Origin: a virus | Virus record (IMG/VR): IMGVR_UViG_3300011113_000396 | Coordinates: 1 to 64,000 of that record | Reading direction: 5' to 3' (one strand) | Length of the DNA: 64,000 nt | Part shown: one piece after another, positions 1 through 64,000 of the stretch | How positions within the stretch are numbered: position 1 is the first letter of the stretch | How the letters are laid out: every line of letters starts with the position of its first letter | Position numbers and translations under genes: made by a program | Notes under the pieces: generated by a model | Database searches by the model: none | Told to the model about the DNA's origin: nothing | The model's input: only the letters and a program-made list of their open reading frames with translations

Positions 1-2
1 GT

Positions 3-554
3 TTTGAGAGCTTTCCCGCATGGGGCTACAGTTTTTATTCTGGAACAGATCCTCAAAGTGGCTGGGCAACTACTGCACCAGACAACTTGATTGAAGTCTG
101 GGAAAATGGATTTCTAGGAGTTCCTGCCTATGAAGGAAATTCCTTTGCAGAATTAAATGCAAATTATGCTTCTACCCTATACCAGAATGTAAATGGACTC
201 GGTGACTTCAATCAAATCAATTGGCATTTTGCTCACCGTGGAAGAGATGGTGTTGATACCATGCGCTTGACCATCACCGATTTTGGTACAGATCAGACTG
301 CTGGTGGTGGAGATGATACCGTTTTATTTCAACAAGAATTTTCTGCTGATAACACAGCATGGCAAGTTCACGTCGGAACTATTACTTCAATTGGCAATCT
401 GACTAGCTTTGCATTTGAAGCGGTGAATGCAGTTGGTGGAAGCACACAAGGCAATCTAATCGACTGGTGCGGGTTCGGAACAAATGCAGTTCCTTCACCC
501 GGATGCTTGGTTTTGTTGGGCTTTGCTGGTCTGTTTAACTATAGAAGAAGATAG
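3..554 (+). CDS. Secreted surface protein with PEP-CTERM-like tail (5' truncated)
   Basis: The reading frame is open from the left edge, so the true start lies outside the window; the TTG at 87 is not needed as a start. The visible part is a polar beta-rich domain with the stretch HRGRDGVDTMRLTITDFG near its middle. It ends in VPSPG, a hydrophobic segment of about 12 residues (CLVLLGFAGLFN) and a basic tail YRRR. That three-part ending (short P-rich motif, membrane helix, arginine cluster) is the known architecture of PEP-CTERM/exosortase sorting signals. The inferred role is a host-processed surface or secreted protein. This is unusual in a phage; the gene may have been acquired from an exosortase-bearing host. 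The next gene starts 12 bases downstream. Confidence 0.65.
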   Translation, partial: FESFPAWGYSFYSGTDPQSGWATTAPDNLIEVWENGFLGVPAYEGNSFAELNANYASTLYQNVNGLGDFNQINWHFAHRGRDGVDTMRLTITDFGTDQTAGGGDDTVLFQQEFSADNTAWQVHVGTITSIGNLTSFAFEAVNAVGGSTQGNLIDWCGFGTNAVPSPGCLVLLGFAGLFNYRRR

Positions 555-562
555 CATAAATA
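555..562 (+). promoter_or_regulatory. T4-like late promoter box (CATAAATA), leaderless type
   Basis: CATAAATA differs from the T4 late consensus TATAAATA at one base. Only four bases separate it from the ATG at 567. T4 late transcription starts about six bases after the box, so the mRNA would begin at or next to the start codon. No Shine-Dalgarno precedes this ATG. Confidence 0.5.
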
Positions 563-566
563 TGGT

Positions 567-2882
567 ATGCTATCCTTTTATAAATTTTTAACTGAAGCAC
601 TAACCGCCAATCAAAAATATTGGGTTGATCACTTTGTTGATTGGCAAAATCCATTAAAGAGGTCTGTCGATTTTTCAAATCATCTTTTTGATAAAGACAA
701 TCCAATCGGCGGTGGTACTGTAATGGACAATGGTAACACAGTGGTGTTTGATATGCCGACAGAAGGATTAAAGCTACAAGCACCAGCTTATCTTGCCGAT
801 CATTTAGACAACTTGGGATATGATGTTCACGACTTCAAAGCTGGATTAGCTGTTAGAAAAGGACACACTCGCCCAATTTCAATTGCAAAGGTTTTATCTC
901 AACCAATCGCAGAACCAGAAGGCATTCCATATGAAGCGGCTCATCCGGCATGGCGAGATCATAGAGAAAAAAGTCTTCAACAAAAGCGAATCTTGGATGA
1001 ATACAATCGTGATGATGTTCGTGTTGCTATGAGGTCGCCTTTACAGATTGTCATAACAAGACATCCTTATAAAGTTGCCGAGATGTCTTCAAACAAACCA
1101 AGATGGACAAGCTGCATGGCACTTGGTACTTGTCCAGATGTTGATATTGAGGGGCAAGAACCACCAGAGCGAGAATATGGCGAACCCTTCTATAATGAAA
1201 TGCCCGGATATCAAGAACCCGGATCAAATGCCAAATATGTTAAGAAAGCACTTACGGGTGGAGCACATATGGCATATTTGATTACGGCTGGAGACCATGA
1301 TTTAAAAAATCCTTTAGCCAGAATCATGCTTGAGCCATTTCATAGCGAGGATATGAAAGATAAAATCTATAGAGCGCAAAATCCCATAGGTTATGACTAT
1401 AAAGATGTTTCATGGGAAGAAGTGAAGCCCAAACATACAATATTAAGAGCTTCGCCTGTTACATATGCCTCTAGTAATTTAAAAAGTAATGGCAAGTCAT
1501 TAATAGATGCATTTAAGCATACTTTAGATTTTCATTTATCCGAAAAGATGCCATTGAAGTCATATCAAGATAATGTTCACAAATATTATATCGAACCAAT
1601 TTTATATCGTGATCACGATGATCGTGAGATACTTCCATCTTCTGAAACTACCAATCGTGTATTAAAAATGGCATCTTCTCCATTTGAACATCATCAATTA
1701 GAAGCACTTGAAGATCCAGAAGTACACAGAGCTTTACTAGCTTATACATTAGACAATCCAATTTATGGTAACACTGTTGATGATAGAGTAAGTCATGATA
1801 TATTCAGATCTCCCCACGAAGCTGTAGTTTTAAAGGCACTTGAAAAAGTTCCATCATTGTTGAAAAATAGAATATCTTTGACAAGACTTTCGTATTCGAA
1901 ACATAAAGCAGTAAGAAGTAAAGCTTTTGAATTTGCTGATTTGATGGATCCTCATGAACTTATTCGATCTCCACATGAAGAATTTGCTCTAAAGGGATTG
2001 GATTATATAAATTCATATTTAGAACGAGCAAGTCCATTTGATCAAACAGCAGCAAAATATTTAAGATTAGCTATACATTCGCCTCATGACAAAGTATTTG
2101 ATTCAATTATCAATAATCCAAATGCCCAAAAACAATTAAATTTTCATAGTCTTTTAATTGGGCAATTGCATGATAATGATGATGCAAAATCATTGAAATC
2201 TTTTAATAAACTAATGAGTGATGTCAAAGATGGAACTATAAAGTCTGAGAGTGTTTTAGATAATATAGCACACTCAGCCATAACTGCTGCTCCTACTATC
2301 CCAGTATTGGAAGCTGCGGCAAATGAACCATCGTTGATTGATCGTCTTGTTCCCGGTTCTGAACTACATAGAGTATTTACCTTCGCAAGAACAGAATATG
2401 ATCCGCAGCGTAAAAAAGTATTTACAGATCTTTCTATAAAATTGGCAAAGTCTGATGCATTCCACAAAACGCCATATTATCACCAACATGAGCGCGATAA
2501 TGTAAGTGATGATGTGGGAGGAATTCCTTCTGTTTTATCGGAAATGGCTGTAAGAAATTTAGGTGCTGCCTTGATTAGCGATTCGGAAGAGGTAAGAAAC
2601 GAAGCATTAAAACATAAAGATTTAGGGAAAATATTAAAAGATAGACGATTATTTTCTGAGATTAGATTTAATTTTTATGAACCTGATCACAAAAACACTG
2701 CAATGGCAATCTACAACCATCCAGACTTCAATTCAAAAGATATGGAATTTGAAATACGAAATTCTGTGCATGATGAAATCAAATCCGATCCTAGAGGATT
2801 TACCACAAATCCTTTGTTAGATACGGTTGAAGATGTTTTTGGAAGAAGATCGGCAAGAAGTAGATTTAGAATGGAAGGTTGA
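567..2882 (+). CDS. Predicted capsid-targeted protein with helical repeats
   Basis: 771 residues of unknown function. The N-terminus MLSFYKFLTE closely resembles the T4 capsid-targeting sequence (internal protein III begins MKTYQEFIAE) and ends in the L-x-E that the gp21 protease cleaves. Residues about 170-300 form one domain with TSCMALGTC and AYLITAGDHDLKNPLARI, a pattern I associate with uncharacterised T4-like phage proteins. Residues about 370-520 carry degenerate repeats around S-P-(H/F)-(E/D) (SPFEHHQLEALE, SPHEAVVLKALE, SPHEEFALKGLD, SPHDKVFDSII), suggesting a HEAT-like alpha solenoid. It is followed by two more genes with the same kind of N-terminus. Inference: internal virion protein, possibly ejected with the DNA. 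Confidence 0.6.
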   Translation: MLSFYKFLTEALTANQKYWVDHFVDWQNPLKRSVDFSNHLFDKDNPIGGGTVMDNGNTVVFDMPTEGLKLQAPAYLADHLDNLGYDVHDFKAGLAVRKGHTRPISIAKVLSQPIAEPEGIPYEAAHPAWRDHREKSLQQKRILDEYNRDDVRVAMRSPLQIVITRHPYKVAEMSSNKPRWTSCMALGTCPDVDIEGQEPPEREYGEPFYNEMPGYQEPGSNAKYVKKALTGGAHMAYLITAGDHDLKNPLARIMLEPFHSEDMKDKIYRAQNPIGYDYKDVSWEEVKPKHTILRASPVTYASSNLKSNGKSLIDAFKHTLDFHLSEKMPLKSYQDNVHKYYIEPILYRDHDDREILPSSETTNRVLKMASSPFEHHQLEALEDPEVHRALLAYTLDNPIYGNTVDDRVSHDIFRSPHEAVVLKALEKVPSLLKNRISLTRLSYSKHKAVRSKAFEFADLMDPHELIRSPHEEFALKGLDYINSYLERASPFDQTAAKYLRLAIHSPHDKVFDSIINNPNAQKQLNFHSLLIGQLHDNDDAKSLKSFNKLMSDVKDGTIKSESVLDNIAHSAITAAPTIPVLEAAANEPSLIDRLVPGSELHRVFTFARTEYDPQRKKVFTDLSIKLAKSDAFHKTPYYHQHERDNVSDDVGGIPSVLSEMAVRNLGAALISDSEEVRNEALKHKDLGKILKDRRLFSEIRFNFYEPDHKNTAMAIYNHPDFNSKDMEFEIRNSVHDEIKSDPRGFTTNPLLDTVEDVFGRRSARSRFRMEG

Positions 2883-2897
2883 TAATAGATCTGTAAA

Positions 2898-2905
2898 TCT
2901 AAATA
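2898..2905 (+). promoter_or_regulatory. Late promoter-like box (TCTAAATA), leaderless type
   Basis: TCTAAATA lies four bases before the ATG at 2910. It matches TATAAATA at seven of eight positions, and no Shine-Dalgarno lies between it and the start. Confidence 0.35.
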
Positions 2906-2909
2906 ATAT

Positions 2910-3506
2910 ATGCGAACTTTTATCCAATATCTTTTTGAAGCAAAGGACATTGACCCTTATGTAAATGTACGTCCTTCTTATGCTATTGAATCTCCTTGGT
3001 ACACCAATTCTCGCCAAGTATCTTTAGATGACAAAGGTAGAGAGATACCCTCCGAAAAATATGAAGGTATTCCGGGTACTGGACCATATTCAGATATTCA
3101 ATCAAGGGATGTAAAAAATTCTACGAATAGCATATTCAATGAACTAAAAGATCATTTGCACAATTCAAGAATGCAGTCTTGGGAAATGGGAGATAGACAA
3201 GGGCCGATGCCAACACAAGAAGGATCGCAAGATGCTGCATATTCTTTAATTTCAAATTTTAAAGCACTTCCAATAATTAGAAAAATTTTAAGAGAAAAGC
3301 ATAAAAAATCTGGTGGAAGTTCCATTCAAGTTGAAACAAGACTCACGCGCTTGGATACTCAACTTGAAGATATGGCCTACGCACATCCACAGTTTAATTT
3401 GTGGGCACAAGCAAATAGTGATATGATCGCGGCTAATCTAGCTAAAGGCGGTCACATCACCGACCACATCGATCAATTCATGGCAACTCAAAAACAGAAA
3501 ATATAA
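2910..3506 (+). CDS. Hypothetical protein with capsid-targeting-like N-terminus
   Basis: 198 residues, no recognised domain. The N-terminus MRTFIQYLFE follows the capsid-targeting pattern (basic, amphipathic, ending L-F-E), so cleavage by gp21 after Glu10 is predicted. The body is hydrophilic, with a helical stretch around residues 90-190 and no membrane segment. It lies between two genes with similar N-termini in the same orientation, and its stop is one base before the next ATG. A capsid-internal protein is the best guess; the function is unknown. Confidence 0.5.
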   Translation: MRTFIQYLFEAKDIDPYVNVRPSYAIESPWYTNSRQVSLDDKGREIPSEKYEGIPGTGPYSDIQSRDVKNSTNSIFNELKDHLHNSRMQSWEMGDRQGPMPTQEGSQDAAYSLISNFKALPIIRKILREKHKKSGGSSIQVETRLTRLDTQLEDMAYAHPQFNLWAQANSDMIAANLAKGGHITDHIDQFMATQKQKI

Positions 3507-3507
3507 C

Positions 3508-4353
3508 ATGAAATCATTTTCCGAATTTTTAACTGAAGATATTGAACTACTTATTGAAAATGAAGGTAGAGTAAATTTTTTTGGAGTAGATCATTTAGGT
3601 GCGGATGCTAAAGAAATAATAAGAGCAGTTGAAAGAGTACAAACAAAAACTCCTAACCTCAAAGGAAAAATAATTTTTAAAGAGGGTGCAAAACATATTA
3701 ACATATTTCAGATCGATAGTGAAGGACGCGAAAAACTATTAGGGGGTTTTAGTATGGGTCGCGGGAAATCTGGACCTCAAGGTCCATTAATTAGAAAAAT
3801 AGAAACTGCATTATTTGGTGAAACATATCCACAACGAATGTCTCGCCTGAGAAGTGAACGCTCTAGCCGTTTAACAACCGCAATACCCACACCAGACTCT
3901 GTACAGTCATTAGAAGATCGCCTAACCCTGTTGCGTGGGCTTCCTAGAAAAGAAGGAAGCGACAGAACTAAGAGAGTGGATGATTCTATTACAAGAATAG
4001 AAGCTAGACTTGAAAAGGCAAAAACTTCAGTAAGTGCTGCCATGACTCCAGCCAAACCAACACAAACACCAACCCCAAGAAGAGCATTTACTTCGAAGGA
4101 TGTTTTAACTGCTCTTGGAATGGGAACCGTTGCTACCGCATTAGGAAATGTTTGGGATGCAGCTGGTGCTTTGGTGACTCAGCCTTCTATACAAGATAGA
4201 ATGACGGCAGAGGAAGATGCCCAAACTGATCTTGGTCTAGGATTTAATCTAGGCTCTGATGGGGAACTAGAAGCCGATCCAGCAGGATTTAAAGCAGTGA
4301 GGGATAGACAGAAGAGGGGTGAGAATTATCCACCCACTCTATTCCCGAGATGA
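3508..4353 (+). CDS. Hypothetical protein with capsid-targeting-like N-terminus
   Basis: 281 residues. The first ten, MKSFSEFLTE, are the closest match in the window to the T4 internal-protein signal. The rest has a small alpha/beta N-terminal part (to about residue 105), an arginine-rich helical middle (about 105-185) and a hydrophobic small-residue stretch near 198-220 (VLTALGMGTVATALGNVWDA), which could be an amphipathic or membrane-active helix. The C-terminus is acidic. It ends at 4353, directly abutting the convergent hydrolase gene. No family recognised; inferred to be packaged in the head. Confidence 0.5.
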   Translation: MKSFSEFLTEDIELLIENEGRVNFFGVDHLGADAKEIIRAVERVQTKTPNLKGKIIFKEGAKHINIFQIDSEGREKLLGGFSMGRGKSGPQGPLIRKIETALFGETYPQRMSRLRSERSSRLTTAIPTPDSVQSLEDRLTLLRGLPRKEGSDRTKRVDDSITRIEARLEKAKTSVSAAMTPAKPTQTPTPRRAFTSKDVLTALGMGTVATALGNVWDAAGALVTQPSIQDRMTAEEDAQTDLGLGFNLGSDGELEADPAGFKAVRDRQKRGENYPPTLFPR

Positions 4354-5601
4354 TTATTTACCTTTAGTTTTGTTTTCTTGAGCCTTTTTCTTTTCAGCTT
4401 CAAGCCTTTCTCTTTCTGCTCTTACCTTATCAATCATACCAGCGGATTTTTTTGATTCTCTAGCTTCTTTAGCTTGCGTTTCCACATCAAAGGCATTTTG
4501 TACAGCTTTATCTTCTGCTTGTTTCATCATATCAGCTAGTTCTTGTTTGCTCATCGTAATTGTCTCTTCCGGCGTTTTAGTTTGTTTTGGTTCTTGCTTC
4601 GCTGGAAGTTCTTGTTTTGGTGCTGCTTGTGCTGTTGCAGTTTGTTTTTGAGCATTTGGATTTTCTGGAATTTTTAATTCCTGCCCGATGCCAATTTTAT
4701 TAGGATTTGGTATTTGATTTAATTTCGCTAAATCATCAACGGTTATCTTATAACCTCTTTCCTTCGAAAGTTTTTGTGCTATGACACCCAAAACATCTCC
4801 CTCTTGAACTTTATATGCTCCATTACCGACTTGTGGCTCTGGTACATTTTCTGTTTGTGGCGGTGGCATCTGGGGTGGTGTTTGTGTTGCCCTCGCAGTT
4901 TTTAATAAAGCAGTAATAGTTTTTTCCTCTTCGGGATATCTTGATTGTGTTACAGCATTTTTTATCTCCTGACTATTACCCGATGCTAATATTTTATCTC
5001 TTCTAATTTCAAATACATTTTTAGTAATAGCAAAGGGACAATTTTTTTTGCCGTCTGGGCATCTAGCCCTTGCGTCTAAAAATATTCGTGGACCGCCTGA
5101 TTGACCATGCTGTACATTTGTAGAATAAAACAACTCATTCAAACCTTCATTTGTTTCAATAAGATTTCCTAATTCTGAATCTTTTTTCTTTAGATTTTTT
5201 AAAGGTTCTTCGTAATATCTAATATCTGTAAATGTTTGAGCTGCCTTCGATAACAAATCTGCATGGGATTTAGATAAATTTCTCCATTGATTTGCGAATG
5301 CTCCATTATAATCACCAAAATCTGTGAGACCTATTAAAGATCTTAATGGTGAATCTTCTGGTTCATTAGTTTTAATATAATTAACAAAATCTTCAGGAGT
5401 TCCCACTGCACTGGCAAACTGATGTGTACCATAACTAACTCCTCCCTTGTCGCCTGTACCGCGAGATATAGTTCCTATTCCTTGGTTACTTTCATATTGT
5501 TGACTAACATAACCAAGTTTCCGTTTTGGTGGAGTTTGTTTCTTCGATTCCATCAAATTTAAAATAAACTTGTATTGTCTGTCTATAGAAAAGTAGTGCA
5601 T
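4354..5601 (-). CDS. Peptidoglycan hydrolase with LysM domain and capsid-targeting-like leader
   Basis: 415 residues from the ATG at 5601, four bases after the stop of the upstream gene; a longer in-frame start would lie inside that gene and is rejected. Residues about 30-220 form a lysozyme-like domain with YESNQGIGTISRGTGDKGG followed by VSYGTHQFAS. This is the E...GD.GG.SYG..Q signature seen in phage and VgrG-linked muralytic domains; Glu37 and Asp51 are candidate catalytic residues. Residues about 260-310 are a LysM repeat (QEGDVLGVIAQKL to IGIGQELKIP). The C-terminus is a charged coiled coil. The leader MHYFSIDRQYKFILNLME ends in an L-M-E cleavage-type site, which is odd for an endolysin. 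It could be head-packaged, tail-associated or a lysis enzyme. Confidence 0.7.
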   Translation of the reverse strand: MHYFSIDRQYKFILNLMESKKQTPPKRKLGYVSQQYESNQGIGTISRGTGDKGGVSYGTHQFASAVGTPEDFVNYIKTNEPEDSPLRSLIGLTDFGDYNGAFANQWRNLSKSHADLLSKAAQTFTDIRYYEEPLKNLKKKDSELGNLIETNEGLNELFYSTNVQHGQSGGPRIFLDARARCPDGKKNCPFAITKNVFEIRRDKILASGNSQEIKNAVTQSRYPEEEKTITALLKTARATQTPPQMPPPQTENVPEPQVGNGAYKVQEGDVLGVIAQKLSKERGYKITVDDLAKLNQIPNPNKIGIGQELKIPENPNAQKQTATAQAAPKQELPAKQEPKQTKTPEETITMSKQELADMMKQAEDKAVQNAFDVETQAKEARESKKSAGMIDKVRAERERLEAEKKKAQENKTKGK

Positions 5602-5605
5602 AGTT

Positions 5606-6328
5606 TTATTCCAGTGTAAGTTCTTTGTCGAGTGCGCGATTAGCAGCATTGCGAAGCTTGTCAATATAGCCACGGCTACGAAGTTCCTTGAACAACAAGT
5701 TTTCCATAGAAAACTCTCCTCCAGATTCAAGTCCTTCGTCACGCATATTGCTGATTTTCTTGAGTAGTGATCTATAAAGAGTTTCATCAGTTGACTCAGT
5801 TTCAATCAAATGATCTATTTTTTGCATGTAGGATTCTACTTTCTTTGTGAGAAAGCTATCCTTTTCAAAATTTAGATCTTTATATTTGGGTTTAGATACC
5901 CATTGGTCATTAAGTAGAGAATAAACACCCTGATCTTTGTGGGTCACTTGGGTTATGGGTTGTGCAAATATTTCAACATCTGCCCCATAAACCTTGATTT
6001 TATGAGATAGACTCCAGATGGTTTTTTTATCTTTAAAATAATCAAGAATTAAATCCTTGTCCATTTCAAAAAAGGTGGGGTCAATTACTAAATGGATATC
6101 CAAATCTGAATTATTTGTATAATTGTAATTGGCATTTCCCCCTGTCATGACGATATCAATAATAGCTTCTTCCGGGACGTTGGCAAATTTGGCCCATTTG
6201 TAGCCTATCTTGGTCAATGTCTTTTTGACCTGTGGTTTGAGCGTTTCTCCATCCCAGTAAATAGGATTGAGTTTATTGTGGTACTCAAGAGTTAATTTTT
6301 CATTTAATAGGGACAAGAAGTTCATCAT
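5606..6328 (-). CDS. Nucleotidyltransferase-fold protein, predicted capsid-targeted
   Basis: 240 residues. The motif TGGNANYNYTNNSDLDIHLV (residues 62-81) matches the GG...S-D-x-D catalytic core of the DNA polymerase beta/MNT nucleotidyltransferase superfamily. Asp75 and Asp77 are the metal ligands, and Asp118 in GADVEIF is a candidate third acid. All three carboxylates are present, so it is probably active; the substrate is unknown. The N-terminus MMNFLSLLNE has the capsid-targeting look. The start is preceded at two bases by a CATAAATA box. It is followed by the LysM hydrolase with a 4-base gap. Candidate roles are modification of tRNA, a protein or a nucleotide in the newly infected cell. 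Confidence 0.7.
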   Translation of the reverse strand: MMNFLSLLNEKLTLEYHNKLNPIYWDGETLKPQVKKTLTKIGYKWAKFANVPEEAIIDIVMTGGNANYNYTNNSDLDIHLVIDPTFFEMDKDLILDYFKDKKTIWSLSHKIKVYGADVEIFAQPITQVTHKDQGVYSLLNDQWVSKPKYKDLNFEKDSFLTKKVESYMQKIDHLIETESTDETLYRSLLKKISNMRDEGLESGGEFSMENLLFKELRSRGYIDKLRNAANRALDKELTLE

Positions 6329-6330
6329 GA

Positions 6331-6338
6331 TATTTATG
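6331..6338 (-). promoter_or_regulatory. Late promoter box (CATAAATA), leftward, leaderless type
   Basis: On the minus strand CATAAATA is followed by TC and then ATGATG of the nucleotidyltransferase gene. A T4-type start site would fall on the second ATG. It is arranged back to back with the rightward box at 6343. Confidence 0.5.
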
Positions 6339-6342
6339 ATTA

Positions 6343-6350
6343 CATAAATA
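6343..6350 (+). promoter_or_regulatory. Late promoter box (CATAAATACT), leaderless type
   Basis: CATAAATA followed by CTAGT and then the ATG at 6356. The downstream CT also agrees with the extended T4 late consensus. No Shine-Dalgarno is present. Confidence 0.5.
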
Positions 6351-6355
6351 CTAGT

Positions 6356-6619
6356 ATGGAAAACAAAACAGCTGTCTCTGTAGTATCTTCAACCACTGGA
6401 TTGACATTAGGACAAATCCCGAAGCACCGTTCTGTATTGATTAGCACCGTTACTAGCGGTGCAGCCGGACTTACGCTTTCATTTATGGATAACACTGGCT
6501 CTCCATCAAATCAATTTAACATGCATGTTGATGGGGATGTAAATGGACCAGTTTTACTACCACTTCGAATCACTGGTTTGACCGCAACTGCTGCTGTTAG
6601 CGTAGCATTCCTCACCTAA
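6356..6619 (+). CDS. Small beta-rich hypothetical protein
   Basis: 87 residues, rich in Thr, Ser, Val and Gly, with alternating hydrophobic residues. It reads as a small beta-sandwich, with no cysteine, signal peptide or membrane helix. It is a single-gene transcription unit, with a late-type box five bases upstream and a strong terminator starting five bases downstream. A minor virion or capsid-decoration protein is possible, but no family is recognised. Confidence 0.5.
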   Translation: MENKTAVSVVSSTTGLTLGQIPKHRSVLISTVTSGAAGLTLSFMDNTGSPSNQFNMHVDGDVNGPVLLPLRITGLTATAAVSVAFLT

Positions 6620-6623
6620 TAAA

Positions 6624-6647
6624 AAAACCCCGCTTTCGCGGGGTTTT
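6624..6647. terminator. Bidirectional intrinsic terminator
   Basis: CCCCGC-TTTC-GCGGGG flanked by A4 and T4 makes a ten-pair hairpin with T tracts on both strands. It serves the 6356 gene rightward and the leftward operon that ends at 6666. Confidence 0.9.
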
Positions 6648-6665
6648 ATTAAGATGCCTTTTTAA

Positions 6666-6974
6666 TTAAAGGCGAGTCTTTGCCTTGGAGCAAGTATTTG
6701 AGCAATTGTCAATACGCTCATGGAGCGAGTCAGTCTGTTGCCACATGCTACGGCGAAGCTCATCAATATTTTCAGTGTGAGTTCGATCTGTGTGGCTACG
6801 CTCAAGTGAGCAGACTTCCTTTGATAGCCGACGAATTTCTGCAACGAGCAGGAATCCAGTCAGTCCAGCAAATGACCAAACAAGCGGAGCCTTTGCGTTA
6901 TCAAGGTGTAGAATCAGAGCAGCGAACGCGGTAAAAACAGCAAGCCAACGATAAGTAAAAACATTATTGTGCAT
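6666..6974 (-). CDS. Small membrane protein, possible holin-like
   Basis: 102 residues. Two hydrophobic segments lie at about residues 10-25 (WLAVFTAFAALILHL) and 31-46 (LVWSFAGLTGFLLVAEI). A charged, predicted coiled-coil tail follows, with three cysteines. The size and two-helix topology fit class II holins or small phage inner-membrane proteins, but no holin family is recognised. It is the last gene of the leftward operon and overlaps the preceding 49-codon gene by 11 bases. Confidence 0.5.
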   Translation of the reverse strand: MHNNVFTYRWLAVFTAFAALILHLDNAKAPLVWSFAGLTGFLLVAEIRRLSKEVCSLERSHTDRTHTENIDELRRSMWQQTDSLHERIDNCSNTCSKAKTRL

Positions 6975-7113
6975 TTAAATTCTCCTTTTGAATAATAAAA
7001 TTTACAACCGAAACGATCTGATCTAGTTTCTTATTCTCTAGAATAAGATTTACTTTGATCTTTTCAACCTCTTGCTTGAGTTCTAGTATTAGCTTTTTTT
7101 CTTCATCAGTCAT
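6964..7113 (-). CDS. Short coiled-coil protein (49 residues)
   Basis: Begins MTDEEKKLILELKQEVEKIK and is almost entirely heptad-like helix, ending KENLNAQ. It overlaps the start of the membrane-protein gene by 11 bases, consistent with translational coupling. It lies just after tRNA-Ile in the leftward operon. No family is recognised; pairing with the coiled-coil tail of the next protein is a guess. Confidence 0.45.
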   Translation of the reverse strand: MTDEEKKLILELKQEVEKIKVNLILENKKLDQIVSVVNFIIQKENLNAQ

Positions 7114-7133
7114 AACTATACTTAGTCCTCAAA

Positions 7134-7206
7134 TGGGTAGGGTGGGGGTCGAACCCACACATCAACCGTTATAAGCGGTTGGTTCTGCCGATTGAACTAC
7201 CTACCC
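7134..7206 (-). tRNA. tRNA-Ile (anticodon UAU)
   Basis: Complete cloverleaf: acceptor GGGTAGG/CCTACCC, D arm GTTC/GAAC, anticodon stem AACCG/CGGTT with loop CTTATAA (anticodon TAT), T arm GTGGG-TTCGACC-CCCAC. Discriminator A, no encoded CCA. It decodes AUA, a codon frequent in this AT-rich genome. Confidence 0.93.
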
Positions 7207-7211
7207 AATTA

Positions 7212-7283
7212 CAGTACCCGAAGTACTGGCGATCTAGTCCTCGCTTTCCCGTTAGGGCGGAACGATTTGTGCTTTGTCGTTCC
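7212..7283 (-). other. Two hairpins between a CDS and tRNA-Ile
   Basis: The leftward transcript contains GGAACGA...TCGTTCC (7259-7283, seven pairs, 11-base loop) and then CAGTAC-TTCGG-GTACTG (7212-7228, six pairs). Neither is followed by a T run, so simple termination is unlikely. Processing signals for tRNA release, or a small structured RNA, are possible. Confidence 0.4.
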
Positions 7284-7294
7284 CTATTATGCCA

Positions 7295-7561
7295 TCATTC
7301 TACTGAAGATGGTTCCTCTGTCAAGAGAATTTTGCATTTTTGGTTCGTTGCATGTCCAGAAGGAGTCAAAACCAAATAATTGCTCTTCTGGCGATCAGTA
7401 TCGTCACCAAGCCGATAGTTGATCTGAGAGCCGCCAAGCCCCTTGGTAAGGTCTTGCACCCCCTGCCCAGTCATCTGGGCTAGGATTGCCTTGGCGGCTG
7501 AAATAGCGGCCTCCTGAGAGGCCACCTCAAGTGGAATATCAATGTGAATGCGATATGCCAT
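7295..7561 (-). CDS. Hypothetical small phage protein
   Basis: 88 residues starting MAYRIHIDIPLEVASQEAAI. The ATG at 7561 shares one base with the stop codon of the upstream gene (TAATG), which supports this start over a longer in-frame one. An amphipathic helix (residues about 13-30) is followed by a polar region with GGSQINYRLGDDTDRQKSNY. No family recognised. It is the last protein gene before tRNA-Ile. Confidence 0.55.
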   Translation of the reverse strand: MAYRIHIDIPLEVASQEAAISAAKAILAQMTGQGVQDLTKGLGGSQINYRLGDDTDRQKSNYLVLTPSGHATNQKCKILLTEEPSSVE

Positions 7562-7752
7562 TAGTCGATAAGAAGCTTCTTGGCGTTTTCGGATGGAATC
7601 CAATCAGTCGAACCATCCTCATACCGAACAAAATACTCAACTTCTTCGGTGATCATACCATTCTTGGTCTTGATCTTCTCTGACTGGCTTCCCATAATGG
7701 TGCAAGCCTTGTTGTTTTGTGAATTTACTACTTGTTCGCCGTGCTTGTACAT
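7561..7752 (-). CDS. Hypothetical small phage protein
   Basis: 63 residues starting MYKHGEQVVNSQNNKACTIM. The start at 7752 is fixed by a strong GGAGG eight bases upstream. The sequence, with VEYFVRYEDGSTDWIPSENA, looks like a small beta-barrel of the SH3/Tudor kind, but this is not established. Linked by TAATG to the following gene. Confidence 0.6.
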   Translation of the reverse strand: MYKHGEQVVNSQNNKACTIMGSQSEKIKTKNGMITEEVEYFVRYEDGSTDWIPSENAKKLLID

Positions 7753-7753
7753 G

Positions 7754-8149
7754 TTAAACCTCCAATTCTTGAAAACCTTCGTCATCAGTATACCAGATCT
7801 CATCGAAGAAGTCAACACACCATGTCAGACAATGCTTACACGGCTTTGAATTCCTCAATTCATGAAACCGATTCATACGAAAATTGATCAGTTTCAGCTT
7901 TTTGTCACCCTTCTTGTATGATTTAGGCAACTTATTGAATGCATCCAGTTCAGAATGGACACAATCAATGACATAACCATACTTACGAGCAAGTGGATGA
8001 GTCTTGAACTGATTAGTTCCGATTGAAACTAGCTTATTCTTGTGGAAGATCAGGCTTACATGCTTCTTCTGTCGCTGCATTTCCAGACAAATCGGCATCG
8101 TTTGCTCTAAAATATCGTTTAGCTTCGTACTCAATTTTGGAATAATCAT
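7754..8149 (-). CDS. Cytidine/dCMP deaminase-like protein
   Basis: 131 residues. It has the zinc-site pair of the cytidine deaminase superfamily: H-S-E at residues 65-67 and P-C-K-H-C at 103-107, giving His65, Cys104 and Cys107 as zinc ligands and Glu67 as proton shuttle. The spacing of 36 residues is normal. Homologues in phages act on dCMP or free cytidine in pyrimidine supply, but the substrate cannot be read here; base modification or RNA editing are alternatives. The first 116 bases overlap the 3' end of the upstream gene in another frame. Later ATGs at 8098 or 8080 would cut into the first helix. Confidence 0.7.
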   Translation of the reverse strand: MIIPKLSTKLNDILEQTMPICLEMQRQKKHVSLIFHKNKLVSIGTNQFKTHPLARKYGYVIDCVHSELDAFNKLPKSYKKGDKKLKLINFRMNRFHELRNSKPCKHCLTWCVDFFDEIWYTDDEGFQELEV

Positions 8150-8354
8150 AAGTAGTCGCCTTTGACCCGACTATCTTCTCATTATAGTATTTCTCTACGA
8201 AAACATCAACCACCAAAGGGTAATGTTTTACAACATTTCGTGCTTTTTCACGAATTTCTTTTGGTACTTTTGGTGTTTGCTTTGGGTCAAGAAGACTATA
8301 GATGAATTCTTTGCACCTCTGCAATGCATAAATTTCTTCTTCTAAGGTTGACAT
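8034..8354 (-). CDS. Small phage protein overlapping the deaminase gene
   Basis: 106 residues from ATG 8354 (MSTLEEEIYALQRCKEFIYS). A longer in-frame start would run into tRNA-Gly and is rejected. Residues 1-50 are a conserved-looking helical domain with KVPKEIREKARNVVKHYP. The part after about residue 69 overlaps the deaminase N-terminus out of frame and is low complexity (DADLSGNAATEEACKPD). That may mean true overprinting, a lost stop codon or a frameshift. Function unknown. Confidence 0.5.
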   Translation of the reverse strand: MSTLEEEIYALQRCKEFIYSLLDPKQTPKVPKEIREKARNVVKHYPLVVDVFVEKYYNEKIVGSKATTYDYSKIEYEAKRYFRANDADLSGNAATEEACKPDLPQE

Positions 8355-8356
8355 AA

Positions 8357-8427
8357 TGCGAGTAATGGGATTCGAACCCATAAAGATACTTTGGAAGAGT
8401 ACCATGTTACCGTTACATCATACTCGC
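8357..8427 (-). tRNA. tRNA-Gly (anticodon UCC)
   Basis: Acceptor GCGAGTA/TACTCGC, D arm ATG/CAT around TAACGGTAA, anticodon arm GTACT-CTTCCAA-AGTAT (anticodon TCC), T arm ATGGG-TTCGAAT-CCCAT. Reads GGA. No encoded CCA. Confidence 0.92.
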
Positions 8428-8433
8428 AACAAA

Positions 8434-8504
8434 TTGGAGATCCTAGATTCGAACTAGGACAAACTGAGTCAGAGTCAGTTGTGCTACCGTTACACTAATC
8501 TCCA
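8434..8504 (-). tRNA. tRNA-Gln (anticodon CUG)
   Basis: Acceptor TGGAGAT/ATCTCCA (the U1-A72 pair is typical of tRNA-Gln), anticodon arm ACTGA-CTCTGAC-TCAGT (anticodon CTG), T arm CCTAG-TTCGAAT-CTAGG. It decodes CAG rather than the A-ending codon expected in an AT-rich phage. Confidence 0.9.
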
Positions 8505-8627
8505 CTGGGAATCCATATGGGATTTGCACCCATTTTCTAGTTTTATCGGTTAATTAAATAAACCGTTTTACACTAGAGCGAGTCTTGTCAACTCCGCGTG
8601 TTCCTACCACGCCGATGGAACCATAAA
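8505..8627 (-). other. Unresolved tRNA-like sequence between tRNA-Arg and tRNA-Gln
   Basis: The leftward transcript holds a good T arm, ATGGG-TGCAAAT-CCCAT, with the same T-loop variant as the neighbouring tRNA-Arg. It also has a D-arm-like GCGT/ACGC element and a six-pair stem TCTAGT/ACTAGA enclosing CGGTT/AACCG. No regular anticodon arm with U33 could be built, and the acceptor pairs only partly (GTTCCAT with ATGGATT). It may be a decayed tRNA, a tRNA with an insertion or another structured RNA. No protein gene is seen here. Confidence 0.35.
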
Positions 8628-8702
8628 CATTCCCGACAGGATTTGCACCTGTGACCTAATGCTTAGAAGGCATTTGCTCTAATCTAACTGAGCTACGGGA
8701 AT
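8628..8702 (-). tRNA. tRNA-Arg (anticodon UCU)
   Basis: Acceptor ATTCCCG/CGGGAAT, D arm GCTC/GAGC, anticodon arm AATGC-CTTCTAA-GCATT (anticodon TCT), variable AGGTC, T arm ACAGG-TGCAAAT-CCTGT, discriminator G. It reads AGA, common in this genome. The T loop is TGC rather than TTC. Confidence 0.9.
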
Positions 8703-8708
8703 ATGTCT

Positions 8709-9026
8709 TTACTCACTGAGTCGAAGACCGCTACCTAGAATCGGTCCAGATCCCATATTGCCTGTAAAGATACCAGTTGAAGCCTCAATATACTTGGCTT
8801 CCATTTCCTTGACTGGTTCAGTTTCGAACACCACAAAGATGTCAGAAATTTCAAGACCATCGCCATGATTTGCATATGGCATATATGGAGCAAAACCAAT
8901 CTTCCCATCACCAACAGGAATCAGAATAAATGGCTTCTGAATCGTGTAGGATGCTGTAGTTTCATCAAATGAAACCTTGCCGATAAGTTCTTCACCACTA
9001 GAAAGACGTAGAATAAGTGTTTGCAT
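8709..9026 (-). CDS. Sm-like/SH3-type small phage protein (paralogue of 56888 gene)
   Basis: 105 residues. The N-terminal half, with SSGEELIGKVSFDETT and KPFILIPVGDGKIGF, shares the L-x-SGEE-x-IG...T...I-x-(K/R)-P pattern with the protein at 56888-57604, indicating a common small beta-barrel (LSm-like) fold. Glycine-rich C-terminus. The start overlaps the upstream gene by 29 bases. A role in RNA binding or assembly is possible but unproven. Confidence 0.6.
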   Translation of the reverse strand: MQTLILRLSSGEELIGKVSFDETTASYTIQKPFILIPVGDGKIGFAPYMPYANHGDGLEISDIFVVFETEPVKEMEAKYIEASTGIFTGNMGSGPILGSGLRLSE

Positions 9027-9519
9027 GTTCTTTTTCCTTTATTGCATCAGTATACCAAAACGGACAGGGATTGCAAGACCACTTGGCGAATTTACTTTTT
9101 TCGCCAACATAGTATGCACGATATGCTCGGACAGCATCGTCAGATACCTTGTATTTATCAGGCATTGCCTGAGCAAATGGGGTAAGGTCTTTGTTGATAA
9201 AGTCCGGTCGCATTTGAAACATTTCGTAGATAAGAGGCTCAGATTTGTGCTGACGCTCATATCGTTGACTATAGTAATAGCAGAGACTGCGAGCGTGAGT
9301 TGCAAGCCATTCGTAATTGGCAGAAGATTCGGCAACCCACTGGGTGCATGGATGATTTACAAAACACTTCTTGTAGAGTGGAAGGTTGTGTGGATTGTTA
9401 GAAAGATGATGAACTGTAGAAAGCATTTGAGCACTTTCAAGAATCATCTTTACAACATGCTTATCGCACATGTAACTGGCTGCAATTACTGGGTCATTGT
9501 CAAGCACAAAAATATTCAT
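8998..9519 (-). CDS. Conserved phage protein rich in His, Cys and Trp
   Basis: 173 residues starting MNIFVLDNDPVIAASYMCDK. It contains CDKHVVKMILESAQMLS, VNHPCTQWVAESSANYEWL and LTPFAQAMPDKYK. I recognise this as a recurrent tailed-phage family, but I do not know its function and assign none. The conserved His and Cys (CDKH, NHPC) could bind metal. It abuts the upstream gene exactly and overlaps the downstream one by 29 bases, as expected in a compact early operon. Confidence 0.65.
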   Translation of the reverse strand: MNIFVLDNDPVIAASYMCDKHVVKMILESAQMLSTVHHLSNNPHNLPLYKKCFVNHPCTQWVAESSANYEWLATHARSLCYYYSQRYERQHKSEPLIYEMFQMRPDFINKDLTPFAQAMPDKYKVSDDAVRAYRAYYVGEKSKFAKWSCNPCPFWYTDAIKEKEHANTYSTSF

Positions 9520-9765
9520 TTATTGATCCGGGGGTTTGGGTTTAGTCAAGAACTTGTCAGTATATACCAGACTGACACCCGGTATCTTAGTCATATCGTT
9601 TGCATAGTCAATAGCTTTTTTGTGAAGATCTGAATTTAGTTCTTCAATGTAAGTAGTGTAATTGGTGAAGTACATTACTAGCCAAAGCATGAGTAATTCT
9701 TCATCAGACATCTTATTTACATTAATATTTTTCATAAGTTCTTCTGAATCACCAAACATGTTCAT
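9520..9765 (-). CDS. Hypothetical small helical protein
   Basis: 81 residues, with a helical region containing DEELLMLWLVMYFTNY at about 20-35 and a polar C-terminus. The hydrophobic run includes charged residues at its edge and is more likely a buried helix than a membrane span. It overlaps the guaC stop by ATGA, so it is probably translated by coupling. No family recognised. Confidence 0.5.
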   Translation of the reverse strand: MNMFGDSEELMKNINVNKMSDEELLMLWLVMYFTNYTTYIEELNSDLHKKAIDYANDMTKIPGVSLVYTDKFLTKPKPPDQ

Positions 9766-10787
9766 TCTCCAAAAACTTTGTTATATTGGTTGTTAACTCT
9801 TACGAATTGTGCGTTGGTGTGTAGATCGTTTAGATTTCTCGCACCAACATATGTGCAAGCAGATCGAACTCCACCCATAATTTCTTTAACTGTGTTAGCC
9901 ACTTCGCCGCGCTCTTCAACGATAATCTTCTTACCTTCAGCACATCGATAATCGGGTCGATGATTATAGTGATTTGTCATAGCATGTTCGGATGCCATTC
10001 CATAGAACGTAGGAACTGACTTACCTTGAGTATAGTCGTATTCCCATCCACCAGACTCATCGTGGCCTGCTAGCATACCTCCAAGCATGACCATCTTAGC
10101 ACCAGCGGCGAAAGCCTTGGCGACATCACCGGGATGTACGCACCCACCATCCGCGACTATACCCGAGAACCCCGGCAGACTCTTTGCACCTTCGACGCAA
10201 TTGTGGACTGCCGAAAACTGGGGATACCCGACTCCGGTCATCTTGCGTGTCGTACATGCGCTGCCGGGGCCGATTCCAACCTTTACAAAGTCTGCTCCTT
10301 CGTTCCATAGTGCTTCTACTCCTTCTTGGGTGACTACATTTCCTGCAATAATATTTACACGATCTCCGTACTTACTACGAATGTTTTTTACCAGTACTTT
10401 GAAATTATCGATATAACCATTGGCTACATCAATACAAACAAATCGGAAAAAGTTTTCCTTTTCCATAAGTTTATAAAAAGTCTGTTGTGATGGAGTATCC
10501 ATACCAATAGTTGGTACTGAGAAATACTGCACATCTTTTGCCAGAGATTCTAGATCATTTGTGCTGTAGTGCTTGTGCAGACACGTTAGCCACATATGCT
10601 TGGTCAAGGCTTCGGCCATATTCAGAGTTCCCGTCGTAGCCATGTTAGCTGCTACAATAGGAACACCTGTCCATGGAATTCTTCCGATGGTTCTAAGTAG
10701 AGACACATCGGATCTGGAATTGACCTTAGATGCTTGTGGAACGATCAGGACATCAGAGTAATCTAGTTGGGTTTCTTTGATTTGCAT
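9762..10787 (-). CDS. guaC: GMP reductase
   Basis: 341 residues, the normal length of GuaC (about 345). It catalyses NADPH-dependent deamination of GMP to IMP. The active-site loop GIGPGSACTTRKMTGVGYPQ with the catalytic Cys is diagnostic of GMP reductase; IMP dehydrogenase usually has a different sequence after TTR and a CBS insert, which is absent. Also present are DGGC..PGDVAKAF, MLGGMLAGHDESGG and VRSACTYVGA. Only Val to Ala inside the loop deviates from the common form. It is first in the leftward early operon behind a sigma70-like promoter. The inferred role is to move host guanine nucleotides towards IMP and hence adenine nucleotides for an AT-rich genome. Confidence 0.9.
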   Translation of the reverse strand: MQIKETQLDYSDVLIVPQASKVNSRSDVSLLRTIGRIPWTGVPIVAANMATTGTLNMAEALTKHMWLTCLHKHYSTNDLESLAKDVQYFSVPTIGMDTPSQQTFYKLMEKENFFRFVCIDVANGYIDNFKVLVKNIRSKYGDRVNIIAGNVVTQEGVEALWNEGADFVKVGIGPGSACTTRKMTGVGYPQFSAVHNCVEGAKSLPGFSGIVADGGCVHPGDVAKAFAAGAKMVMLGGMLAGHDESGGWEYDYTQGKSVPTFYGMASEHAMTNHYNHRPDYRCAEGKKIIVEERGEVANTVKEIMGGVRSACTYVGARNLNDLHTNAQFVRVNNQYNKVFGE

Positions 10788-11257
10788 AGTTGCTTGAGAT
10801 TATACCACACTGTCTGTGAAATTCCAAGCAATGACTTCATGAAATTCTTAACTGAGAACTTTCCCCGTACTGGTTTCCAAAGTTTCTTTGGACATGTGGC
10901 ACCAGCAACAGTTAACTTTACAGTTAACCTTGCTCTTGGGTTCATTCCACAACCGCATAGTTTGCAATATCCTATCGGATCTTGTGGGGATTTAGCAAGA
11001 CCGGGACAGCTGAGGCACTGTTCTTTTCTGGCCTCAAATACTTTCTTGGATACTTCTGTAGTAAACGCGCTGTTTAATTCAAATATAAAATATGAAATTA
11101 TTTTTTTTAACTTATTTGATAATTTAAATGTTTTAATTATTTTGTTTTTTTGGTTTGCATTTATCAATATCAACGGAGAGTAAATATTTTTATTTTCTGG
11201 ATTTTTAATAGAAGGTAATTTAGAATTAAATTTTTCTATTACTCTAAATTTTTTCAT
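10763..11257 (-). CDS. Cysteine-rich zinc-ribbon-like phage protein
   Basis: 164 residues. The ATG at 11257 overlaps the stop of the large upstream gene (ATGA). Residues 1-70 are basic and helical. Residues about 80-125 hold CLSCPGL, YCKLCGCGMNPRARL and GATCP, a cluster of CxxC pairs that fits one or two zinc sites. The C-terminal region is basic with aromatic residues. The gene's 3' end contains the promoter of guaC and overlaps its start by 25 bases. Function unknown; it resembles Cys-cluster proteins I associate with T4-like cyanophages. Confidence 0.6.
   Translation of the reverse strand: MKKFRVIEKFNSKLPSIKNPENKNIYSPLILINANQKNKIIKTFKLSNKLKKIISYFIFELNSAFTTEVSKKVFEARKEQCLSCPGLAKSPQDPIGYCKLCGCGMNPRARLTVKLTVAGATCPKKLWKPVRGKFSVKNFMKSLLGISQTVWYNLKQLCKSKKPN
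10799..10827 (-). promoter_or_regulatory. Sigma70-like promoter of guaC operon
   Basis: On the minus strand TTGGAA (10827-10822), a 17-base spacer, then TGG and TATAAT (10804-10799): a perfect -10 with an extended-10 TGn. It lies 12 bases before the guaC ATG, so host RNA polymerase could express guaC and the tRNAs early. Confidence 0.75.
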
Positions 11258-14200
11258 TGCTTGATTCTCCAGCAACCAATAAGACCTTGTTCTCTTGCCC
11301 AGTTCGCAAAATCTAAATTATCTTGTTGATTTAATGCATTTTCATGAACAAATATATTATTACCACCACAATCACTACAATCATATTGAGAATTAGAAGT
11401 AAATGGATCAAGTCCATCTAAGCAATTTCTACAACATCCTGTTGTTGTATCTAATGGAGTATCTGGGTCGTTAAGATCAAAACATTTTTCATTAGTAGAA
11501 TCAAAATTATCACAATAAACACTTATATTGGGAGGAGTATAATCATCCGGATCAGGAGCAACATAGCAGAATCCATTAACAAGATAATCATTGACATTAT
11601 TGCATGTAACACCATTATATAATGATGTATTTAATTGACACGGTGCATTTATATTTGTAAATTTTCCTAGCCCATCACTATACAATTTCAACCCGGCACA
11701 TAAAGATATAGCAATATAATTGCAAATATAATTATGCTCTGTGCGTGGATTGTTCAATTGACTTTCAAATTCACCATAATTATAAGTTGATGGTCCTGAT
11801 TGGCATTCAAAGGATTGTATTGTGCCTATATCACTGGCTAAACATGATTGTTTGGGAATCACAATATCTTTAATAACTCCAGTAAAAAATCCACCGCACG
11901 CGCAAAAATTACCTTTATATCGGTTGATCATTGCTTCATTTGTCATTCCTATAAAATTTAATTGTTCTTTAGTTACATTGAATAAAATTTTTGAACAATC
12001 GAATTGATTATCTGAAGTATAAATTAATTGGTTGTTATGGTCTGGAATGCATAAGCCCCAAGTTACTCCTCCAAATGGATATGGATCGGGCGCAACTGAA
12101 TTAAATTCTGGAGTTATAGATTGAGAATTTAAATATGATCCCGGAACATTATCATATCCATCTTGTTGTGGTGTTATAACTGGGGCACCAGTTGCTGGAC
12201 TAATGTCGTATCTTCCGGAAAATGCACTTGAAAATGCTAAAACCATACCTTTTTCAGCACTGTATTGGCCAAAATCAAAAGTTGTAGGCTTTCCGGCTTC
12301 TACCCAATCTTTAAATGCTTCTTGTGGATATTTCGGACTTCTACACCAGATAGATGCTATATTTTGACAATTTTCATCAAAATTTACAGACATTCCACAT
12401 CCACCACATTTACTTACTAATTCACAGCATTCTGAATTGAACATTCCAGTAAAATTTGCGTATGGAATGCTATATGGATATGATGGTGCAGCTTCCCAAA
12501 ATTTTTGCGGAGGTAAACCAAATGGCCATTCAGTTATATCACCCTGAGCTGTGATTGCTCTATGTACTTGTACATTTGTGTTTTCGCAAAAATCATATTG
12601 AATTGTATCGTCGCACTCATATGTTACAGGTTCTACATTAAAACCAAAAACATCATCAGGCACAGTATTTGGATCGGTTCTTCTGAACGCTATTGGACCA
12701 TACCAGCCAAAATCATATGAAATAATATCAATGTCATTATTATATGGTATTTGAGTTGAACTTGCAAGATCGGTTTCTACAAAAACACCAGCACATCCAG
12801 ATGTTTTTGTGCCAAATCCAGCACCACCAACAAGTGGGGACGCAGAACAAGAAGCATTAAAAGATTTAAATCTTGCATCATTCCAAAGATATTCGTTTGT
12901 AGAAGAACAAGGCCGTCCCCAACATACCGCACAATTATCTTTAGTTTTTGTCAGAGGAATATTAAAAGTGGTGTTTTTATAATTATCTTTTTCTTCTTCT
13001 GTTCTTTTTATTACTCTATGCGGGGTCACCGTGGTGTCCCACTTCATTTCTCTACTTTGATAGCGAACAAATGATACTTCATTTCTCCCAGCCGGTCTAA
13101 CTTCAAAATATTGCTCAGTACCAGCACTACCGGGACAATCTACGGCACTGCCATTCACTACCTGAATTGGATTACTATGAGTTCCTAAAAATACATCTGG
13201 GTGTTGAGAATATGTTGATCTTCCACAATAAGGATCATTTACCCACCCGGTTTGAATTGGTCCAATAGGAGAAACACAACCTTCTCTAATACAATTTGTT
13301 CCCGGATTCCATGCAAAATCAAAATCACCCCTATCTCCATCAACTGGAACAGTGCAATTGTTTAATTGTGAATGAGCTAAAACTCTTGAAAATGATGGCC
13401 ATTCAAGCAAACTTTCTGGCCCTTGTACATATCCATATTTTCTAAAAAACCAGTTATTTTCCGGTCTAGATAGTGTATTAAACGCACCACCTGTTTCATC
13501 TGGATCTGTGTCATCTGGTTCGCTTGTTGTGGGTGGCGGCCCAGCCTGTTGAACTAATCCTTGACCCCATGCTGCAAATTCCCATCTTCCGGGCTGCACA
13601 AGCATGTAAGTATATGTTATTTGAGATAATTTTGCTATTAGTCCTATTTTTCTTGCATTTCTTGTAGGTTCATCATCATCTGGATAACTCGTATCCCAAA
13701 TTTTATTAATAGGGTTAAATACATTTACATATTTCATGGCTTGTAAATTTTTTAACTCTTCATTTACATCGCCATTTTCATCCTTAAACATACATTCGGC
13801 ATCCGGATTGAAATTTGATATTATTTCATTAATATCAAATGGCATAAAAACATTTACTAATTCATTTCCTTCTAATTCATCAAATAATCCATTTACGGAT
13901 AAAGCTCTTCGTCTTTTGCGGACAGGTCCTAATGGCAAAGGGAATGATTTTTCAATATAGTTAGATCGTTCATACTCAGGCAAATTTCTAAAAGATTGTA
14001 TTAATTCAGCAGAAGTTCCATTTATTGGTACAGGTCTTTCAATTTCTAATTCTCCGAAAAGATCAAAGGTAATACCAGTTAATCCCAATGATTCTCTATA
14101 ATAACTTTCAGCTATTATTATTTCTTCATAAGCTTCTTGTCTCCAATCCTTGACTAAAATATTTTGAAATCTTCTTCTAGTCAATTCATTAATATATTCA

Positions 14201-15468
14201 CGAACAAAATAAATTGCTGTTCCATCCGGATAAGGTTGATCGGGGAATGGAGCAAAATTACCTATTGGATTATTAAAATATGCAGTAAAAGACCGCATAA
14301 AAGTAATTAAACTGTCTTTATCGAAAAAGGCTGCTGAAGATGGATCTTCAAGAAGAAATTCATCAATATCAAATTCAAAAAATGGTATTGCAGAACAGCC
14401 GTAAATAAATCTTCTAGGTATTATGTAACTCAGAGGATATGTTATTTGTAAATCACCTAAATCAGGATAACATGCATTGGCTTCTCCTAATCCCCAATGG
14501 TGTTCGCATTGAATAAATGCGAGTATTTGCGCTCTTAGAGGTGTTTTATAAATTCCACCTTCTAAAAAACCACTTGGTTCCGTTAATGGCTGTCCTTGTG
14601 AAAAATAATTCACAGGTGTTGTAAATGGATATGGGTCGCCTTCGTTGTAAGAAAATATTTGCCATGCCCATGGATAATGTTCCTTCATTATTCTTCTTCT
14701 ATATGGAGATACTCCCATTTTATTACAATAATTTCTTATTTCTTCAGAACCATATCCGGCATTTGAAGCAATGGTTAGTGTCACACAACATCTATCTTCT
14801 GCTTCTGTTGAGCAAGGATAACCAACTTCTTTAGAAGGTCCGGAAACAAAAGGACCGAGCAAGGATCCTGTAAAAAATAAATCTTCAAAGAAATTAACGC
14901 CTAATCCTATACCGGCCTTCAAAGTGGTAAAAAATGCTGCAAATCCGTTATCTGAAGGATCTTTGCCGCCTCCGTAATAAGTTTGTGCTGTATCAAATCT
15001 GCCCTCAGATTTAGCATCATCACCCTCATCTAATTCATTGGGTATTAATGTGCCATTACATGCATCTCCCTGAAGTATTCTACTTTTATGTAAATTTGTA
15101 TTTGGTGAGACTGTTTCATTTCCCGGTCCACCAAATTGGGACGCACTAACATATTCGGTTGATTCACATTCTGGTACGTTAGTGGTGTAGTTAAGCATAT
15201 ATGAAGGATTCCACCAAATCCAATATGCACCCATATTCTTATATTCAAATTTTATTAATGGATCATTTAAAGTTGAATTAACTGGTGCAGCTCCAACATC
15301 AATTCCTTGATATAAAACTAAATCATCATTTGGATCAATTGGATTGCCAGACCAAGGCGTGATCCTATCTCCCCACATGCAGCTACTACAGCAAACATCT
15401 GGACATCCAGTTGGAGGGGGTGGTGGAGATTTAGTAGTTCCGCAGCAACAAGTAGATAAAAAAGTCAT
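11254..15468 (-). CDS. Giant cysteine-rich virion-type protein
   Basis: 1,404 residues, no recognised domain. It begins MTFLSTCCCGTT followed by five prolines and CPDVCCSSC. Further clusters are DNCAVCWGRPC, CCELVSKCGGCG and, near the C-terminus, CCRNCLDG and CSDCGG, ending LIGCWRIKQ. Composition is rich in Asn, Pro, Tyr, Phe and Gly, with very few basic patches, typical of extended extracellular or fibre proteins. No signal peptide or membrane helix is visible. It is coupled by ATGA to a 55-codon gene upstream and by ATGA to the Cys-rich gene downstream. A distal tail or head fibre stabilised by disulphides or zinc is plausible but unproven. Confidence 0.6.
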   Translation of the reverse strand: MTFLSTCCCGTTKSPPPPPTGCPDVCCSSCMWGDRITPWSGNPIDPNDDLVLYQGIDVGAAPVNSTLNDPLIKFEYKNMGAYWIWWNPSYMLNYTTNVPECESTEYVSASQFGGPGNETVSPNTNLHKSRILQGDACNGTLIPNELDEGDDAKSEGRFDTAQTYYGGGKDPSDNGFAAFFTTLKAGIGLGVNFFEDLFFTGSLLGPFVSGPSKEVGYPCSTEAEDRCCVTLTIASNAGYGSEEIRNYCNKMGVSPYRRRIMKEHYPWAWQIFSYNEGDPYPFTTPVNYFSQGQPLTEPSGFLEGGIYKTPLRAQILAFIQCEHHWGLGEANACYPDLGDLQITYPLSYIIPRRFIYGCSAIPFFEFDIDEFLLEDPSSAAFFDKDSLITFMRSFTAYFNNPIGNFAPFPDQPYPDGTAIYFVREYINELTRRRFQNILVKDWRQEAYEEIIIAESYYRESLGLTGITFDLFGELEIERPVPINGTSAELIQSFRNLPEYERSNYIEKSFPLPLGPVRKRRRALSVNGLFDELEGNELVNVFMPFDINEIISNFNPDAECMFKDENGDVNEELKNLQAMKYVNVFNPINKIWDTSYPDDDEPTRNARKIGLIAKLSQITYTYMLVQPGRWEFAAWGQGLVQQAGPPPTTSEPDDTDPDETGGAFNTLSRPENNWFFRKYGYVQGPESLLEWPSFSRVLAHSQLNNCTVPVDGDRGDFDFAWNPGTNCIREGCVSPIGPIQTGWVNDPYCGRSTYSQHPDVFLGTHSNPIQVVNGSAVDCPGSAGTEQYFEVRPAGRNEVSFVRYQSREMKWDTTVTPHRVIKRTEEEKDNYKNTTFNIPLTKTKDNCAVCWGRPCSSTNEYLWNDARFKSFNASCSASPLVGGAGFGTKTSGCAGVFVETDLASSTQIPYNNDIDIISYDFGWYGPIAFRRTDPNTVPDDVFGFNVEPVTYECDDTIQYDFCENTNVQVHRAITAQGDITEWPFGLPPQKFWEAAPSYPYSIPYANFTGMFNSECCELVSKCGGCGMSVNFDENCQNIASIWCRSPKYPQEAFKDWVEAGKPTTFDFGQYSAEKGMVLAFSSAFSGRYDISPATGAPVITPQQDGYDNVPGSYLNSQSITPEFNSVAPDPYPFGGVTWGLCIPDHNNQLIYTSDNQFDCSKILFNVTKEQLNFIGMTNEAMINRYKGNFCACGGFFTGVIKDIVIPKQSCLASDIGTIQSFECQSGPSTYNYGEFESQLNNPRTEHNYICNYIAISLCAGLKLYSDGLGKFTNINAPCQLNTSLYNGVTCNNVNDYLVNGFCYVAPDPDDYTPPNISVYCDNFDSTNEKCFDLNDPDTPLDTTTGCCRNCLDGLDPFTSNSQYDCSDCGGNNIFVHENALNQQDNLDFANWAREQGLIGCWRIKQ

Positions 15469-15632
15469 AATTCAGCTTCAATTTTTTCAATCGTATCTCG
15501 TAGAGTCTTCATTTCGTTGGCAAGCGCACGCCAATCTTTTGTCTCTAGGAGATAGTCTTCGTATATATCAATGCAAGAATGCGCTTTTTTGATTATTGTA
15601 AGAAGAGATTCTTTAAGTTCTTGCTTGTCCAT
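15465..15632 (-). CDS. Short helical protein (55 residues)
   Basis: Starts MDKQELKESLLTIIKKAHSC and is acidic and helical throughout. Its stop overlaps the start of the 1,404-residue gene (ATGA), so it may act with it, for instance as a dedicated chaperone. A late-type box lies four bases before the ATG and there is no Shine-Dalgarno. Confidence 0.5.
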   Translation of the reverse strand: MDKQELKESLLTIIKKAHSCIDIYEDYLLETKDWRALANEMKTLRDTIEKIEAEL

Positions 15633-15635
15633 ATA

Positions 15636-16415
15636 CTATGTATTTTCATTATCTTCCCTCGTCACGATTGGAATCACATTTGTTTTAACTTCTGGTGCTT
15701 CAGTAATTTTGATTTTATTTCTTTTTACTTTCAATCCAGCACTGGTGATTTCTATGGGATTTTGTTTTACTTCAGTTTCTAATGGCTGTTGCGGTTGAAT
15801 AGCACCAAACGGTTTGCCCTCTTCTTTGGCACGATTGATAAGATCAACAATGTTGAGCATTCGTTCATTTTTCTTCTCTTCTTTTTGTGTTTTATCAACT
15901 TGAACATCTATGCTCTCTATAGTTCTATAATAAAAACTTCTATAGAATCTCAAATCCATATCAAAGACAGTTATAAGACCTGACTTTGGATATGGGGTTT
16001 CTATGATTGATGATTTCAGCCGAGAATTAACTCTCGGAACTCTAAGTTTTCCGAAGAACCTAGCTTTACCTGTTCTGCCAGCGTTACCCAAGTTGGTATT
16101 TCTGGTACAGGTCATGATTCTGGTTTGTCCGTTTGTGATTTTTCTAAAAGTCACAACACAAATATACTTTTCAAGTGCTTCCATCAATTCTGCCATTGAC
16201 AAAGAATCAGATGGAGCATAGTCAGAATCGGTTTGAGCAATTTTAAAAATTTCTCCATCCAACCGTTCCAATTTTATTTCTAAACTAGAAGCATCCTCTT
16301 CAGACTCTTCTTGTTTATTTTGTTCTTGTTGATCTGGAAATATTGATGATAGATCCAGCCCGTTGGTAAGAGGTTTTACTTTATCAAACGGATCAGGTTG
16401 TTGGTCTGGGGGCAT
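15636..16415 (-). CDS. WYL_2/Sm-like SH3-barrel domain protein
   Basis: 259 residues from the ATG at 16415, chosen because GGAGG stands five bases before it. The middle (residues about 80-175), with VVTFRKITNGQTRIMTCTRN, LITVFDMDLRFYRS and IESIDV, matches the small Sm-like SH3-barrel domain (WYL_2 type) of phage proteins. In those the pattern V-F-x-K-x-x-G-x-x-R-x-M-x-C-T is followed by a V-W/F-D-x-x-x-x-x-x-R-S-F strand. The flanks are acidic and disordered. The 5' end overlaps the previous gene by 23 bases. Role unknown; virion or RNA-binding functions are possible. Confidence 0.55.
   Translation of the reverse strand: MPPDQQPDPFDKVKPLTNGLDLSSIFPDQQEQNKQEESEEDASSLEIKLERLDGEIFKIAQTDSDYAPSDSLSMAELMEALEKYICVVTFRKITNGQTRIMTCTRNTNLGNAGRTGKARFFGKLRVPRVNSRLKSSIIETPYPKSGLITVFDMDLRFYRSFYYRTIESIDVQVDKTQKEEKKNERMLNIVDLINRAKEEGKPFGAIQPQQPLETEVKQNPIEITSAGLKVKRNKIKITEAPEVKTNVIPIVTREDNENT
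15637..15644 (-). promoter_or_regulatory. Late promoter-like box (AATACATA), leaderless type
   Basis: The minus strand reads AATACATA-GTAT-ATG in front of the 55-codon gene. This is nearly identical to AATAAATA-GTAT-ATG at 44737 on the plus strand. Confidence 0.4.
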
Positions 16416-17355
16416 TTGTACCTCCAGTTGTATTGGTTGGAACCACAGGCACTCCACCAAAGAATTGGTTATACCGATCTGTTAAATCAAATCCCTCTGG
16501 TACTCTATTTTTTAGATCAACTGGAGTATGATATTGTGATGGGGCTTCTGATTCCTTAGTCCCAGTTTCTTTGAATGGCTGCGACACTTTGAATATTTTT
16601 TCTACAACATAAGGAGATGCGAGTGTATCAGTTGGTCCTGCGGCCATATTGGCAAGGGTTTTTAGTTCAAAATCTCTGACTTCTGGTGTTACGTCACCAG
16701 TCTTATATTTTCCAAATGCTTCTTGTCCGCTAGCTGCATTTAATTCTGATGCTGCTTTTGTGTAGTCTGAAGTTCCGAAAACTAAATTATATACTTTAGA
16801 TCCTGCTAAAGCACCACCACCATAAGTACCAGCGGTTTTAAGATATTCCTTAATATTTTTTGTAGGAATTTCTACTCCACTTTTTAATTTTATAGAATCT
16901 GGTAAAATCTTGTCAACCAAACTAGATTGTGCTGATTGTATCAATAATTGGCCAATTATAGATCCGGTGACAGATTTAAAATTTTCTTCATGCTTCTTTC
17001 TGAATGTAGCAGGAGAATTTGCATCAGATACTTGTAGTGCTTGATAAATTTTATCGAATTTATCCATTTTAGTGATATCCATAATATCGATAAAATCTAC
17101 AGGAGAATTACCGATATTTAAATCACTTCTTACGGATAGAGTGTCTGGAGATTGTGTTTGTTTTTGCCCAGTGAATTTACCGCTATATGGATCAATACCC
17201 ATACTTCGTAAAGCTTTAGTTCTTGCATTCTCTGTCTCTGGGCTATATGGTGTGCTGCCAGATTGCGAAGGGACCGATTCTGGTTCTTGAATAGTTAGAA
17301 GTTTAAATGGATCAAATTCTTCTTGTTCAGTAATGTGCTTGCCAGATATACTCAT
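16393..17355 (-). CDS. Hypothetical phage protein, possibly capsid-targeted
   Basis: 320 residues. The disordered N-terminus contains FDPFKLLTIQE, again a hydrophobic helix ending in an L-x-x-Q-E motif, somewhat like the capsid-targeting leaders but 14 residues in. A glycine-rich hydrophobic stretch (YGGGALAGSKVYNLVFG) lies near 188-204. The C-terminus is Pro/Thr/Gly-rich. Overlaps neighbours by a few bases on both sides (ATG of the next gene inside its end). No family recognised. Confidence 0.5.
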   Translation of the reverse strand: MSISGKHITEQEEFDPFKLLTIQEPESVPSQSGSTPYSPETENARTKALRSMGIDPYSGKFTGQKQTQSPDTLSVRSDLNIGNSPVDFIDIMDITKMDKFDKIYQALQVSDANSPATFRKKHEENFKSVTGSIIGQLLIQSAQSSLVDKILPDSIKLKSGVEIPTKNIKEYLKTAGTYGGGALAGSKVYNLVFGTSDYTKAASELNAASGQEAFGKYKTGDVTPEVRDFELKTLANMAAGPTDTLASPYVVEKIFKVSQPFKETGTKESEAPSQYHTPVDLKNRVPEGFDLTDRYNQFFGGVPVVPTNTTGGTNAPRPTT

Positions 17356-17717
17356 TTTGCATAATCCATGAAAATAGTCTTATTAAACTGACTTATATTT
17401 TCTTCCTTTGCCGCATATCCCAAAATCATGTGATGGGCAATTATTAGCTTTTCAAGATCGTTGTCATTCTTATTTAAAGTGATTGAAACTTTTTCTGGAG
17501 CTAGCATTACTTCAAAATGTAAAAGACCTCGTAAAGCTATGGCAAGATTCTTTTCATTTAAGTGTTGTTTATTTGAATCTATAGTCGAAATCTGAAGAGT
17601 ATCGGTTTCTTCAAAATAGGAAAGTAAAAATACGATATCTTGGTATCCAGTTTCGACCTGTGTGCCAGATACTGTTTTGTAATAGAATCCTTTAGGGTGT
17701 TTTTTGAAGTTTATCAT
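17352..17717 (-). CDS. Hypothetical phage protein
   Basis: 121 residues with mixed alpha/beta character: N-terminal strands (MINFKKHPKGFYYKTVSG) and a C-terminal helix around ALRGLLHFEVML. No cysteine, no membrane segment, no recognised family. It overlaps the next gene by four bases. It lies in a leftward block of proteins that look structural, so a virion-associated role is likely. Confidence 0.45.
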   Translation of the reverse strand: MINFKKHPKGFYYKTVSGTQVETGYQDIVFLLSYFEETDTLQISTIDSNKQHLNEKNLAIALRGLLHFEVMLAPEKVSITLNKNDNDLEKLIIAHHMILGYAAKEENISQFNKTIFMDYAK

Positions 17718-17718
17718 G

Positions 17719-18948
17719 TTAGTTCGTTATATTTATGGTTTTTCTTGAGGCAACCGCGTCTGTCGAATGTCTGACTGTTATTTTGTCTGGGAATGTGGAT
17801 GTTACATTTAAAATAACGAACGAACCATTTTTACCCGGTACTCCATAATAAGATGTATTTGAATTTATTAAAGCTTGCTCAGTAGTATCTAAAGTTAAAG
17901 ATTCAAATACTAAAGAATAACCATAGTTACTTGAGTGTGATGTATCAAATTTGTAAATTATATTGCGTCTTAGAGTGGGGAAATTGGTTAAATTATTGGC
18001 GTAGATTATTCCAATACCACTTACACTTATCTTATAAATCTGATCGAAATTGGTTCCCAAAACTACATTAGTAGCTAAAGCAGATCCAGTTTCACATGAG
18101 CCGCCAACCGAGAATACATCTTCCGTATATGCCGATGGATACTTAAATTGTCTTAAATACGACTGAAGTTCGGTTTGATTTTCAAAACATTCAAGGAAAG
18201 CACCTTCGCTATCATAAAGCTTGGAAGATCCAGTTTCGGTGGCATCAGATGATTTTGAAAGATCATTAATACCTCGCATGAAAACTTTGAACTGAAGCTG
18301 TTCACCAATATAGCTTTCATTGACAACAGAATCGGTTAGGAAGAGTAATTCCTCTCCATTGTCCAATGTTTTAATATAAGACACTCCAATATATCCGGGA
18401 TTTAAGGTCGATCCTTCAATACTAATAAAATCACCATAATACATTCCGAGATTCTTAAGAAGTTCTGTGCCGAGAACATTTCGAACAACATTGTACGTTG
18501 TTCCAGACAACCCGGCCAATCTATTAAATTGGGGTGGCTCTAAAAAGTAATCTCTATTGTATTTTGTGATTTCATTGTCAATACCCTGAATGGTTACAAC
18601 ATTTGCAATCACTATGTTGTTTACATAGGAGTCAAGAGTATATGTTCCACCCAGATTAGCATCTATAACTTCAGCTTCATTCAAATATTCTGCATTTGAA
18701 ATAGTGAATGTATATCCGGCAGTCAACCCGCCAAAAAATAGAGCTAATTCCTCAAAATCGCTATCTTGAAGGCATTCGTTATAATCAATAAGTACTTTAT
18801 TGTAATTATCAAAATAAACGAACTGAGGACTGCACCTAAGCCGTTTATTATACAAGCTATACTCATCTGATTGTAAAAGTTCGATGCCATATAAGGTAGC
18901 ACCGCGCACTTCTACGAAGGCATAACTTGAGGGTGATGAAAAATGCAT
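17719..18948 (-). CDS. Virion-type hypothetical protein
   Basis: 409 residues, rich in Ser, Tyr, Asn and Leu, predicted mostly beta. Two cysteines near CSPQF and ECLQDSD and further ones in the middle (ECFENQTE, GGSCETGS). No leader sequence or recognised fold. It ends one base before the following gene. It is flanked by another beta-rich protein and probably forms part of the tail periphery. Confidence 0.45.
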   Translation of the reverse strand: MHFSSPSSYAFVEVRGATLYGIELLQSDEYSLYNKRLRCSPQFVYFDNYNKVLIDYNECLQDSDFEELALFFGGLTAGYTFTISNAEYLNEAEVIDANLGGTYTLDSYVNNIVIANVVTIQGIDNEITKYNRDYFLEPPQFNRLAGLSGTTYNVVRNVLGTELLKNLGMYYGDFISIEGSTLNPGYIGVSYIKTLDNGEELLFLTDSVVNESYIGEQLQFKVFMRGINDLSKSSDATETGSSKLYDSEGAFLECFENQTELQSYLRQFKYPSAYTEDVFSVGGSCETGSALATNVVLGTNFDQIYKISVSGIGIIYANNLTNFPTLRRNIIYKFDTSHSSNYGYSLVFESLTLDTTEQALINSNTSYYGVPGKNGSFVILNVTSTFPDKITVRHSTDAVASRKTINITN

Positions 18949-18951
18949 TTT

Positions 18952-20016
18952 TTAGTATGCTAGGTAATATACTGTAGTAGCTGCTGTGTCAGACTTTACA
19001 AACAAGTTATAAGGATTGCTTATTTCGATAAACAACTTTTCTCCGGGATCCATTTGGAAACCCGTAGCACCTGTGTTGCCAGTAACATAAACCGAATATC
19101 TATTCGATGCTGCTGACTTGATTTGAACTCCGTAAGTCACCCCAATGCTGGTGATTGAGGTCAATCTTTGGAAAGAAGTCGTAGTAGCCAATGATCCGGT
19201 TGACACGGTTGAGACCAACTCGGGCATGGTCTTAATTTTGCCTGTGCCACCAGAAAGATATGTGCTGATGTTGGCTACATTTGTATTAATCGTATTACCA
19301 AGATAAGCAGCGTTTGTGCTTATTGTTGACAGCGTGGATTCTATCGTAGTACCAGTTACAATAACTGGATTACCACCTGTGTATCCTTGGACCTTTAAAG
19401 GTGATGATACATCATTTATTACTGCAACCGTGGAGGCTAAATTTGCAGTAATGCTGAATGATCCACCAGCCAAAGAAACGTAAAGGGCATTCACGCCAGT
19501 GCTTGTGTCAATCGATGCGGAGGCAGTAGTATTACCGCCAATTATCCTTGAAAACATCGGAAAAGCAACACTGGCTGACCGGACGTAACCACCTCCACCA
19601 GAAGTGAAGGTATCGGCAAGAGTATTTACTAGAACACCAAATGTAGTACCAGATCCTGTATTAAGAGAATTTGAAATGGTTGTTAGCTTGGTGTTTGCCC
19701 CAGAATCGGTGACCGATACTGCGGCTCCAGAAATACCAGCAACTTCAAGATATGTGCCAGAAACATTTCTGACATAGGCGTTTGATACTGCATTTAAAGT
19801 CAATCCACTTGTAATTCCGTATAGAGAAACGGGAAGTGGACTTGTAGCACTCACTCTATTGGTTGTAGTATCACTTCCCCATGCAATTTTATTTACTTGA
19901 ACATGGTGGGTGAGGAATGTGCCAGCGTCCCCGGTTGTGCCATAATCCGTGGCAATGCTTGCAGTATTTCCTCCAGATGCTACAATAGTTACATTATCGT
20001 CAGTATCAGCTGCCAT
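18952..20016 (-). CDS. Ser/Thr-rich fibrous virion protein
   Basis: 354 residues dominated by Thr, Ser, Ala, Gly, Val and Asn, with repeated strand-turn patterns typical of phage fibre or decoration proteins. The C-terminus GEKLFIEISNPYNLFVKSD followed by TAATTVYYLAY resembles compact beta domains found at the ends of phage structural proteins. GGAGATAAAATG gives a clear ribosome site. It is first in the leftward block, divergent from gp33 with 35 bases between the starts. Confidence 0.5.
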   Translation of the reverse strand: MAADTDDNVTIVASGGNTASIATDYGTTGDAGTFLTHHVQVNKIAWGSDTTTNRVSATSPLPVSLYGITSGLTLNAVSNAYVRNVSGTYLEVAGISGAAVSVTDSGANTKLTTISNSLNTGSGTTFGVLVNTLADTFTSGGGGYVRSASVAFPMFSRIIGGNTTASASIDTSTGVNALYVSLAGGSFSITANLASTVAVINDVSSPLKVQGYTGGNPVIVTGTTIESTLSTISTNAAYLGNTINTNVANISTYLSGGTGKIKTMPELVSTVSTGSLATTTSFQRLTSITSIGVTYGVQIKSAASNRYSVYVTGNTGATGFQMDPGEKLFIEISNPYNLFVKSDTAATTVYYLAY

Positions 20017-20051
20017 TTTATCTCCAGTTTCAGTAATATATAGGTTATATA

Positions 20052-20279
20052 ATGCTCATAGATATATCACACAAAAATGAATTTTCTAAAAAAGTGGAAG
20101 ATTACGCTCTTAAACACAATTCCACGTATTTGGATGCCGTGTTGAACATTGCTCAGGAATATAATATCGAACCAGAAGCAGCTGCAAAGCTGATTTCTAA
20201 ACCGATAATCGAAAAGCTTTCGGCTGAAGGCAAGGAACTAAATCTTGTTAAAAACAACAAGTCTAGACTTCCTTTTTAA
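20052..20279 (+). CDS. 33: gp33-like late transcription coactivator
   Basis: 75 residues. Size, the central helix with TYLDAVLNIAQEYNIEPEAA, AKLISKPIIEKL and the hydrophobic C-terminus ending SRLPF match gp33 of T4-like cyanophages. T4 gp33 binds the beta flap of host RNA polymerase and the clamp gp45 through its C-terminal hydrophobic tail. It acts with gp55 (57730) and gp45 (61627), both in this window. The start lies in a short divergent region with TATATAA-like sequence. Confidence 0.7.
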   Translation: MLIDISHKNEFSKKVEDYALKHNSTYLDAVLNIAQEYNIEPEAAAKLISKPIIEKLSAEGKELNLVKNNKSRLPF

Positions 20280-20308
20280 ATTCTTTACTGTATCATACTC
20301 TCATTAGG

Positions 20309-20325
20309 CCAAGGTAGTCCCTTGG
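20309..20325 (+). promoter_or_regulatory. Hairpin in gp32 leader, candidate translational operator
   Basis: CCAAGG-TAGTC-CCTTGG is a perfect six-pair hairpin. It ends directly at the Shine-Dalgarno region (GGGGAAAGG), with the ATG 13 bases after the stem. T4 gp32 represses its own mRNA through a structured leader; the position here suggests a similar control. Confidence 0.5.
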
Positions 20326-20338
20326 GGAAAGGTTTTAT

Positions 20339-21205
20339 ATGTCAAATTTCAGTGATTTCAAAAAGCGTTCTAAGTCAAGCATCGAAGATCTTACCAAGAA
20401 GATTGAGGATCTAAACAAGGAAGCATCCTACAAGGATGATCGATTCTGGAAGCCAGAAGTCGATAAGGCTGGTAATGGCTATGCCGTTATTCGCTTCCTT
20501 CCTGCTGCTCCCGGAGAAGACATTCCATGGGCAAAGGTCTACTCTCACGCCTTCCAAGGCAAGGGTGGATGGCTCATTGAGAATTGCCCAACCACAATTG
20601 GTCAGAAGTGCCCAATCTGCGAAGGTAACAGCGAACTCTGGAACAGCGGTATCGAAAAGGACAAGGATATCGCTCGTAACCGTAAGCGCAAGCTTTCTTA
20701 CATCTCAAACATTCTAGTTGTCAGCGATCCGGCTAATCCGGCCAATGACGGTAAGATGTTCCTCTATAAGTATGGCACCAAGATCTTCGGTAAGATTCAG
20801 GAGGCCATGCAGCCACAGTTCAAGGATGAAGAGGCCATCAACCCATTCGACTTCTGGAAGGGTGCTAACTTCAAGCTTAAGATCCGCAAGGTTGCTGGAT
20901 TCATCAATTACGATAAGTCAGAGTTTGATTCTCAGTCAGAACTCTACCGTGGTGATGATGAGAAGCTTGAGTCGCTGTGGAAGAACCTTAACAAGCTTAA
21001 TGAGTTTGTGAATCCAGCCGAGTTCAAGAATTATGAAGATCTCAAGAAGAAGATGAATGATGTTCTTGGTGGTGATCTTCGTGATATCGGTGCTCAGTCA
21101 AAGACCATTGAAGATGAAGATGCTCCATCTCCATCAAAGCGGTCTGGTCCTTCTGATTCAGAAGACGCGATGGCTTATTTTGAGCGTCTGTCGCGGGAAA
21201 ATTAA
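20339..21205 (+). CDS. 32: Single-stranded DNA-binding protein gp32
   Basis: 288 residues (T4: 301). The N-terminal basic LAST-like region with FKKRSKSS mediates cooperativity. The OB-fold core contains the zinc ligands His70, Cys83, Cys91 and Cys94 in YSH...ENCPTTIGQKCPIC, as in T4 gp32. The acidic C-terminus (EDEDAPSPS, DSEDAMAYFERL) binds replication partners. Strong Shine-Dalgarno six bases before the ATG. The codons are richer in G/C third positions than in the structural genes, consistent with high expression. Its last four bases overlap the convergent gene. Confidence 0.95.
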   Translation: MSNFSDFKKRSKSSIEDLTKKIEDLNKEASYKDDRFWKPEVDKAGNGYAVIRFLPAAPGEDIPWAKVYSHAFQGKGGWLIENCPTTIGQKCPICEGNSELWNSGIEKDKDIARNRKRKLSYISNILVVSDPANPANDGKMFLYKYGTKIFGKIQEAMQPQFKDEEAINPFDFWKGANFKLKIRKVAGFINYDKSEFDSQSELYRGDDEKLESLWKNLNKLNEFVNPAEFKNYEDLKKKMNDVLGGDLRDIGAQSKTIEDEDAPSPSKRSGPSDSEDAMAYFERLSREN

Positions 21206-21972
21206 TAACTTAAAGTTCTCCAACTAACGTCAAGAACTTTTTGCATCTGCAATATCAACCCGGAGTCGCCAATACTATTGAGGCTCCGGGTTGATTGTTC
21301 ATTTCGGAGGGGTTGAACATTTCTTTGTCCAAGAATAGCAGGCATAGACTGTGGTATGGCTGCTTCCCCTTTATCTGATATAAATTCTTGTGGGTCAAAC
21401 TTTTCTTGATTTATCTTTATTGGATTTCCGGATTGAATGGTCTTCAATTCCTGAATTTTTTGCATTATAACTTCTTCAAGATCTTCCTTTTGCTCATAGT
21501 ATGGCAGTTGTTCTGATCTTGATTCTACTTTGATTTTATCCTGCTCAGGCATATTTTTTTGAGCCTGACGGTCTTTCTTTTCCTGAACAGATAATTCCTT
21601 TTCGCTTGTATTTAATTTTAATTGCTTAACCTTTGGTGGCGGTGGTGTCTTATCTTCAGTTTCTTTTGGAGAAACCTCTGTCACCTTTTCTTTGATTGCA
21701 TCTTCGTCTGTATTCTTCTCTCCAGAAACGTCATTGGTTGACTTAACTGATTCCGCTTCGGCTTTGTAAGACGAAGATTTCAGATTAGATATCTTAGTTT
21801 CAATCTCTTGAAGCTTTTTATCATAAACATCTTGGCTGATTTTTTTGTTGTCTAGATCTTCTGCTAGTTGTTCTTTTTCTTTTTCCAACAAGCCAACTTC
21901 GTCTTCAGGCTTTGGAGAAGTTTCAGTTAGCATCATTTTAAAGAAATTATTTGGTTTGTTTTCTTCAATCAT
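21202..21972 (-). CDS. Acidic coiled-coil protein, capsid-targeting-like leader
   Basis: 256 residues, highly charged. The N-terminus MIEENKPNNFFKMMLTE has the hydrophobic helix plus L-T-E ending shared with the left-end cluster. Residues 25-65 are a coiled coil (LLEKEKEQLAEDLDNKK...). A Pro/Lys/Glu linker follows, then a second helix (about 165-185). The ATG overlaps the stop of the gp51-like frame (ATGA), so it is translated after gp26/gp51. It could be packaged in the head, or be a tail assembly factor given its place after the baseplate chaperone genes. Confidence 0.5.
   Translation of the reverse strand: MIEENKPNNFFKMMLTETSPKPEDEVGLLEKEKEQLAEDLDNKKISQDVYDKKLQEIETKISNLKSSSYKAEAESVKSTNDVSGEKNTDEDAIKEKVTEVSPKETEDKTPPPPKVKQLKLNTSEKELSVQEKKDRQAQKNMPEQDKIKVESRSEQLPYYEQKEDLEEVIMQKIQELKTIQSGNPIKINQEKFDPQEFISDKGEAAIPQSMPAILGQRNVQPLRNEQSTRSLNSIGDSGLILQMQKVLDVSWRTLSY
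21256..21293. terminator. Long hairpin downstream of gp32
   Basis: CAACCCGGAG and CTCCGGGTTG form a perfect ten-pair stem with an 18-base loop. The sequence after it on the plus strand (ATTGTTCATTT) is only moderately T-rich. It sits 50 bases after the gp32 stop, inside the end of the convergent gene, and is a candidate gp32 terminator or mRNA 3' stabiliser. Confidence 0.5.
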
Positions 21973-22169
21973 GACAGTTCATTAAATCCTTTCGCGGATG
22001 CTGCCTTAAGTTTCTTTTCTGTTTGATATGCCTTAATTTGAGATATGAATACATCTAATTCCCAAGGCATCATTCTTTCAATCTCAGATAGTGGGATTTC
22101 ATGTTTGTAGATAAGATTGAAAAATTTTACATACTTATCTACTAAATTTTCACTATCGAGAATTAAGAA
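21969..22169 (-). CDS. 51: gp51-like frame, reached by -1 frameshift from gp26
   Basis: 66 codons open to a TGA that overlaps the next ATG. There is no ATG, GTG or TTG in this frame before residue 33, and the frame runs upstream into the gp26 coding region without a start. The product reads FLILDSENLVDKYVKFFNLI, then YKHEIPLSEIERMMPWELDV, then an acidic/basic tail. The hydrophobic-MPWE core resembles gp51 (baseplate hub assembly catalyst) of T4-like phages and the T part of tail assembly chaperones. A -1 slip on U8 at the end of gp26 gives a 288-residue gp26-gp51 fusion. In T4, genes 26 and 51 are neighbours. Confidence 0.65.
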   Translation of the reverse strand, partial: FLILDSENLVDKYVKFFNLIYKHEIPLSEIERMMPWELDVFISQIKAYQTEKKLKAASAKGFNELS

Positions 22170-22834
22170 AAAAAACGCAGATGTTCTCCTATTATTGCAG
22201 TTCTTGAAACCCCATCTGATGTTGTATAGCCAACTTCAAAATACAATTCAGGATTGTTTTCAATAAATTGTTTTATTTTATTATACTCATCAATTTTTAA
22301 ATTTTGTAAAACATCGACTCTTTCCTCTAAGGGGAGGTTGTCCATAATGAAATATTCATCTGTTCTTTCAAAAGATTTTACATGTAGTGCAATCTTTTCT
22401 TCAGATGTTAATTCCTTTGATATGCAATCTTTGGCCTTTATGCTTTCAAATGTCACAATTTCGCCATTACCAATCATTAAGGTTTTGCCTTCTATAAGAC
22501 TTATTTTATGATCTAAAACATTAAGACTTATTTTATGCTTTTCTTGCGTTGTGGGGCATGTAATTTCCAAATCAAGTTGTTCGCCCATTGATTTAGCTCT
22601 CAAGAAAAGAAAACATTGTTCAACAAGAGCTAATTCGGCCTTTGCATTAAGTGGCGTGTCGAAACAATCGTTAATTAAATCCAAAACAGTTTTAATTATA
22701 AGATCATTTCTAGATTCCTCTTTTATAATTGCCAAGTTTTTTTCGTCCTTGACTAAGAACGGTCTGAAGTAATGCTCTTTTCCATTAAGCAATTTAGCTT
22801 TATATTTTGGTAATCTATTTTCAAAGTATGACAT
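22163..22834 (-). CDS. 26: Baseplate hub protein gp26
   Basis: 223 residues (T4: 208). The opening KAKLLNGKEHYFRPFLVKDE and KNLAIIKEESRND match the T4_baseplate family (gp26: strand, R-P-F-L-V-K-E-E-K). It also contains LFLRAKSMGEQLDLEITC, as in that family. It acts in assembly of the central baseplate hub. The zero-frame stop UAA follows U8 within four bases, the arrangement of a programmed -1 site. It lies between a tube-fold gene and the gp51-like frame. Confidence 0.8.
   Translation of the reverse strand: MSYFENRLPKYKAKLLNGKEHYFRPFLVKDEKNLAIIKEESRNDLIIKTVLDLINDCFDTPLNAKAELALVEQCFLFLRAKSMGEQLDLEITCPTTQEKHKISLNVLDHKISLIEGKTLMIGNGEIVTFESIKAKDCISKELTSEEKIALHVKSFERTDEYFIMDNLPLEERVDVLQNLKIDEYNKIKQFIENNPELYFEVGYTTSDGVSRTAIIGEHLRFFS
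22166..22177 (-). promoter_or_regulatory. Candidate -1 ribosomal frameshift site
   Basis: The mRNA reads CGU-UUU-UUU-UCU-UAA in the gp26 frame. Slippage by one base on the U run gives CGU-UUU-UUU-UUC-UUA and enters the gp51-like frame. U-UUU-UUU is a permissible slippery heptamer. Confidence 0.6.
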
Positions 22835-22841
22835 ATAATCC

Positions 22842-23414
22842 TCAATTATTTTTAAATGTATAAGTTCTAAAATTAAATTCTACAGTTGCAAACATAACAG
22901 CATTTTTTTCTGCTTCTCCAAATTCTAACGGAAAAATTCCAATAGGATATGCTTCAGAGAAAATAAATGTAGATGAAACTTTATCCTGCAAATTCAGAGA
23001 TACAAGAATTACTTGTCCGAGTATAGATGTATAATCATTTACATAGGTATAACGATTACCAGCAAACCCTGTCCCGCTACCATTTAACTTTGATCCATCG
23101 TTAACAATACTTTCTACCCAATCATTAATAGCTTTATAGTTTGTCCATTTAGCATCAACTGCCATAGTCAATAGCAAGGAACTTGTTTTATCAAAGTCAA
23201 AATTTACAGGCACATTTCTACCAATATTTGGACCGCTAGTAAAATCTCCAATGACTCCTACTGATTTGTTTGGAAACTTAACTGAAAATATTGGTATTGA
23301 ATTGGCAACTTCTTGCCCATTTCTTGTAATGCTTACTTCAAAGCGGTTGCTTCTTTGTAGTCCATAGGTCTCTACTTTATTTTTTATGTAATTTATTGAG
23401 CTGTTAATTTGCAT
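22842..23414 (-). CDS. Tail tube-fold baseplate protein
   Basis: 190 residues. The opening VETYGLQRSNRFEVSITRNG, the core and the ending SEAYPIGIFPLEFGEAEKN followed by VEFNFRTYTF match the gp19/gp54-type tube fold, in which a conserved AYP-x-x-(I/L)-x-x-(I/L) segment precedes the final strand. Candidates are the tube initiator gp54 or a related hub component; T4 gp54 is longer (320). It starts inside the end of gp4 and is followed eight bases later by gp26. Confidence 0.6.
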   Translation of the reverse strand: MQINSSINYIKNKVETYGLQRSNRFEVSITRNGQEVANSIPIFSVKFPNKSVGVIGDFTSGPNIGRNVPVNFDFDKTSSLLLTMAVDAKWTNYKAINDWVESIVNDGSKLNGSGTGFAGNRYTYVNDYTSILGQVILVSLNLQDKVSSTFIFSEAYPIGIFPLEFGEAEKNAVMFATVEFNFRTYTFKNN

Positions 23415-23841
23415 TGAATAACGTCTTTTCTGTTAGAATTTTAAATTTCCAATTGTTCTTCTCACATAAAACTTTAGTAGCATTCCATTTAGCCTCATTG
23501 ACTAGATATTGGATCTTAGCTTCCATATAAGTCTTACTAGCTTTCTTCTTTTTTTCTGGGCTTTTGGTTTGTTTATTTGGCTTAACCTCTATGATAAAGA
23601 CTTGCTGTTTTCCATTTTCTTCTGTAAGAATGATAAAGTCTGGATAGTAGGTATGTACTTTCTTGTCAATAGGTGAAAGGTAGGGTATTTTAATCTTTTC
23701 ATATCCCCACTTCTTGACTGTTGCAGTCTCATCTAAATATTTGCAAAACTTTCTTTCCCATAAAGATTTCGTATAAACATGCGTAGTTCCACCCATATAT
23801 TTATGGGGATTGGAAAGCAAAATTTTTGTTTTATACGGCAT
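23404..23841 (-). CDS. 4: Head completion protein gp4
   Basis: 145 residues from ATG 23841 (MPYKTKILLSNPHKYMGGTT), close to T4 gp4 (150). The fold is nuclease-like: YYPDFIILTEENGKQQVFII followed by EVKP has the PD...(D/E)xK arrangement of restriction-type nucleases. T4 gp4 finishes the head before tail attachment. Upstream in-frame starts are rejected because they would run into the divergent gp48 gene, whose ATG lies 20 bases away. It overlaps the next gene by 11 bases. Confidence 0.75.
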   Translation of the reverse strand: MPYKTKILLSNPHKYMGGTTHVYTKSLWERKFCKYLDETATVKKWGYEKIKIPYLSPIDKKVHTYYPDFIILTEENGKQQVFIIEVKPNKQTKSPEKKKKASKTYMEAKIQYLVNEAKWNATKVLCEKNNWKFKILTEKTLFNAN

Positions 23842-23861
23842 ACAATATCTATACATAAAGC

Positions 23862-24623
23862 ATGGGAGTTTATAGATATCCATTAGCATATGCAGCCGAA
23901 AATCCTTTCTGGATCTATTTTTCGGCAGCTGATTATTCTGTCAGAGCACAAAATAGAACTAGAGCTGGAGTGGCTTCTAGGGCTGTAGAGACAGTTATAT
24001 TACCTCTCCCTATGGTCTATAATCTTGAGACTAAGCATATGTTCAACGAAGAACTTAGCTTTGTCGGTCCACACCTAAGTGTTGCTGGTATGGCAAACTC
24101 CGGTGGACCATTAGCACTGACCGAAAGAATCGCATCATCAGTCTTTGGCTTTGTCGAACCTTTAGTAGCTACTGAAAGCTATAGACGTTTTTCAAATATC
24201 ACTGAATTGGCTATTTTGTCAGAAGCCAGAAGATCATTCCAGTTTCAATATTTATTTGTTCCAAAAAATACACAAGAAGCAGATGTGGTATGGACTATTT
24301 GCGATTTATTTAATACGATGTCTTATCCAGTCAGTGGAGGGGTTCCTGAAAAGGCGTATCCGCCACCGCTTTGGAGAATAGCTGGAAATAATTATAGAGT
24401 TACATCACAGTGGTTACAGGAACCATTGGTTTGCGTGTTGGCTGCTGTTGCAGTCAGCCCGATTCCTCAGCAAGATGCATATGTGCCTCGTTATAGAATC
24501 GATGGAAGCCCAGTGGCTACAAGACTATCGTTGACCTTTACAGAATTTGAACCCGGAACAAGAATTCCCGGTGCTCTTGGTGGTATTAGAAGCAAGTCTG
24601 AAATTGCGGCAGGATTAGGCTAA
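23862..24623 (+). CDS. 48: Baseplate tail-tube initiator/cap (gp48/gp54 type)
   Basis: 253 residues. The motif RRSFQFQYLFVPKNTQEAD with VVWTICDLFNTMSYP is the characteristic region of gp48 proteins (R-x-F-x-F-x-F...EA..I...F...hP). It caps the tube at the baseplate and sets tube polymerisation. Shorter than T4 gp48 (364). First gene of the long rightward run; its stop overlaps the next start (TAATG). The name gp54 is an alternative. Confidence 0.7.
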   Translation: MGVYRYPLAYAAENPFWIYFSAADYSVRAQNRTRAGVASRAVETVILPLPMVYNLETKHMFNEELSFVGPHLSVAGMANSGGPLALTERIASSVFGFVEPLVATESYRRFSNITELAILSEARRSFQFQYLFVPKNTQEADVVWTICDLFNTMSYPVSGGVPEKAYPPPLWRIAGNNYRVTSQWLQEPLVCVLAAVAVSPIPQQDAYVPRYRIDGSPVATRLSLTFTEFEPGTRIPGALGGIRSKSEIAAGLG

Positions 24624-25324
24624 TGAAACTCAATATCAAAAATACTTTTACTTTATCAAAAATAGAAGGTAATAAAGATATCAAGATAGCTGATATATTT
24701 GGAAAAATCAAATTTCCAGAAGCTACAGTAGAATCCTTTAAACCAGCTGAGTACTTTTCCCCAGAACAAGTATCGTATGCCAAGTATGGTGATTCCAATA
24801 AAAGTCTTCAGATATTACAAAAATCAAATATAGTAAATCCAAAATCAGATTTACCAAAGACAAAATATTTTATTACTAAAGAATTGAACTCTTCATATTA
24901 TATTTTACATTCTTTTACTAATATACAAATAGGCGATATATTTGTAAAAAAAGTTGGATCCTTTTTTGATCCGACAAATAATTTTTTTGTTATTACTTCA
25001 ATTCAAAAATTAAGCGATAACTTTAGAAATATTGCTATTTCAACTAAATACAAAGGAAAATTGGATGCAACGACTGATGCTGTTTTAGTAATCAGAAACG
25101 GTTCTATTATAGATGACAGCTCTATTACTGCAAGCAGTACAAAAAATAAATTTCCACTAAATTTTGTTTCCGACGATGGCGGAAAGGTTGAAAAATATAA
25201 TTGGATTACAATACAATCTCATTTTATAGGATCAAAAACGACATACGCATTTGCTGATACATATTCATCGACCGAGAGCCAAGTATCTACTAATCTCAGT
25301 ACATTTACATTGAACAGAATATAA
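24623..25324 (+). CDS. 53: gp53-like baseplate wedge protein
   Basis: 233 residues. VSYAKYGDSNKSLQILQKSN and IVNP resemble the wedge protein gp53 core (h-x-x-I/K-Y-G-(D/N)...W-x-L-L-x-x-N-x-I-x-x-P), which clamps wedge subunits around the hub. The C-terminal half, with strands and TYAFADTYSSTESQVS, is not recognised. It starts right after gp48 and is one base from the hub gene. The family call is tentative because the conserved tryptophan is missing. Confidence 0.45.
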   Translation: MKLNIKNTFTLSKIEGNKDIKIADIFGKIKFPEATVESFKPAEYFSPEQVSYAKYGDSNKSLQILQKSNIVNPKSDLPKTKYFITKELNSSYYILHSFTNIQIGDIFVKKVGSFFDPTNNFFVITSIQKLSDNFRNIAISTKYKGKLDATTDAVLVIRNGSIIDDSSITASSTKNKFPLNFVSDDGGKVEKYNWITIQSHFIGSKTTYAFADTYSSTESQVSTNLSTFTLNRI

Positions 25325-25325
25325 T

Positions 25326-27722
25326 ATGCTTCCGAATTTTATTAAAATAAGAGAGATATCTTTTTATCATTATAGTACAGATGCCTTTGAATTAGTATTG
25401 AGTGGTGATACTGATATCGGTGATCCAACATTTACATTTGTTAGCGATTCTGTCTCAAGATCCATGTTTGAACGACTGGAATTCAGTAGTGGAATTGACA
25501 ACATTTATGCAAATGGAATATTAGTGTTAAGGGATCGCGGTGATATAGTCGGCAAATTAAATCCATCTGGTAAAGATATTATTAAAGTTGTTATCACTTC
25601 CGATGATGATGCATCTGAAGAAATTGAACAATATTATGTGGCATCAGAATGCTCATATTCAAGCGGAGCTACAGATAGAAAACATACCAAACTTGTTACA
25701 TTTAAACTTCTTTCATTGAATCTTTATAGAAATGAAAGAGCCATTAATAGCCAAAATATAACTGAACTCAAATATGGATTTATTGACAATAGCAATTTGA
25801 TGTTCAATAGAATATGTAATAACGCTGGATTTTATTATTCGGATACCGGAACAGGTCCATCGACAAGAACTTGTTATTATCTAAAAAATAAGAATCTGAT
25901 TTATCCAAATAACAGAGTTACTGATGACAGCCCAATGTCACATTTACTTTATATGAGTAAATATGCATTACCAGAAAATCCAGAGAATAATTATCCCTCT
26001 TATTTTGTGTATGATGATGCAAATACAAGTTTACAATTTAAAAATATAATTCCAGAGGATCCAGAAGCTGTTACTTATGAAAAGAAGTTTATTATTGGTA
26101 ATATTAATACCATTCAAGATAAAGAAGTACCCTTTGAAATTAAACCAACTAAGCAATTTTCGTTTTCGGAACTTATTAATTCTGGAGCATTAAGTTCATA
26201 TTACGAATGTGTTTTCCCAGATTTTTATAAACCTTATATTGATTTTTTGGGAAATACAGAATATATCAAAACTAATATAGAATATAATATTACCGATTTA
26301 AATCCAGATTTTGCAAATTTGTGTTCTGTCAATGACCGAGGATTATCTTATACTTTGTTGGATGAAGTAATTGATGGCGTTAGTTTCTTTTATAGTGCGT
26401 ATATACCAACAAAAAGATTCGTGGATAACAAACCCTATGGTTATTATGATACAACTTATTTAAATTTGCCATATGAACCAGTTTTTAATGTTTATGCGAA
26501 TATAGATTCTCCAAAAACCACTCTTAAAATTTATCAAACAATGTTTGATATTTTCCCTTATACAGATGATTTCTTAAATTCAACCAATGCTCCCGGAATA
26601 ACTTCCAGCAAGGCAATGGTTTCTAAGATAGTCCAAATATTGGACAGTGTTGAGAATGCCAAGAAAACGTATCACGAAACAATTACTCTCAAGGAGCAAT
26701 ATAATGTTTTTAAATACGTTCTTTGTTGTTTAGAGGGTGAAGGACCTGATGATGGTGCAGCATTTGATGCAGTTGTCAAATACAATAGAGTACTGACAAA
26801 TAGTTCAGATACTAAGCATCCGGTATATCTTTATACATTTAAAGAAGTAGAATTTGTACCCATCGATTTTAATGTTTTCTTTAGCGGATATGATACCTCT
26901 TTATCTGGAATCACAATTATAGGTGGCTCTTTAGCAGGAGTTACCATTCAAGGTATCACTCTTGATATTTCAAAATATGATACCTTCTATTGGCCTACTG
27001 GAGCTGTCACTACAATTTTTGATATTACTTTGGGTATGGCTGGTGTAGCAGATGCAGCCAAAAAGCATAATATACATTATATTCTTGCGGGTAAGAAGGA
27101 TGGACGTTCTGGATATTGTTTCAATACAAATGAAATGATGAATTTTCATATCAATCCAGAATCGCTTGGAAATACTTACACTTATTTTAACAATGGTATT
27201 ACATTGGGTGCGACTGGATTCTATTACGGGGGATCTGGATACGATCTATCCCTTAAGCAACTGATTCTTCGAACCAATACAAGCGGTACGATTGTTGATA
27301 CCTTTGCCTTCAATGATTATAGAATTATGCCCATTGGCTGTAATAAACAAAATTGGTCAATTGAAAATGGCGGTGAATATACTGATCCACCAGTTCAAGC
27401 TAATAATACTAAATGTAATATTCGTTCAAGGCATCATGTAACCAAAATAACACAGAAAAACATTACAGGTCTTAATGGACTAACAGGACTGACTTACACC
27501 TGTGTCGGTATAACTGCATTAGTAGCTGGTGTCACCCAAAATTTAACAATTTGCCCAAATACAAAGTATTATTTGTTCGATGTTCAAAATGCAATAGATG
27601 GTTTCTGCGGTATTGAGTGCGAACAGAGTGACAATACAAATCCAATATTTGGAATTCAAAGCACTCAATCTGATCCGTTTAGTTTCATCAAACCATTACC
27701 TACAGGTTATACAGCAATATGA
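25326..27722 (+). CDS. 27: Large baseplate hub protein, N-terminal gp27-like part
   Basis: 798 residues. The first 100 residues, with MFERLEFSSGIDNIYANGIL and VLRDRGDIVGKLNPSGKD, follow the gp27 pattern of phage hub proteins (G-x-L-x-L-x-D-x-x-x-L-x-x-x-L-x-x-x-G-x-D-x-I). The rest is long and beta-rich, with several cysteines near the C-terminus (FCGIECEQSD). T4 gp27 is 391 residues. The protein stops at 27722, overlapping the ATG of the next gene, whose sequence looks like the missing C-terminal gp27 domain. It may also contain an adhesin-like insert. Confidence 0.5.
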   Translation: MLPNFIKIREISFYHYSTDAFELVLSGDTDIGDPTFTFVSDSVSRSMFERLEFSSGIDNIYANGILVLRDRGDIVGKLNPSGKDIIKVVITSDDDASEEIEQYYVASECSYSSGATDRKHTKLVTFKLLSLNLYRNERAINSQNITELKYGFIDNSNLMFNRICNNAGFYYSDTGTGPSTRTCYYLKNKNLIYPNNRVTDDSPMSHLLYMSKYALPENPENNYPSYFVYDDANTSLQFKNIIPEDPEAVTYEKKFIIGNINTIQDKEVPFEIKPTKQFSFSELINSGALSSYYECVFPDFYKPYIDFLGNTEYIKTNIEYNITDLNPDFANLCSVNDRGLSYTLLDEVIDGVSFFYSAYIPTKRFVDNKPYGYYDTTYLNLPYEPVFNVYANIDSPKTTLKIYQTMFDIFPYTDDFLNSTNAPGITSSKAMVSKIVQILDSVENAKKTYHETITLKEQYNVFKYVLCCLEGEGPDDGAAFDAVVKYNRVLTNSSDTKHPVYLYTFKEVEFVPIDFNVFFSGYDTSLSGITIIGGSLAGVTIQGITLDISKYDTFYWPTGAVTTIFDITLGMAGVADAAKKHNIHYILAGKKDGRSGYCFNTNEMMNFHINPESLGNTYTYFNNGITLGATGFYYGGSGYDLSLKQLILRTNTSGTIVDTFAFNDYRIMPIGCNKQNWSIENGGEYTDPPVQANNTKCNIRSRHHVTKITQKNITGLNGLTGLTYTCVGITALVAGVTQNLTICPNTKYYLFDVQNAIDGFCGIECEQSDNTNPIFGIQSTQSDPFSFIKPLPTGYTAI

Positions 27723-28426
27723 AACAATTTAAAAGAATATTAACGCATTTTTTACATGAAGTACATGATCACGATGAGCGATTTTCTGAAATTGAACAAT
27801 ATATTTGTGCTAATCCGGATGCAGTCAATAATCAACCAAGAGATATAGAAGATTGTATTGCAAAATTTCCTAAATTAAGTGCATATAAGCCAACAACCCC
27901 AGAGCCGCTTAATTCAACAATAGAACAATTGTTTGCAAATGCTTCAGAGTGTTCTGGAATATCCAGTATGTTGGGAACTACTTATTGGGGATGTGAATGG
28001 GGACACCCAACATCATCAATTTCTTGTGATTGCCCATATGTTAGCGTACCCTTTTTCACCTACATGGCACACAAAAAATTAACAGCATCTTTCTACAACA
28101 CTCCGTTAAAGACACCGATGCTTCGTGCTGCCTTTGAAACTTTATTAAAAGCTAGAAAAATAACAGTAACAGTTAGAGGTAATTTTTCATTTGATATTGG
28201 TCAAATTATAGAGATAGAGGATAATAGGCCTGTTACAAAAGAGAACGAATCTATTACCCAGTCTGGATTCTCTGGTAAATGGCTAATACTAAATGTCAAA
28301 CACGTTTTTAATAGAGATTACCACTATGAATGTGAGCTGGATTGCGCTTCATATGATCTTATAACAGCTGAACTTAATCTCTTACAGTCAGGCGATGTGT
28401 CAGGACTAGGAATCATAAATAGCTAA
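27719..28426 (+). CDS. Baseplate hub protein, C-terminal gp27-like part
   Basis: 235 residues. Residues 140-220, with ITVTVRGNFSFDIGQIIEIE and SGKWLILNVKHVFNRDYHYE followed by CEL, match the last domain of hub proteins (gp27/gpD family: ...V.G...(I/L)..G..(I/V)......SG.(Y/W)L(I/V)..(V/I)(K/R)H.(F/I)). It follows the 798-residue gene with a four-base ATGA overlap, so the hub seems split into two chains. The leader MKQFKRILTHFLHE resembles the capsid-targeting type but may be coincidental. Confidence 0.55.
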   Translation: MKQFKRILTHFLHEVHDHDERFSEIEQYICANPDAVNNQPRDIEDCIAKFPKLSAYKPTTPEPLNSTIEQLFANASECSGISSMLGTTYWGCEWGHPTSSISCDCPYVSVPFFTYMAHKKLTASFYNTPLKTPMLRAAFETLLKARKITVTVRGNFSFDIGQIIEIEDNRPVTKENESITQSGFSGKWLILNVKHVFNRDYHYECELDCASYDLITAELNLLQSGDVSGLGIINS

Positions 28427-28427
28427 T

Positions 28428-28802
28428 ATGGCAAAAGATTTTGATTTAAATCTTACAGTATCGGCAAAAAGCAAAGATTTTGTGCTTTTGAATACCACTT
28501 CTGCCTTGAATCAAACAATAACAAATTTGGTCAATGTTCGTACTGGGGATATTATTTCAGATTTTTCAGTCAATTCTCCCCTATCTAGTTTAAATTATTC
28601 GGTAGATCCAATTTATAGAGAATATTATCTTTCTCTCATTCCAGATTTTTTGACCCACATTACAAATGGGGAGATAGCTGAAGCTGAAATAACAACAAAC
28701 AGCGTTACAAATAATAAAGTATCATTGGATTTGCGTTATAAGACCAAGTCTAATGCTTCGGGAAGAGCAAATACAGTCAAAATAGAACAGAATTTATACT
28801 AA
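28428..28802 (+). CDS. 25: gp25-like baseplate wedge protein
   Basis: 124 residues (T4: 132). The central helix TTSALNQTITNLVNVRTGDI and the following loop and strands fit the gp25/GpW family, where the segment 'A-x-x-x-x-(I/L)-x-x-L-(L/V)-x-x-x-x-G-(E/D)' starts the conserved core. The position immediately before gp6 also supports this, since gp25 binds gp6 and gp53 in the wedge. The sequence is divergent in the C-terminal half. A CATAAATA occurs at 28414 inside the previous gene's last codons. Confidence 0.65.
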   Translation: MAKDFDLNLTVSAKSKDFVLLNTTSALNQTITNLVNVRTGDIISDFSVNSPLSSLNYSVDPIYREYYLSLIPDFLTHITNGEIAEAEITTNSVTNNKVSLDLRYKTKSNASGRANTVKIEQNLY

Positions 28803-28803
28803 A

Positions 28804-30489
28804 ATGGCAATTACCACCAATAATCTTGACATATCAGCATTGGATTTTGATTCAATTAAATCCGATCTTAAAACTTATTTACAAACCCAAACGGAAATTG
28901 GTAAAGATATAGGGTTTGAAACAGGTTCTGTCTCTGATTCTTTGCTGTCTGTGCTATCGTATAATACTCTTTATTATGCCTATTACATCTATGCGCTATA
29001 TCAAGAAACAAGCGTTGAGAATGCGACCAAGATTTCTTCTATTGAAAATATATTAAAGGGTATTGGATATACTGCACCGGGGTATAAATCTGCAACTGCA
29101 AATTTAAGATTGACCCACAAATCAGGTGCCTCCGCAACATCTGTATTTAAATTTGATGTATTTAGCGCGAGTAATGAATTTGGGAAGAAATCATTTATTT
29201 ATACTGGAAACGATCAAACTCTTTCCAGCGGATATATCGATATTCCAGTAACTGAAGGTGCAATTGTAAGTGAAGTTCATTTTTTAGATGCAAATCAAAC
29301 ATACATTGAATTAGACGATACCAACATTGATATAGCTAATATTTTTGTTTCTGTTAGCGGAAGTTATTGGACAAATGCTGCTTACTTTACAGGAACCCCC
29401 ACAAGCTCTTCGCAAGTGTTCTTTGTAGAAAAGGTTGGAGGAAAGTATAGAGTTGTTTTTGGTGGCTCTAGACAGGATTCAAGGCTAAATGCCGCAGGAT
29501 CAATCCCCTCAACTTCAGAACAAATAGTAGTTTACTATATTCGTTCAAGTGGTACATCTGGCAATAATTGTAAGGTATTTACATCTACGAATTCAAATTA
29601 TACAATTACTACTAATATAAATTCTGCTGGTGGATTAAATCAAGTTGACATTGAATATTTGCGAGAAGTATCTCCGCTTATATTTGGACTAAATCCAACA
29701 AATAAAAGAATAGTAACTATTAATGATTTGAAAGGCTATATTGGCACTCATTCTACATATGATACTACCAAGGATATTGATACGAATATATCAGTTTGGA
29801 ACGGTGCAAATACAAATCTAAAAGAATTTGGAACGTGCTATTTTTCAATCATTAATTCAACAACCACGATTGGTAATCAGATAATTTCTGATGTTGCTGA
29901 TTATAAAGCTGGAAATATAACCGTCAAGTATGTCGTTCCAAAGACTGTCAGTCTTGCAGTTACAATAGCTGCTAAATATCTACCAAAAACAAAGAAGACT
30001 GCGGCTCAATTGAAATCGGGAATCGAATCTGCTTTAACTGTTTACGATGTCAATGAATTTTTCAATAGTGTTAATTCAGAAGATTTATTGGCCATAATGA
30101 GAACTGTGGATTCTTCTCTTTCAACCAATCAAACAACAATTTCGATGACAGCAACCTATGTTCATAGCTTGACCAGCGGAATAAATTTTGGATTTGAAAA
30201 TGAAATTATCAGTTTCAATACTGAATTGTTCTCCTCAAAATATGGATCAGTAAAACTTACAAGCTCAACAGTAGCTGACATTACTGGTTTTTACAAGATT
30301 CAAATGAAAAATTCTTCAGACGTTTTCATGGATTATGTCGGAAGATTCAATCCAAAAACAGGTGTAATTTCTCTAAAGAGTTCCTTTAATGCTACGAGTA
30401 TAACATTCAACTTCGTAGTAAAGGACATAGAAGCGGTTAAGAATTTTGTTGTTGATCCTACATTTACAGTAACAACAGAAATACTATGA
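28804..30489 (+). CDS. 6: Baseplate wedge protein gp6 (J-like)
   Basis: 561 residues (T4: 660). The N-terminal IKSDLKTYLQTQTEIGKDIG and FETGSVSDSLLSVLSYNTLY are the hallmark of gp6/J-like wedge proteins, as is the central VEYLREVSPL-type segment (residues about 283-295) followed by RIVTINDLKGYI. gp6 forms the ring that holds the wedges together. Its stop overlaps the next ATG. Confidence 0.85.
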   Translation: MAITTNNLDISALDFDSIKSDLKTYLQTQTEIGKDIGFETGSVSDSLLSVLSYNTLYYAYYIYALYQETSVENATKISSIENILKGIGYTAPGYKSATANLRLTHKSGASATSVFKFDVFSASNEFGKKSFIYTGNDQTLSSGYIDIPVTEGAIVSEVHFLDANQTYIELDDTNIDIANIFVSVSGSYWTNAAYFTGTPTSSSQVFFVEKVGGKYRVVFGGSRQDSRLNAAGSIPSTSEQIVVYYIRSSGTSGNNCKVFTSTNSNYTITTNINSAGGLNQVDIEYLREVSPLIFGLNPTNKRIVTINDLKGYIGTHSTYDTTKDIDTNISVWNGANTNLKEFGTCYFSIINSTTTIGNQIISDVADYKAGNITVKYVVPKTVSLAVTIAAKYLPKTKKTAAQLKSGIESALTVYDVNEFFNSVNSEDLLAIMRTVDSSLSTNQTTISMTATYVHSLTSGINFGFENEIISFNTELFSSKYGSVKLTSSTVADITGFYKIQMKNSSDVFMDYVGRFNPKTGVISLKSSFNATSITFNFVVKDIEAVKNFVVDPTFTVTTEIL

Positions 30490-31169
30490 TTTTATTTTTT
30501 AATCCAGAAACACAAGGACTGACCGTATCTTTCGATGCGAGTTATTACATTGCTGAACTGGAAAATTACATAGCAACAACATTTAAAAGCACTACTCCAC
30601 CAACAAATAAAATTTTTGTTGAGGAGTATTTTCCCCAATGGATAAGAGAACAGCATAACAAAAATCCTGTTAGATTCGTTAGTTTTTTACAAAACTATTA
30701 TGACTGGCTTTTTACTGTTGTATCCGGTGATGGATTTGGTGCTGATTACGAACTTGAAAAGTTATTAGGTATTAGAGAATGCCCATTTGATTCGGTTGAT
30801 GAATTAATTTATCTCTATGCTAATGATTTTCATGGCATATCATATACTACGACTCAAGTAGAGAATTTCAGACCTTTTATTGAAAACATCCAAAAGAAAT
30901 ATCTTTCTGTAAAAGGTACAGACTCATCCTATGAATATTTTATTAAAGAAATTTACGGATTCACTGCTGGAGTTACGGCCAATTATTCTAATACTACTTT
31001 TGTACTAAATTCTACTAATATTGGACCGACTAACAAAATTCAAGACAAGACTTCTGAAAATACATATACTGTCAAAATCGATGTCAGCTCAACAGCTGCC
31101 ACTGCTGCTGACAAGAAGACAATAGAAGAATCATTCAATATTTTAGGATATAAGACATTGGTAATCTAA
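30486..31169 (+). CDS. Baseplate wedge-associated protein (gp7-like N-terminal pattern)
   Basis: 227 residues. The segment VEEYFPQWIREQHNKNPVRF and VSFLQNYYDWL (residues about 44-75) matches the 'FP-x-x-(V/I)-R-x-x-x-x-x-F-(V/I)-x-F-(L/M)-x-x-YY-x-W' pattern of wedge proteins that follow gp6 in T4-like cyanophages. The helix FRPFIENIQKKYLSVKGTDS resembles the 'kyL..KGt..s..Y..k..yg' segment of the same family. Much shorter than T4 gp7 (1,032). It overlaps gp6 by four bases. Confidence 0.6.
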   Translation: MILFFNPETQGLTVSFDASYYIAELENYIATTFKSTTPPTNKIFVEEYFPQWIREQHNKNPVRFVSFLQNYYDWLFTVVSGDGFGADYELEKLLGIRECPFDSVDELIYLYANDFHGISYTTTQVENFRPFIENIQKKYLSVKGTDSSYEYFIKEIYGFTAGVTANYSNTTFVLNSTNIGPTNKIQDKTSENTYTVKIDVSSTAATAADKKTIEESFNILGYKTLVI

Positions 31170-31170
31170 C

Positions 31171-31899
31171 ATGGCAAACACCCCATTCAATTCAAATGAC
31201 TTTCCGTTAAAGCAATCGCCTTACTATAGCAGAACATATGATTCTGATGTCGGTACTACTTTCGGATTTTCAAATCATCAAATGGTAGCTTTCCAACCCG
31301 GAAATCCACTACAAGCTTCTGAATTGAATGAATTACAAGAAAAGCGTCTTCTTGACAACACTCTAAATTTTGAAATGTTGGGAGCATGGGCGAAGGAATG
31401 CTTTAGCAATAATTTAGATTTCCCTAAGTGGGATGGGGCAATTCCTCTATATCCAAAGACTGATACTATTGGATCTGATACTAAGCTAATCGGTATTACT
31501 CAAATTGGAATAAACGCTTTACAAGTTCAATTTAGAACTGGCTGGTATCTAGTTAAGACTGATGCTGGTTTAAGAACTTGGGTTCATTACGATAATTCTC
31601 CAGCTACTGTGAGTTCCTTTGTATTAGCACCAGCTACAAATTATTACATTGGATTTTCAAAGACAGAAGGATATACCGGGGCTACGGTCAGCAATGATTT
31701 GGGAGACAATTCAGACGGGACTTCGGATCCAAGTATACCCGGAGCAGATCGTTATATCGTTGGTCTTGGTTCTGTAATGTACAGTACAGTTTCTGGGTTT
31801 ACAGGAAATTTTGAACCAGTGTTTAGTTATTATAATAGTGGTTTGACAGGTGTTACTAACAGTGCTACATATCTTAACGGATTAACATTCCATCCGTAA
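31171..31899 (+). CDS. Tail/baseplate structural protein with gp10-like N-terminal motif
   Basis: 242 residues. FQPGNPLQASELNELQE (residues about 42-58) matches the F-x-P-G-x-x-L-Q-x-x-E-L-x-x-L-Q motif of DUF4815-type phage baseplate and fibre proteins, where it builds the first helix of the trimer. The rest is beta-rich. It lies between the wedge genes and the Cys-rich gene, where T4-like phages keep wedge periphery and fibre-attachment proteins. Confidence 0.6.
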   Translation: MANTPFNSNDFPLKQSPYYSRTYDSDVGTTFGFSNHQMVAFQPGNPLQASELNELQEKRLLDNTLNFEMLGAWAKECFSNNLDFPKWDGAIPLYPKTDTIGSDTKLIGITQIGINALQVQFRTGWYLVKTDAGLRTWVHYDNSPATVSSFVLAPATNYYIGFSKTEGYTGATVSNDLGDNSDGTSDPSIPGADRYIVGLGSVMYSTVSGFTGNFEPVFSYYNSGLTGVTNSATYLNGLTFHP

Positions 31900-31911
31900 T
31901 GGAGGTGAATT

Positions 31912-32493
31912 GTGAGTTGTGGTTGTAATAAAGGTAAAGATAATAATGGTAACAAAGTGAGAATTTTTAGAGATATTTCATCTGGAAAAACTGATGTAAA
32001 AAAGCTTTATACGATGATTCAAGGGTTTGCCTTAGCATATGCCTCTAGGGGATTGTCTAAAGAAAAAGCTCCAAAAGAAATCAAGCAGCTTAGAGTATTG
32101 AGTTGTTTTGGGAATGAATCTTCTGGCGGCGAATTGCCTCCATGTCAACATCTAAAGCCATCCTCAACTGAAGGTAAGTTTTATTGCGGTGGCTGTGGAT
32201 GTGGAGACAAAAAGGCCACTTGGCTCAATGGAACTGCCGAGGAATATTCAAAATTAGATTTTCCTTTCTTGTCTTGCCCGTTGGCCATGCCGGGATTCTC
32301 AAATTATAAGCAGAGCAATCCAGACGAAGCAAACGAGCCTATAACAAGAAAGTTCTATATTGAAAATATGGACTTTACAGATGTACAAGAGGTTGAAGTT
32401 ACACAACATGAATTTGACCCTGCCTCTTTAGGATTGTCAAAACAAGTAACTCAAGATGAACTAAAAAACATCTTTAAGAAAAAATCCGACTGA
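31912..32493 (+). CDS. Zinc-ribbon-like protein between baseplate and neck genes
   Basis: 193 residues. The start is GTG at 31912, supported by GGAGGTGA eight bases upstream. The N-terminus is MSCGCNKGK. A second cluster has PCQHLK, FYCGGCGCGDKKATWLNG and FLSCPLAMPGFSNY, giving enough Cys/His for two zinc sites. The pattern 'C-G-C-G-D...TW...L-D-(F/Y)-P-x-(L/V)-x-CPLxMPGFSNY' is one I associate with T4-like marine phages, with no known function. It could be a structural zinc protein of the neck or baseplate, or a protein made in low amount (GTG start). Confidence 0.6.
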   Translation: MSCGCNKGKDNNGNKVRIFRDISSGKTDVKKLYTMIQGFALAYASRGLSKEKAPKEIKQLRVLSCFGNESSGGELPPCQHLKPSSTEGKFYCGGCGCGDKKATWLNGTAEEYSKLDFPFLSCPLAMPGFSNYKQSNPDEANEPITRKFYIENMDFTDVQEVEVTQHEFDPASLGLSKQVTQDELKNIFKKKSD

Positions 32494-32504
32494 ATCTAAT
32501 GCAG

Positions 32505-32512
32505 CATACATA
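32505..32512 (+). promoter_or_regulatory. Late promoter-like box (CATACATA), leaderless type
   Basis: CATACATA, five bases (ATAGT), then the ATG of gp13 at 32518. No Shine-Dalgarno. Two mismatches to TATAAATA. Confidence 0.35.
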
Positions 32513-32517
32513 ATAGT

Positions 32518-33324
32518 ATGCCAGCATTAAATTCCAGAGAATCTTTAATAGATTACGCTTTTAGAGCTTTAGGATCACCTGTAATCGAAATAAATGTCGA
32601 TATGCAGCAAGCCTATGACAGGCTTGACGATGCGCTCCAGTTCTTTGCCGAGAGGCATTTTGACGGGGTGGATCGTTGCTATTTTGATTATGTTGTCACT
32701 CAGCAAGACGTAGATCGTAAATATATCAATACGGATGCCTTTGGTCCCATGGTCGGGGCTGATGCGTCTGGCCGTCCAGATGGGCGAGATATATTATCGA
32801 TAATTAGAATTTTTCCTTTCGGTACTCATAGTTCAAATAATTTTTTTGACATTCGCTACCAGCTAGCATTGAATGACTTCTTTGGTATTAATACCAATCT
32901 TAACACAAGCGGTGCTGCTCCAGTAGCAACTTATGATATTGCCAAACGATATATCCGTCTGATCGAAATGATGTTTGATCCGGAAAGAGCTATTCGTTTT
33001 TCCAAGGTTACAAACAAGCTTCAAATCGAAACCGATTGGACAGAAATGAAGGCTGGAACCCATTTGGCGGTTGAAGCTTATGTCCTCTTAGACCCAGAAA
33101 GATACACAGAAATCTATAACGACATTCTTCTAAAGAAGTATGTAACGGCTCTTATCAAGAGACAATGGGGCGCAAATCTTTCAAAGTTTGATGGTGTTCA
33201 GCTTCCCGGTGGCATTGTCACCAGAGGATCCTCAATTTTTGGAGAAGCAATTCAGGAAATTGCAATACTTGAAGAACAAGTAAGATCCGCTTATGAGTAT
33301 CCACCTGACTTCATGACAGGATAA
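32518..33324 (+). CDS. 13: Neck protein gp13
   Basis: 268 residues (T4: 309). The opening LIDYAFRALGSPVIEINVD and QAYDRLDDALQFFAE are the gp13 signature (L...A...LG.P.i.i.vt..Q..d.id.al..f), and AVEAYVLLDPERYTEIYND with a C-terminal helical region agrees. gp13 forms the ring joining portal and tail. Followed by gp14 after two bases, as in T4. Confidence 0.9.
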   Translation: MPALNSRESLIDYAFRALGSPVIEINVDMQQAYDRLDDALQFFAERHFDGVDRCYFDYVVTQQDVDRKYINTDAFGPMVGADASGRPDGRDILSIIRIFPFGTHSSNNFFDIRYQLALNDFFGINTNLNTSGAAPVATYDIAKRYIRLIEMMFDPERAIRFSKVTNKLQIETDWTEMKAGTHLAVEAYVLLDPERYTEIYNDILLKKYVTALIKRQWGANLSKFDGVQLPGGIVTRGSSIFGEAIQEIAILEEQVRSAYEYPPDFMTG

Positions 33325-33326
33325 AA

Positions 33327-34244
33327 ATGGCAACTAATCCTTACTTCAGAGACAATTATTCTGGTGAGCAGAATGTAACCGAGTCCATCGTGATCGAAAC
33401 AATCAAGATGATGGGTAAAAATTGTTTCTACATTCCTAGAGAATATAACAACATCTCTGTTCTTTATGGAGAAGATCCTTTATCTTCCTTTACAAATAAA
33501 ATTGAGATAGAGATGTATCCCGCTACAGTCAATGGCTTCGGTGGTGCAGGCGATCTTGCCTCAAGATTTGGAATTGAAGTTAAGGATGACGTTACTTTAG
33601 TAGTTTCTAAAAAACGATTCACTAAAGAAGTAACTGAAAGATTCAATACAATCACACGCCCTAGAGAAGGGGATTTGATTTACTTTCCTTTATCTAAAAC
33701 ATTTTTTGAAATAAATTTTGTAGAACACGAAACGCCATTCTATCAACTAGGAAAGCTTTATACATTTACTTTATTCTGCGAAACCTTCGTCTTCTCACAC
33801 GAAGAATTCAATACAGATTCTCCATTGGATTCTATTATGGATCGCTCAAAGGAAACTTATTCATTGTTTATCAATGAAGCTGGTGGTACTTTCATGAATG
33901 AATTTACTATTGGCGATAAGCTTTACCAAAACGGATTTACATTTGGATCTTCGCCAAAGACTGCTGCTATTGTAAATTATAATACCAGAGTGAAACAACT
34001 TACGCTATCTCCGATTAAAGGAACATTTGTGTCGGGTGATATCGTGGTTTCTAATGAGTTTGGAATAACTGCTTCTATGACTGGGGCAACATCATCTAAT
34101 GTTGTCACATATTTCAATACAGAAACAGACAACATTTCTGATATTGATAATCCATTTGACATGCTTGTGCAAGATTATTACGCTGGAGTCACACCAAGTT
34201 TGATTGACTATAGTGAAGATAATCCGTTTTCAGAGGGTATTTAA
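33327..34244 (+). CDS. 14: Neck protein gp14
   Basis: 305 residues (T4: 256). It contains TESIVIETIKMMGKNCFYIP and REYNNISVLYGEDPLSSFTN, the strongly conserved gp14 region, and GDLIYFPLSKTFFEINFVEH, where gp14 proteins have GDLI(Y/F)...(L/F)F.I..Ve. A small C-terminal beta region (GTFVSGDIVVSNEFG) is extra. It completes the neck with gp13 and binds gp15. The stop abuts gp16. Confidence 0.9.
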   Translation: MATNPYFRDNYSGEQNVTESIVIETIKMMGKNCFYIPREYNNISVLYGEDPLSSFTNKIEIEMYPATVNGFGGAGDLASRFGIEVKDDVTLVVSKKRFTKEVTERFNTITRPREGDLIYFPLSKTFFEINFVEHETPFYQLGKLYTFTLFCETFVFSHEEFNTDSPLDSIMDRSKETYSLFINEAGGTFMNEFTIGDKLYQNGFTFGSSPKTAAIVNYNTRVKQLTLSPIKGTFVSGDIVVSNEFGITASMTGATSSNVVTYFNTETDNISDIDNPFDMLVQDYYAGVTPSLIDYSEDNPFSEGI

Positions 34245-34661
34245 ATGTCTGATATAACAAACAAAGAACAACTCAATAATTTTCTAGAAATAACTAATCC
34301 AAAAACTTTGAAGCAAGAATCTTCTATAGTGAAGAAAAATGTAGAAGATGACTATGAATATGCTAGAGATAACATTAGAGAGATTCTAGAGAAGGGCAAA
34401 ATGGCTTTAGATGGCATTCTTCAGGTTGCTCAGGATGGAGACTCCCCCAGAGCATACGAAGTCGCTACAAATATGCTCAAGGCTCTCTCAGAGATCAATA
34501 AAGATCTCATGGATGTCCATGTTAAGGTCAAGGATAGTGAAAAAACCACAATTAAGCAAACCAATAACGCTATTTTTGTGGGTTCTACCTTAGATCTTCA
34601 AGACATGATAAATAAAGAAAGAAGCTCAAAGAAAGCGATAATACAGGACAACAATGTTTGA
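34245..34661 (+). CDS. 16: Small terminase subunit gp16
   Basis: 138 residues (T4: 164). The helical core VEDDYEYARDNIREILEKGK and ALDGILQVAQDGDSPRAYEV match gp16, with the D-Y-x-x-(A/V)-R-x-x-x-x-x-(I/L) opening and the 'SPRAYEV' turn before the second long helix. The C-terminal tail (TIKQTNNAIFVGST) contacts gp17 in T4. It overlaps gp15 by eight bases. It recognises DNA for packaging and regulates gp17. Confidence 0.88.
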   Translation: MSDITNKEQLNNFLEITNPKTLKQESSIVKKNVEDDYEYARDNIREILEKGKMALDGILQVAQDGDSPRAYEVATNMLKALSEINKDLMDVHVKVKDSEKTTIKQTNNAIFVGSTLDLQDMINKERSSKKAIIQDNNV

Positions 34662-37600
34662 TTCATTTTATAACGATTGCATTAAAAAGAACACGATAGC
34701 ATTTGCTTCGTTATTTAACAACATCTATGTGAATAGAGAGGACACAGAGGAATCTAAAAAAATAAAAGTACCTCTAGTATATGGCGGTAAGGAAAAGTAT
34801 GTAAGTCGCCTTCAAAATCCGTCTAGTATTTCTGAAAAAGATAAGCTTCAAATAACTCTTCCCATGATGAGTTTTGATATGTCTAATCTGCAATACGATA
34901 CGCAGAGACATAGAAACAAACTTGAATTCAACAAGCTTTTTTATCAAGAAGAAGGTGAGACTAAAGCCAAAATTAAAATAGGCGAATATCCTTGCTTGAT
35001 GCAATTTAATCTTGCAATTTACACTCGTAATATTGAAGAAAATTTTCAAATTATTGAGCAAATTGCACCCTATTTCACGCCTGAATATATTCTTACTCTA
35101 GATTTTGATAAGACTTTGACTAGAGGTATTGATATTCCGATTAATCTAGTTGCATCAAAGATCGGAAATGACTATGAAGGTGGATTTGGCAATCGTAGAG
35201 CTGTAGTAAGTACCTTACAATTTGTAATGCGTACCTATTTGTTTGGTCCTGAGCGAGAAGCAACGCCAATTCTTACAACTGATTTTAATCTTAATACCCA
35301 AGACAGCTTTTTACAATTTATTACAGATGTTCAAGTCAATGATGACTTATATCTTAACAATCAATCTATTACAGTTACTTGGAGGCAGGGAGGTATTTTC
35401 CCCAGAAATCCAACTATCGTAATTACAAATCTTACAAACTACACCCAAGAAATAGTCTACGATCCAGAAACATTTGACGTTGGCGATGGAACTAATAGTG
35501 TTACATTTCCTATACCAGCTTCTGCTCCTTTGCTACAACAGTTATATGTAAGAGTATTTTTGGGCACAGTATCAGATAATTCGCCAGCATTTGAAATTAG
35601 ATCAGCTGCTGGAAATATTTCCTTGTTACGGTTGGCTAATTTTTCTGGGACAACTTTTAATGATTTGATGTCATCCAACCACTATTTCTTTACTCAAAGT
35701 GGTGTGACACAATTTCCAAGAGGCAACAATCTTGTCTTGGCTTATAATTATGGCTCATATAGCGATCTTAACATTAAAACGCCCGGATTACTTGAATATT
35801 ATCGTGCATTTGGCTTAACATTTAGAGCAAATACAATTGACAATCCACAAATTCCATTTGGTAGCGTTATACACAACGGCATGTGGGCTGGTATAAGTTA
35901 TGATCAGAACAGAGTTTTGCCTTGTTTAACAATTTACATGAGACCCGGAGCCAATGTAAATTTATATGCAAACCAAGGTGATGGGGTGTTCGGCACAACA
36001 CAAGGATCATTAGCAAATAGAAGAACAAGTGAGGATATGTTCCAAGCAACATATGGTTCTCAATCTTATTATATTAATGGATTTTGGGGATGGAATGGAA
36101 CTACAAGTACTATAAGTATTGGATCATATCCAACAGCTGGCATTACAATAGAGAGTGGTTTTAGTGGATATATTTTTGACAAAAATAATCAAAATAGATA
36201 TCCCGACACCGGAAAATATTCAACTGGTGTAACTCATTCTCAAGCAGGCCCATCAATAAGAACATTATTTGATCCAACATTTACTCAAAAGTTATATCCA
36301 AATCGTGGGGCAACAGGTCTAAGAGCTTGGCAAATTACTGCCTTTGGTAGTAATAATCCAGCTGATTTATTTTTTGATTCAAATGTAATTTCTGGTTCGA
36401 CTCTACCGATTTTTACTGCCAATCCCAATTTGTCCGGTTCTGATTTTAATTATCTTGATAACAATGATAAGATGAGATTTGGAACGTATATGGACTGTTA
36501 TAGAATAGCCCATAATGGAAACACATATTTGATTCCATCTCCATTTACTGCAAATCTTGTTACAGATATGCTTGGGTTTACTGCATATAAATCGACTGGA
36601 TTTACAGGCAGAGAAGAATTTGCTGGTAAGTTTGGAACAACCTATGTGGGAGGATGGAATAAATTATTTGATTTTGTTTATGCTGGAAAAAATATAAATG
36701 GTGTTACGTTTACCCCACCCACTCCATGCGTGGATATTATTTTCAATGATCATGAACTTAGATGGGGACTGGGTTTGGGTGCTGATGCCTTGATGATATG
36801 GAGATTCATGCTTTTGGTTGATGGGTTGACAACTGCTTGGATCAATAGAGTCAAACAAGATGAATTCTGGCCAAATCTTCAGGCCAAATATGCAGAATAT
36901 CCCGGCCTGTCTTTTGACAGAATCTTTGATAATATGAAAAATTCATTTATTCAGTTTACATCAGGACCTTTATCGAGAAAAGGTCTTCATGGAGGAATTC
37001 AGTTTTCTACTGATGCATTGCCATTGAATGAATTTTATGACAATGAGGTTAGAAAATATTGGTATGGACTTCAGGAAACAAGCGAAAGAAGAAGTCCGGG
37101 ATGCAAATTTGCTCCAGTTCATGTAAACAGAATTCCTAAATTAAAATCAGCTGCTCGTTTTAATGATGTAACAATTCAGAGCTTTTCTCAAGGAGTAACA
37201 TTACCATACGAATTAATATATCATTATCCTTATGGTTATCCTTATACTTTCTCAAATTATCAGGGAAGATATAGAAGAACAGGTTATGGCCCTACACCAT
37301 CTAATCCAATAGCATTACAAGGTGTAACAAATATAGTCATAAATCTAAATCCAACGGTACAACAAGTAAATATATCATCTGATAAGCTTGTTCCTTGGTT
37401 TATTGAGGACTCCGTTGGACAAACTGGTACAGCTTTTAATGTAGGTATTTCATATAATCAAACATATTTTGAAACAAACCAATTACCTACTACATTGGGG
37501 AACGGTACTTTTGTATCTTTCTTTGGTAAATATCAAGAACCTTCACTCTGGCCTACGGCGGGAAGATCTTTATCAGAAAAATATGAACCATTTTTTGCAA

Positions 37601-38724
37601 TAAAACACGAATCAAAAGAAATTCGTGGCGTAATTGAAGAAAATATGAGTCATGGGGTTTCTGGAATATTCATCTATAATAATATTTTATTTAATAGAGT
37701 AACATATCATGTTCCACATGGATATGAAAACAGTTGGTTTATGGATAGTTTACCTTCAGTTGCAAATAATTTTGCTAGAGGATTTACTTATAATGATCCT
37801 GCAATATTTTCAAAAACAGATTTTAGTGGGGTTGATCAAAGACAAAATCCAAATTACCAACCGATAAATTTTTATCATTCTTATAACGAAAATATATTCA
37901 TATCAAAATTATTAACACCGCTTCCACTTAATATTTTAAATCAAGCTGTAATTTTCCAAGGACCTATAACAAATGAAAATGATTCTAGTGCTGGGTATTA
38001 CGGAATTCACCCTAAATCTTGGAACAATTTTAAATACAATGATGAGATTTTATTAAATCATATTTTATGGGATATAGAAGTTGCTACCCATGGAAGAACA
38101 TATGAATATCTTTCTTCATCTGATGATATTTCAATGGAAGAAGCTTTAAGATATGAGGTTGGAGGATTTAATATCTCTAAATTGAATCCGGCTTTAGTTA
38201 GCAAAGTTAGATTGTTGGGTGTTACTGGGTCTGATCAAAATTTAATCTTACACAGAATTACTCTACCAATTCCATATATTTTAACAACTGATTATGCAAA
38301 ACCAGAACAGGGTTCATATTACGATAATTGGTATAATAATCATTTTGCTCAAAATGTTTTAGCCACAAGTGTCGATCCTTCCACTGGAACAACCCTTGAT
38401 AACATTAATCTTATCACGACTGGAAATAGAGATTTAGACTTCTATACTAAGTCTGTTGTAACAGAATCAAACGGTTCTCACTCATGGAGTACACTTAGAA
38501 CTGATAATAACATCAGACGTTTCAGTGTTGATGTTTTTGCTGGGACTCAATTAGTTGGAAACTTAGTACCAAGCAAATACTATCCAATGGGTGTTTGGTT
38601 GGTTACTGATGAAGTATCAATATTACCAGACGGAACCACGTTTAATAATTACAACTTAACTTTCCAATATCGTGATGCTGGTCCAATGGTTGATGGAATT
38701 ACTACTGCACCTTATAGAACATGA
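34654..38724 (+). CDS. 15: Tail sheath terminator gp15 with about 1,100-residue extension
   Basis: 1,356 residues against 272 in T4. Residues 1 to about 210 are a clear gp15: MFDSFYNDCIKKNTIAFASL, then VPLVYGGKEKYVSRLQ, LPMMSFDMSNLQYD, YTRNIEENFQIIEQIAPYFT and RRAVVSTLQFVMRTYLFGP, all in T4 order. From about residue 225 to the end there is a new beta-rich segment, high in Asn, Gly, Tyr and Phe, with strand-turn repeats and no recognised domain. No stop or frame break lies between the parts. gp15 is a hexamer capping the sheath, so six copies of the extension would crown the tail top. It could be a collar or whisker-like adhesin. Confidence 0.85.
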   Translation: MFDSFYNDCIKKNTIAFASLFNNIYVNREDTEESKKIKVPLVYGGKEKYVSRLQNPSSISEKDKLQITLPMMSFDMSNLQYDTQRHRNKLEFNKLFYQEEGETKAKIKIGEYPCLMQFNLAIYTRNIEENFQIIEQIAPYFTPEYILTLDFDKTLTRGIDIPINLVASKIGNDYEGGFGNRRAVVSTLQFVMRTYLFGPEREATPILTTDFNLNTQDSFLQFITDVQVNDDLYLNNQSITVTWRQGGIFPRNPTIVITNLTNYTQEIVYDPETFDVGDGTNSVTFPIPASAPLLQQLYVRVFLGTVSDNSPAFEIRSAAGNISLLRLANFSGTTFNDLMSSNHYFFTQSGVTQFPRGNNLVLAYNYGSYSDLNIKTPGLLEYYRAFGLTFRANTIDNPQIPFGSVIHNGMWAGISYDQNRVLPCLTIYMRPGANVNLYANQGDGVFGTTQGSLANRRTSEDMFQATYGSQSYYINGFWGWNGTTSTISIGSYPTAGITIESGFSGYIFDKNNQNRYPDTGKYSTGVTHSQAGPSIRTLFDPTFTQKLYPNRGATGLRAWQITAFGSNNPADLFFDSNVISGSTLPIFTANPNLSGSDFNYLDNNDKMRFGTYMDCYRIAHNGNTYLIPSPFTANLVTDMLGFTAYKSTGFTGREEFAGKFGTTYVGGWNKLFDFVYAGKNINGVTFTPPTPCVDIIFNDHELRWGLGLGADALMIWRFMLLVDGLTTAWINRVKQDEFWPNLQAKYAEYPGLSFDRIFDNMKNSFIQFTSGPLSRKGLHGGIQFSTDALPLNEFYDNEVRKYWYGLQETSERRSPGCKFAPVHVNRIPKLKSAARFNDVTIQSFSQGVTLPYELIYHYPYGYPYTFSNYQGRYRRTGYGPTPSNPIALQGVTNIVINLNPTVQQVNISSDKLVPWFIEDSVGQTGTAFNVGISYNQTYFETNQLPTTLGNGTFVSFFGKYQEPSLWPTAGRSLSEKYEPFFAIKHESKEIRGVIEENMSHGVSGIFIYNNILFNRVTYHVPHGYENSWFMDSLPSVANNFARGFTYNDPAIFSKTDFSGVDQRQNPNYQPINFYHSYNENIFISKLLTPLPLNILNQAVIFQGPITNENDSSAGYYGIHPKSWNNFKYNDEILLNHILWDIEVATHGRTYEYLSSSDDISMEEALRYEVGGFNISKLNPALVSKVRLLGVTGSDQNLILHRITLPIPYILTTDYAKPEQGSYYDNWYNNHFAQNVLATSVDPSTGTTLDNINLITTGNRDLDFYTKSVVTESNGSHSWSTLRTDNNIRRFSVDVFAGTQLVGNLVPSKYYPMGVWLVTDEVSILPDGTTFNNYNLTFQYRDAGPMVDGITTAPYRT

Positions 38725-40355
38725 GTAAAAAACATAAAGGTTATTTAGGTAATTCAAACCTCAAAGAGGCTGGAATCCATATCGATTATACCCCTGAACA
38801 AGTTCAGGAGTATATTAAATGTGCAAAAGATCCAATTTATTTCATCAAAAACTATATTAAAATCGTTTCACTTGATAAGGGTTTAGTACCTTTTGATCTT
38901 TATGATTATCAGGAAGATATTGTTCAAAAAATGCACGATAACAGATTTATCATCGCAAAGCTTCCTCGTCAGTCAGGTAAATCTACCACAATGGTATCAT
39001 ACATTTTACATTATATTCTGTTTAATCAGAGTATGAATGTGGCTATTCTGGCAAATAAAGGCTCAACTGCTAGAGAAATTCTCAGTAGACTCCAATTAGC
39101 ATATGAGTATCTTCCAAAGTGGTTGCAGCAAGGCGTAGTAGAATGGAATAAAGGATCGTTAAAATTAGAAAACGGATCTAAAATTATCGCATCCACTACC
39201 TCTGCCTCAGCAATTCGTGGTGGATCGTTTAACATGATCTTTTTAGACGAATTTGCTCACGTTCCAAATAATGTTGCTGAAGAATTCTTTAGTTCAGTCT
39301 TCCCAACTGTAACTTCAGGCCAAACAACCAAAGTATTAATGGTCAGTACTCCAAATGGTATGAATATGTTCTACCATTTCTGGAAGAACGCTATTAAGAA
39401 GGACGGAGAGCCGGGTAAGAACGAGTATGTGCCCATTGAAGTAAACTGGAGGCAGATACCCCTTTATCCCGGAGGACCGATGAGAGGGGCTGAATGGCGG
39501 CAGCAAATGATCGATCAGACTAGCGAGATGCAGTTTGAAAGTGAATTTGAATGTTCTTTCTTAGGTTCATCAAACACTCTTATTTCGACATATAAACTCA
39601 ATACGCTAGTTTACAACCAGCCATTTGAGCGCAGACCCGGTGGCCTTAGCATTTACAAACCGCCCCATGAAGACGGTATTTACTTCTGTGTTGTGGATAC
39701 ATCTAGAGGTCAGGGGCACGATTATAGTGCTTTTGTGATTATAGATGGAAACACAAAGCCATTTGAGGTGGTAGCTGTTTATAGAAATAATGTAATTTCT
39801 CCTTTCGATTTTCCTATCGAAGTTTACAACGCTTGTACAGAATATGGTAATGCCCATTGTTTAGTTGAAATTAATGATGTTGGATCTCAGGTAACAGAAA
39901 TTTTACACAGAGATTATGAATACGAAAACCTAATTTCAACCCAATATATGGGTCGAGCTGGTCAAAAAATCTCTTTAGGATTCGGTAGAGGTCAAAAACA
40001 ATTTGGTGTTAGAACTAGCACAGCACTTAAAAAGATCGGGTGTGCTGCTCTTAAAAATTTAATTGAATGTGATAAATTGGTATTTTCAGATCAGGACATG
40101 GTTTCTGAGCTTTATACCTTTATCTCAAAGGCAAACTCATACCAAGCTGATGATGGCTACAACGATGACTTAGTCATGTGTTTAGTTTTATTTGGATGGC
40201 TAACAAGACAGGTTTACTTCGAAGATTTGCTGGATTTAAAGAACAAGAAAATAATAAATACAGAGGAACAACAAGAAAATCATATGTTCGTTGCAGATAT
40301 GGATGAGAGGGAAGATATGAAATTTGGTGGCGACTTATGGTTTGAGGTAAAATAA
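38721..40355 (+). CDS. 17: Large terminase subunit gp17
   Basis: 544 residues (T4: 610). The ATPase has Walker A PRQSGKST (82-89) and Walker B MIFLDEFAH (172-180), with catalytic Glu after Asp. The coupling motif STPNGMNMF is at about 209-217. The nuclease begins with the first acidic strand VVDTSRGQGHDYSAF (324-338), followed by VEINDVG and the C-terminal DDGYNDDLVM motif. It translocates and cuts DNA at the portal. It overlaps gp15 by four bases and abuts the sheath gene. Confidence 0.95.
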   Translation: MSKKHKGYLGNSNLKEAGIHIDYTPEQVQEYIKCAKDPIYFIKNYIKIVSLDKGLVPFDLYDYQEDIVQKMHDNRFIIAKLPRQSGKSTTMVSYILHYILFNQSMNVAILANKGSTAREILSRLQLAYEYLPKWLQQGVVEWNKGSLKLENGSKIIASTTSASAIRGGSFNMIFLDEFAHVPNNVAEEFFSSVFPTVTSGQTTKVLMVSTPNGMNMFYHFWKNAIKKDGEPGKNEYVPIEVNWRQIPLYPGGPMRGAEWRQQMIDQTSEMQFESEFECSFLGSSNTLISTYKLNTLVYNQPFERRPGGLSIYKPPHEDGIYFCVVDTSRGQGHDYSAFVIIDGNTKPFEVVAVYRNNVISPFDFPIEVYNACTEYGNAHCLVEINDVGSQVTEILHRDYEYENLISTQYMGRAGQKISLGFGRGQKQFGVRTSTALKKIGCAALKNLIECDKLVFSDQDMVSELYTFISKANSYQADDGYNDDLVMCLVLFGWLTRQVYFEDLLDLKNKKIINTEEQQENHMFVADMDEREDMKFGGDLWFEVK

Positions 40356-43300
40356 ATGGCTGAATTAACACACTCACATAACATTAGCGGAACTCTTATA
40401 GGCCTTACACCCGGAAGTGCTCCTTTAACCGTTGGATTAACCTTTTCTGTTGATGGTGTGTCATTCTCCTCTGTAAATTTTGATCTTCGCATTGATGTAG
40501 ATACTTTTGATTTAAGTGTTCCTTATACTTCTATTGATACTTTTAGAGAATTAAATGGAAGTTCAGAAGTTCTAATTGCAAATAATTCAAATGGACTTAT
40601 TGTTAGTAACACTGGAACTACATGGAACCATTTTATTGGAATTACATTATATTCCCCGCAACAAAATATTTTTAATGCCGGATTAGCAAATCAAATGCTA
40701 GCTGGTGATTTACATTATCGAACAAGAGCAAATAATTTTTCTTTAAAATATGGAGCGTTTGGTCAAACAGGAAGTGGCCAAATAGCAGAAGTCGCATCAT
40801 CAACAAGAGGCGAAACACTTTCATTTAGACCATTTAATATTGTTTCGGCTACAAATGGAGTTGCAGGATCCACTCTCGGATTAACTTTACAATCTGCTAA
40901 TATTCAAAGATATTATGTTGGTATTGGTACTGGTGCAACATTTTTTGGTATTGTTTCATTACTAGGATGCACCAATGGTATTAATTTAAATTCTTCTAAT
41001 TTAACATCTACACAAATTTCAGAAATAAATGCTGATTACTTAGATCCTAATATTTCTGGTACTGATTCAAAATTCAATACACTCAGAAGAATTATTGATA
41101 ATTCTGGTACAACAATATTCAATACTTCTTATACAGAATTTGTAGTGCCAAAACATATTCCGACTGGAAGTTATTATTTAATGCCAATCCCAAATTCATT
41201 TTTTGGACTTCCGGCATTTAGCAATGACGAATCCTTTACAGCTTCGGGACAAAATATTAATTTATCACAAACAAATATTAATATTACAAATAATATATCT
41301 TCTGGGTTGACTGGAGTTTATAGTTTATCATCTGGTGTAACGCATTTTACAACGGCAATATCAACAAGACTTCCAATTGTATCACAAGCCTTTTCTAATG
41401 TAGATTTTGCTGATAAAACTTTTTCGATATTTGATCCAATAACATTTAATTTAGTTACATCTCCCTATGGAATTACAAATAATTTAACAGGAAATACGTT
41501 TCATAAGTTAGATTATGGCTTTAATAATAGAGGAACAACTAACTATGGAGGTGCTTTAACGGATAATCCTGTATCTCATGTACCACCATTATTTGGATTT
41601 ATTCCTATTGGATTAACTATTGGAAATACTCTAACTGTATTATTAGATGGTATTACATTTTACGAAAAAATTTATAATCCATATAATGTTAATTTTAATA
41701 ATACATCACTTGCACATTTTTATACAAGTGAAAGTACTATACAAAATAATAAACGTTTTATACGTTTAATAAATGAATCTGGCGATTTAGCTGCTAAAAG
41801 AAATTTAAATCACATCAATAGAGCATTTTATAGAGTTGATTTTAATAATCATGCTAATCCTTGGGGATTTACTGGATTTACTTTTGGTCAAGGATCTACA
41901 CAAAGCCAATTAAAGGTATTTTACGGTAATCCTGCAAATGGTATATCATTTATTCTACCAATAAATACAGGCTCACCAGCAGACTTTTACTCGTTAACCG
42001 GGCAAGACGTTTTTATTCCGATTCAAGGCACTGCTAGTGGATCTACATTGACCCCGGGAGCTTCTGTTGAAATACACTATCAAAATAGACCACTTGGGTA
42101 TCTAGAAAAATTAAATTTATATAATGCATCTGGTAATTTTGCTTTAGGAATTACTATTGCGGATAATAGAACCTTTATTCCAAAAAACACAACTGAATTG
42201 GGATATATAAGAAAAAACTTTGATCAATCTAATGTTGAAACTTTTATTGTCCCAAATTTAAATAGTGTTGGATCTACTGGAACTGCAAGAATATCATTTA
42301 TTAGAGGGGATGGAGTAAGTTTTGAATTTGGCTCAACTCCGATCACAACTCCATTTAGAACATTTTCACCTATACACACGATAGGAAATATTTCTGGACT
42401 GACGTTAATCGCAACTGGGGTTACACAATCAACAAGCCCAACAAGCTTTACAAGATTTATTGCTCCTGCTGTTGATTTAATGCGAATAACTGTAAATCAT
42501 GGCCTAACAAATCTTGAGTCCGGAATAATTGGAAGAAATAATATCCACAGTAGATATTATATGCAATCAAATGTTGATAATTTTTTAACTGATGGTAGTT
42601 TCTATAGAGGTTATTTGAGTTTTATACTTGATTCTGTCGGTCCAGAAAATGTTGTAAATAATGGTATTAGTGTTACAAATCGTACATTGCGTTCTTTTAG
42701 AGAAGCTGCTTTAGAACGTGCTAATAACATAAATGCTATAAATGGCATTTCTTTGAGTATTCCTTTGAGAAATTTTCAAGGTGTTATCACTGAAGGTTGG
42801 CCATTCGATACAATTGAAGGTAATAGTTCATTAACTCAATTGATGAACTATTTTAATGGCCCACCATTGACCGAGGCTCAATTATCAGCAGTTGCAGACA
42901 CATTTAATTATCCTCAATATGATACCGGGTTTACACTTATGTTTGATCAGGGTGACAGTCCGGATGAGACTTTTAATAACGGGGAATGGTTTCTTGCAAA
43001 TCCTCAATCGTTCTTAAGATATTCCAGTGGCAGCACGTTCTTCCCATCAACTGCATTTAGTTTTGATAATACCACGATAAGCTTTCCACACTACATTTTC
43101 TATGACTATAGAATTACTGGTGTGACTTTATCATCTACATCTTCTGTTCAATCGCAACAATCATTAACAACAACAATAACTGTACAAGATTTACCTCACG
43201 CATCAATTTTTGATGGATTAAGACTATCAGTTCTTAATGGTACTTCTGAAGTGTTTACAAAAAATTTATTATATACAACTTCTAGCAGTAATGATTATAG

Positions 43301-44738
43301 AATACCCGGTTATTCTGGGTTAGGTGTAACAAATTATGCTGCTTATTATACAACTACTCCAAGGGCAATAACTGGTATTTTTGTAGGTAGTGGAGTTACG
43401 TTAGGGGGAATAACTATTAGTCCCCCAGCAACTGGTTGGCCAGCTTCTGCGACTCTTACTGTAAGAGTAAGTCCAATATTTAAATCATTTATTAATATTA
43501 CAAGTGATGTTGATGTTTTACGGACTAATTCTTATGTTAGAGATACATCATTCTCAACTGCTGCTCAACCAACAACTGGTGGGGGTGGTGGTGGATCGTC
43601 TAGTGGATCCGTAAGCGTATCAGAATCTGTTGTTACTGGTGTCGCTTTCACCTCAACCGAAAACGATTTCTATGCAGGATTCCTCTGTGGTACTACTGCT
43701 TATAATATTATTACAAATAATAGTACTGCTTCGTATTCAGTACTAACCAGTAGCAGCACAGCCTACGCCAACGCCAAGGCTGCGTTTGATGCTGGAACTC
43801 TAACGTCAAACACTTCAACAGACATTGAAATTCATTCTTTACTTAACTATATGGATTACGGTGGAAACATAATTGTTGCCCCAACAATTGATGGATTGTT
43901 AGGAAGCAATTATGAATATGATGTAGTATTTGCTGAAGACAATAAGAGATATGGTGAATTGATGCGTATTGGTTCTGAAAAGAATCATGCAATTGTTATT
44001 GTTGGAACCTCCCTTGAAGAGGATGCAGCCTCATTTGCAGCTCCAGCATATACTAATCTCAATTCAGCAGGGCTTGTTGATGGATTGACCTATATGACAA
44101 CTGCAAATAAGGGTGAATATGTGTTCTCAGTGCTAGGATACAAGAATAGAACCCGTTTCTATGGTTCCGGAACTGATACTGTTCGCCTTTATCTGTCCTC
44201 TGATGTTGCAGGCGCATATGCTCGTTCGTATGTAGAGAATAAATACCACTTATCAAGCTCTGGTTCGATTAGAGGCGGAATCAAAACTTATTCAAATATT
44301 ACTCCAACTATTGTAGATCGTGATCTCTCTGGCTATTACACCAGAGGTATCAACCCAATCTACATTCCAAGCGGTACAAACAGAGCTGCTATTTGGGGAG
44401 ATGCCACTGGTATTACTACAGGAAACGAAGTATATAGAAAGTCGGCTTCAATCTCCAAGAACACTAGCACAATTAAGAGAGAATTCAAGAAGATCTTTGA
44501 AGACTTCCAATTTGAACAAAATAATGCTGGTACAAGAGCACAATTCGTTTCAAGAGCAACTACTGTTCTTGATAAGTTGCAATCTGTTGGTGGCCTTGCT
44601 TCTTACACGTTAATTTGCAATGAAACAAACAATACCCCAACTGTAATTGCACAGAAGAGATTGGTTGTTGACTTGACAATAGTACCTAATAATTCAATCG
44701 AATCTATAGTCTTGAATTTTGTTCTTAATCAAATCTAA
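40356..44738 (+). CDS. 18: Tail sheath protein gp18 with giant N-terminal domain
   Basis: 1,460 residues against 659 in T4. Residues about 1086-1460 align with the two following genes and carry the conserved sheath C-terminus (FKKIFEDFQFEQNNAGTRAQ, LASYTLICNETNNTP, VDLTIVPNNSIESIVLNF). Residues 1 to about 1,074 are an unrecognised beta-rich region full of Gly, Thr, Asn, Phe and Ser, similar in style to the gp15 extension. The two parts are joined by GGGGGGSSSGS (1075-1085), a flexible linker. The N-terminal part is AT-rich; the sheath part has more C-ending codons. It is probably a minor sheath subunit that decorates the tail surface. Confidence 0.85.
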   Translation: MAELTHSHNISGTLIGLTPGSAPLTVGLTFSVDGVSFSSVNFDLRIDVDTFDLSVPYTSIDTFRELNGSSEVLIANNSNGLIVSNTGTTWNHFIGITLYSPQQNIFNAGLANQMLAGDLHYRTRANNFSLKYGAFGQTGSGQIAEVASSTRGETLSFRPFNIVSATNGVAGSTLGLTLQSANIQRYYVGIGTGATFFGIVSLLGCTNGINLNSSNLTSTQISEINADYLDPNISGTDSKFNTLRRIIDNSGTTIFNTSYTEFVVPKHIPTGSYYLMPIPNSFFGLPAFSNDESFTASGQNINLSQTNINITNNISSGLTGVYSLSSGVTHFTTAISTRLPIVSQAFSNVDFADKTFSIFDPITFNLVTSPYGITNNLTGNTFHKLDYGFNNRGTTNYGGALTDNPVSHVPPLFGFIPIGLTIGNTLTVLLDGITFYEKIYNPYNVNFNNTSLAHFYTSESTIQNNKRFIRLINESGDLAAKRNLNHINRAFYRVDFNNHANPWGFTGFTFGQGSTQSQLKVFYGNPANGISFILPINTGSPADFYSLTGQDVFIPIQGTASGSTLTPGASVEIHYQNRPLGYLEKLNLYNASGNFALGITIADNRTFIPKNTTELGYIRKNFDQSNVETFIVPNLNSVGSTGTARISFIRGDGVSFEFGSTPITTPFRTFSPIHTIGNISGLTLIATGVTQSTSPTSFTRFIAPAVDLMRITVNHGLTNLESGIIGRNNIHSRYYMQSNVDNFLTDGSFYRGYLSFILDSVGPENVVNNGISVTNRTLRSFREAALERANNINAINGISLSIPLRNFQGVITEGWPFDTIEGNSSLTQLMNYFNGPPLTEAQLSAVADTFNYPQYDTGFTLMFDQGDSPDETFNNGEWFLANPQSFLRYSSGSTFFPSTAFSFDNTTISFPHYIFYDYRITGVTLSSTSSVQSQQSLTTTITVQDLPHASIFDGLRLSVLNGTSEVFTKNLLYTTSSSNDYRIPGYSGLGVTNYAAYYTTTPRAITGIFVGSGVTLGGITISPPATGWPASATLTVRVSPIFKSFINITSDVDVLRTNSYVRDTSFSTAAQPTTGGGGGGSSSGSVSVSESVVTGVAFTSTENDFYAGFLCGTTAYNIITNNSTASYSVLTSSSTAYANAKAAFDAGTLTSNTSTDIEIHSLLNYMDYGGNIIVAPTIDGLLGSNYEYDVVFAEDNKRYGELMRIGSEKNHAIVIVGTSLEEDAASFAAPAYTNLNSAGLVDGLTYMTTANKGEYVFSVLGYKNRTRFYGSGTDTVRLYLSSDVAGAYARSYVENKYHLSSSGSIRGGIKTYSNITPTIVDRDLSGYYTRGINPIYIPSGTNRAAIWGDATGITTGNEVYRKSASISKNTSTIKREFKKIFEDFQFEQNNAGTRAQFVSRATTVLDKLQSVGGLASYTLICNETNNTPTVIAQKRLVVDLTIVPNNSIESIVLNFVLNQI
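43578..43610 (+). other. Gly/Ser linker between domains of the large sheath protein
   Basis: Encodes six Gly, three Ser, Gly, Ser (residues 1075-1085). It lies exactly where the extra N-terminal region ends and the sheath-homologous region begins, marking the fusion joint. Confidence 0.7.
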
Positions 44739-44744
44739 TAAATA
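44737..44744 (+). promoter_or_regulatory. Late promoter box (AATAAATA), leaderless type
   Basis: AATAAATA followed by GTAT and the ATG at 44749; seven of eight match TATAAATA. No Shine-Dalgarno precedes the start. Confidence 0.5.
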
Positions 44745-44748
44745 GTAT

Positions 44749-45882
44749 ATGCCGATTACCACAACCACACAATCAAACACATTTAACATCACCCCAGTAT
44801 CTGCTACAGATCACTATACTGGGTTTTTGTGTTCCACATCGACATATAATTTATTAGGAACAACTGCTGATTCATTTACGAATCTTGAAACTATTTCAGA
44901 CTCTATTTCTACATTAGCGGGAAGAACAAGCTATACCAGTATTACCACAAATAGTCTAGTTGACAGAGAAATCCATTCAATATTTAATTGCATGGAATAT
45001 GGTGGTAAAATGGTTATTTCTGGGACTACTGCTGGACTAGCCTTATCGTCAGCTAAAATTTCAGAAGTTATAGCCGAGGATACCTCTAGATACAGCGACG
45101 TAATTAGTGTAGCCAAAGCTAGACTGAATTGCAATGCAATTATTGGTTCTGACAGAGATCAGAGTGGGGACTACACCACTCCTGATCAAGCATCAATTAT
45201 ATCCTCAGTATCAACTCAATTGGGGTCTACTGGCACAACAGCAATTTCTTATCTCGCAGCCACAATTATTGGTTATAAGGAAAGGCCAAGATTCTACACA
45301 GGTAGTTCATCCTCTACAAGCGCAATTACAATTTTCCTTGTGTCTGATGCTGCTGGAGCAAATGCTAGAGCGTCAGCACAATCAAAACCATATTTAACCT
45401 CTGCTGGTGTTTATAGAGGAGAACTTTTAAATTATACAAATGTTACCCCTAAGCTCTCGTTTACATCATCAACAACACTAGCCTCAAGAGGAATTAATTA
45501 TTATAATTATCTCCAATCAAAGGGTAAATATTATCTTTGGGGCGATGAAACAGGATTTAGAGATAGCACAAGTGCTAAAAGTTCTTATGGTTTCTCCAAA
45601 GCATTCCTTTATATTAACCGCGAAGTAACTTCCATATTGGATGATTATGTCTTTGAATTTAATGATGCTACCACTAGGTCAGCAATCAAATCAAAGATGC
45701 AGAATATACTTGATCCGATGATTTCAAGCGGTTCTTTGGTAAGTTATACTTTGATTTGCGACGAAACTAATAATCCACAAACAGTAATCAATCAGAGACA
45801 GCTTAAAGTAGATCTAACAATAGTACCAAATCTACCAGTTAAGAGCATTACTTTAAGCTTTAGCATATCTCTGTTATCATGA
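44749..45882 (+). CDS. 18: Tail sheath protein gp18, compact copy
   Basis: 377 residues, about the size of the sheath part of the previous gene and aligning with it end to end. Shared features are DHYTGFLCSTSTYNLL near the N-terminus, VDREIHSIFNCMEYGGKMVI, YLAATIIGYKERPRFYTG and the C-terminal SYTLICDETNNPQTV with VDLTIVPNLPVKSITLSF. It lacks the protruding outer domains of T4 gp18, so it resembles a minimal sheath. It is probably the main contractile subunit, with its own late-type box and C-rich codons. It overlaps the next gene by four bases. Confidence 0.85.
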   Translation: MPITTTTQSNTFNITPVSATDHYTGFLCSTSTYNLLGTTADSFTNLETISDSISTLAGRTSYTSITTNSLVDREIHSIFNCMEYGGKMVISGTTAGLALSSAKISEVIAEDTSRYSDVISVAKARLNCNAIIGSDRDQSGDYTTPDQASIISSVSTQLGSTGTTAISYLAATIIGYKERPRFYTGSSSSTSAITIFLVSDAAGANARASAQSKPYLTSAGVYRGELLNYTNVTPKLSFTSSTTLASRGINYYNYLQSKGKYYLWGDETGFRDSTSAKSSYGFSKAFLYINREVTSILDDYVFEFNDATTRSAIKSKMQNILDPMISSGSLVSYTLICDETNNPQTVINQRQLKVDLTIVPNLPVKSITLSFSISLLS

Positions 45883-47291
45883 ACATAGTTAACTACGGAC
45901 AAACTACAGTACCAAGCGATTTTAAAATTCTCGCTTTTGTATCTCCATTAACGCAAAGTGTTTTGTCCGGAATAACTACTTCAAGTCTTGGGTCTGATCA
46001 ATTAACATATGTAGAGTCGTTAGAAGATTTTGTAGATACTTTATTTGGTTATACTGCTATAACTTTTCAAGCTGGATCAGGAGCAACTGCTGAGAAAATA
46101 ACGGATGTGGAGTTACATGGCATAATGACGATGCTTGAATATGGAGCATCTGTATATGTTATGAATACTACTGGTTTAACAGAATCAGGTGCATATACAA
46201 CAAAAAATATTCAAAGCGTTATTAACTCGACAGGTGCAGGGTGCATTGTTAACAATGTATTTGATGGATTGACTGGTTCTGGGTTTACTGGAATACAAGA
46301 TACTCCAATAATAATTCAAAATACAGATTTTGAACAAAGATTATTAAATTATTTTATCACAGAAGTTAATGATCCCGGAAATACAGCTGGAACCCCCTTT
46401 ACATATAACGATCAGCTGGGCGAAATATATGCCAATTTTCAAGATGACATTCAGCCATCTGATACATTTACAGAATTATTTCCTTCATTAGGTAAGTTTG
46501 CTTATGATACATTTCCATCGGCAGTTTATGGAACTTCAGAATATAATAATTTTATCGTATCCAACGGAAAATTAATCGATCAAAATATTATAGAGCTTTT
46601 GGGTATTAAGATAAGAAATAGATGTATCAATCCAGAGACAAACCCAGAATCTACAAGTGAACTTTGGACTAAAATTCCGGTTCCGATGGTTTATGATCTA
46701 GCTGGTCAGTTTTCAAGGCTTAATTTAGCCGGAACTCCATGGAGCAGCACATCAAATTTCTTGGTAGGTCCATTGCTTAATATTGTTCAAGACGATGGTG
46801 AATATGTTTTGCCGTTTTCGGATAGCAATTCAGTGGCTGAGTTTAAAAATACCATCACCGGACTTATCAATAATAGAATAAATTATGCAACTTTCTATAG
46901 TTTTGACGGAATTTATGGTTGCTATTTCTTAAGTGATCTGACTTGCGAATCTCAAACTGATAATTCGGCTCCATTTACGCTGGCTCAAAGCGAAAAAAGC
47001 GTTTATTTTGTAAACATTACAAAGTATATTAAAACTAAAATTTCATCAATTTGTGAAAATTATGTGTTTGAACTAAACAATGAGATAACTCGTTTACAGT
47101 TAACATCTGAAATATTAACCTTCATGAATGGATTGCTGTCTGACGGAGCTATTAATAACTTTAATATTGTTGCGGATGATACAAATAACACATTTGAAGA
47201 TCGTATAAATAGAAGGTTGAGGGTAGATGTATCCTATACAACTAATCCAACAAATGATTTTGTGGAGCAATCAATAATTATCATACCTTAA
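45879..47291 (+). CDS. Tail sheath-like protein, divergent third copy
   Basis: 470 residues. It has the same framework as the two preceding genes: FKILAFVSPLTQSVLSG, TDVELHGIMTMLEYGASVYV and the C-terminal ICENYVFELNNEITRLQLTS, then FNIVADDTNNTFEDRINRRL and RVDVSYT. It carries an insert of about 100 residues in the middle and is clearly more diverged. It may be a specialised ring at one end of the sheath, or an alternative subunit. AT-rich codons suggest lower expression. Confidence 0.8.
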   Translation: MNIVNYGQTTVPSDFKILAFVSPLTQSVLSGITTSSLGSDQLTYVESLEDFVDTLFGYTAITFQAGSGATAEKITDVELHGIMTMLEYGASVYVMNTTGLTESGAYTTKNIQSVINSTGAGCIVNNVFDGLTGSGFTGIQDTPIIIQNTDFEQRLLNYFITEVNDPGNTAGTPFTYNDQLGEIYANFQDDIQPSDTFTELFPSLGKFAYDTFPSAVYGTSEYNNFIVSNGKLIDQNIIELLGIKIRNRCINPETNPESTSELWTKIPVPMVYDLAGQFSRLNLAGTPWSSTSNFLVGPLLNIVQDDGEYVLPFSDSNSVAEFKNTITGLINNRINYATFYSFDGIYGCYFLSDLTCESQTDNSAPFTLAQSEKSVYFVNITKYIKTKISSICENYVFELNNEITRLQLTSEILTFMNGLLSDGAINNFNIVADDTNNTFEDRINRRLRVDVSYTTNPTNDFVEQSIIIIP

Positions 47292-47299
47292 AATACATA
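47292..47299 (+). promoter_or_regulatory. Late promoter-like box (AATACATA) upstream of tube gene
   Basis: AATACATA lies 19 bases before the ATG at 47319, leaving a short leader with GGGTAGAAAACG. Two mismatches to TATAAATA. Confidence 0.3.
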
Positions 47300-47318
47300 G
47301 ATAATAGGGTAGAAAACG

Positions 47319-47852
47319 ATGAGCAACGCAAATTCACTAAGTTATTTTAAACAAAAATTCAACGGTGGTACTCGCCAAAATCGATTTGAGGTTGAGGGAC
47401 AATGGCCGAATATTTCGGAAAATCCCAAAACATGCTTTCATATTGTTTCTGCAAGTATGCCACAGTCAGATGTTGGCATAATTCAAATTCCTTACAGAGG
47501 AAGAGTTTTAAATATAGCTGGAGATAGAGAATATGAAGCTTGGAACTTAGTGATTTATGATGACACAGGTACTAATTCTTTATGGAAAGCATTTACAAGT
47601 TGGTCTAACATAATTAATAAAATTTCTGGAAATACCATAAATCCTCAAAATGTAAATTTTAGAAATGTAAAAACTAATTGGAAAGTAAGACAACTTAATA
47701 CAACTAACAATGGAACTATTCGTGAACTTGAGTTGTTGGGTTGTTGGCCAGCTTCTGTAGGAGCTTTAAATTTCAATGCTTCAAATGTTAATCCTGTTGT
47801 TTTTAATGTAACTATGAATTACGATCAATTTAGGATAACAAAATACTCATGA
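47319..47852 (+). CDS. 19: Tail tube protein gp19, copy 1
   Basis: 177 residues (T4: 163). FNGGTRQNRFEVEGQWPN, CFHIVSASMPQSDVGIIQIP and YRGRVLNIAGDREYEAWNLV are gp19 signatures (N-R-(F/Y)-x-V...P-x-S...(I/V)-P-Y-(R/K)-G-R). VIYDDTGTNSLWKAFTSWSN matches the outer helix. The gene is followed by a paralogue with a four-base ATGA overlap. It forms the DNA conduit inside the sheath. Confidence 0.88.
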   Translation: MSNANSLSYFKQKFNGGTRQNRFEVEGQWPNISENPKTCFHIVSASMPQSDVGIIQIPYRGRVLNIAGDREYEAWNLVIYDDTGTNSLWKAFTSWSNIINKISGNTINPQNVNFRNVKTNWKVRQLNTTNNGTIRELELLGCWPASVGALNFNASNVNPVVFNVTMNYDQFRITKYS

Positions 47853-48424
47853 GCTGCGATAGCAAAATTTCAACTTTCAGAGATGCATTCGCATCATTCC
47901 CAAGAGGAAACAGATATTCCATTTCAGGTCAAATTCCCAATTCAAATAATGGATGGGGTAATGATAATACTGGTGGATTTCATATTCATGCTTTGGCATT
48001 GAATGTTCCTCCAGCAAATCTTACAACTCTTCGATACAATTATAGAGGTAGAACCCTCAAAAATCCCGGAGATAGACTATTTCCATTTTGGAATGTCACT
48101 ATTTTGGACGATACAGGGACTGATACCGTGTGGGAAGCGTTCCACAAATGGAGTAACAGTATCAATGATCATGATTCAAATTTAAGAACTACCTCCGCTT
48201 CAAGCTATGATTCTTATAAGCAGAATGGATGGATAGTTAAGCAATTAGGTCTCAACGGAGATACGATTAAAAGCGTAACTCTTGACGGTTGCTTTCCTTA
48301 CATTGTTGGACCAATTGAGCTTGATATGAATCAAAAAAATACCGTTTGTCAATTTAGCATGGTAATAGCATACGATAGCGTGGTTGATGTGTTTACAAAA
48401 GACGGAACAATTAATATTAATTAA
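47849..48424 (+). CDS. 19: Tail tube protein gp19, copy 2
   Basis: 191 residues, aligning along its length with the previous protein: FPRGNRYSISGQIPN, FHIHALALNVPPANL, YNYRGRTLKNPGDRLFPFWN and VTILDDTGTDTVWEAFHKWS. It has a two-cysteine N-terminal region (MSCDSKI) and a slightly longer variable loop. Tandem duplication of gp19 next to a triplicated gp18 suggests different tube types or a mixed tube. The stop lies 11 bases before gp20. Confidence 0.85.
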   Translation: MSCDSKISTFRDAFASFPRGNRYSISGQIPNSNNGWGNDNTGGFHIHALALNVPPANLTTLRYNYRGRTLKNPGDRLFPFWNVTILDDTGTDTVWEAFHKWSNSINDHDSNLRTTSASSYDSYKQNGWIVKQLGLNGDTIKSVTLDGCFPYIVGPIELDMNQKNTVCQFSMVIAYDSVVDVFTKDGTININ

Positions 48425-48435
48425 TAGGATTTATT

Positions 48436-49977
48436 ATGGCACTATCTGATATTTTAGGTTTTAGTTTTGGTAAGAAGAAAGGCAAAGAGGTTGAAGGTGA
48501 TCAGTCGATTGCTTCCCCGATGCCACCAGAAGATTATGATGGCAGTTATCTAGTAGAAACTGGTGGGGTTTATGGTACTTACATTGACTTCACTGGTAAT
48601 GCGAGAGATGATGGTGCATTTATTGCCCAATATAGAAACATGTCTCTCTACCCAGAAGTTGATACGGCAATTGATGAAATTGTAAATGAGACTATCGTAT
48701 TAGGAACAGATCGTAAACCTATTAAATTACAGCTTGATAAGCTTAATCTTTCAGATAGCATCAAATCAAAGATTCACAAAGAATTCGATCACCTTTTAAA
48801 GATTTTAGATTTCAAAGGCAAGTGCTATGAAATTTTTCGTAGATGGTATATCGATGGAAAAATTTATTATTACATTGAAATCGATAACGATAATCCACAA
48901 CAAGGTATAAGAAAGCTTATACCACTTGATCCAATCAAAATCAAGAAGATCAAGAATCTAAAGAAAAATCAAAAACGAGTTGGTTCTGCTATAGTTCCTC
49001 TTATTCAGGAAGTAGAGGAATATTATCTTTATACAGATACTAACAAAGATTCTTTGATATCAACAGGACCAACAGGCCTTAGATTATCTACGGATTCTAT
49101 TTGCTATGCCCACTCTGGTTTAGTTGACATGAACACCAAGAGAGTTGTCGGCTACCTACAAAAGGCAATTCGAACAATGAACATGTTGCGTCAGCTAGAA
49201 GACGCAATCGTTGTTTATAGAATTTCACGCGCACCAGAACGTCGTATCTTTTATATCGATGTCGGTAATTTGCCAAAGCAAAAGGCAGAACAATATGTCC
49301 GTGAATTGATGAATAGATATCGCAATCGAATGATCTACAATCAGGCCACTGGTGAAATCAAGGATGACCGTAATCATATGGCCATGCTTGAAGATTACTG
49401 GATGCCAAGAAGAGAGGGTGGTAGAGGCACGGAAATCTCTACCCTTGATGGCGGTCAGAACCTCGGTGAAATGACCGATGTTGAATATTTTAAGCGTAAA
49501 CTATATCAATCATTAAATATTCCTGCATCAAGATTAGCTGGCGACAACCAGTTTAACATGGGTCGATCTGCTGAAATCACAAGAGATGAAGTAAAATTCT
49601 TCAAGTTCATCGAAAGAATCCGTTTACGCTTCTCGGTTCTATTCTTGAATTTACTAAAGGTACAGTTGGTTCTCAAAGGAATTATTACTGTAGAAGATTG
49701 GGATGACATGTATTCTGATATTGAGTTTGAATTCAATACAGATTCATATTTTAATGATATCAAGGATGCAGAAGTTCTTGCTAGCAGATTGGATCTTGTA
49801 GCAGCCGCCGAGCAATACATTGGTAAATATTTTTCTACCGATTACATTCGTAAAAATATTTTGAAGCAATCTGATGAAGAAATTGAACTCATAAATACTC
49901 AGATGCAGTTTGATATTTTGAAGATGCAACAAGCTGCGGCAGCTCAACAACAGCAAATGCAACAGGAGCAACAATGA
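48436..49977 (+). CDS. 20: Portal protein gp20
   Basis: 513 residues (T4: 524). The region YRNMSLYPEVDTAIDEIVNE is the hallmark of the gp20 clade. KAIRTMNMLRQLEDAIVVYR, RISRAPERRIFYIDVGNLPK and NHMAMLEDYWMPRREGGRGT with EISTLDGGQNLGEM cover the crown, wing and stem as in T4-like portals. Twelve copies form the vertex through which DNA is packaged. The Gln-rich C-terminus (AAAAQQQQMQQEQQ) is unusual for its purity. It overlaps the next gene by four bases. Confidence 0.95.
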   Translation: MALSDILGFSFGKKKGKEVEGDQSIASPMPPEDYDGSYLVETGGVYGTYIDFTGNARDDGAFIAQYRNMSLYPEVDTAIDEIVNETIVLGTDRKPIKLQLDKLNLSDSIKSKIHKEFDHLLKILDFKGKCYEIFRRWYIDGKIYYYIEIDNDNPQQGIRKLIPLDPIKIKKIKNLKKNQKRVGSAIVPLIQEVEEYYLYTDTNKDSLISTGPTGLRLSTDSICYAHSGLVDMNTKRVVGYLQKAIRTMNMLRQLEDAIVVYRISRAPERRIFYIDVGNLPKQKAEQYVRELMNRYRNRMIYNQATGEIKDDRNHMAMLEDYWMPRREGGRGTEISTLDGGQNLGEMTDVEYFKRKLYQSLNIPASRLAGDNQFNMGRSAEITRDEVKFFKFIERIRLRFSVLFLNLLKVQLVLKGIITVEDWDDMYSDIEFEFNTDSYFNDIKDAEVLASRLDLVAAAEQYIGKYFSTDYIRKNILKQSDEEIELINTQMQFDILKMQQAAAAQQQQMQQEQQ

Positions 49978-50375
49978 AGCATAGACTAAAAAAGATTGTT
50001 TTTGAGTCCTTGGACAAGAACAAACTCCAATTTAATATTAAAAATGAGCTTTCTTTTAGAGTTAGCCAATTAATAAACGAAAAAATGCTTTTTGAGCAGA
50101 ACAGAATGCTACAAAAATGCACTCCAAAAGTTTCGACCGATTCTATGGTTAGATTTGTTTCTGTAATTAAGGAATCCCTACAATCCAAATATCCTATAGA
50201 CATTAAATTAAACAACGGCGAAAATATAACTATTAATAGCAAAGAAGGGCAGAAGTTGGCTATTTTGTTTGATAATCTAAATGAAAATAACCGTGTCAAA
50301 ATGACTTCTTCGCTATTTGAGAATAGCAAAAACTACAAAAATATTTTAGATTTCAGCAAAAATATAAGGAAATAA
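49974..50375 (+). CDS. Prohead core protein candidate (gp67/gp68 position)
   Basis: 133 residues, basic and helical with a C-terminal region of short helices. The N-terminus MKHRLKKIVFE resembles the capsid-targeting/cleavage type. It occupies the T4 position between gp20 and gp21 where gene 67 and 68 core proteins lie. T4 gp68 is 141 residues. Sequence similarity is not obvious by eye, so the call rests on synteny and composition. Confidence 0.5.
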   Translation: MKHRLKKIVFESLDKNKLQFNIKNELSFRVSQLINEKMLFEQNRMLQKCTPKVSTDSMVRFVSVIKESLQSKYPIDIKLNNGENITINSKEGQKLAILFDNLNENNRVKMTSSLFENSKNYKNILDFSKNIRK

Positions 50376-50376
50376 A

Positions 50377-50685
50377 ATGTCATCAAAGAAAATTTTCAAA
50401 CAAATCCTTGAAGAGAATGTAGTCGGAGCTAGAAACTCCGTCCGTGAAATGCTTTATTCTAAGCTAAAACAAAGACTCAATGAAAAGTATATTGAAGTAT
50501 CAAGAACATATTTCAATGAAGGTAAAATGGAAGATGTTGATGGCGATGGTCAGGTCGGTAATGATACCGAAGACGCTATTGCTACCAAGTTCATGAAGAT
50601 GGGAATGCCTCAAGATAAAGCAGTTGCAAAGGCAAAGAGCATAACTGCTAAAAAGGGCAGCAAAGATAAGAAGAACAAAAAATGA
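50377..50685 (+). CDS. Prohead core protein candidate with calcium-loop motif
   Basis: 102 residues. The N-terminus MSSKKIFKQILEE is the capsid-targeting type. Residues about 52-64, EDVDGDGQVGNDTED, form a D-x-D-G-D-G calcium-loop motif of the EF-hand/dockerin kind; similar motifs appear in core proteins of T4-like marine phages. The Lys-rich C-terminus (AKKGSKDKKNKK) fits DNA or scaffold contact. It overlaps gp21 by four bases. Likely scaffold core (gp67-like) processed by gp21. Confidence 0.55.
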   Translation: MSSKKIFKQILEENVVGARNSVREMLYSKLKQRLNEKYIEVSRTYFNEGKMEDVDGDGQVGNDTEDAIATKFMKMGMPQDKAVAKAKSITAKKGSKDKKNKK

Positions 50686-51329
50686 AGTTAATCACCGAAA
50701 CAATTGAAAATGTTCGTGTAATAACTGAAAGCGTCGATGGAAATAACAAGAATTATTTCATCGAAGGTATCTTCATGCAAGCTGATACCAAGAATAGAAA
50801 TGGTAGAACTTACCCCAAGCCTATTCTTATGAATGAAGTTAGACGTTATATCAACGAACATGTCAATAATAAGAGAGCCTTCGGTGAACTAAACCATCCA
50901 ACTGGTCCTTCTGTCAATCTAGACAGAGTCTCACATCTTATCACAGAACTCCACGAACGTGGAAATGATGTTTATGGTAAGGCTAAAATTCTTGATACCC
51001 CAACCGGAAAAATTGTTAAGAGTCTTTTAGGAGAAGGCGTTCAGCTTGGAGTTTCTTCAAGAGGAATGGGTTCTCTAAAGAAGACCAAAGAAGGTGTCAA
51101 TCAAGTACAAGAAGACTTCATGCTTGCTGCGGTTGACATTGTAGCAGATCCTTCTGCTCCACATGCGTTTGTCAACGGCATAATGGAAGGTAAAGAATGG
51201 GTATGGAGTAATGGTGTTCTTAAAGAACAGACCATCTCCAACTATAAGAAAGAAATTCTAAAGACTCCAAGCAAGCAACTTCAAGAAAAAGTTCTTAAGA
51301 CATTTGAACACTTTTTAAGAAATCTATGA
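50682..51329 (+). CDS. 21: Prohead protease gp21
   Basis: 215 residues (T4: 212). It is a serine protease of the herpesvirus assemblin-like fold. His72 in FGELNHPTG and Ser125/126 in LGVSSRGMGS are the catalytic pair of the gp21 family; the opening ETIENVRVITESVDGNNKNY and GIFMQADTKNRNGRTYPK also match. It cleaves scaffold, capsid and internal proteins after (L/I)-x-E, the site predicted in several leader sequences of this genome. Confidence 0.92.
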   Translation: MKLITETIENVRVITESVDGNNKNYFIEGIFMQADTKNRNGRTYPKPILMNEVRRYINEHVNNKRAFGELNHPTGPSVNLDRVSHLITELHERGNDVYGKAKILDTPTGKIVKSLLGEGVQLGVSSRGMGSLKKTKEGVNQVQEDFMLAAVDIVADPSAPHAFVNGIMEGKEWVWSNGVLKEQTISNYKKEILKTPSKQLQEKVLKTFEHFLRNL

Positions 51330-51817
51330 ATTACTTAGAGCAAACATATTTAAAACAAATCAATCAACTTCAAGAAGAGTTGAATGTTTTAAAACATCAA
51401 GAAAAAACATTGTCTGAACAATCTACATTTGAATCACAAGCAGATGTAGAAACTTATGCAAAAACTGCACTCGATTCTTTAAGTCCAGAAAACTTAGTTC
51501 GTGATGCCGCAAGTGCATTAGTAGGATCAATGGCAGTTAAAAATGTATTAGGTCAAGTAAATTTAAAGCAAATTCTTCAAAAAAATATGCAAGATTTTAT
51601 GAGAGGAACTTTAGAATATAGTTTAGGCGATATTGGAAATTCGCTCGCAAATACTTTAGTCAACGCTGCTGGTAGGAATCCTTTCCAACTTGCTAAGGCA
51701 ATTAGCGTGACTCGTTACAATCCATATGCAATTTTTGATCCCACAGAAAGAAATGATGGTACGCGAAGAGCTAATCCACAAAATATAGATTCATTGTTAG
51801 CTAATGAATCAGATTAA
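51326..51817 (+). CDS. Hypothetical protein between gp21 and gp22
   Basis: 163 residues. N-terminal coiled coil (MNYLEQTYLKQINQLQEELN), then a hydrophobic/amphipathic region with SALVGSMAVKNVLGQVN and a C-terminal SVTRYNPYAIFDPTE segment. It overlaps gp21 by four bases. It lies in the prohead assembly block, so it is probably a core or assembly factor, but no family is recognised. Confidence 0.45.
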   Translation: MNYLEQTYLKQINQLQEELNVLKHQEKTLSEQSTFESQADVETYAKTALDSLSPENLVRDAASALVGSMAVKNVLGQVNLKQILQKNMQDFMRGTLEYSLGDIGNSLANTLVNAAGRNPFQLAKAISVTRYNPYAIFDPTERNDGTRRANPQNIDSLLANESD

Positions 51818-51823
51818 TAAATA
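51816..51823 (+). promoter_or_regulatory. Late promoter box (AATAAATA) of gp22
   Basis: AATAAATA, 14 bases before the gp22 ATG. The predicted start at about 51829 leaves a short leader carrying AGGAGA. Seven of eight match the T4 consensus. Confidence 0.5.
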
Positions 51824-51837
51824 ATTTAGGAGAAAAT

Positions 51838-52890
51838 ATGAGAAACAGAAAAAAATATATCGAAGATGAAATTCTAAGCGAAGAGATGGAAGATGAGACT
51901 GAGGAAGAAGAAATGGATGATTCCGAGGAACAAATGGATGATGATTCCGAAGATGAAGATACTTCTTCTAACCCCGGCAAAAAGGCAGCTGGATTCGTTG
52001 ACTTTGATGTTAACGGAATGGGCAGCATGGATGCTAATGGCGGTAGAGTATTCATTCAAACAGATCCAAGAATGGATCCAAACATGGCCAATCTTGCTCC
52101 CTACAACCAAATGACTATTGCTACCCCCAAGGTATCACCTGTTCAGATGAAGGAAGCATTTGACGCAATCTTTGCGGATGCTGCTCTTTCAGAAGAAGTT
52201 GTAAACAAGCTACAGACCGTATTTGTTGCTGCACTCAACGAAAAAGTTGAAGAGCACGCTAAGAACACAACCAAGATTCTTGCCGAGCAATACGAAAAGA
52301 ATCTTGAAATCATGGCAGGAACATTGGCTGAAAAGCTTGATGAGTATCTTGGCTATGTCGTTGAAGAATGGATGGACGAGAACAAGGTTGAAGTAGAACG
52401 CGGCATTAAGACTCAGGTTGCTGAAAATTTCATTCGTGGTCTAAAAAATCTATTCGAAGCACATTACATTGATGTTCCAGAAGAGAAGTACAACCTTGTC
52501 GATGAACTATTTGAACAGAATGATGAATTGACAAGAACCATGAACAAGGTCATTAATGAAAACATGAACCTCAAGAAGGAAAGTGTTGCCAATAAGATCT
52601 CAAGCATCTTCCTAGAAGAATGCCATGGATTAACCGATACACAAGTCGAAAAACTAGGCTCGCTTGCTAAGGGTCTCGATTTTGATGGAGAAAATTCATT
52701 TAGAGGTAAGCTACAATCGCTCAAGGAAGCTTATTTCTTCAGAAAACAAGAAGCCAGACCAGCTCCAGTAGCTCCAGTAGCTAGTCCAGTAATGGATCTA
52801 CATGAGATGGTTCAGCCGACTGCGCCAACTATAGACAATGAAACCGTCGCTCAAGTGGCTAGAGCAATGAGTAGACATATTAAGAAATAA
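51838..52890 (+). CDS. 22: Prohead scaffold protein gp22
   Basis: 350 residues (T4: 269). It begins with a very acidic stretch (residues 8-45, e.g. EEMEDETEEEEMDDSEEQMD). The helical core has VNKLQTVFVAALNEKVEEHA, TLAEKLDEYLGYVVEEWMDE and FIRGLKNLFEAHYIDVPEE, the typical gp22 scaffold core. A proline linker with PAPVAPVASP precedes the C-terminus. It shapes the prohead and is degraded by gp21. Shine-Dalgarno AGGAGA before the start. Confidence 0.9.
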   Translation: MRNRKKYIEDEILSEEMEDETEEEEMDDSEEQMDDDSEDEDTSSNPGKKAAGFVDFDVNGMGSMDANGGRVFIQTDPRMDPNMANLAPYNQMTIATPKVSPVQMKEAFDAIFADAALSEEVVNKLQTVFVAALNEKVEEHAKNTTKILAEQYEKNLEIMAGTLAEKLDEYLGYVVEEWMDENKVEVERGIKTQVAENFIRGLKNLFEAHYIDVPEEKYNLVDELFEQNDELTRTMNKVINENMNLKKESVANKISSIFLEECHGLTDTQVEKLGSLAKGLDFDGENSFRGKLQSLKEAYFFRKQEARPAPVAPVASPVMDLHEMVQPTAPTIDNETVAQVARAMSRHIKK

Positions 52891-52901
52891 TAAGGATTTA
52901 A

Positions 52902-52909
52902 CCTAAATA
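52902..52909 (+). promoter_or_regulatory. Late promoter-like box (CCTAAATA) of gp23
   Basis: CCTAAATA, 19 bases before the gp23 ATG. The leader then contains AGGAGAAAAATAAAA, a strong ribosome site. Two mismatches to TATAAATA. Confidence 0.4.
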
Positions 52910-52928
52910 ACACAGGAGAAAAATAAAA

Positions 52929-54332
52929 ATGTTCGAAGATTCAACACCGTATGATATTTTAACTGAAAAGTGGAACCCCGTCCTAAATCACGACGCAGTT
53001 CCCGCTATTGAAGATGTATACAAGAAGAAAGTAACCGCAGTCCTTCTTGAGAACCAAGAAGCTGCTATGCGTCAGCAGTATCTAACCGAAACTTCAGCCA
53101 ATGCTATTGGTGGTGGTTTCGCTCTTAACACCAATGCCAATCCCAACACCAATCTAGCTGGTTATGACCCAATCCTAATCAGCCTCGTTCGCCGCGCCAT
53201 GCCAAACCTCATGGCCTACGACATCGCTGGTGTTCAGCCCATGACCGCTCCTACTGGACTCATTTTTGCAATGAGATCTAAGTATGACGGTCAGGGCGGA
53301 AATGAAGCTCTATTCGCTGAACCATTTGCTAAGTTCAGCGGTTCAGGTGCAACCTCAGCTGGTGCTGCAACTGATACAGATCCAACTGCTGGTGTAGCTC
53401 CAGTAAGTTTCTCTGGACTAACTGTTACTAAGGCTTCAATTTTTGGACATGAGTTCCAAGCATTAAACACAGCTAGAGCTGAAGGTTTAGGAGAATCTGC
53501 TTCTAATGTATTTAAAGAAATGGCATTTGCTATCGACCGTATTGCCGTAACTGCTAAGACTCGCGCTCTAAAGGCAGAGTATACCACTGAGCTTGCTCAG
53601 GACCTTAAGGCTGTTCACGGACTTGACGCTGAAACCGAACTCGCCAACATCCTAAGCACTGAAATTCTTGCTGAAATGAACCGCGAGCTTATCCGCAACA
53701 TTTATCACGTTGCCAAGCTTGGTTGCCAGCAGTCAGATCTTTTCTACAAGTCATCATCACCCGGTACTGGTGGTGCATATGACCTAGCTCTCGACTCAGA
53801 CGGTCGTTGGAGCGCAGAACGCTTCCGTGGCCTCATGTTCCAGATTGAACGTGAAGCTAACCTAATTGCTAAGGACACTCGTCGCGGTAAGGGTAACTTC
53901 ATCGTCTGCTCATCAGACGTTGCTTCAGCCCTCACCATGGGTGGCTTCCTCCAGTTGACCCCAGCTCCTGCTACCCAGCTTGAAGTTGATGATACTGGAA
54001 ACACCTTCGCTGGTATTCTAGCTGGTAAGATGCGCGTTTACATTGACCCCTACAGCAGCGCAACCCAGAACTTTGTCTGCGTTGGCTATAGAGGTGCAAG
54101 CCCCTACGACGCTGGTCTCTTCTACTGCCCATACGTTCCACTCCAGATGGTTCGTGCAGTCGATCCTGACACCTTCCAGCCCAAGATTGGCTTCAAGACC
54201 CGCTACGGCATGGTCCAGAACCCATTCGTCCGCGTTTCTGGTTCACCAGACGGCGCAAACATGTCCGAAGGTAAGAATCAGTACTATAGACTCTTCGCAG
54301 TCACCAACCTCCACGGTAACACTGGTAACTGA
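52929..54332 (+). CDS. 23: Major capsid protein gp23
   Basis: 467 residues (T4: 521). The precursor N-terminus (MFEDSTPYDILTEKWNPVLN) is followed by a probable gp21 cleavage site after Glu54 (YLTE|TSAN). Conserved gp23 landmarks are ISLVRRAMPNLMAYDIAGVQ, GNFIVCSSDVASALTMGGFL and YDAGLFYCPYVPLQMVRAVD. It forms the HK97-fold shell. Third codon positions are much richer in C than in the neighbouring genes, the mark of very high expression. A strong terminator follows 27 bases after the stop. Confidence 0.97.
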   Translation: MFEDSTPYDILTEKWNPVLNHDAVPAIEDVYKKKVTAVLLENQEAAMRQQYLTETSANAIGGGFALNTNANPNTNLAGYDPILISLVRRAMPNLMAYDIAGVQPMTAPTGLIFAMRSKYDGQGGNEALFAEPFAKFSGSGATSAGAATDTDPTAGVAPVSFSGLTVTKASIFGHEFQALNTARAEGLGESASNVFKEMAFAIDRIAVTAKTRALKAEYTTELAQDLKAVHGLDAETELANILSTEILAEMNRELIRNIYHVAKLGCQQSDLFYKSSSPGTGGAYDLALDSDGRWSAERFRGLMFQIEREANLIAKDTRRGKGNFIVCSSDVASALTMGGFLQLTPAPATQLEVDDTGNTFAGILAGKMRVYIDPYSSATQNFVCVGYRGASPYDAGLFYCPYVPLQMVRAVDPDTFQPKIGFKTRYGMVQNPFVRVSGSPDGANMSEGKNQYYRLFAVTNLHGNTGN

Positions 54333-54358
54333 TAAGTTTCTATAAAAGGAAATGAGAA

Positions 54359-54386
54359 GGGAGAGGAGAAATCCTCTCCCTTTTTC
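54359..54386 (+). terminator. Intrinsic terminator after gp23
   Basis: GGGAGAGGA-GAAA-TCCTCTCCC (nine pairs, GNRA-type loop) followed by TTTTTC. It ends the highly expressed capsid transcript. Confidence 0.92.
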
Positions 54387-54388
54387 AT

Positions 54389-54396
54389 TATACATA
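54389..54396 (+). promoter_or_regulatory. Late promoter box (TATACATA), leaderless type
   Basis: TATACATA (seven of eight match TATAAATA), then CATT and the ATG at 54401. It lies directly after the gp23 terminator, so the next gene needs its own promoter. No Shine-Dalgarno. Confidence 0.5.
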
Positions 54397-54400
54397 CATT

Positions 54401-54922
54401 ATGGCGCAAGCTGATTATCCAGTTAATATTAGTCAACTTAATAGAAATTTTTATACCTTTAAGTTGTCTAGAATACCTACTACAACCTTCTTTTTACAGA
54501 AGGTTACTTTGCCGGGTATTCTATCCCCAAATTTTGATCAGCCAACCACATTAGGTGTTCCAGTAAAAAGACCACTTGGAACCTATAATTTCGCAAATCT
54601 TGATATTGAATTTATTGTAGATGAAAATATGACTAACTGGTTGGAGATTTATAGATGGATGAGAAATATAGGTAATCTTGATTCGGATTGCACTTATAAT
54701 ATTCCCGAAAATAAATTTACATCAACTGGAACTCTTATCATTCAGAAGAGTTCATATACAGCAAATATTACTACCACCTTCTTTGATATATTTCCTATAT
54801 CATTGGGGGGAATTGGCTTTGATACTACACTTCCAGCATCCGAGCCAGCAAGAGTAAGTGCATCATTTGCCTATACATACTATAGCTTTAGTCCAGATCC
54901 GGGAAATACTACTTTAGATTGA
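54401..54922 (+). CDS. Tail tube-like protein, third type
   Basis: 173 residues. NFYTFKLSRIPTTTFFLQKV, TLPGI and LDIEFIVDENMTNWLEIYRW with MRNIG match a tube-fold family of T4-like marine phages, where 'F.(V/I)DE(N/D)..NW.E...W....G' marks the outer helix. It is distinct from the two gp19 genes at 47319 and 47849. It stands alone between the gp23 terminator and uvsY under its own box. It could be the true tube, a tube tip, or a tail completion protein. Confidence 0.6.
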   Translation: MAQADYPVNISQLNRNFYTFKLSRIPTTTFFLQKVTLPGILSPNFDQPTTLGVPVKRPLGTYNFANLDIEFIVDENMTNWLEIYRWMRNIGNLDSDCTYNIPENKFTSTGTLIIQKSSYTANITTTFFDIFPISLGGIGFDTTLPASEPARVSASFAYTYYSFSPDPGNTTLD

Positions 54923-54951
54923 TTTTATTTATATTTGTGTATACTTAAATT

Positions 54952-55386
54952 ATGAATTTTGATGAACTAAAAGAACAGGTCGAAAAAGATCTTAAGATCG
55001 ATATCACAGAACTTGCTCAAGAATCTGTAATAACACCGCAGATTCACAACAAGTATTTGTTATTTTTCAAAAAATACAAAGAAGAACTTTCTGCCGATGA
55101 ACGAACCATGAAAGTATTAAGAAAATACAAATGGCTTTATTACATGGGAAAGTTGAGCAGAGAAGAATTACAGAATCTCAAATGGGAACCATTTGAATTA
55201 AATATTCTCAAGACAGACGTAGATAAGTTCATCGAAGCTGACGATGACATTATCAATCTTGAAGGAAAAATTGCAGAAAAGAAAGAAATGGTCAATTATC
55301 TTGATGGTGTCATTAAGATTGTAAATGGTCGCCAATGGAATATTAGATCCGCTATTGATTGGATTAAATTCACAAATGGACAATGA
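54952..55386 (+). CDS. uvsY: Recombination mediator UvsY
   Basis: 144 residues (T4: 137). It has the UvsY pattern: ESVITPQIHNKYLLFFKKYK, then a helix, KYKWLYYMGKLSREELQ, VDKFIEADDDIINLEGKIAE and VIKIVNGRQWNIRSAIDW at the C-terminus. It loads UvsX recombinase onto gp32-coated DNA. It overlaps uvsW by 11 bases. UvsX itself is not in this window. Confidence 0.88.
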   Translation: MNFDELKEQVEKDLKIDITELAQESVITPQIHNKYLLFFKKYKEELSADERTMKVLRKYKWLYYMGKLSREELQNLKWEPFELNILKTDVDKFIEADDDIINLEGKIAEKKEMVNYLDGVIKIVNGRQWNIRSAIDWIKFTNGQ

Positions 55387-56869
55387 AATTAAAATAGAAG
55401 CTGTTGATGATGCATTCATCAAGATACGATGTCCAAAGGATATCGCTAAAGAGCTTAATACCTATTTTACATTCACAGTTCCTAATCACAAATACAATCC
55501 ATCATTTAAAAAGAGATTATGGGATGGTAAGATTCGTCTTTATAACCTTGCTAGTCAGCGAATTTACAAGGGAATGCTTCCATATGTTAAAAAGTTCTTC
55601 GATGATCGGCATTATCCTTATAAAAATGAAATCATTGAAGACACTACTTACATTGAAGAAGATCACATCCGCAAATTCATAACCGATTATCTTAAGGTAT
55701 CAAGTGGCGGAAAAATTATAACTCCCCACGATTATCAAATTAATGCAGTAACTCATGGAATTAGAAACAAGAGAGCATTACTTCTTTCTCCAACTGGTTC
55801 CGGCAAATCATTAATAATTTATTCATTAATTCGATACTTTATTGATAATATGCCAAAGGATAAAAGTATCTTAATTGTTGTGCCTACCACAAGTCTGGTT
55901 GCTCAATTATATAATGACTTTGCAGACTACTCTAAATTAAATGGCTGGGATGTTAAGGCAAATGTTAAAAAGATATATGCTGGGGAGTCTAAAGTTATTG
56001 ACAAAAAAGTAATTATCTCTACATGGCAAAGTATCTTCAGAGAGAATGAAAAATTTTTTGATAACTTTCATGCTGTCATAGGCGACGAATGTCATTTATT
56101 CAAAGCAAAATCTCTTTCCATGATTATGGAAAAGATGAAAAACTGCCCAGTTCGTTTTGGTCTTTCGGGAACACTTGATAACACTAAAGTTCATAAATTT
56201 ATAATCGAAGGGCTATTTGGACCTCTTTATAGAGTTACTACTACTAAGTCTCTAATTGAGAAGGATGTATTAAGTAATATTAATATCAATTGCTTAATCT
56301 TTAAGTATCCTCTTGAAGAATGTAATAAGGTAAAAAGAGTAGATTACAGAGATGAATTAGATTTTATATTTTCAAGTGAAAAAAGATACAACATGATACA
56401 TCAGCTATGTAAATCCTTAAAGGGAAATACATTGGTACTTTTCAGTCATGTAGAAACGCATGGAAAAAAATTGTACGATATGATGAAGGATTTTGATAAG
56501 AGTGTTTTCTATATTTCAGGAGAAGTTCCTCTTGATGAGAGAGAATTTATACGACAAAAGATTGATACTCTTGAAGATAGCATTCTAATAGCATCATATG
56601 GTACATGTTCTACTGGCATTAATATTAAGAACATTCATAACATTGTTTTCTCGTCCCCATCGAAATCTGTTGTTCGTGTTCTTCAGTCTATTGGCCGAGG
56701 ATTGAGAAAAGCTGATAATAAAACACATATGACTTTATATGATTTGGTAGATGATTTGAGATATAAGAAATATACAAATCATACATTCAACCATTTCATT
56801 GAACGATTGAAGATTTATGAAAATGAAAAATTTCCTTTCAAGCTCATAAATCTCAATCAAGATTCATAA
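55376..56869 (+). CDS. uvsW: DNA/RNA helicase UvsW
   Basis: 497 residues from ATG 55376 (T4: 503). This start gives MDNEIKIEAVDDAFIKIRC, in register with T4 UvsW. The N-terminal DNA-binding domain has YNPSFKKRLWDGKIRLYN. Superfamily 2 motifs: Walker A SPTGSGKS (about 139-146), GDECH (about 238), FGLSGTL, and QSIGRGLRK (about 438) with the arginine fingers. It unwinds R-loops, Holliday junctions and stalled forks late in infection, stopping origin-dependent replication. Confidence 0.95.
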   Translation: MDNEIKIEAVDDAFIKIRCPKDIAKELNTYFTFTVPNHKYNPSFKKRLWDGKIRLYNLASQRIYKGMLPYVKKFFDDRHYPYKNEIIEDTTYIEEDHIRKFITDYLKVSSGGKIITPHDYQINAVTHGIRNKRALLLSPTGSGKSLIIYSLIRYFIDNMPKDKSILIVVPTTSLVAQLYNDFADYSKLNGWDVKANVKKIYAGESKVIDKKVIISTWQSIFRENEKFFDNFHAVIGDECHLFKAKSLSMIMEKMKNCPVRFGLSGTLDNTKVHKFIIEGLFGPLYRVTTTKSLIEKDVLSNININCLIFKYPLEECNKVKRVDYRDELDFIFSSEKRYNMIHQLCKSLKGNTLVLFSHVETHGKKLYDMMKDFDKSVFYISGEVPLDEREFIRQKIDTLEDSILIASYGTCSTGINIKNIHNIVFSSPSKSVVRVLQSIGRGLRKADNKTHMTLYDLVDDLRYKKYTNHTFNHFIERLKIYENEKFPFKLINLNQDS

Positions 56870-56872
56870 ATA
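56865..56872 (+). promoter_or_regulatory. Late promoter box (CATAAATACT)
   Basis: CATAAATACTA extends into the T4 downstream consensus. The predicted start near 56878 leaves a leader of about ten bases beginning in GGAGG before the ATG at 56888. It overlaps the uvsW stop codon. Confidence 0.6.
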
Positions 56873-56887
56873 CTAATGGAGGTCATT

Positions 56888-57604
56888 ATGGATTTAGACT
56901 ACAAGATCTTTAAGTTGAAAAGTGGTGAAGAAATAATTGGCTTGATCGATAGTCAGGATGATATGACCATAAAAATCAGTAGACCAATGGTGGTAAAGTC
57001 AGTTTTGATGGTTGATAAATCTGGCTATCCAAAAGAAGTTATGATTATGCGTAATTGGCTTGAATTAACAAATGAATTAGATGTTAAATTGCCAAAAGAT
57101 CACATTGCAACTACTTTAAATCCTGCAAAGGAAACTGTTTTTCTATACGAAAAGCAAAAAATACGCGAGGATCAAGAATATCTCTACAAGCAAATGATGG
57201 AAGATATTACTCCTCAACTTCCAAGTGATTTAGGATTTTCTGGAATGAATCCACAGATGATGAATATGATTCAAAAGAAAATGGAAGAAGAGCTTTTTGG
57301 CAAACAGCAAAAAAACGAAGAAGGAGATACTGCAACTCCAGAACAACCAGAAAAAAAACCAAATATGGTTGGAATGTTCTTGTTCTTTCCTCCCGATATT
57401 ATTGCAGATCTGATTGACACTGGAGTTTTAGATCCTGAGATGTTTGCTGAACTCGCTGAAGATGATGCTTTAATTCCTGAAATGGAAAGACTTTCAGAGA
57501 AAGAACTCAAAGAAATTGATTTGAGTGATTGGCCTGATGATCCAAGTAAGCTCATTCAGGATAGCTCTGAAGATAACTCTGAAGAAGACTCAGAGGATAC
57601 TTAA
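56888..57604 (+). CDS. Sm-like domain protein with long acidic tail
   Basis: 238 residues. The start at 56888 (MDLDYKIFKLKSGEEIIGLI) is chosen because GGAGG is five bases upstream. Residues 1-75 form a small beta-barrel with the K-S-G-E-E-I-I-G...T-(M/I)-x-I-x-(R/K)-P pattern shared with the protein at 8709-9026. Residues about 95-180 are helical with many methionines (GMNPQMMNMIQKKMEEEL). Then come FLFFPPDIIADLIDTGVL and a strongly acidic C-terminus (SSEDNSEEDSED). Function unknown; a known-looking conserved protein between uvsW and gene 55. Confidence 0.6.
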   Translation: MDLDYKIFKLKSGEEIIGLIDSQDDMTIKISRPMVVKSVLMVDKSGYPKEVMIMRNWLELTNELDVKLPKDHIATTLNPAKETVFLYEKQKIREDQEYLYKQMMEDITPQLPSDLGFSGMNPQMMNMIQKKMEEELFGKQQKNEEGDTATPEQPEKKPNMVGMFLFFPPDIIADLIDTGVLDPEMFAELAEDDALIPEMERLSEKELKEIDLSDWPDDPSKLIQDSSEDNSEEDSEDT

Positions 57605-57624
57605 AGTACTCTATAGTATCTAAT

Positions 57625-57677
57625 AAGTATAATTTCCCTTGTCCATCGCGTACACGCTCATTGTAGCAAGGAAAACA
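57625..57677 (+). other. Stem-loop in the region before gene 55
   Basis: In the 125-base gap, TTTCCCTTG (57631-57639) can pair with CAAGGAAA (57667-57674) around a loop of about 27 bases. There is no T run after it. It could affect readthrough from the previous gene. The rest of the gap holds the sigma70-like promoter. Confidence 0.35.
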
Positions 57678-57695
57678 ATTCTGTCAATACCCCCC

Positions 57696-57723
57696 TTGCT
57701 CTTATGTTATTTGGACGTATAAT
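57696..57723 (+). promoter_or_regulatory. Sigma70-like promoter of gene 55
   Basis: TTGCTC (57696-57701), 16-base spacer, TATAAT (57718-57723). The ATG follows seven bases after the -10. It would let host polymerase make the late sigma factor before late transcription begins. Confidence 0.6.
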
Positions 57724-57729
57724 GTAATT

Positions 57730-58386
57730 ATGAAGAAAACTAAACAAAAGAAGAAAAAAATCGAATTAGAAGAAGATGAAGATGATTTAGGGTTTGATGA
57801 TTTTGCTATTGAAATAGAACCAGAAGTCATAAAGCCTGCCACAAAAGGACATTACATCGATAACTCAAAGTTTAATGATGAAATGACAAAGTGGATCAAG
57901 AAAGTCAGAACGGCTGAAAAAAATGGTAAGGATAGACCTCCTGTAACTGACTATATTGCAGAATGTTTTTTAAAAATTGCGGAACATCTGTCCTACAGAC
58001 CAAATTTTATGAACTACCCCTATAGAGAAGAGATGGTGGGTGATGGAATTGAAAATTGTTTGATGTACGCACATAATTTCAACCCAGATAAGTCATCAAA
58101 CCCCTTTTCTTATTTTACCCAGATTATATACTATGCATTCCTTAGACGAATAGAGAAGGAAAAGAAGCAATCGTATGTAAAGTTTAAGATAATGGAAGAA
58201 AATGCCGATGATAAATTCTATAAGTGGTTTAAGGAAAACTACTTTGAGAAGGACGGTAAGCCAGAACTAGCTGATGTTTTTAATCTCACAGAACGAGATG
58301 TAGAAAGATTTGAAGAAAAAGCTGGTGGCGGAACCAAGAAAAAGACCAGAAAAAAGAAAAAGGTTATTAAAAGAGGTTTAATGTGA
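57730..58386 (+). CDS. 55: Late-promoter sigma factor gp55
   Basis: 218 residues (T4: 185). The core YIAECFLKIAEHLSYRPNFM, NYPYREEMVGDGIENCLMY and AHNFNPDKSSNPFSYFTQII match gp55, a minimal sigma factor with a region 2-like domain that reads the TATAAATA box. The N-terminus (KKTKQKKKKIELEEDEDDLG) and C-terminus (KKKTRKKKKVIKRG) are extra basic and acidic extensions; the T4 C-terminal clamp-binding hydrophobic tail is not obvious here. It overlaps gene 47 by four bases. Confidence 0.92.
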   Translation: MKKTKQKKKKIELEEDEDDLGFDDFAIEIEPEVIKPATKGHYIDNSKFNDEMTKWIKKVRTAEKNGKDRPPVTDYIAECFLKIAEHLSYRPNFMNYPYREEMVGDGIENCLMYAHNFNPDKSSNPFSYFTQIIYYAFLRRIEKEKKQSYVKFKIMEENADDKFYKWFKENYFEKDGKPELADVFNLTERDVERFEEKAGGGTKKKTRKKKKVIKRGLM

Positions 58387-59432
58387 AAATAGCAGTCATT
58401 AATGACACCCACTTCGGAATCAGAAATGATTCCGAATTGTTTTTAAATTACTTCATAGATTTTTTTAAAGAACAATTCTTTCCATATCTCAAAGATAATA
58501 ATATCGATACGGTAATTCATCTTGGAGATTTCTTCGATAGAAGAAAATATATCAATTTTAACACATTAAACCGAGTTACTAATGAAATCCTTGTTCCCCT
58601 GAAAGAGATGGGAATTCAAGTACATTGTCTAGTCGGTAATCACGACACTTATTATAAAAATACTAATAGAGTAAATTCTGTATGTCAGCTACTTCCAGCG
58701 TTTGATAATATCAAAACTTATGGTGAATTCGATATTATCAATATCGATGGAACCGAAATCGCTATGGTTCCTTGGATCAACGATTCAAATGAAAAAGATA
58801 TAGTCAAGCAACTCAAGAAGTGCAAAGCAACGATTGCATGTGGCCACTTTGAACTAACAGGATATGAAGTTCTTCGTGGTGTAAAGTTTGATGGTGGAAT
58901 GTCAGATGAAGTTCTTGCCAAGTTTGAAATTGTTCTTTCTGGCCATTTTCATCTGAAATCATCCCATAAAAATATTTACTACTTGGGTACTCAATACCAA
59001 ATGCTTTTCTCCGATATTAATGAAGCAAAGGGCTTCCATGTCTTTGATCTAAAGTCTAGAGAATTGGAATATATCCAGAACAGAAATTGCATTTTTCATA
59101 GAATTTTTTACGATGACAGTGCAACACCCAAGATCGATAAGATGGATTTCTCTCAGTACGAGAATAAGCTCGTAAAGATTATAGTCCAAAGAAAAACTAA
59201 TCCTGCTACTTATGAAAAGTTTATTGATGGCATCAATTCTGCAAATGCTCATGAGATTTCTATAGTTGATGAGACATTTGTACCAGATGATTCAAACGAT
59301 GTTGCTGATTTGAGTGTTGATACACTTTCATTCATCGAAAAAGAAATCGATCAATTGATTGATGTCAAAAATAAAGACGAACTCAAGAAAATGGTTCATG
59401 ATATTTACTTTGAAAGTCTAGATAATGATTAA
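58383..59432 (+). CDS. 47: Recombination endonuclease subunit gp47 (Mre11/SbcD-like)
   Basis: 349 residues (T4: 339). Phosphoesterase motifs: D8/H10 (INDTHFG), HLGDFFDRR (about 46-54), GNHD (85-88), CGHF and SGHFH (about 157 and 183). All metal ligands are present. With gp46 it resects DNA ends to make 3' overhangs for recombination-dependent replication. The stop overlaps gp46 by eight bases. Confidence 0.95.
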   Translation: MKIAVINDTHFGIRNDSELFLNYFIDFFKEQFFPYLKDNNIDTVIHLGDFFDRRKYINFNTLNRVTNEILVPLKEMGIQVHCLVGNHDTYYKNTNRVNSVCQLLPAFDNIKTYGEFDIINIDGTEIAMVPWINDSNEKDIVKQLKKCKATIACGHFELTGYEVLRGVKFDGGMSDEVLAKFEIVLSGHFHLKSSHKNIYYLGTQYQMLFSDINEAKGFHVFDLKSRELEYIQNRNCIFHRIFYDDSATPKIDKMDFSQYENKLVKIIVQRKTNPATYEKFIDGINSANAHEISIVDETFVPDDSNDVADLSVDTLSFIEKEIDQLIDVKNKDELKKMVHDIYFESLDND

Positions 59433-61134
59433 GTTTACCCAACTAAGATTCAAGAATTTTGGTTCATTCGGCAATAATTTTACTGAAATCGATTTTGGTA
59501 AAAAGGGAAATTATCTAGTTTCAGGCAAAAACGGAGATGGAAAGTCCTTTGCCTTTCTAGATGCTATTACTTTTGGTTTGTTTGGTGTTCCTTTTAGAAA
59601 TATCAATATTCCACAACTAGTCAATAGTGTAAATAAGAAAAACTGTGTGGTAGAGGTAGAATTTGATATTGGGTTGACCAAATACATGGTTAGGCGTGGC
59701 CTAGCCCCCAAGATCTTTGAAATTTACAAAGATGGCAAGTTGATAGAACAAGCCGCCAAGACTAAGGAATATCAGGAATATTTGGAAAAGAATATCCTTA
59801 AAATGGGATATAAGTCTTTTACTCAGGTTGTTATTCTTGGAAAGTCTTCTTTTGTCCCGTTTATGCAACTTACTGCGGCTGACAGACGAGAAGTCATTGA
59901 AAATGTTTTGGATATCGGTATTTTTAGCTCTATGAATTTAGTATTAAAGGGCAAGATTTCTCAGCAGAAAGAGTTTATTAAGCAAAAAAAGACCGATTTA
60001 TCCACAATTCAGGGCAAGGTAGATGTTTTGGATCGTAATCGCCAAGAATTGGAGAAGAAAAAGCAGGATATTGAAACTAAGCTACAAAATAGGCTTAACG
60101 AAATTGATGTTAGTATCACCCAATATAGAGATCCAATTGCCTCATTAGAGGCAGAACTAGCCGCCAAGGAGGCTGTTCTAGCCACTTTTGCCGAAACCAA
60201 GTATACGGGTATGCTTGAACTGAGGTCGAGCTTAAAAGCCAACCTAGAGTCATTAAAGGAAGACATTCAGTTTTATCAGGAAAATGAAGTGTGTCCTGCA
60301 TGTAAGCAGGCTATAACGGATAACCACAGGAACGAAATCTGTGCGACTAAGAATACCAAAAAAGACGAAATTGATACAGCCATTCAAAAATTGAATGAGA
60401 TGATCGAAGAACAAAAAAATAATGACAACTCCAAAAAGAATTTGGAAAGAGAAATATCAAATATTAAGAATGATATAAGACAAGCAAACCAAAAAATTGC
60501 CAATCTAGAAGAACAAAAGAAAATTTATGAAAAAGAAGCCAAAATTGATCTGGTGGATACTATCGAAAAAATTACAAACGACATTGCTACTTTTAAGAAG
60601 GAAGCTAAGGCACATCAACGAAGCTTGGATACACTTTACAATGAGAACGAAGATCTAGAAATACTTTCTGGGCTTCTGAAGGATAGTGGTATTAAAACCA
60701 AAATTATTCGCCATTATCTTCCATTGATGAATCAGATTGTGAATAAGTATCTTTCCAACATGAATTTCTTCGTCCATTTTTACTTGGATGACGAATTCAA
60801 GGAAACGATCAAAAGTCGCCACCGAGATGACTTTTCCTACATGAGCTTTAGTGAAGGTGAAAAGCTTAGGATTGACTTAGCATTGCTTTTAGCATGGAGA
60901 GAAGTCGCTAAACAGAAGAATAGTGTCAGTTGTAATCTATTGATTTTGGATGAAGTATTTGATTCTTCGCTAGATTCCGTGGGTACGGATGAATTGATGA
61001 AAATCCTAAATATATTAGGTAAGGAAACTAATGTGATTGTAATCAGTCACAAAACGGATCAGCTTACCGATAAGTTTAAGTACATTTACACGCTGGAGAA
61101 GAAGAATAACTTTAGCAAAATAAGCCTTACATAA
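59425..61134 (+). CDS. 46: Recombination endonuclease subunit gp46 (Rad50/SbcC-like)
   Basis: 569 residues (T4: 560). Walker A GKNGDGKS (34-41), a long coiled coil split by the zinc hook CPAC (about residues 290-293), ABC signature FSEGEKLRIDLALLL (about 475-489) and Walker B LLILDEVFDSSLD (about 505-517). SMC-like ATPase partner of gp47. Complete and ordinary for the family. Confidence 0.95.
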   Translation: MIKFTQLRFKNFGSFGNNFTEIDFGKKGNYLVSGKNGDGKSFAFLDAITFGLFGVPFRNINIPQLVNSVNKKNCVVEVEFDIGLTKYMVRRGLAPKIFEIYKDGKLIEQAAKTKEYQEYLEKNILKMGYKSFTQVVILGKSSFVPFMQLTAADRREVIENVLDIGIFSSMNLVLKGKISQQKEFIKQKKTDLSTIQGKVDVLDRNRQELEKKKQDIETKLQNRLNEIDVSITQYRDPIASLEAELAAKEAVLATFAETKYTGMLELRSSLKANLESLKEDIQFYQENEVCPACKQAITDNHRNEICATKNTKKDEIDTAIQKLNEMIEEQKNNDNSKKNLEREISNIKNDIRQANQKIANLEEQKKIYEKEAKIDLVDTIEKITNDIATFKKEAKAHQRSLDTLYNENEDLEILSGLLKDSGIKTKIIRHYLPLMNQIVNKYLSNMNFFVHFYLDDEFKETIKSRHRDDFSYMSFSEGEKLRIDLALLLAWREVAKQKNSVSCNLLILDEVFDSSLDSVGTDELMKILNILGKETNVIVISHKTDQLTDKFKYIYTLEKKNNFSKISLT

Positions 61135-61437
61135 ATGTACAACTACCGAGGAAAATTTCGAATACTACAGCCAGATGGCAATATGACCGTCTATTCTCAA
61201 TATGATGTTGTCGAGAAGGAAGGCAAGCATTATATGGCTGTGTTTGATACCTATGGTTTCTCCCCCGAACACGGAGAACTTCGCGGTTGGAAAAAAATAA
61301 ACGGAACTGTTCCTGTTACCAGTAGCAGTGCCCCATCCAATCCCGATGTCGGACAGCAATGGCTCGATACTGTTTCTGGAATTCTATTCGAATATGTTGA
61401 CGATGGAAATTCTAAACAGTGGTTAGCCATTAGCTAG
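61135..61437 (+). CDS. Small fibre-type beta protein
   Basis: 100 residues. Two short beta modules: residues 1-58 with YRGKFRILQPDGN and YDVVEKEGKHYMAVFD, and residues 63-100 with SNPDVGQQWLDTVSGILFEY and VDDGNSKQWLAIS. The second is the 'P-x-N-P-x-x-G-x-x-W-x-(N/D)-(T/x)-x-x-(G/x)-x-x-(Y/F)...QW' motif frequent in tips of phage tail fibres. Its place between recombination and replication genes is odd for a virion protein. It begins one base after the gp46 stop. Confidence 0.55.
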   Translation: MYNYRGKFRILQPDGNMTVYSQYDVVEKEGKHYMAVFDTYGFSPEHGELRGWKKINGTVPVTSSSAPSNPDVGQQWLDTVSGILFEYVDDGNSKQWLAIS

Positions 61438-61444
61438 GAGACTT

Positions 61445-61630
61445 ATGGGATACTATTATGAAAAGAAGAAGAATAATAGTTGGAGAAGAAAATTTTACAG
61501 AGAATTGGCAAAGAAACAAAGGCGTTCTACGCGACATTATTTGAATAAACTTGTTCAAGATGTTTGCTCAGGAGCTATTGACTTTGATGAGTTCTTGGAT
61601 ATGATGCGTAGAAGAGGTAATATATTATGA
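61445..61630 (+). CDS. Small basic hypothetical protein
   Basis: 61 residues starting MGYYYEKKKNNSWRRKFYRE, strongly basic in the first 35 residues (RRKFYRELAKKQRRSTR) and helical at the end. Shine-Dalgarno AGGAG lies five bases upstream, and its end overlaps the gp45 start by four bases. A nucleic-acid or polymerase-binding factor is conceivable; no family is recognised. Confidence 0.55.
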   Translation: MGYYYEKKKNNSWRRKFYRELAKKQRRSTRHYLNKLVQDVCSGAIDFDEFLDMMRRRGNIL

Positions 61631-62325
61631 AGACTAAAAGTGCCACTAAGCTAAGTAAAGAGACTCTGCAAATTCTGAAGAACTTTGCATCCCTCAATTC
61701 CAATCTCCTTGTCAAGCCCGGTAATCGTCTTGTTACGGTTACTCCCTACAAGAATGTGATGGCCGAAGCCATTATTCAGGAGGAGTTTGATACTGAATTC
61801 GCTATCTGGGATCTGTCCAAGTTCCTTGGCATCGTGTCGATGTTCGAAGATCCTGACTTTATTTTCCACGACAAGTATGTGGAGATTGAAGGTAGCAATC
61901 ATTCTACCGTAAAGTATTTCTACTGTGATCCGAAGCTTATCACTTCTTATCCAACTAAGAATCTTGTCATGCCCCGTATTGTCCTAGAACTTGAGTTCTC
62001 GGAGCGTAAACTGACCGAACTGCAAAAGGCAGCATCGATTCTACAGATTCAGGATCTCAAGATCTTCTGTGACAGCGGTAGTATTATGGGTGAGATGTTC
62101 GATTCTAAGGACAGCACTACAAACACCTATAGCGTAGAGTTCCCATACGACGGCGAACTTGAGACTGATGAGTTTGAGTTCCACTTCAAGATTGAGAATC
62201 TGAAGTTTATTCCGGGAGCCTATAAGGCTCAATTCTCGGAAAATATTGTGTCTAAGTTTGTTTGCAATAATACTCCAATTTCTTATTGGGTTGCAATGGA
62301 ACCGTCTTCCAACTACGGAAAGTAA
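61627..62325 (+). CDS. 45: Sliding clamp gp45
   Basis: 232 residues (T4: 228). The opening LSKETLQILKNFASLNSNLL and VKPGNRL followed by EFAIWDLSKFLGIVSMF are typical of gp45. Trimeric clamp that tethers the polymerase and also activates gp55/gp33 late transcription. Codons are C-rich as in gp32 and gp44. Followed by gp44 after four bases. Confidence 0.95.
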   Translation: MKTKSATKLSKETLQILKNFASLNSNLLVKPGNRLVTVTPYKNVMAEAIIQEEFDTEFAIWDLSKFLGIVSMFEDPDFIFHDKYVEIEGSNHSTVKYFYCDPKLITSYPTKNLVMPRIVLELEFSERKLTELQKAASILQIQDLKIFCDSGSIMGEMFDSKDSTTNTYSVEFPYDGELETDEFEFHFKIENLKFIPGAYKAQFSENIVSKFVCNNTPISYWVAMEPSSNYGK

Positions 62326-62329
62326 GTAA

Positions 62330-63277
62330 ATGAATATTGATCACTTTGTATGGGCGGAAAAATACCGCCCATCATCCATTTCTGAATGCATTCTTTCTAA
62401 GGAGAATGCAAATACATTCAATAGCATGGTGAAGCAAGGAGAGCCACAAAATCTTATGCTATCCGGCCCAGCCGGATGCGGTAAGACTACGGTTGCTAAG
62501 GCTCTTTGCAAGGATCTTGGATGCGATTACATTCTGATCAACTGCTCTGAAGATGGCAATATTGATACTCTTCGCACAAAGATTCGTGGATTTGCTAGCA
62601 CTGTATCATTGACTAGTGCCAAGAAGGTAGTTATTCTTGATGAATTTGATTATAGCAATGCAAATAGCATTCAACCCGCTCTGCGCGGGGCTATCGAAGA
62701 GTTTTCTTCTAATTGCAGATTCATTATGACTTGCAATTGGCCAAGTCGCATCATTGATCCTCTTCATTCCCGGTGTACGCACATCTCATTTGTGATTCCT
62801 TATGAGGAAAGATCTACGCTTGCGACTAATATGTTTAAGCGTGTGAAGCACATTCTTGATACCGAAAAGGTAAAGTATAACGATAGTGCTCTTGCTACTC
62901 TAGTAAACACCCATTTCCCAGACTTTAGGCGCATTATTAATGAATTGCAGAGATATTCTGTCTCTGGCGAGATTGACGTTGGTATTCTAAGCCAATGCAA
63001 GGAGATCGATCTCAAGAAGCTGGCTGGATATATGTCCAGTAAGAATTTTGCCGAGGTTCGGAAATGGGTCGTCAACAATCTTGAGAATAACAATACAGAT
63101 ATTTTTCGAAGGATCTATGATAATCTGACTGATATGCTACAGCCAGCCAGCATCCCACAAGCAGTCATGATTATTGCAGAATACCAATATAAGGCAGCAT
63201 TTGTCGCAGATCAAGAGATCAATATGACTGCATTCTTGGTAGAAATCATGATGCAATGTGAGTTTAAGAAGAAATGA
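62330..63277 (+). CDS. 44: Clamp loader large subunit gp44
   Basis: 315 residues (T4: 319). AAA+ ATPase: WAEKYRPSSISECIL near the start, Walker A GPAGCGKTT (46-54), Walker B VILDEFD (101-107), sensor 1 TCNW, SRC motif (147-149). Four copies with one gp62 load gp45. The stop overlaps gp62 by four bases, as in T4. Confidence 0.96.
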   Translation: MNIDHFVWAEKYRPSSISECILSKENANTFNSMVKQGEPQNLMLSGPAGCGKTTVAKALCKDLGCDYILINCSEDGNIDTLRTKIRGFASTVSLTSAKKVVILDEFDYSNANSIQPALRGAIEEFSSNCRFIMTCNWPSRIIDPLHSRCTHISFVIPYEERSTLATNMFKRVKHILDTEKVKYNDSALATLVNTHFPDFRRIINELQRYSVSGEIDVGILSQCKEIDLKKLAGYMSSKNFAEVRKWVVNNLENNNTDIFRRIYDNLTDMLQPASIPQAVMIIAEYQYKAAFVADQEINMTAFLVEIMMQCEFKKK

Positions 63278-63645
63278 ACCTATCCAAGGTATTAGAAAGC
63301 ATCAACTATACAAAGGAAGATGCCCTTGTTGACAACGACAAGGATTATGTTCCATTTGTCGTAAATAGATCATTATCATATTTCATTGATACTATAGCCT
63401 ACGCCAATCAGATGAATCTATACCCTCATCTGAACAAGCGTCTTCAATATGATTATCTTAGAAATGCTATTCGCAAGAAGCGCAGATTCAGTAAATGGGC
63501 TAAGAAAGCCGAATACGACTGCCTAGAAGCTGTGTGCTTTTACTATGGATGTTCTAAGGTAAAGGCAATAGAAATCATCAACCTACTCTCCCAAGAGCAA
63601 AAATCACATATACAGTCAGAATACGAAAAACTCCAAAAAACCTAA
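63274..63645 (+). CDS. 62: Clamp loader small subunit gp62
   Basis: 123 residues (T4: 187). The segment VNRSLSYFIDTIAYANQMNL with YDYLRNAIRKKRRFSKWAKK is the conserved core of gp62 in T4-like phages. The position after gp44 and before regA is the T4 order. The C-terminus is shorter than in T4, as usual in cyanophage-type relatives. Confidence 0.88.
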   Translation: MNLSKVLESINYTKEDALVDNDKDYVPFVVNRSLSYFIDTIAYANQMNLYPHLNKRLQYDYLRNAIRKKRRFSKWAKKAEYDCLEAVCFYYGCSKVKAIEIINLLSQEQKSHIQSEYEKLQKT

Positions 63646-63648
63646 ATA
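63641..63648 (+). promoter_or_regulatory. Late promoter-like box (CCTAAATA) of regA
   Basis: CCTAAATA 21 bases before the regA ATG, identical to the gp23 box. GGAG follows before the start. It overlaps the end of gp62. Confidence 0.3.
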
Positions 63649-63669
63649 ATTTGGTATTATGGAGTTTTT

Positions 63670-64000
63670 ATGGATAATAATGACATATTTGATGGTTTAG
63701 GTGTTGAAGTAACATTAAAAGATAAAGACGCATTCTTGAAGGTCCGAGAGACCCTAACAAGAATCGGCGTTTCTTCCAATCCAAACAAAAAGCTATATCA
63801 ATCTTGCCATATCTTGCACAAGAAGGGCAGATATGCTATAATGCATTTTAAAGAATTATTTGTTTTAGACGGATTGGATAGTGATATGGACGAAACCGAC
63901 TTGGCAAGAAGAAATACTATTGTAAAGCTTCTTGTCGAATGGGGTTTAGTCGATCCAGTAGATGAGAATAGATATAAGGGGCCTCAGCTTCCGCTGAACA
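63670..64000 (+). CDS. regA: Translational repressor RegA (3' truncated)
   Basis: 110 codons are visible before the window ends; the family is about 120-145 residues. The opening GVEVTLKDKDAFLKVRETLT with RIGVSSNPNKKLYQSCHIL and HKKGRYAIMHFKELFVLDG is nearly the T4 RegA consensus, including the RNA-binding helix-loop region. RegA shuts off early mRNAs by blocking initiation. Shine-Dalgarno GGAG six bases upstream. Confidence 0.95.
   Translation, partial: MDNNDIFDGLGVEVTLKDKDAFLKVRETLTRIGVSSNPNKKLYQSCHILHKKGRYAIMHFKELFVLDGLDSDMDETDLARRNTIVKLLVEWGLVDPVDENRYKGPQLPLN

Follow-up and report, generated by a model that had tools for sequence, protein, structure and literature searches.

A two-form tail assembly chaperone is very likely encoded where a gp26-type gene meets a start-less gp51-like frame on the minus strand of the window, the 64,000-nucleotide stretch analysed here, which belongs to an IMG/VR virus record of 113,452 bases from an uncultivated T4-like phage; as judged from sequence, the two forms would be made by -1 slippage on a run of T. 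Most ribosomes would terminate at the gp26 stop codon and release the short form of 223 aa, and a minority would slip by -1 on T_TTT_TTT, with tRNA-Phe re-pairing in the P and A sites, to yield a gp26-gp51 fusion of 288 aa. Slippage would occur at a low, fixed rate, stimulated by a Shine-Dalgarno-like stretch and, in many relatives, by a hairpin. By analogy with lambda gpG and gpGT, the short and long forms may together form a coat on the tape measure protein and bring in the tail tube. The features of the locus are the following.

22163..22834, minus strand: gp26-type protein of 223 aa, the putative short chaperone form (TAC-N) (Pfam PF12322, E 2.1e-27; phrog_150 'baseplate hub', E 6.1e-30; AlphaFold model, pLDDT 87.7)
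22169..22175, minus strand: putative slippery heptamer T_TTT_TTT in the gp26 frame, 1 codon 5' of the gp26 stop (T_TTT_TTN at 98/98 and 77/77 homologous junctions)
21969..22169, minus strand: -1 frame extension, 66 codons plus TGA, the predicted gp51-type C domain of the long form (phrog_634, E 7.7e-12; three-helix model, pLDDT 78.6; signs of purifying selection)
22184..22191, minus strand: Shine-Dalgarno-like stretch, a possible stimulator (duplex of -7.3 kcal/mol; excess across the family)
22842..23414, minus strand: tail tube-like protein, upstream neighbour (phrog_45 tail tube, E 9.6e-16)
21202..21972, minus strand: charged ORF of 256 aa, downstream neighbour (weak phrog_8246 match, E 9.7e-4)

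The gp26 frame (223 codons, 22834..22163, minus strand) ends CGT TTT TTT TCT TAA, read as R-F-F-S-stop, and the T run comprises 8 T at 22175-22168 of the same strand. Slippage by -1 across the junction gives HLRFF followed directly by FLILDSENLVD, and the frame so entered continues for 66 codons and closes with a TGA (21971-21969) that shares bases with the start ATG of the following ORF (21972-21970). The first ATG of this frame is at residue 33 of 66, and neither ATG, GTG nor TTG is found earlier. An earlier note on this DNA had described the same gp26 ending, written as CGU-UUU-UUU-UCU-UAA, together with a start-less 66-codon frame and its overlapping stop, and all of these readings were borne out. 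In-frame T_TTT_TTN occurs at 12 sites in 35 ORFs of the window (15,393 codons). The site in gp26 lies 1 codon from the stop of its own gene, and the next nearest of the 12 is 49 codons away from a stop; the placement of the gp26 heptamer beside the stop is more than chance.

The extension (query 22178-21972) was matched to profile positions 56-116 of 121 of phrog_634, the 'baseplate hub assembly catalyst' (gp51), which agrees with the gp51-like nature proposed for it in the earlier note, and a Pfam scan of the extension returned no family at E ≤ 1. Three helices are predicted for it. The AlphaFold model of gp26 aligned best with 3fgx (Z 6.9, residues 5-92) and with the HK97 TAC 2ob9 (Z 6.7, residues 1-88), both scores being below 8, so that the resemblance is a suggestive one; the two ranked first and second of 995 chains, and the next chain scored Z 4.4. 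Both are counted as TAC structures in the accessible part of the source (PMC9603447). A plain Foldseek search with the same model gave no match at E ≤ 0.001.

The gp26 gene of the window directly follows the tail tube-like gene. The upstream neighbour of the locus in cyanophage S-PM2 is likewise tail tube-like (E 2e-37), and its downstream ORF of 1167 aa has a family of unknown function as its best match, with further matches to a peptidase, an endolysin and the tape measure family phrog_9570 (E 5e-21). The window ORF at 21202-21972 occupies the position of this long, partly tape measure-like gene of the relatives, and it is short for an ordinary tape measure.

Profile comparisons indicate that both parts of the window locus are homologous to T4 proteins, gp26 and gp51 respectively, which are listed as hub assembly chaperones in the accessible part of PMC3004832. 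The gp26 profile aligned with T4 gp26 (hhalign, E 3e-16). In T4 gp51, residues 5-186 aligned with the gp26 profile (E 6e-7, probability 92%) and residues 200-245 with the extension profile (E 3.5e-5, probability 72%); the protein has matches to phrog_150 (E 2.6e-84) and to phrog_634 (E 1.2e-23) as well. Because a gp26-like N domain and a gp51-type C domain both find matches in it, T4 gp51 represents the long form in a single gene. The parallel with T4 genes 26 and 51 drawn in the earlier note was correct in that these genes are adjacent, but they are two complete, divergently transcribed genes, whereas the window has one locus with a -1 extension. Moreover, T4 gp26 ends GAG TTC TTT GAG TTA CTA and, unlike the window gene, lacks a slippery run. 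A separate gp51 with its own start, which would speak against that note's reading, does exist in T-even-type phages, but the heptamer is absent from 5/5 such phages with a complete gp51, namely T4 and four others (50AhydR13PP, Ac42, kvi and JK32) with the T4 layout and a two-part gp51. The gp51 frame of the window differs from that of these five in lacking a gp26-like N domain and any start codon ahead of residue 33.

The arrangement seen in the window recurs among its relatives. All 8 of the nearest contigs (91-100% identity) carry the identical 8-T run and -1 frame, and the run is therefore not a one-off sequencing error; variants with 7 or 9 T were sought in the close lineage and none was seen. 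A second scan with the extension returned 15 loci, of which 14 were examined (L127, which is incomplete, was left out), and although some contigs are shared with the previous set, it showed the -1 arrangement in 14/14 loci and the 8-T run in 12/14.

For wider comparison, a first sample found through gp26 comprised 98 loci: 80 IMG/VR loci matched by the gp26 profile (the highest-ranking of 576 that were confirmed among 600 matches listed), 16 named phage records (cyanophages, Melnitz, Ochrobactrum phage OC, C48C1, pf16 and Astolliot) and 2 loci of the window lineage. A gp51 profile match in the -1 frame of gp26 was present in 98/98 loci, as was T_TTT_TTN in the gp26 frame, with the gp26 stop following 0-3 codons later. 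Seventeen junctions went into the gp51 profile, those of the 16 records and that of the window; since L002 is identical to the window, 17 of the 98 loci match the profile by construction, and the other 81 had no part in building it. The second sample was found through gp51 and consisted of the best 80 of the matches listed, less 2 duplicates and 1 locus without a gp26 match. The same register and heptamer were found in 77/77 loci, and the locus without a gp26 match, which is incomplete, still shows AGTTTTTTC. Pooling of both samples gave 175 loci with 173 distinct junctions; in both, the loci were chosen by profile as the best of the matches listed and are mutually related. S-PM2, Syn9, P-HM1 and other cyanophages share the locus and the register with a T_TTT_TTC site, and the window protein is 20-27% identical to the proteins of the sixteen aligned records. 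In the cyanophage records examined, gp51 either appears as a gene of its own, with a start that varies or lies late, or is omitted (S-WAM2, S-PRM1). The inspection of homologues suggested in the earlier note has thus revealed a conserved slippery run at the gp26/gp51 junction in both samples, and these counts provide comparative backing for the programmed -1 frameshift proposed there and for its comparison with lambda G/GT.

The codon 5' of TTT varies among the 173 junctions (AGT 66, GAT 38, AAT 27, TCT 25, GCT 13, CAT 2, CGT 2), so the amino acid at this position is free, and only the third base, which is T in all 173, is fixed. Given the codon usage of the same genes, the chance that this third base is T throughout the 97 distinct loci in the first sample is 10^-19.5, a value that assumes independence of loci which are related. 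The last base of the heptamer varies as well (C 122, T 42, A 8, G 1; n = 173), so that the second residue is Phe or Leu, and six T are retained. By this comparative evidence, the junction is conserved at the nucleotide level, beyond the protein sequence. The extension of L003 differs from that of the window by 9 bases, 9/9 of them at third positions of the -1 frame, and that of L004 by 26 bases, 22/26 at such positions; almost every one of these changes would replace an amino acid if the sequence were read in either of the other frames. This substitution pattern argues that the extension is under purifying selection in the -1 frame in the window lineage.

As an alternative, a small gp51 made separately, whether by reinitiation once gp26 has terminated or from a start that is internal or non-standard, is improbable. 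It draws on the 80/173 junctions in which the -1 frame has an ATG somewhere from the slip site to 24 nt beyond the stop, on the 109/173 with some ATG, GTG or TTG in the first 13 extension codons, and on database annotations, which draw gp51 with such or other starts. However, 93/173 junctions have no such ATG, 64/173 have no ATG, GTG or TTG in the first 13 codons, and in the extension of the window the first ATG comes only at residue 33. In 98/98 loci the gp51 profile is matched from its first position onward, which corresponds to the FF codons within gp26, although the profile begins there by construction, and in T4 gp51 these two domains are naturally fused. Across junctions the T run is retained at the nucleotide level but start codons are not, and a separate start was therefore rejected as the main route to gp51.

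Considerably less probable still is slippage of RNA polymerase on the T run as the source of the fusion. The window run, with 8 consecutive T, is about as long as runs that permit transcriptional slippage, and six T are short for it. Since 131/173 junctions have six T only (closed by C, A or G and with no T before them), transcriptional slippage is unlikely, and the conserved element is an in-frame heptamer accompanied by an excess of Shine-Dalgarno pairing and of hairpin folding, which points to the ribosome. The remaining alternative, a sequencing or assembly indel that split one continuous gp26-gp51 gene, would draw on the frequency of errors in homopolymer runs and on the continuity of T4 gp51 across both domains, but it is ruled out by the single register conserved in 98/98 and 77/77 loci, the 16 named records included, and by the register and run shared by 8/8 near-identical contigs.

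Two candidate stimulators of the preferred ribosomal -1 frameshift were found in the family as a whole. Pairing with the anti-Shine-Dalgarno sequence is strongest for 8-mers about 8-15 nt 5' of the heptamer, with a mean of -6.41 kcal/mol in the first sample versus -4.54 in synonymous controls (n = 97). Downstream folding in 45-nt windows starting 10 nt after the first base of the heptamer averaged -6.23 versus -3.97 in controls (n = 96), and the excess was mostly lost by 34 nt downstream (-3.53 versus -3.11). In the second sample (76 loci), Shine-Dalgarno pairing was -7.27 versus -6.49 in controls, and folding was -9.18 and -8.80 versus -4.82 and -3.92 at offsets 4 and 12. A smaller second rise in folding appeared near 100-106 nt downstream in the first sample; in the second sample (L130-L209), folding was stronger than in synonymous controls 100-108 nt after the heptamer (-7.85 versus -5.77 at offset 100).

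The hairpin is not universal, since 57/161 sequences fold at -10 or lower. Its common register, determined from 161 distinct sequences with loci whose stop is 3 codons away left out, places a stem of positions 13-26 with 30-43, counted from the first base of the heptamer, and its best pairs are formed in 27-29% of the 161. A clear excess of canonical pairs was found at 2/14 position pairs of this register (83 versus 55 and 117 versus 74.5) and a less clear one at a few others. In the window itself, the Shine-Dalgarno-like core GGAG (22189-22186) lies 10 nt before the heptamer with a pairing energy of -7.3 kcal/mol, and this stretch is unexceptional, being matched by 18% of synonymous controls. 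No stable hairpin was found close 3' of the window heptamer (-1.3 kcal/mol in the first 50 nt), and a 9-bp stem occurs 27 nt downstream. A strong hairpin or an exceptional Shine-Dalgarno stretch in the window is on these values unsupported.

Exceptions were encountered in an annotated collection, from which 30 stretches were fetched, one of them a repeat of S-PM2, so that 29 count. These comprised 21 with the heptamer, 5 of the T-even type and 3 with the -1 register but no T6 run. Among the 21 are the Aeromonas phages 65.2 and Aeh1, SRB7757 (an 'UNVERIFIED' record), PhiW-14 and phiN3. Aeh1 and 65.2 belong, like T4, to the Straboviridae, yet they carry T_TTT_TTC and a -1 gp51 frame with no start nearby. 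The gp51 region is unannotated in both records (approximately 2699-2866 in Aeh1, L213, and 3190-3354 in 65.2, L109).

The three stretches with a -1 gp51-like frame but no T6 run are those of Cygsa01 (L114, Pseudomonas), Vibrio K475 (L211) and Salmonella PhiSH19 (L210, Ackermannviridae). Cygsa01 and K475 have TAATG at the gp26 stop and may use a separate gp51 start. In PhiSH19 the heptamer is absent and the first start codon comes 32 nt beyond the stop. The gp51 profile matched Cygsa01 at E 4e-12, PhiSH19 at 8e-5 (the match beginning only 47 nt after the stop) and K475 at 0.24, and the call of a gp51-like frame in K475 therefore depends on reading of the residues by eye. In a tree of 30 proteins, which gives no firm root and no firm placement of the window (end branch 2.91), the three form one clade (support 97/85) beside the heptamer-bearing PhiW-14 (94/92). 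Because the -1 register persists in this clade although the T6 run is missing, it may use a weaker one-tRNA slippage or stop-start coupling. Taken jointly, these data suggest, with about even chances of being right, that T4-related phages changed the route to the two forms at this junction several times. In this joint reading, most sampled lineages, including Aeh1 and 65.2, would frameshift with a Shine-Dalgarno stretch and T_TTT_TTN, often with a hairpin, and T-even-type phages would use a duplicated, fused gene instead.

Other genes of the window were noted in passing. Two adjacent tail sheath-like genes are found at 40356-44738 and 44749-45882 (plus strand). The first encodes 1460 aa, of which only residues 1199-1458 match sheath, with a long N-terminal part beyond the match, and the second encodes a tail sheath-like protein of 377 aa. 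The ORF at 34654-38724 (plus strand, 1356 aa) matches the tail sheath stabilizer phrog_227 with its first 230 residues, and the remaining 1100 or so were without a match in the same scan.

The proposed system connects gp51, the long-unclear 'catalyst' of the T4 hub, to the short and long tail chaperones of the lambda type, and suggests that most of the sampled relatives in the T4 supergroup make the long form by frameshifting. Frameshifting would also account for those cyanophage records in which gp51 is tiny with an odd start or is missing. Phages using other routes offer a way of testing whether short and long form must be made in a fixed ratio.

A T4-like frameshift chaperone is probably not new in kind. 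Tail chaperones of T4-like phages were reportedly identified by Vladimirov, Gautam and Davidson in 2022 (Virology). In a partial search, we found no openly available description of a cyanophage gp26/gp51 frameshift, which that paper may well contain. The 2025 paper on phage Adele, in its accessible part, credits Vladimirov et al. 2022 with poly-T frameshift signals in T4-like TAC-N genes (PMC12846349), and the accessible part of the PRFect paper cites the same work for some T4-like phages that carry the short form and the fused long form as two genes in place of frameshifting (PMC10885494). The Adele group itself (Vandenendeviridae / Andersonviridae) resembles the window, as far as that part of the paper describes it, in having poly-T at the end of TAC-N and a start-less C part in the -1 frame (PMC12846349). 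The Adele motif is GTTTTT and occurs in other phage families, whereas the window has T_TTT_TTT.

Lambda G/GT and the window locus are alike in the -1 slippage, here predicted, near the end of the first ORF, in a second ORF without a start, and in the tail tube gene upstream. In S-PM2, the following gene also has a tape measure family as one of several matches. The slippery sequence of lambda is GGGAAAG and differs from the T_TTT_TTT of the window. Set beside the gpG/gpGT frameshift mechanism as outlined in the accessible part of PMC5009743, the window system is very probably a frameshift of the lambda G/GT type within the T4 supergroup.
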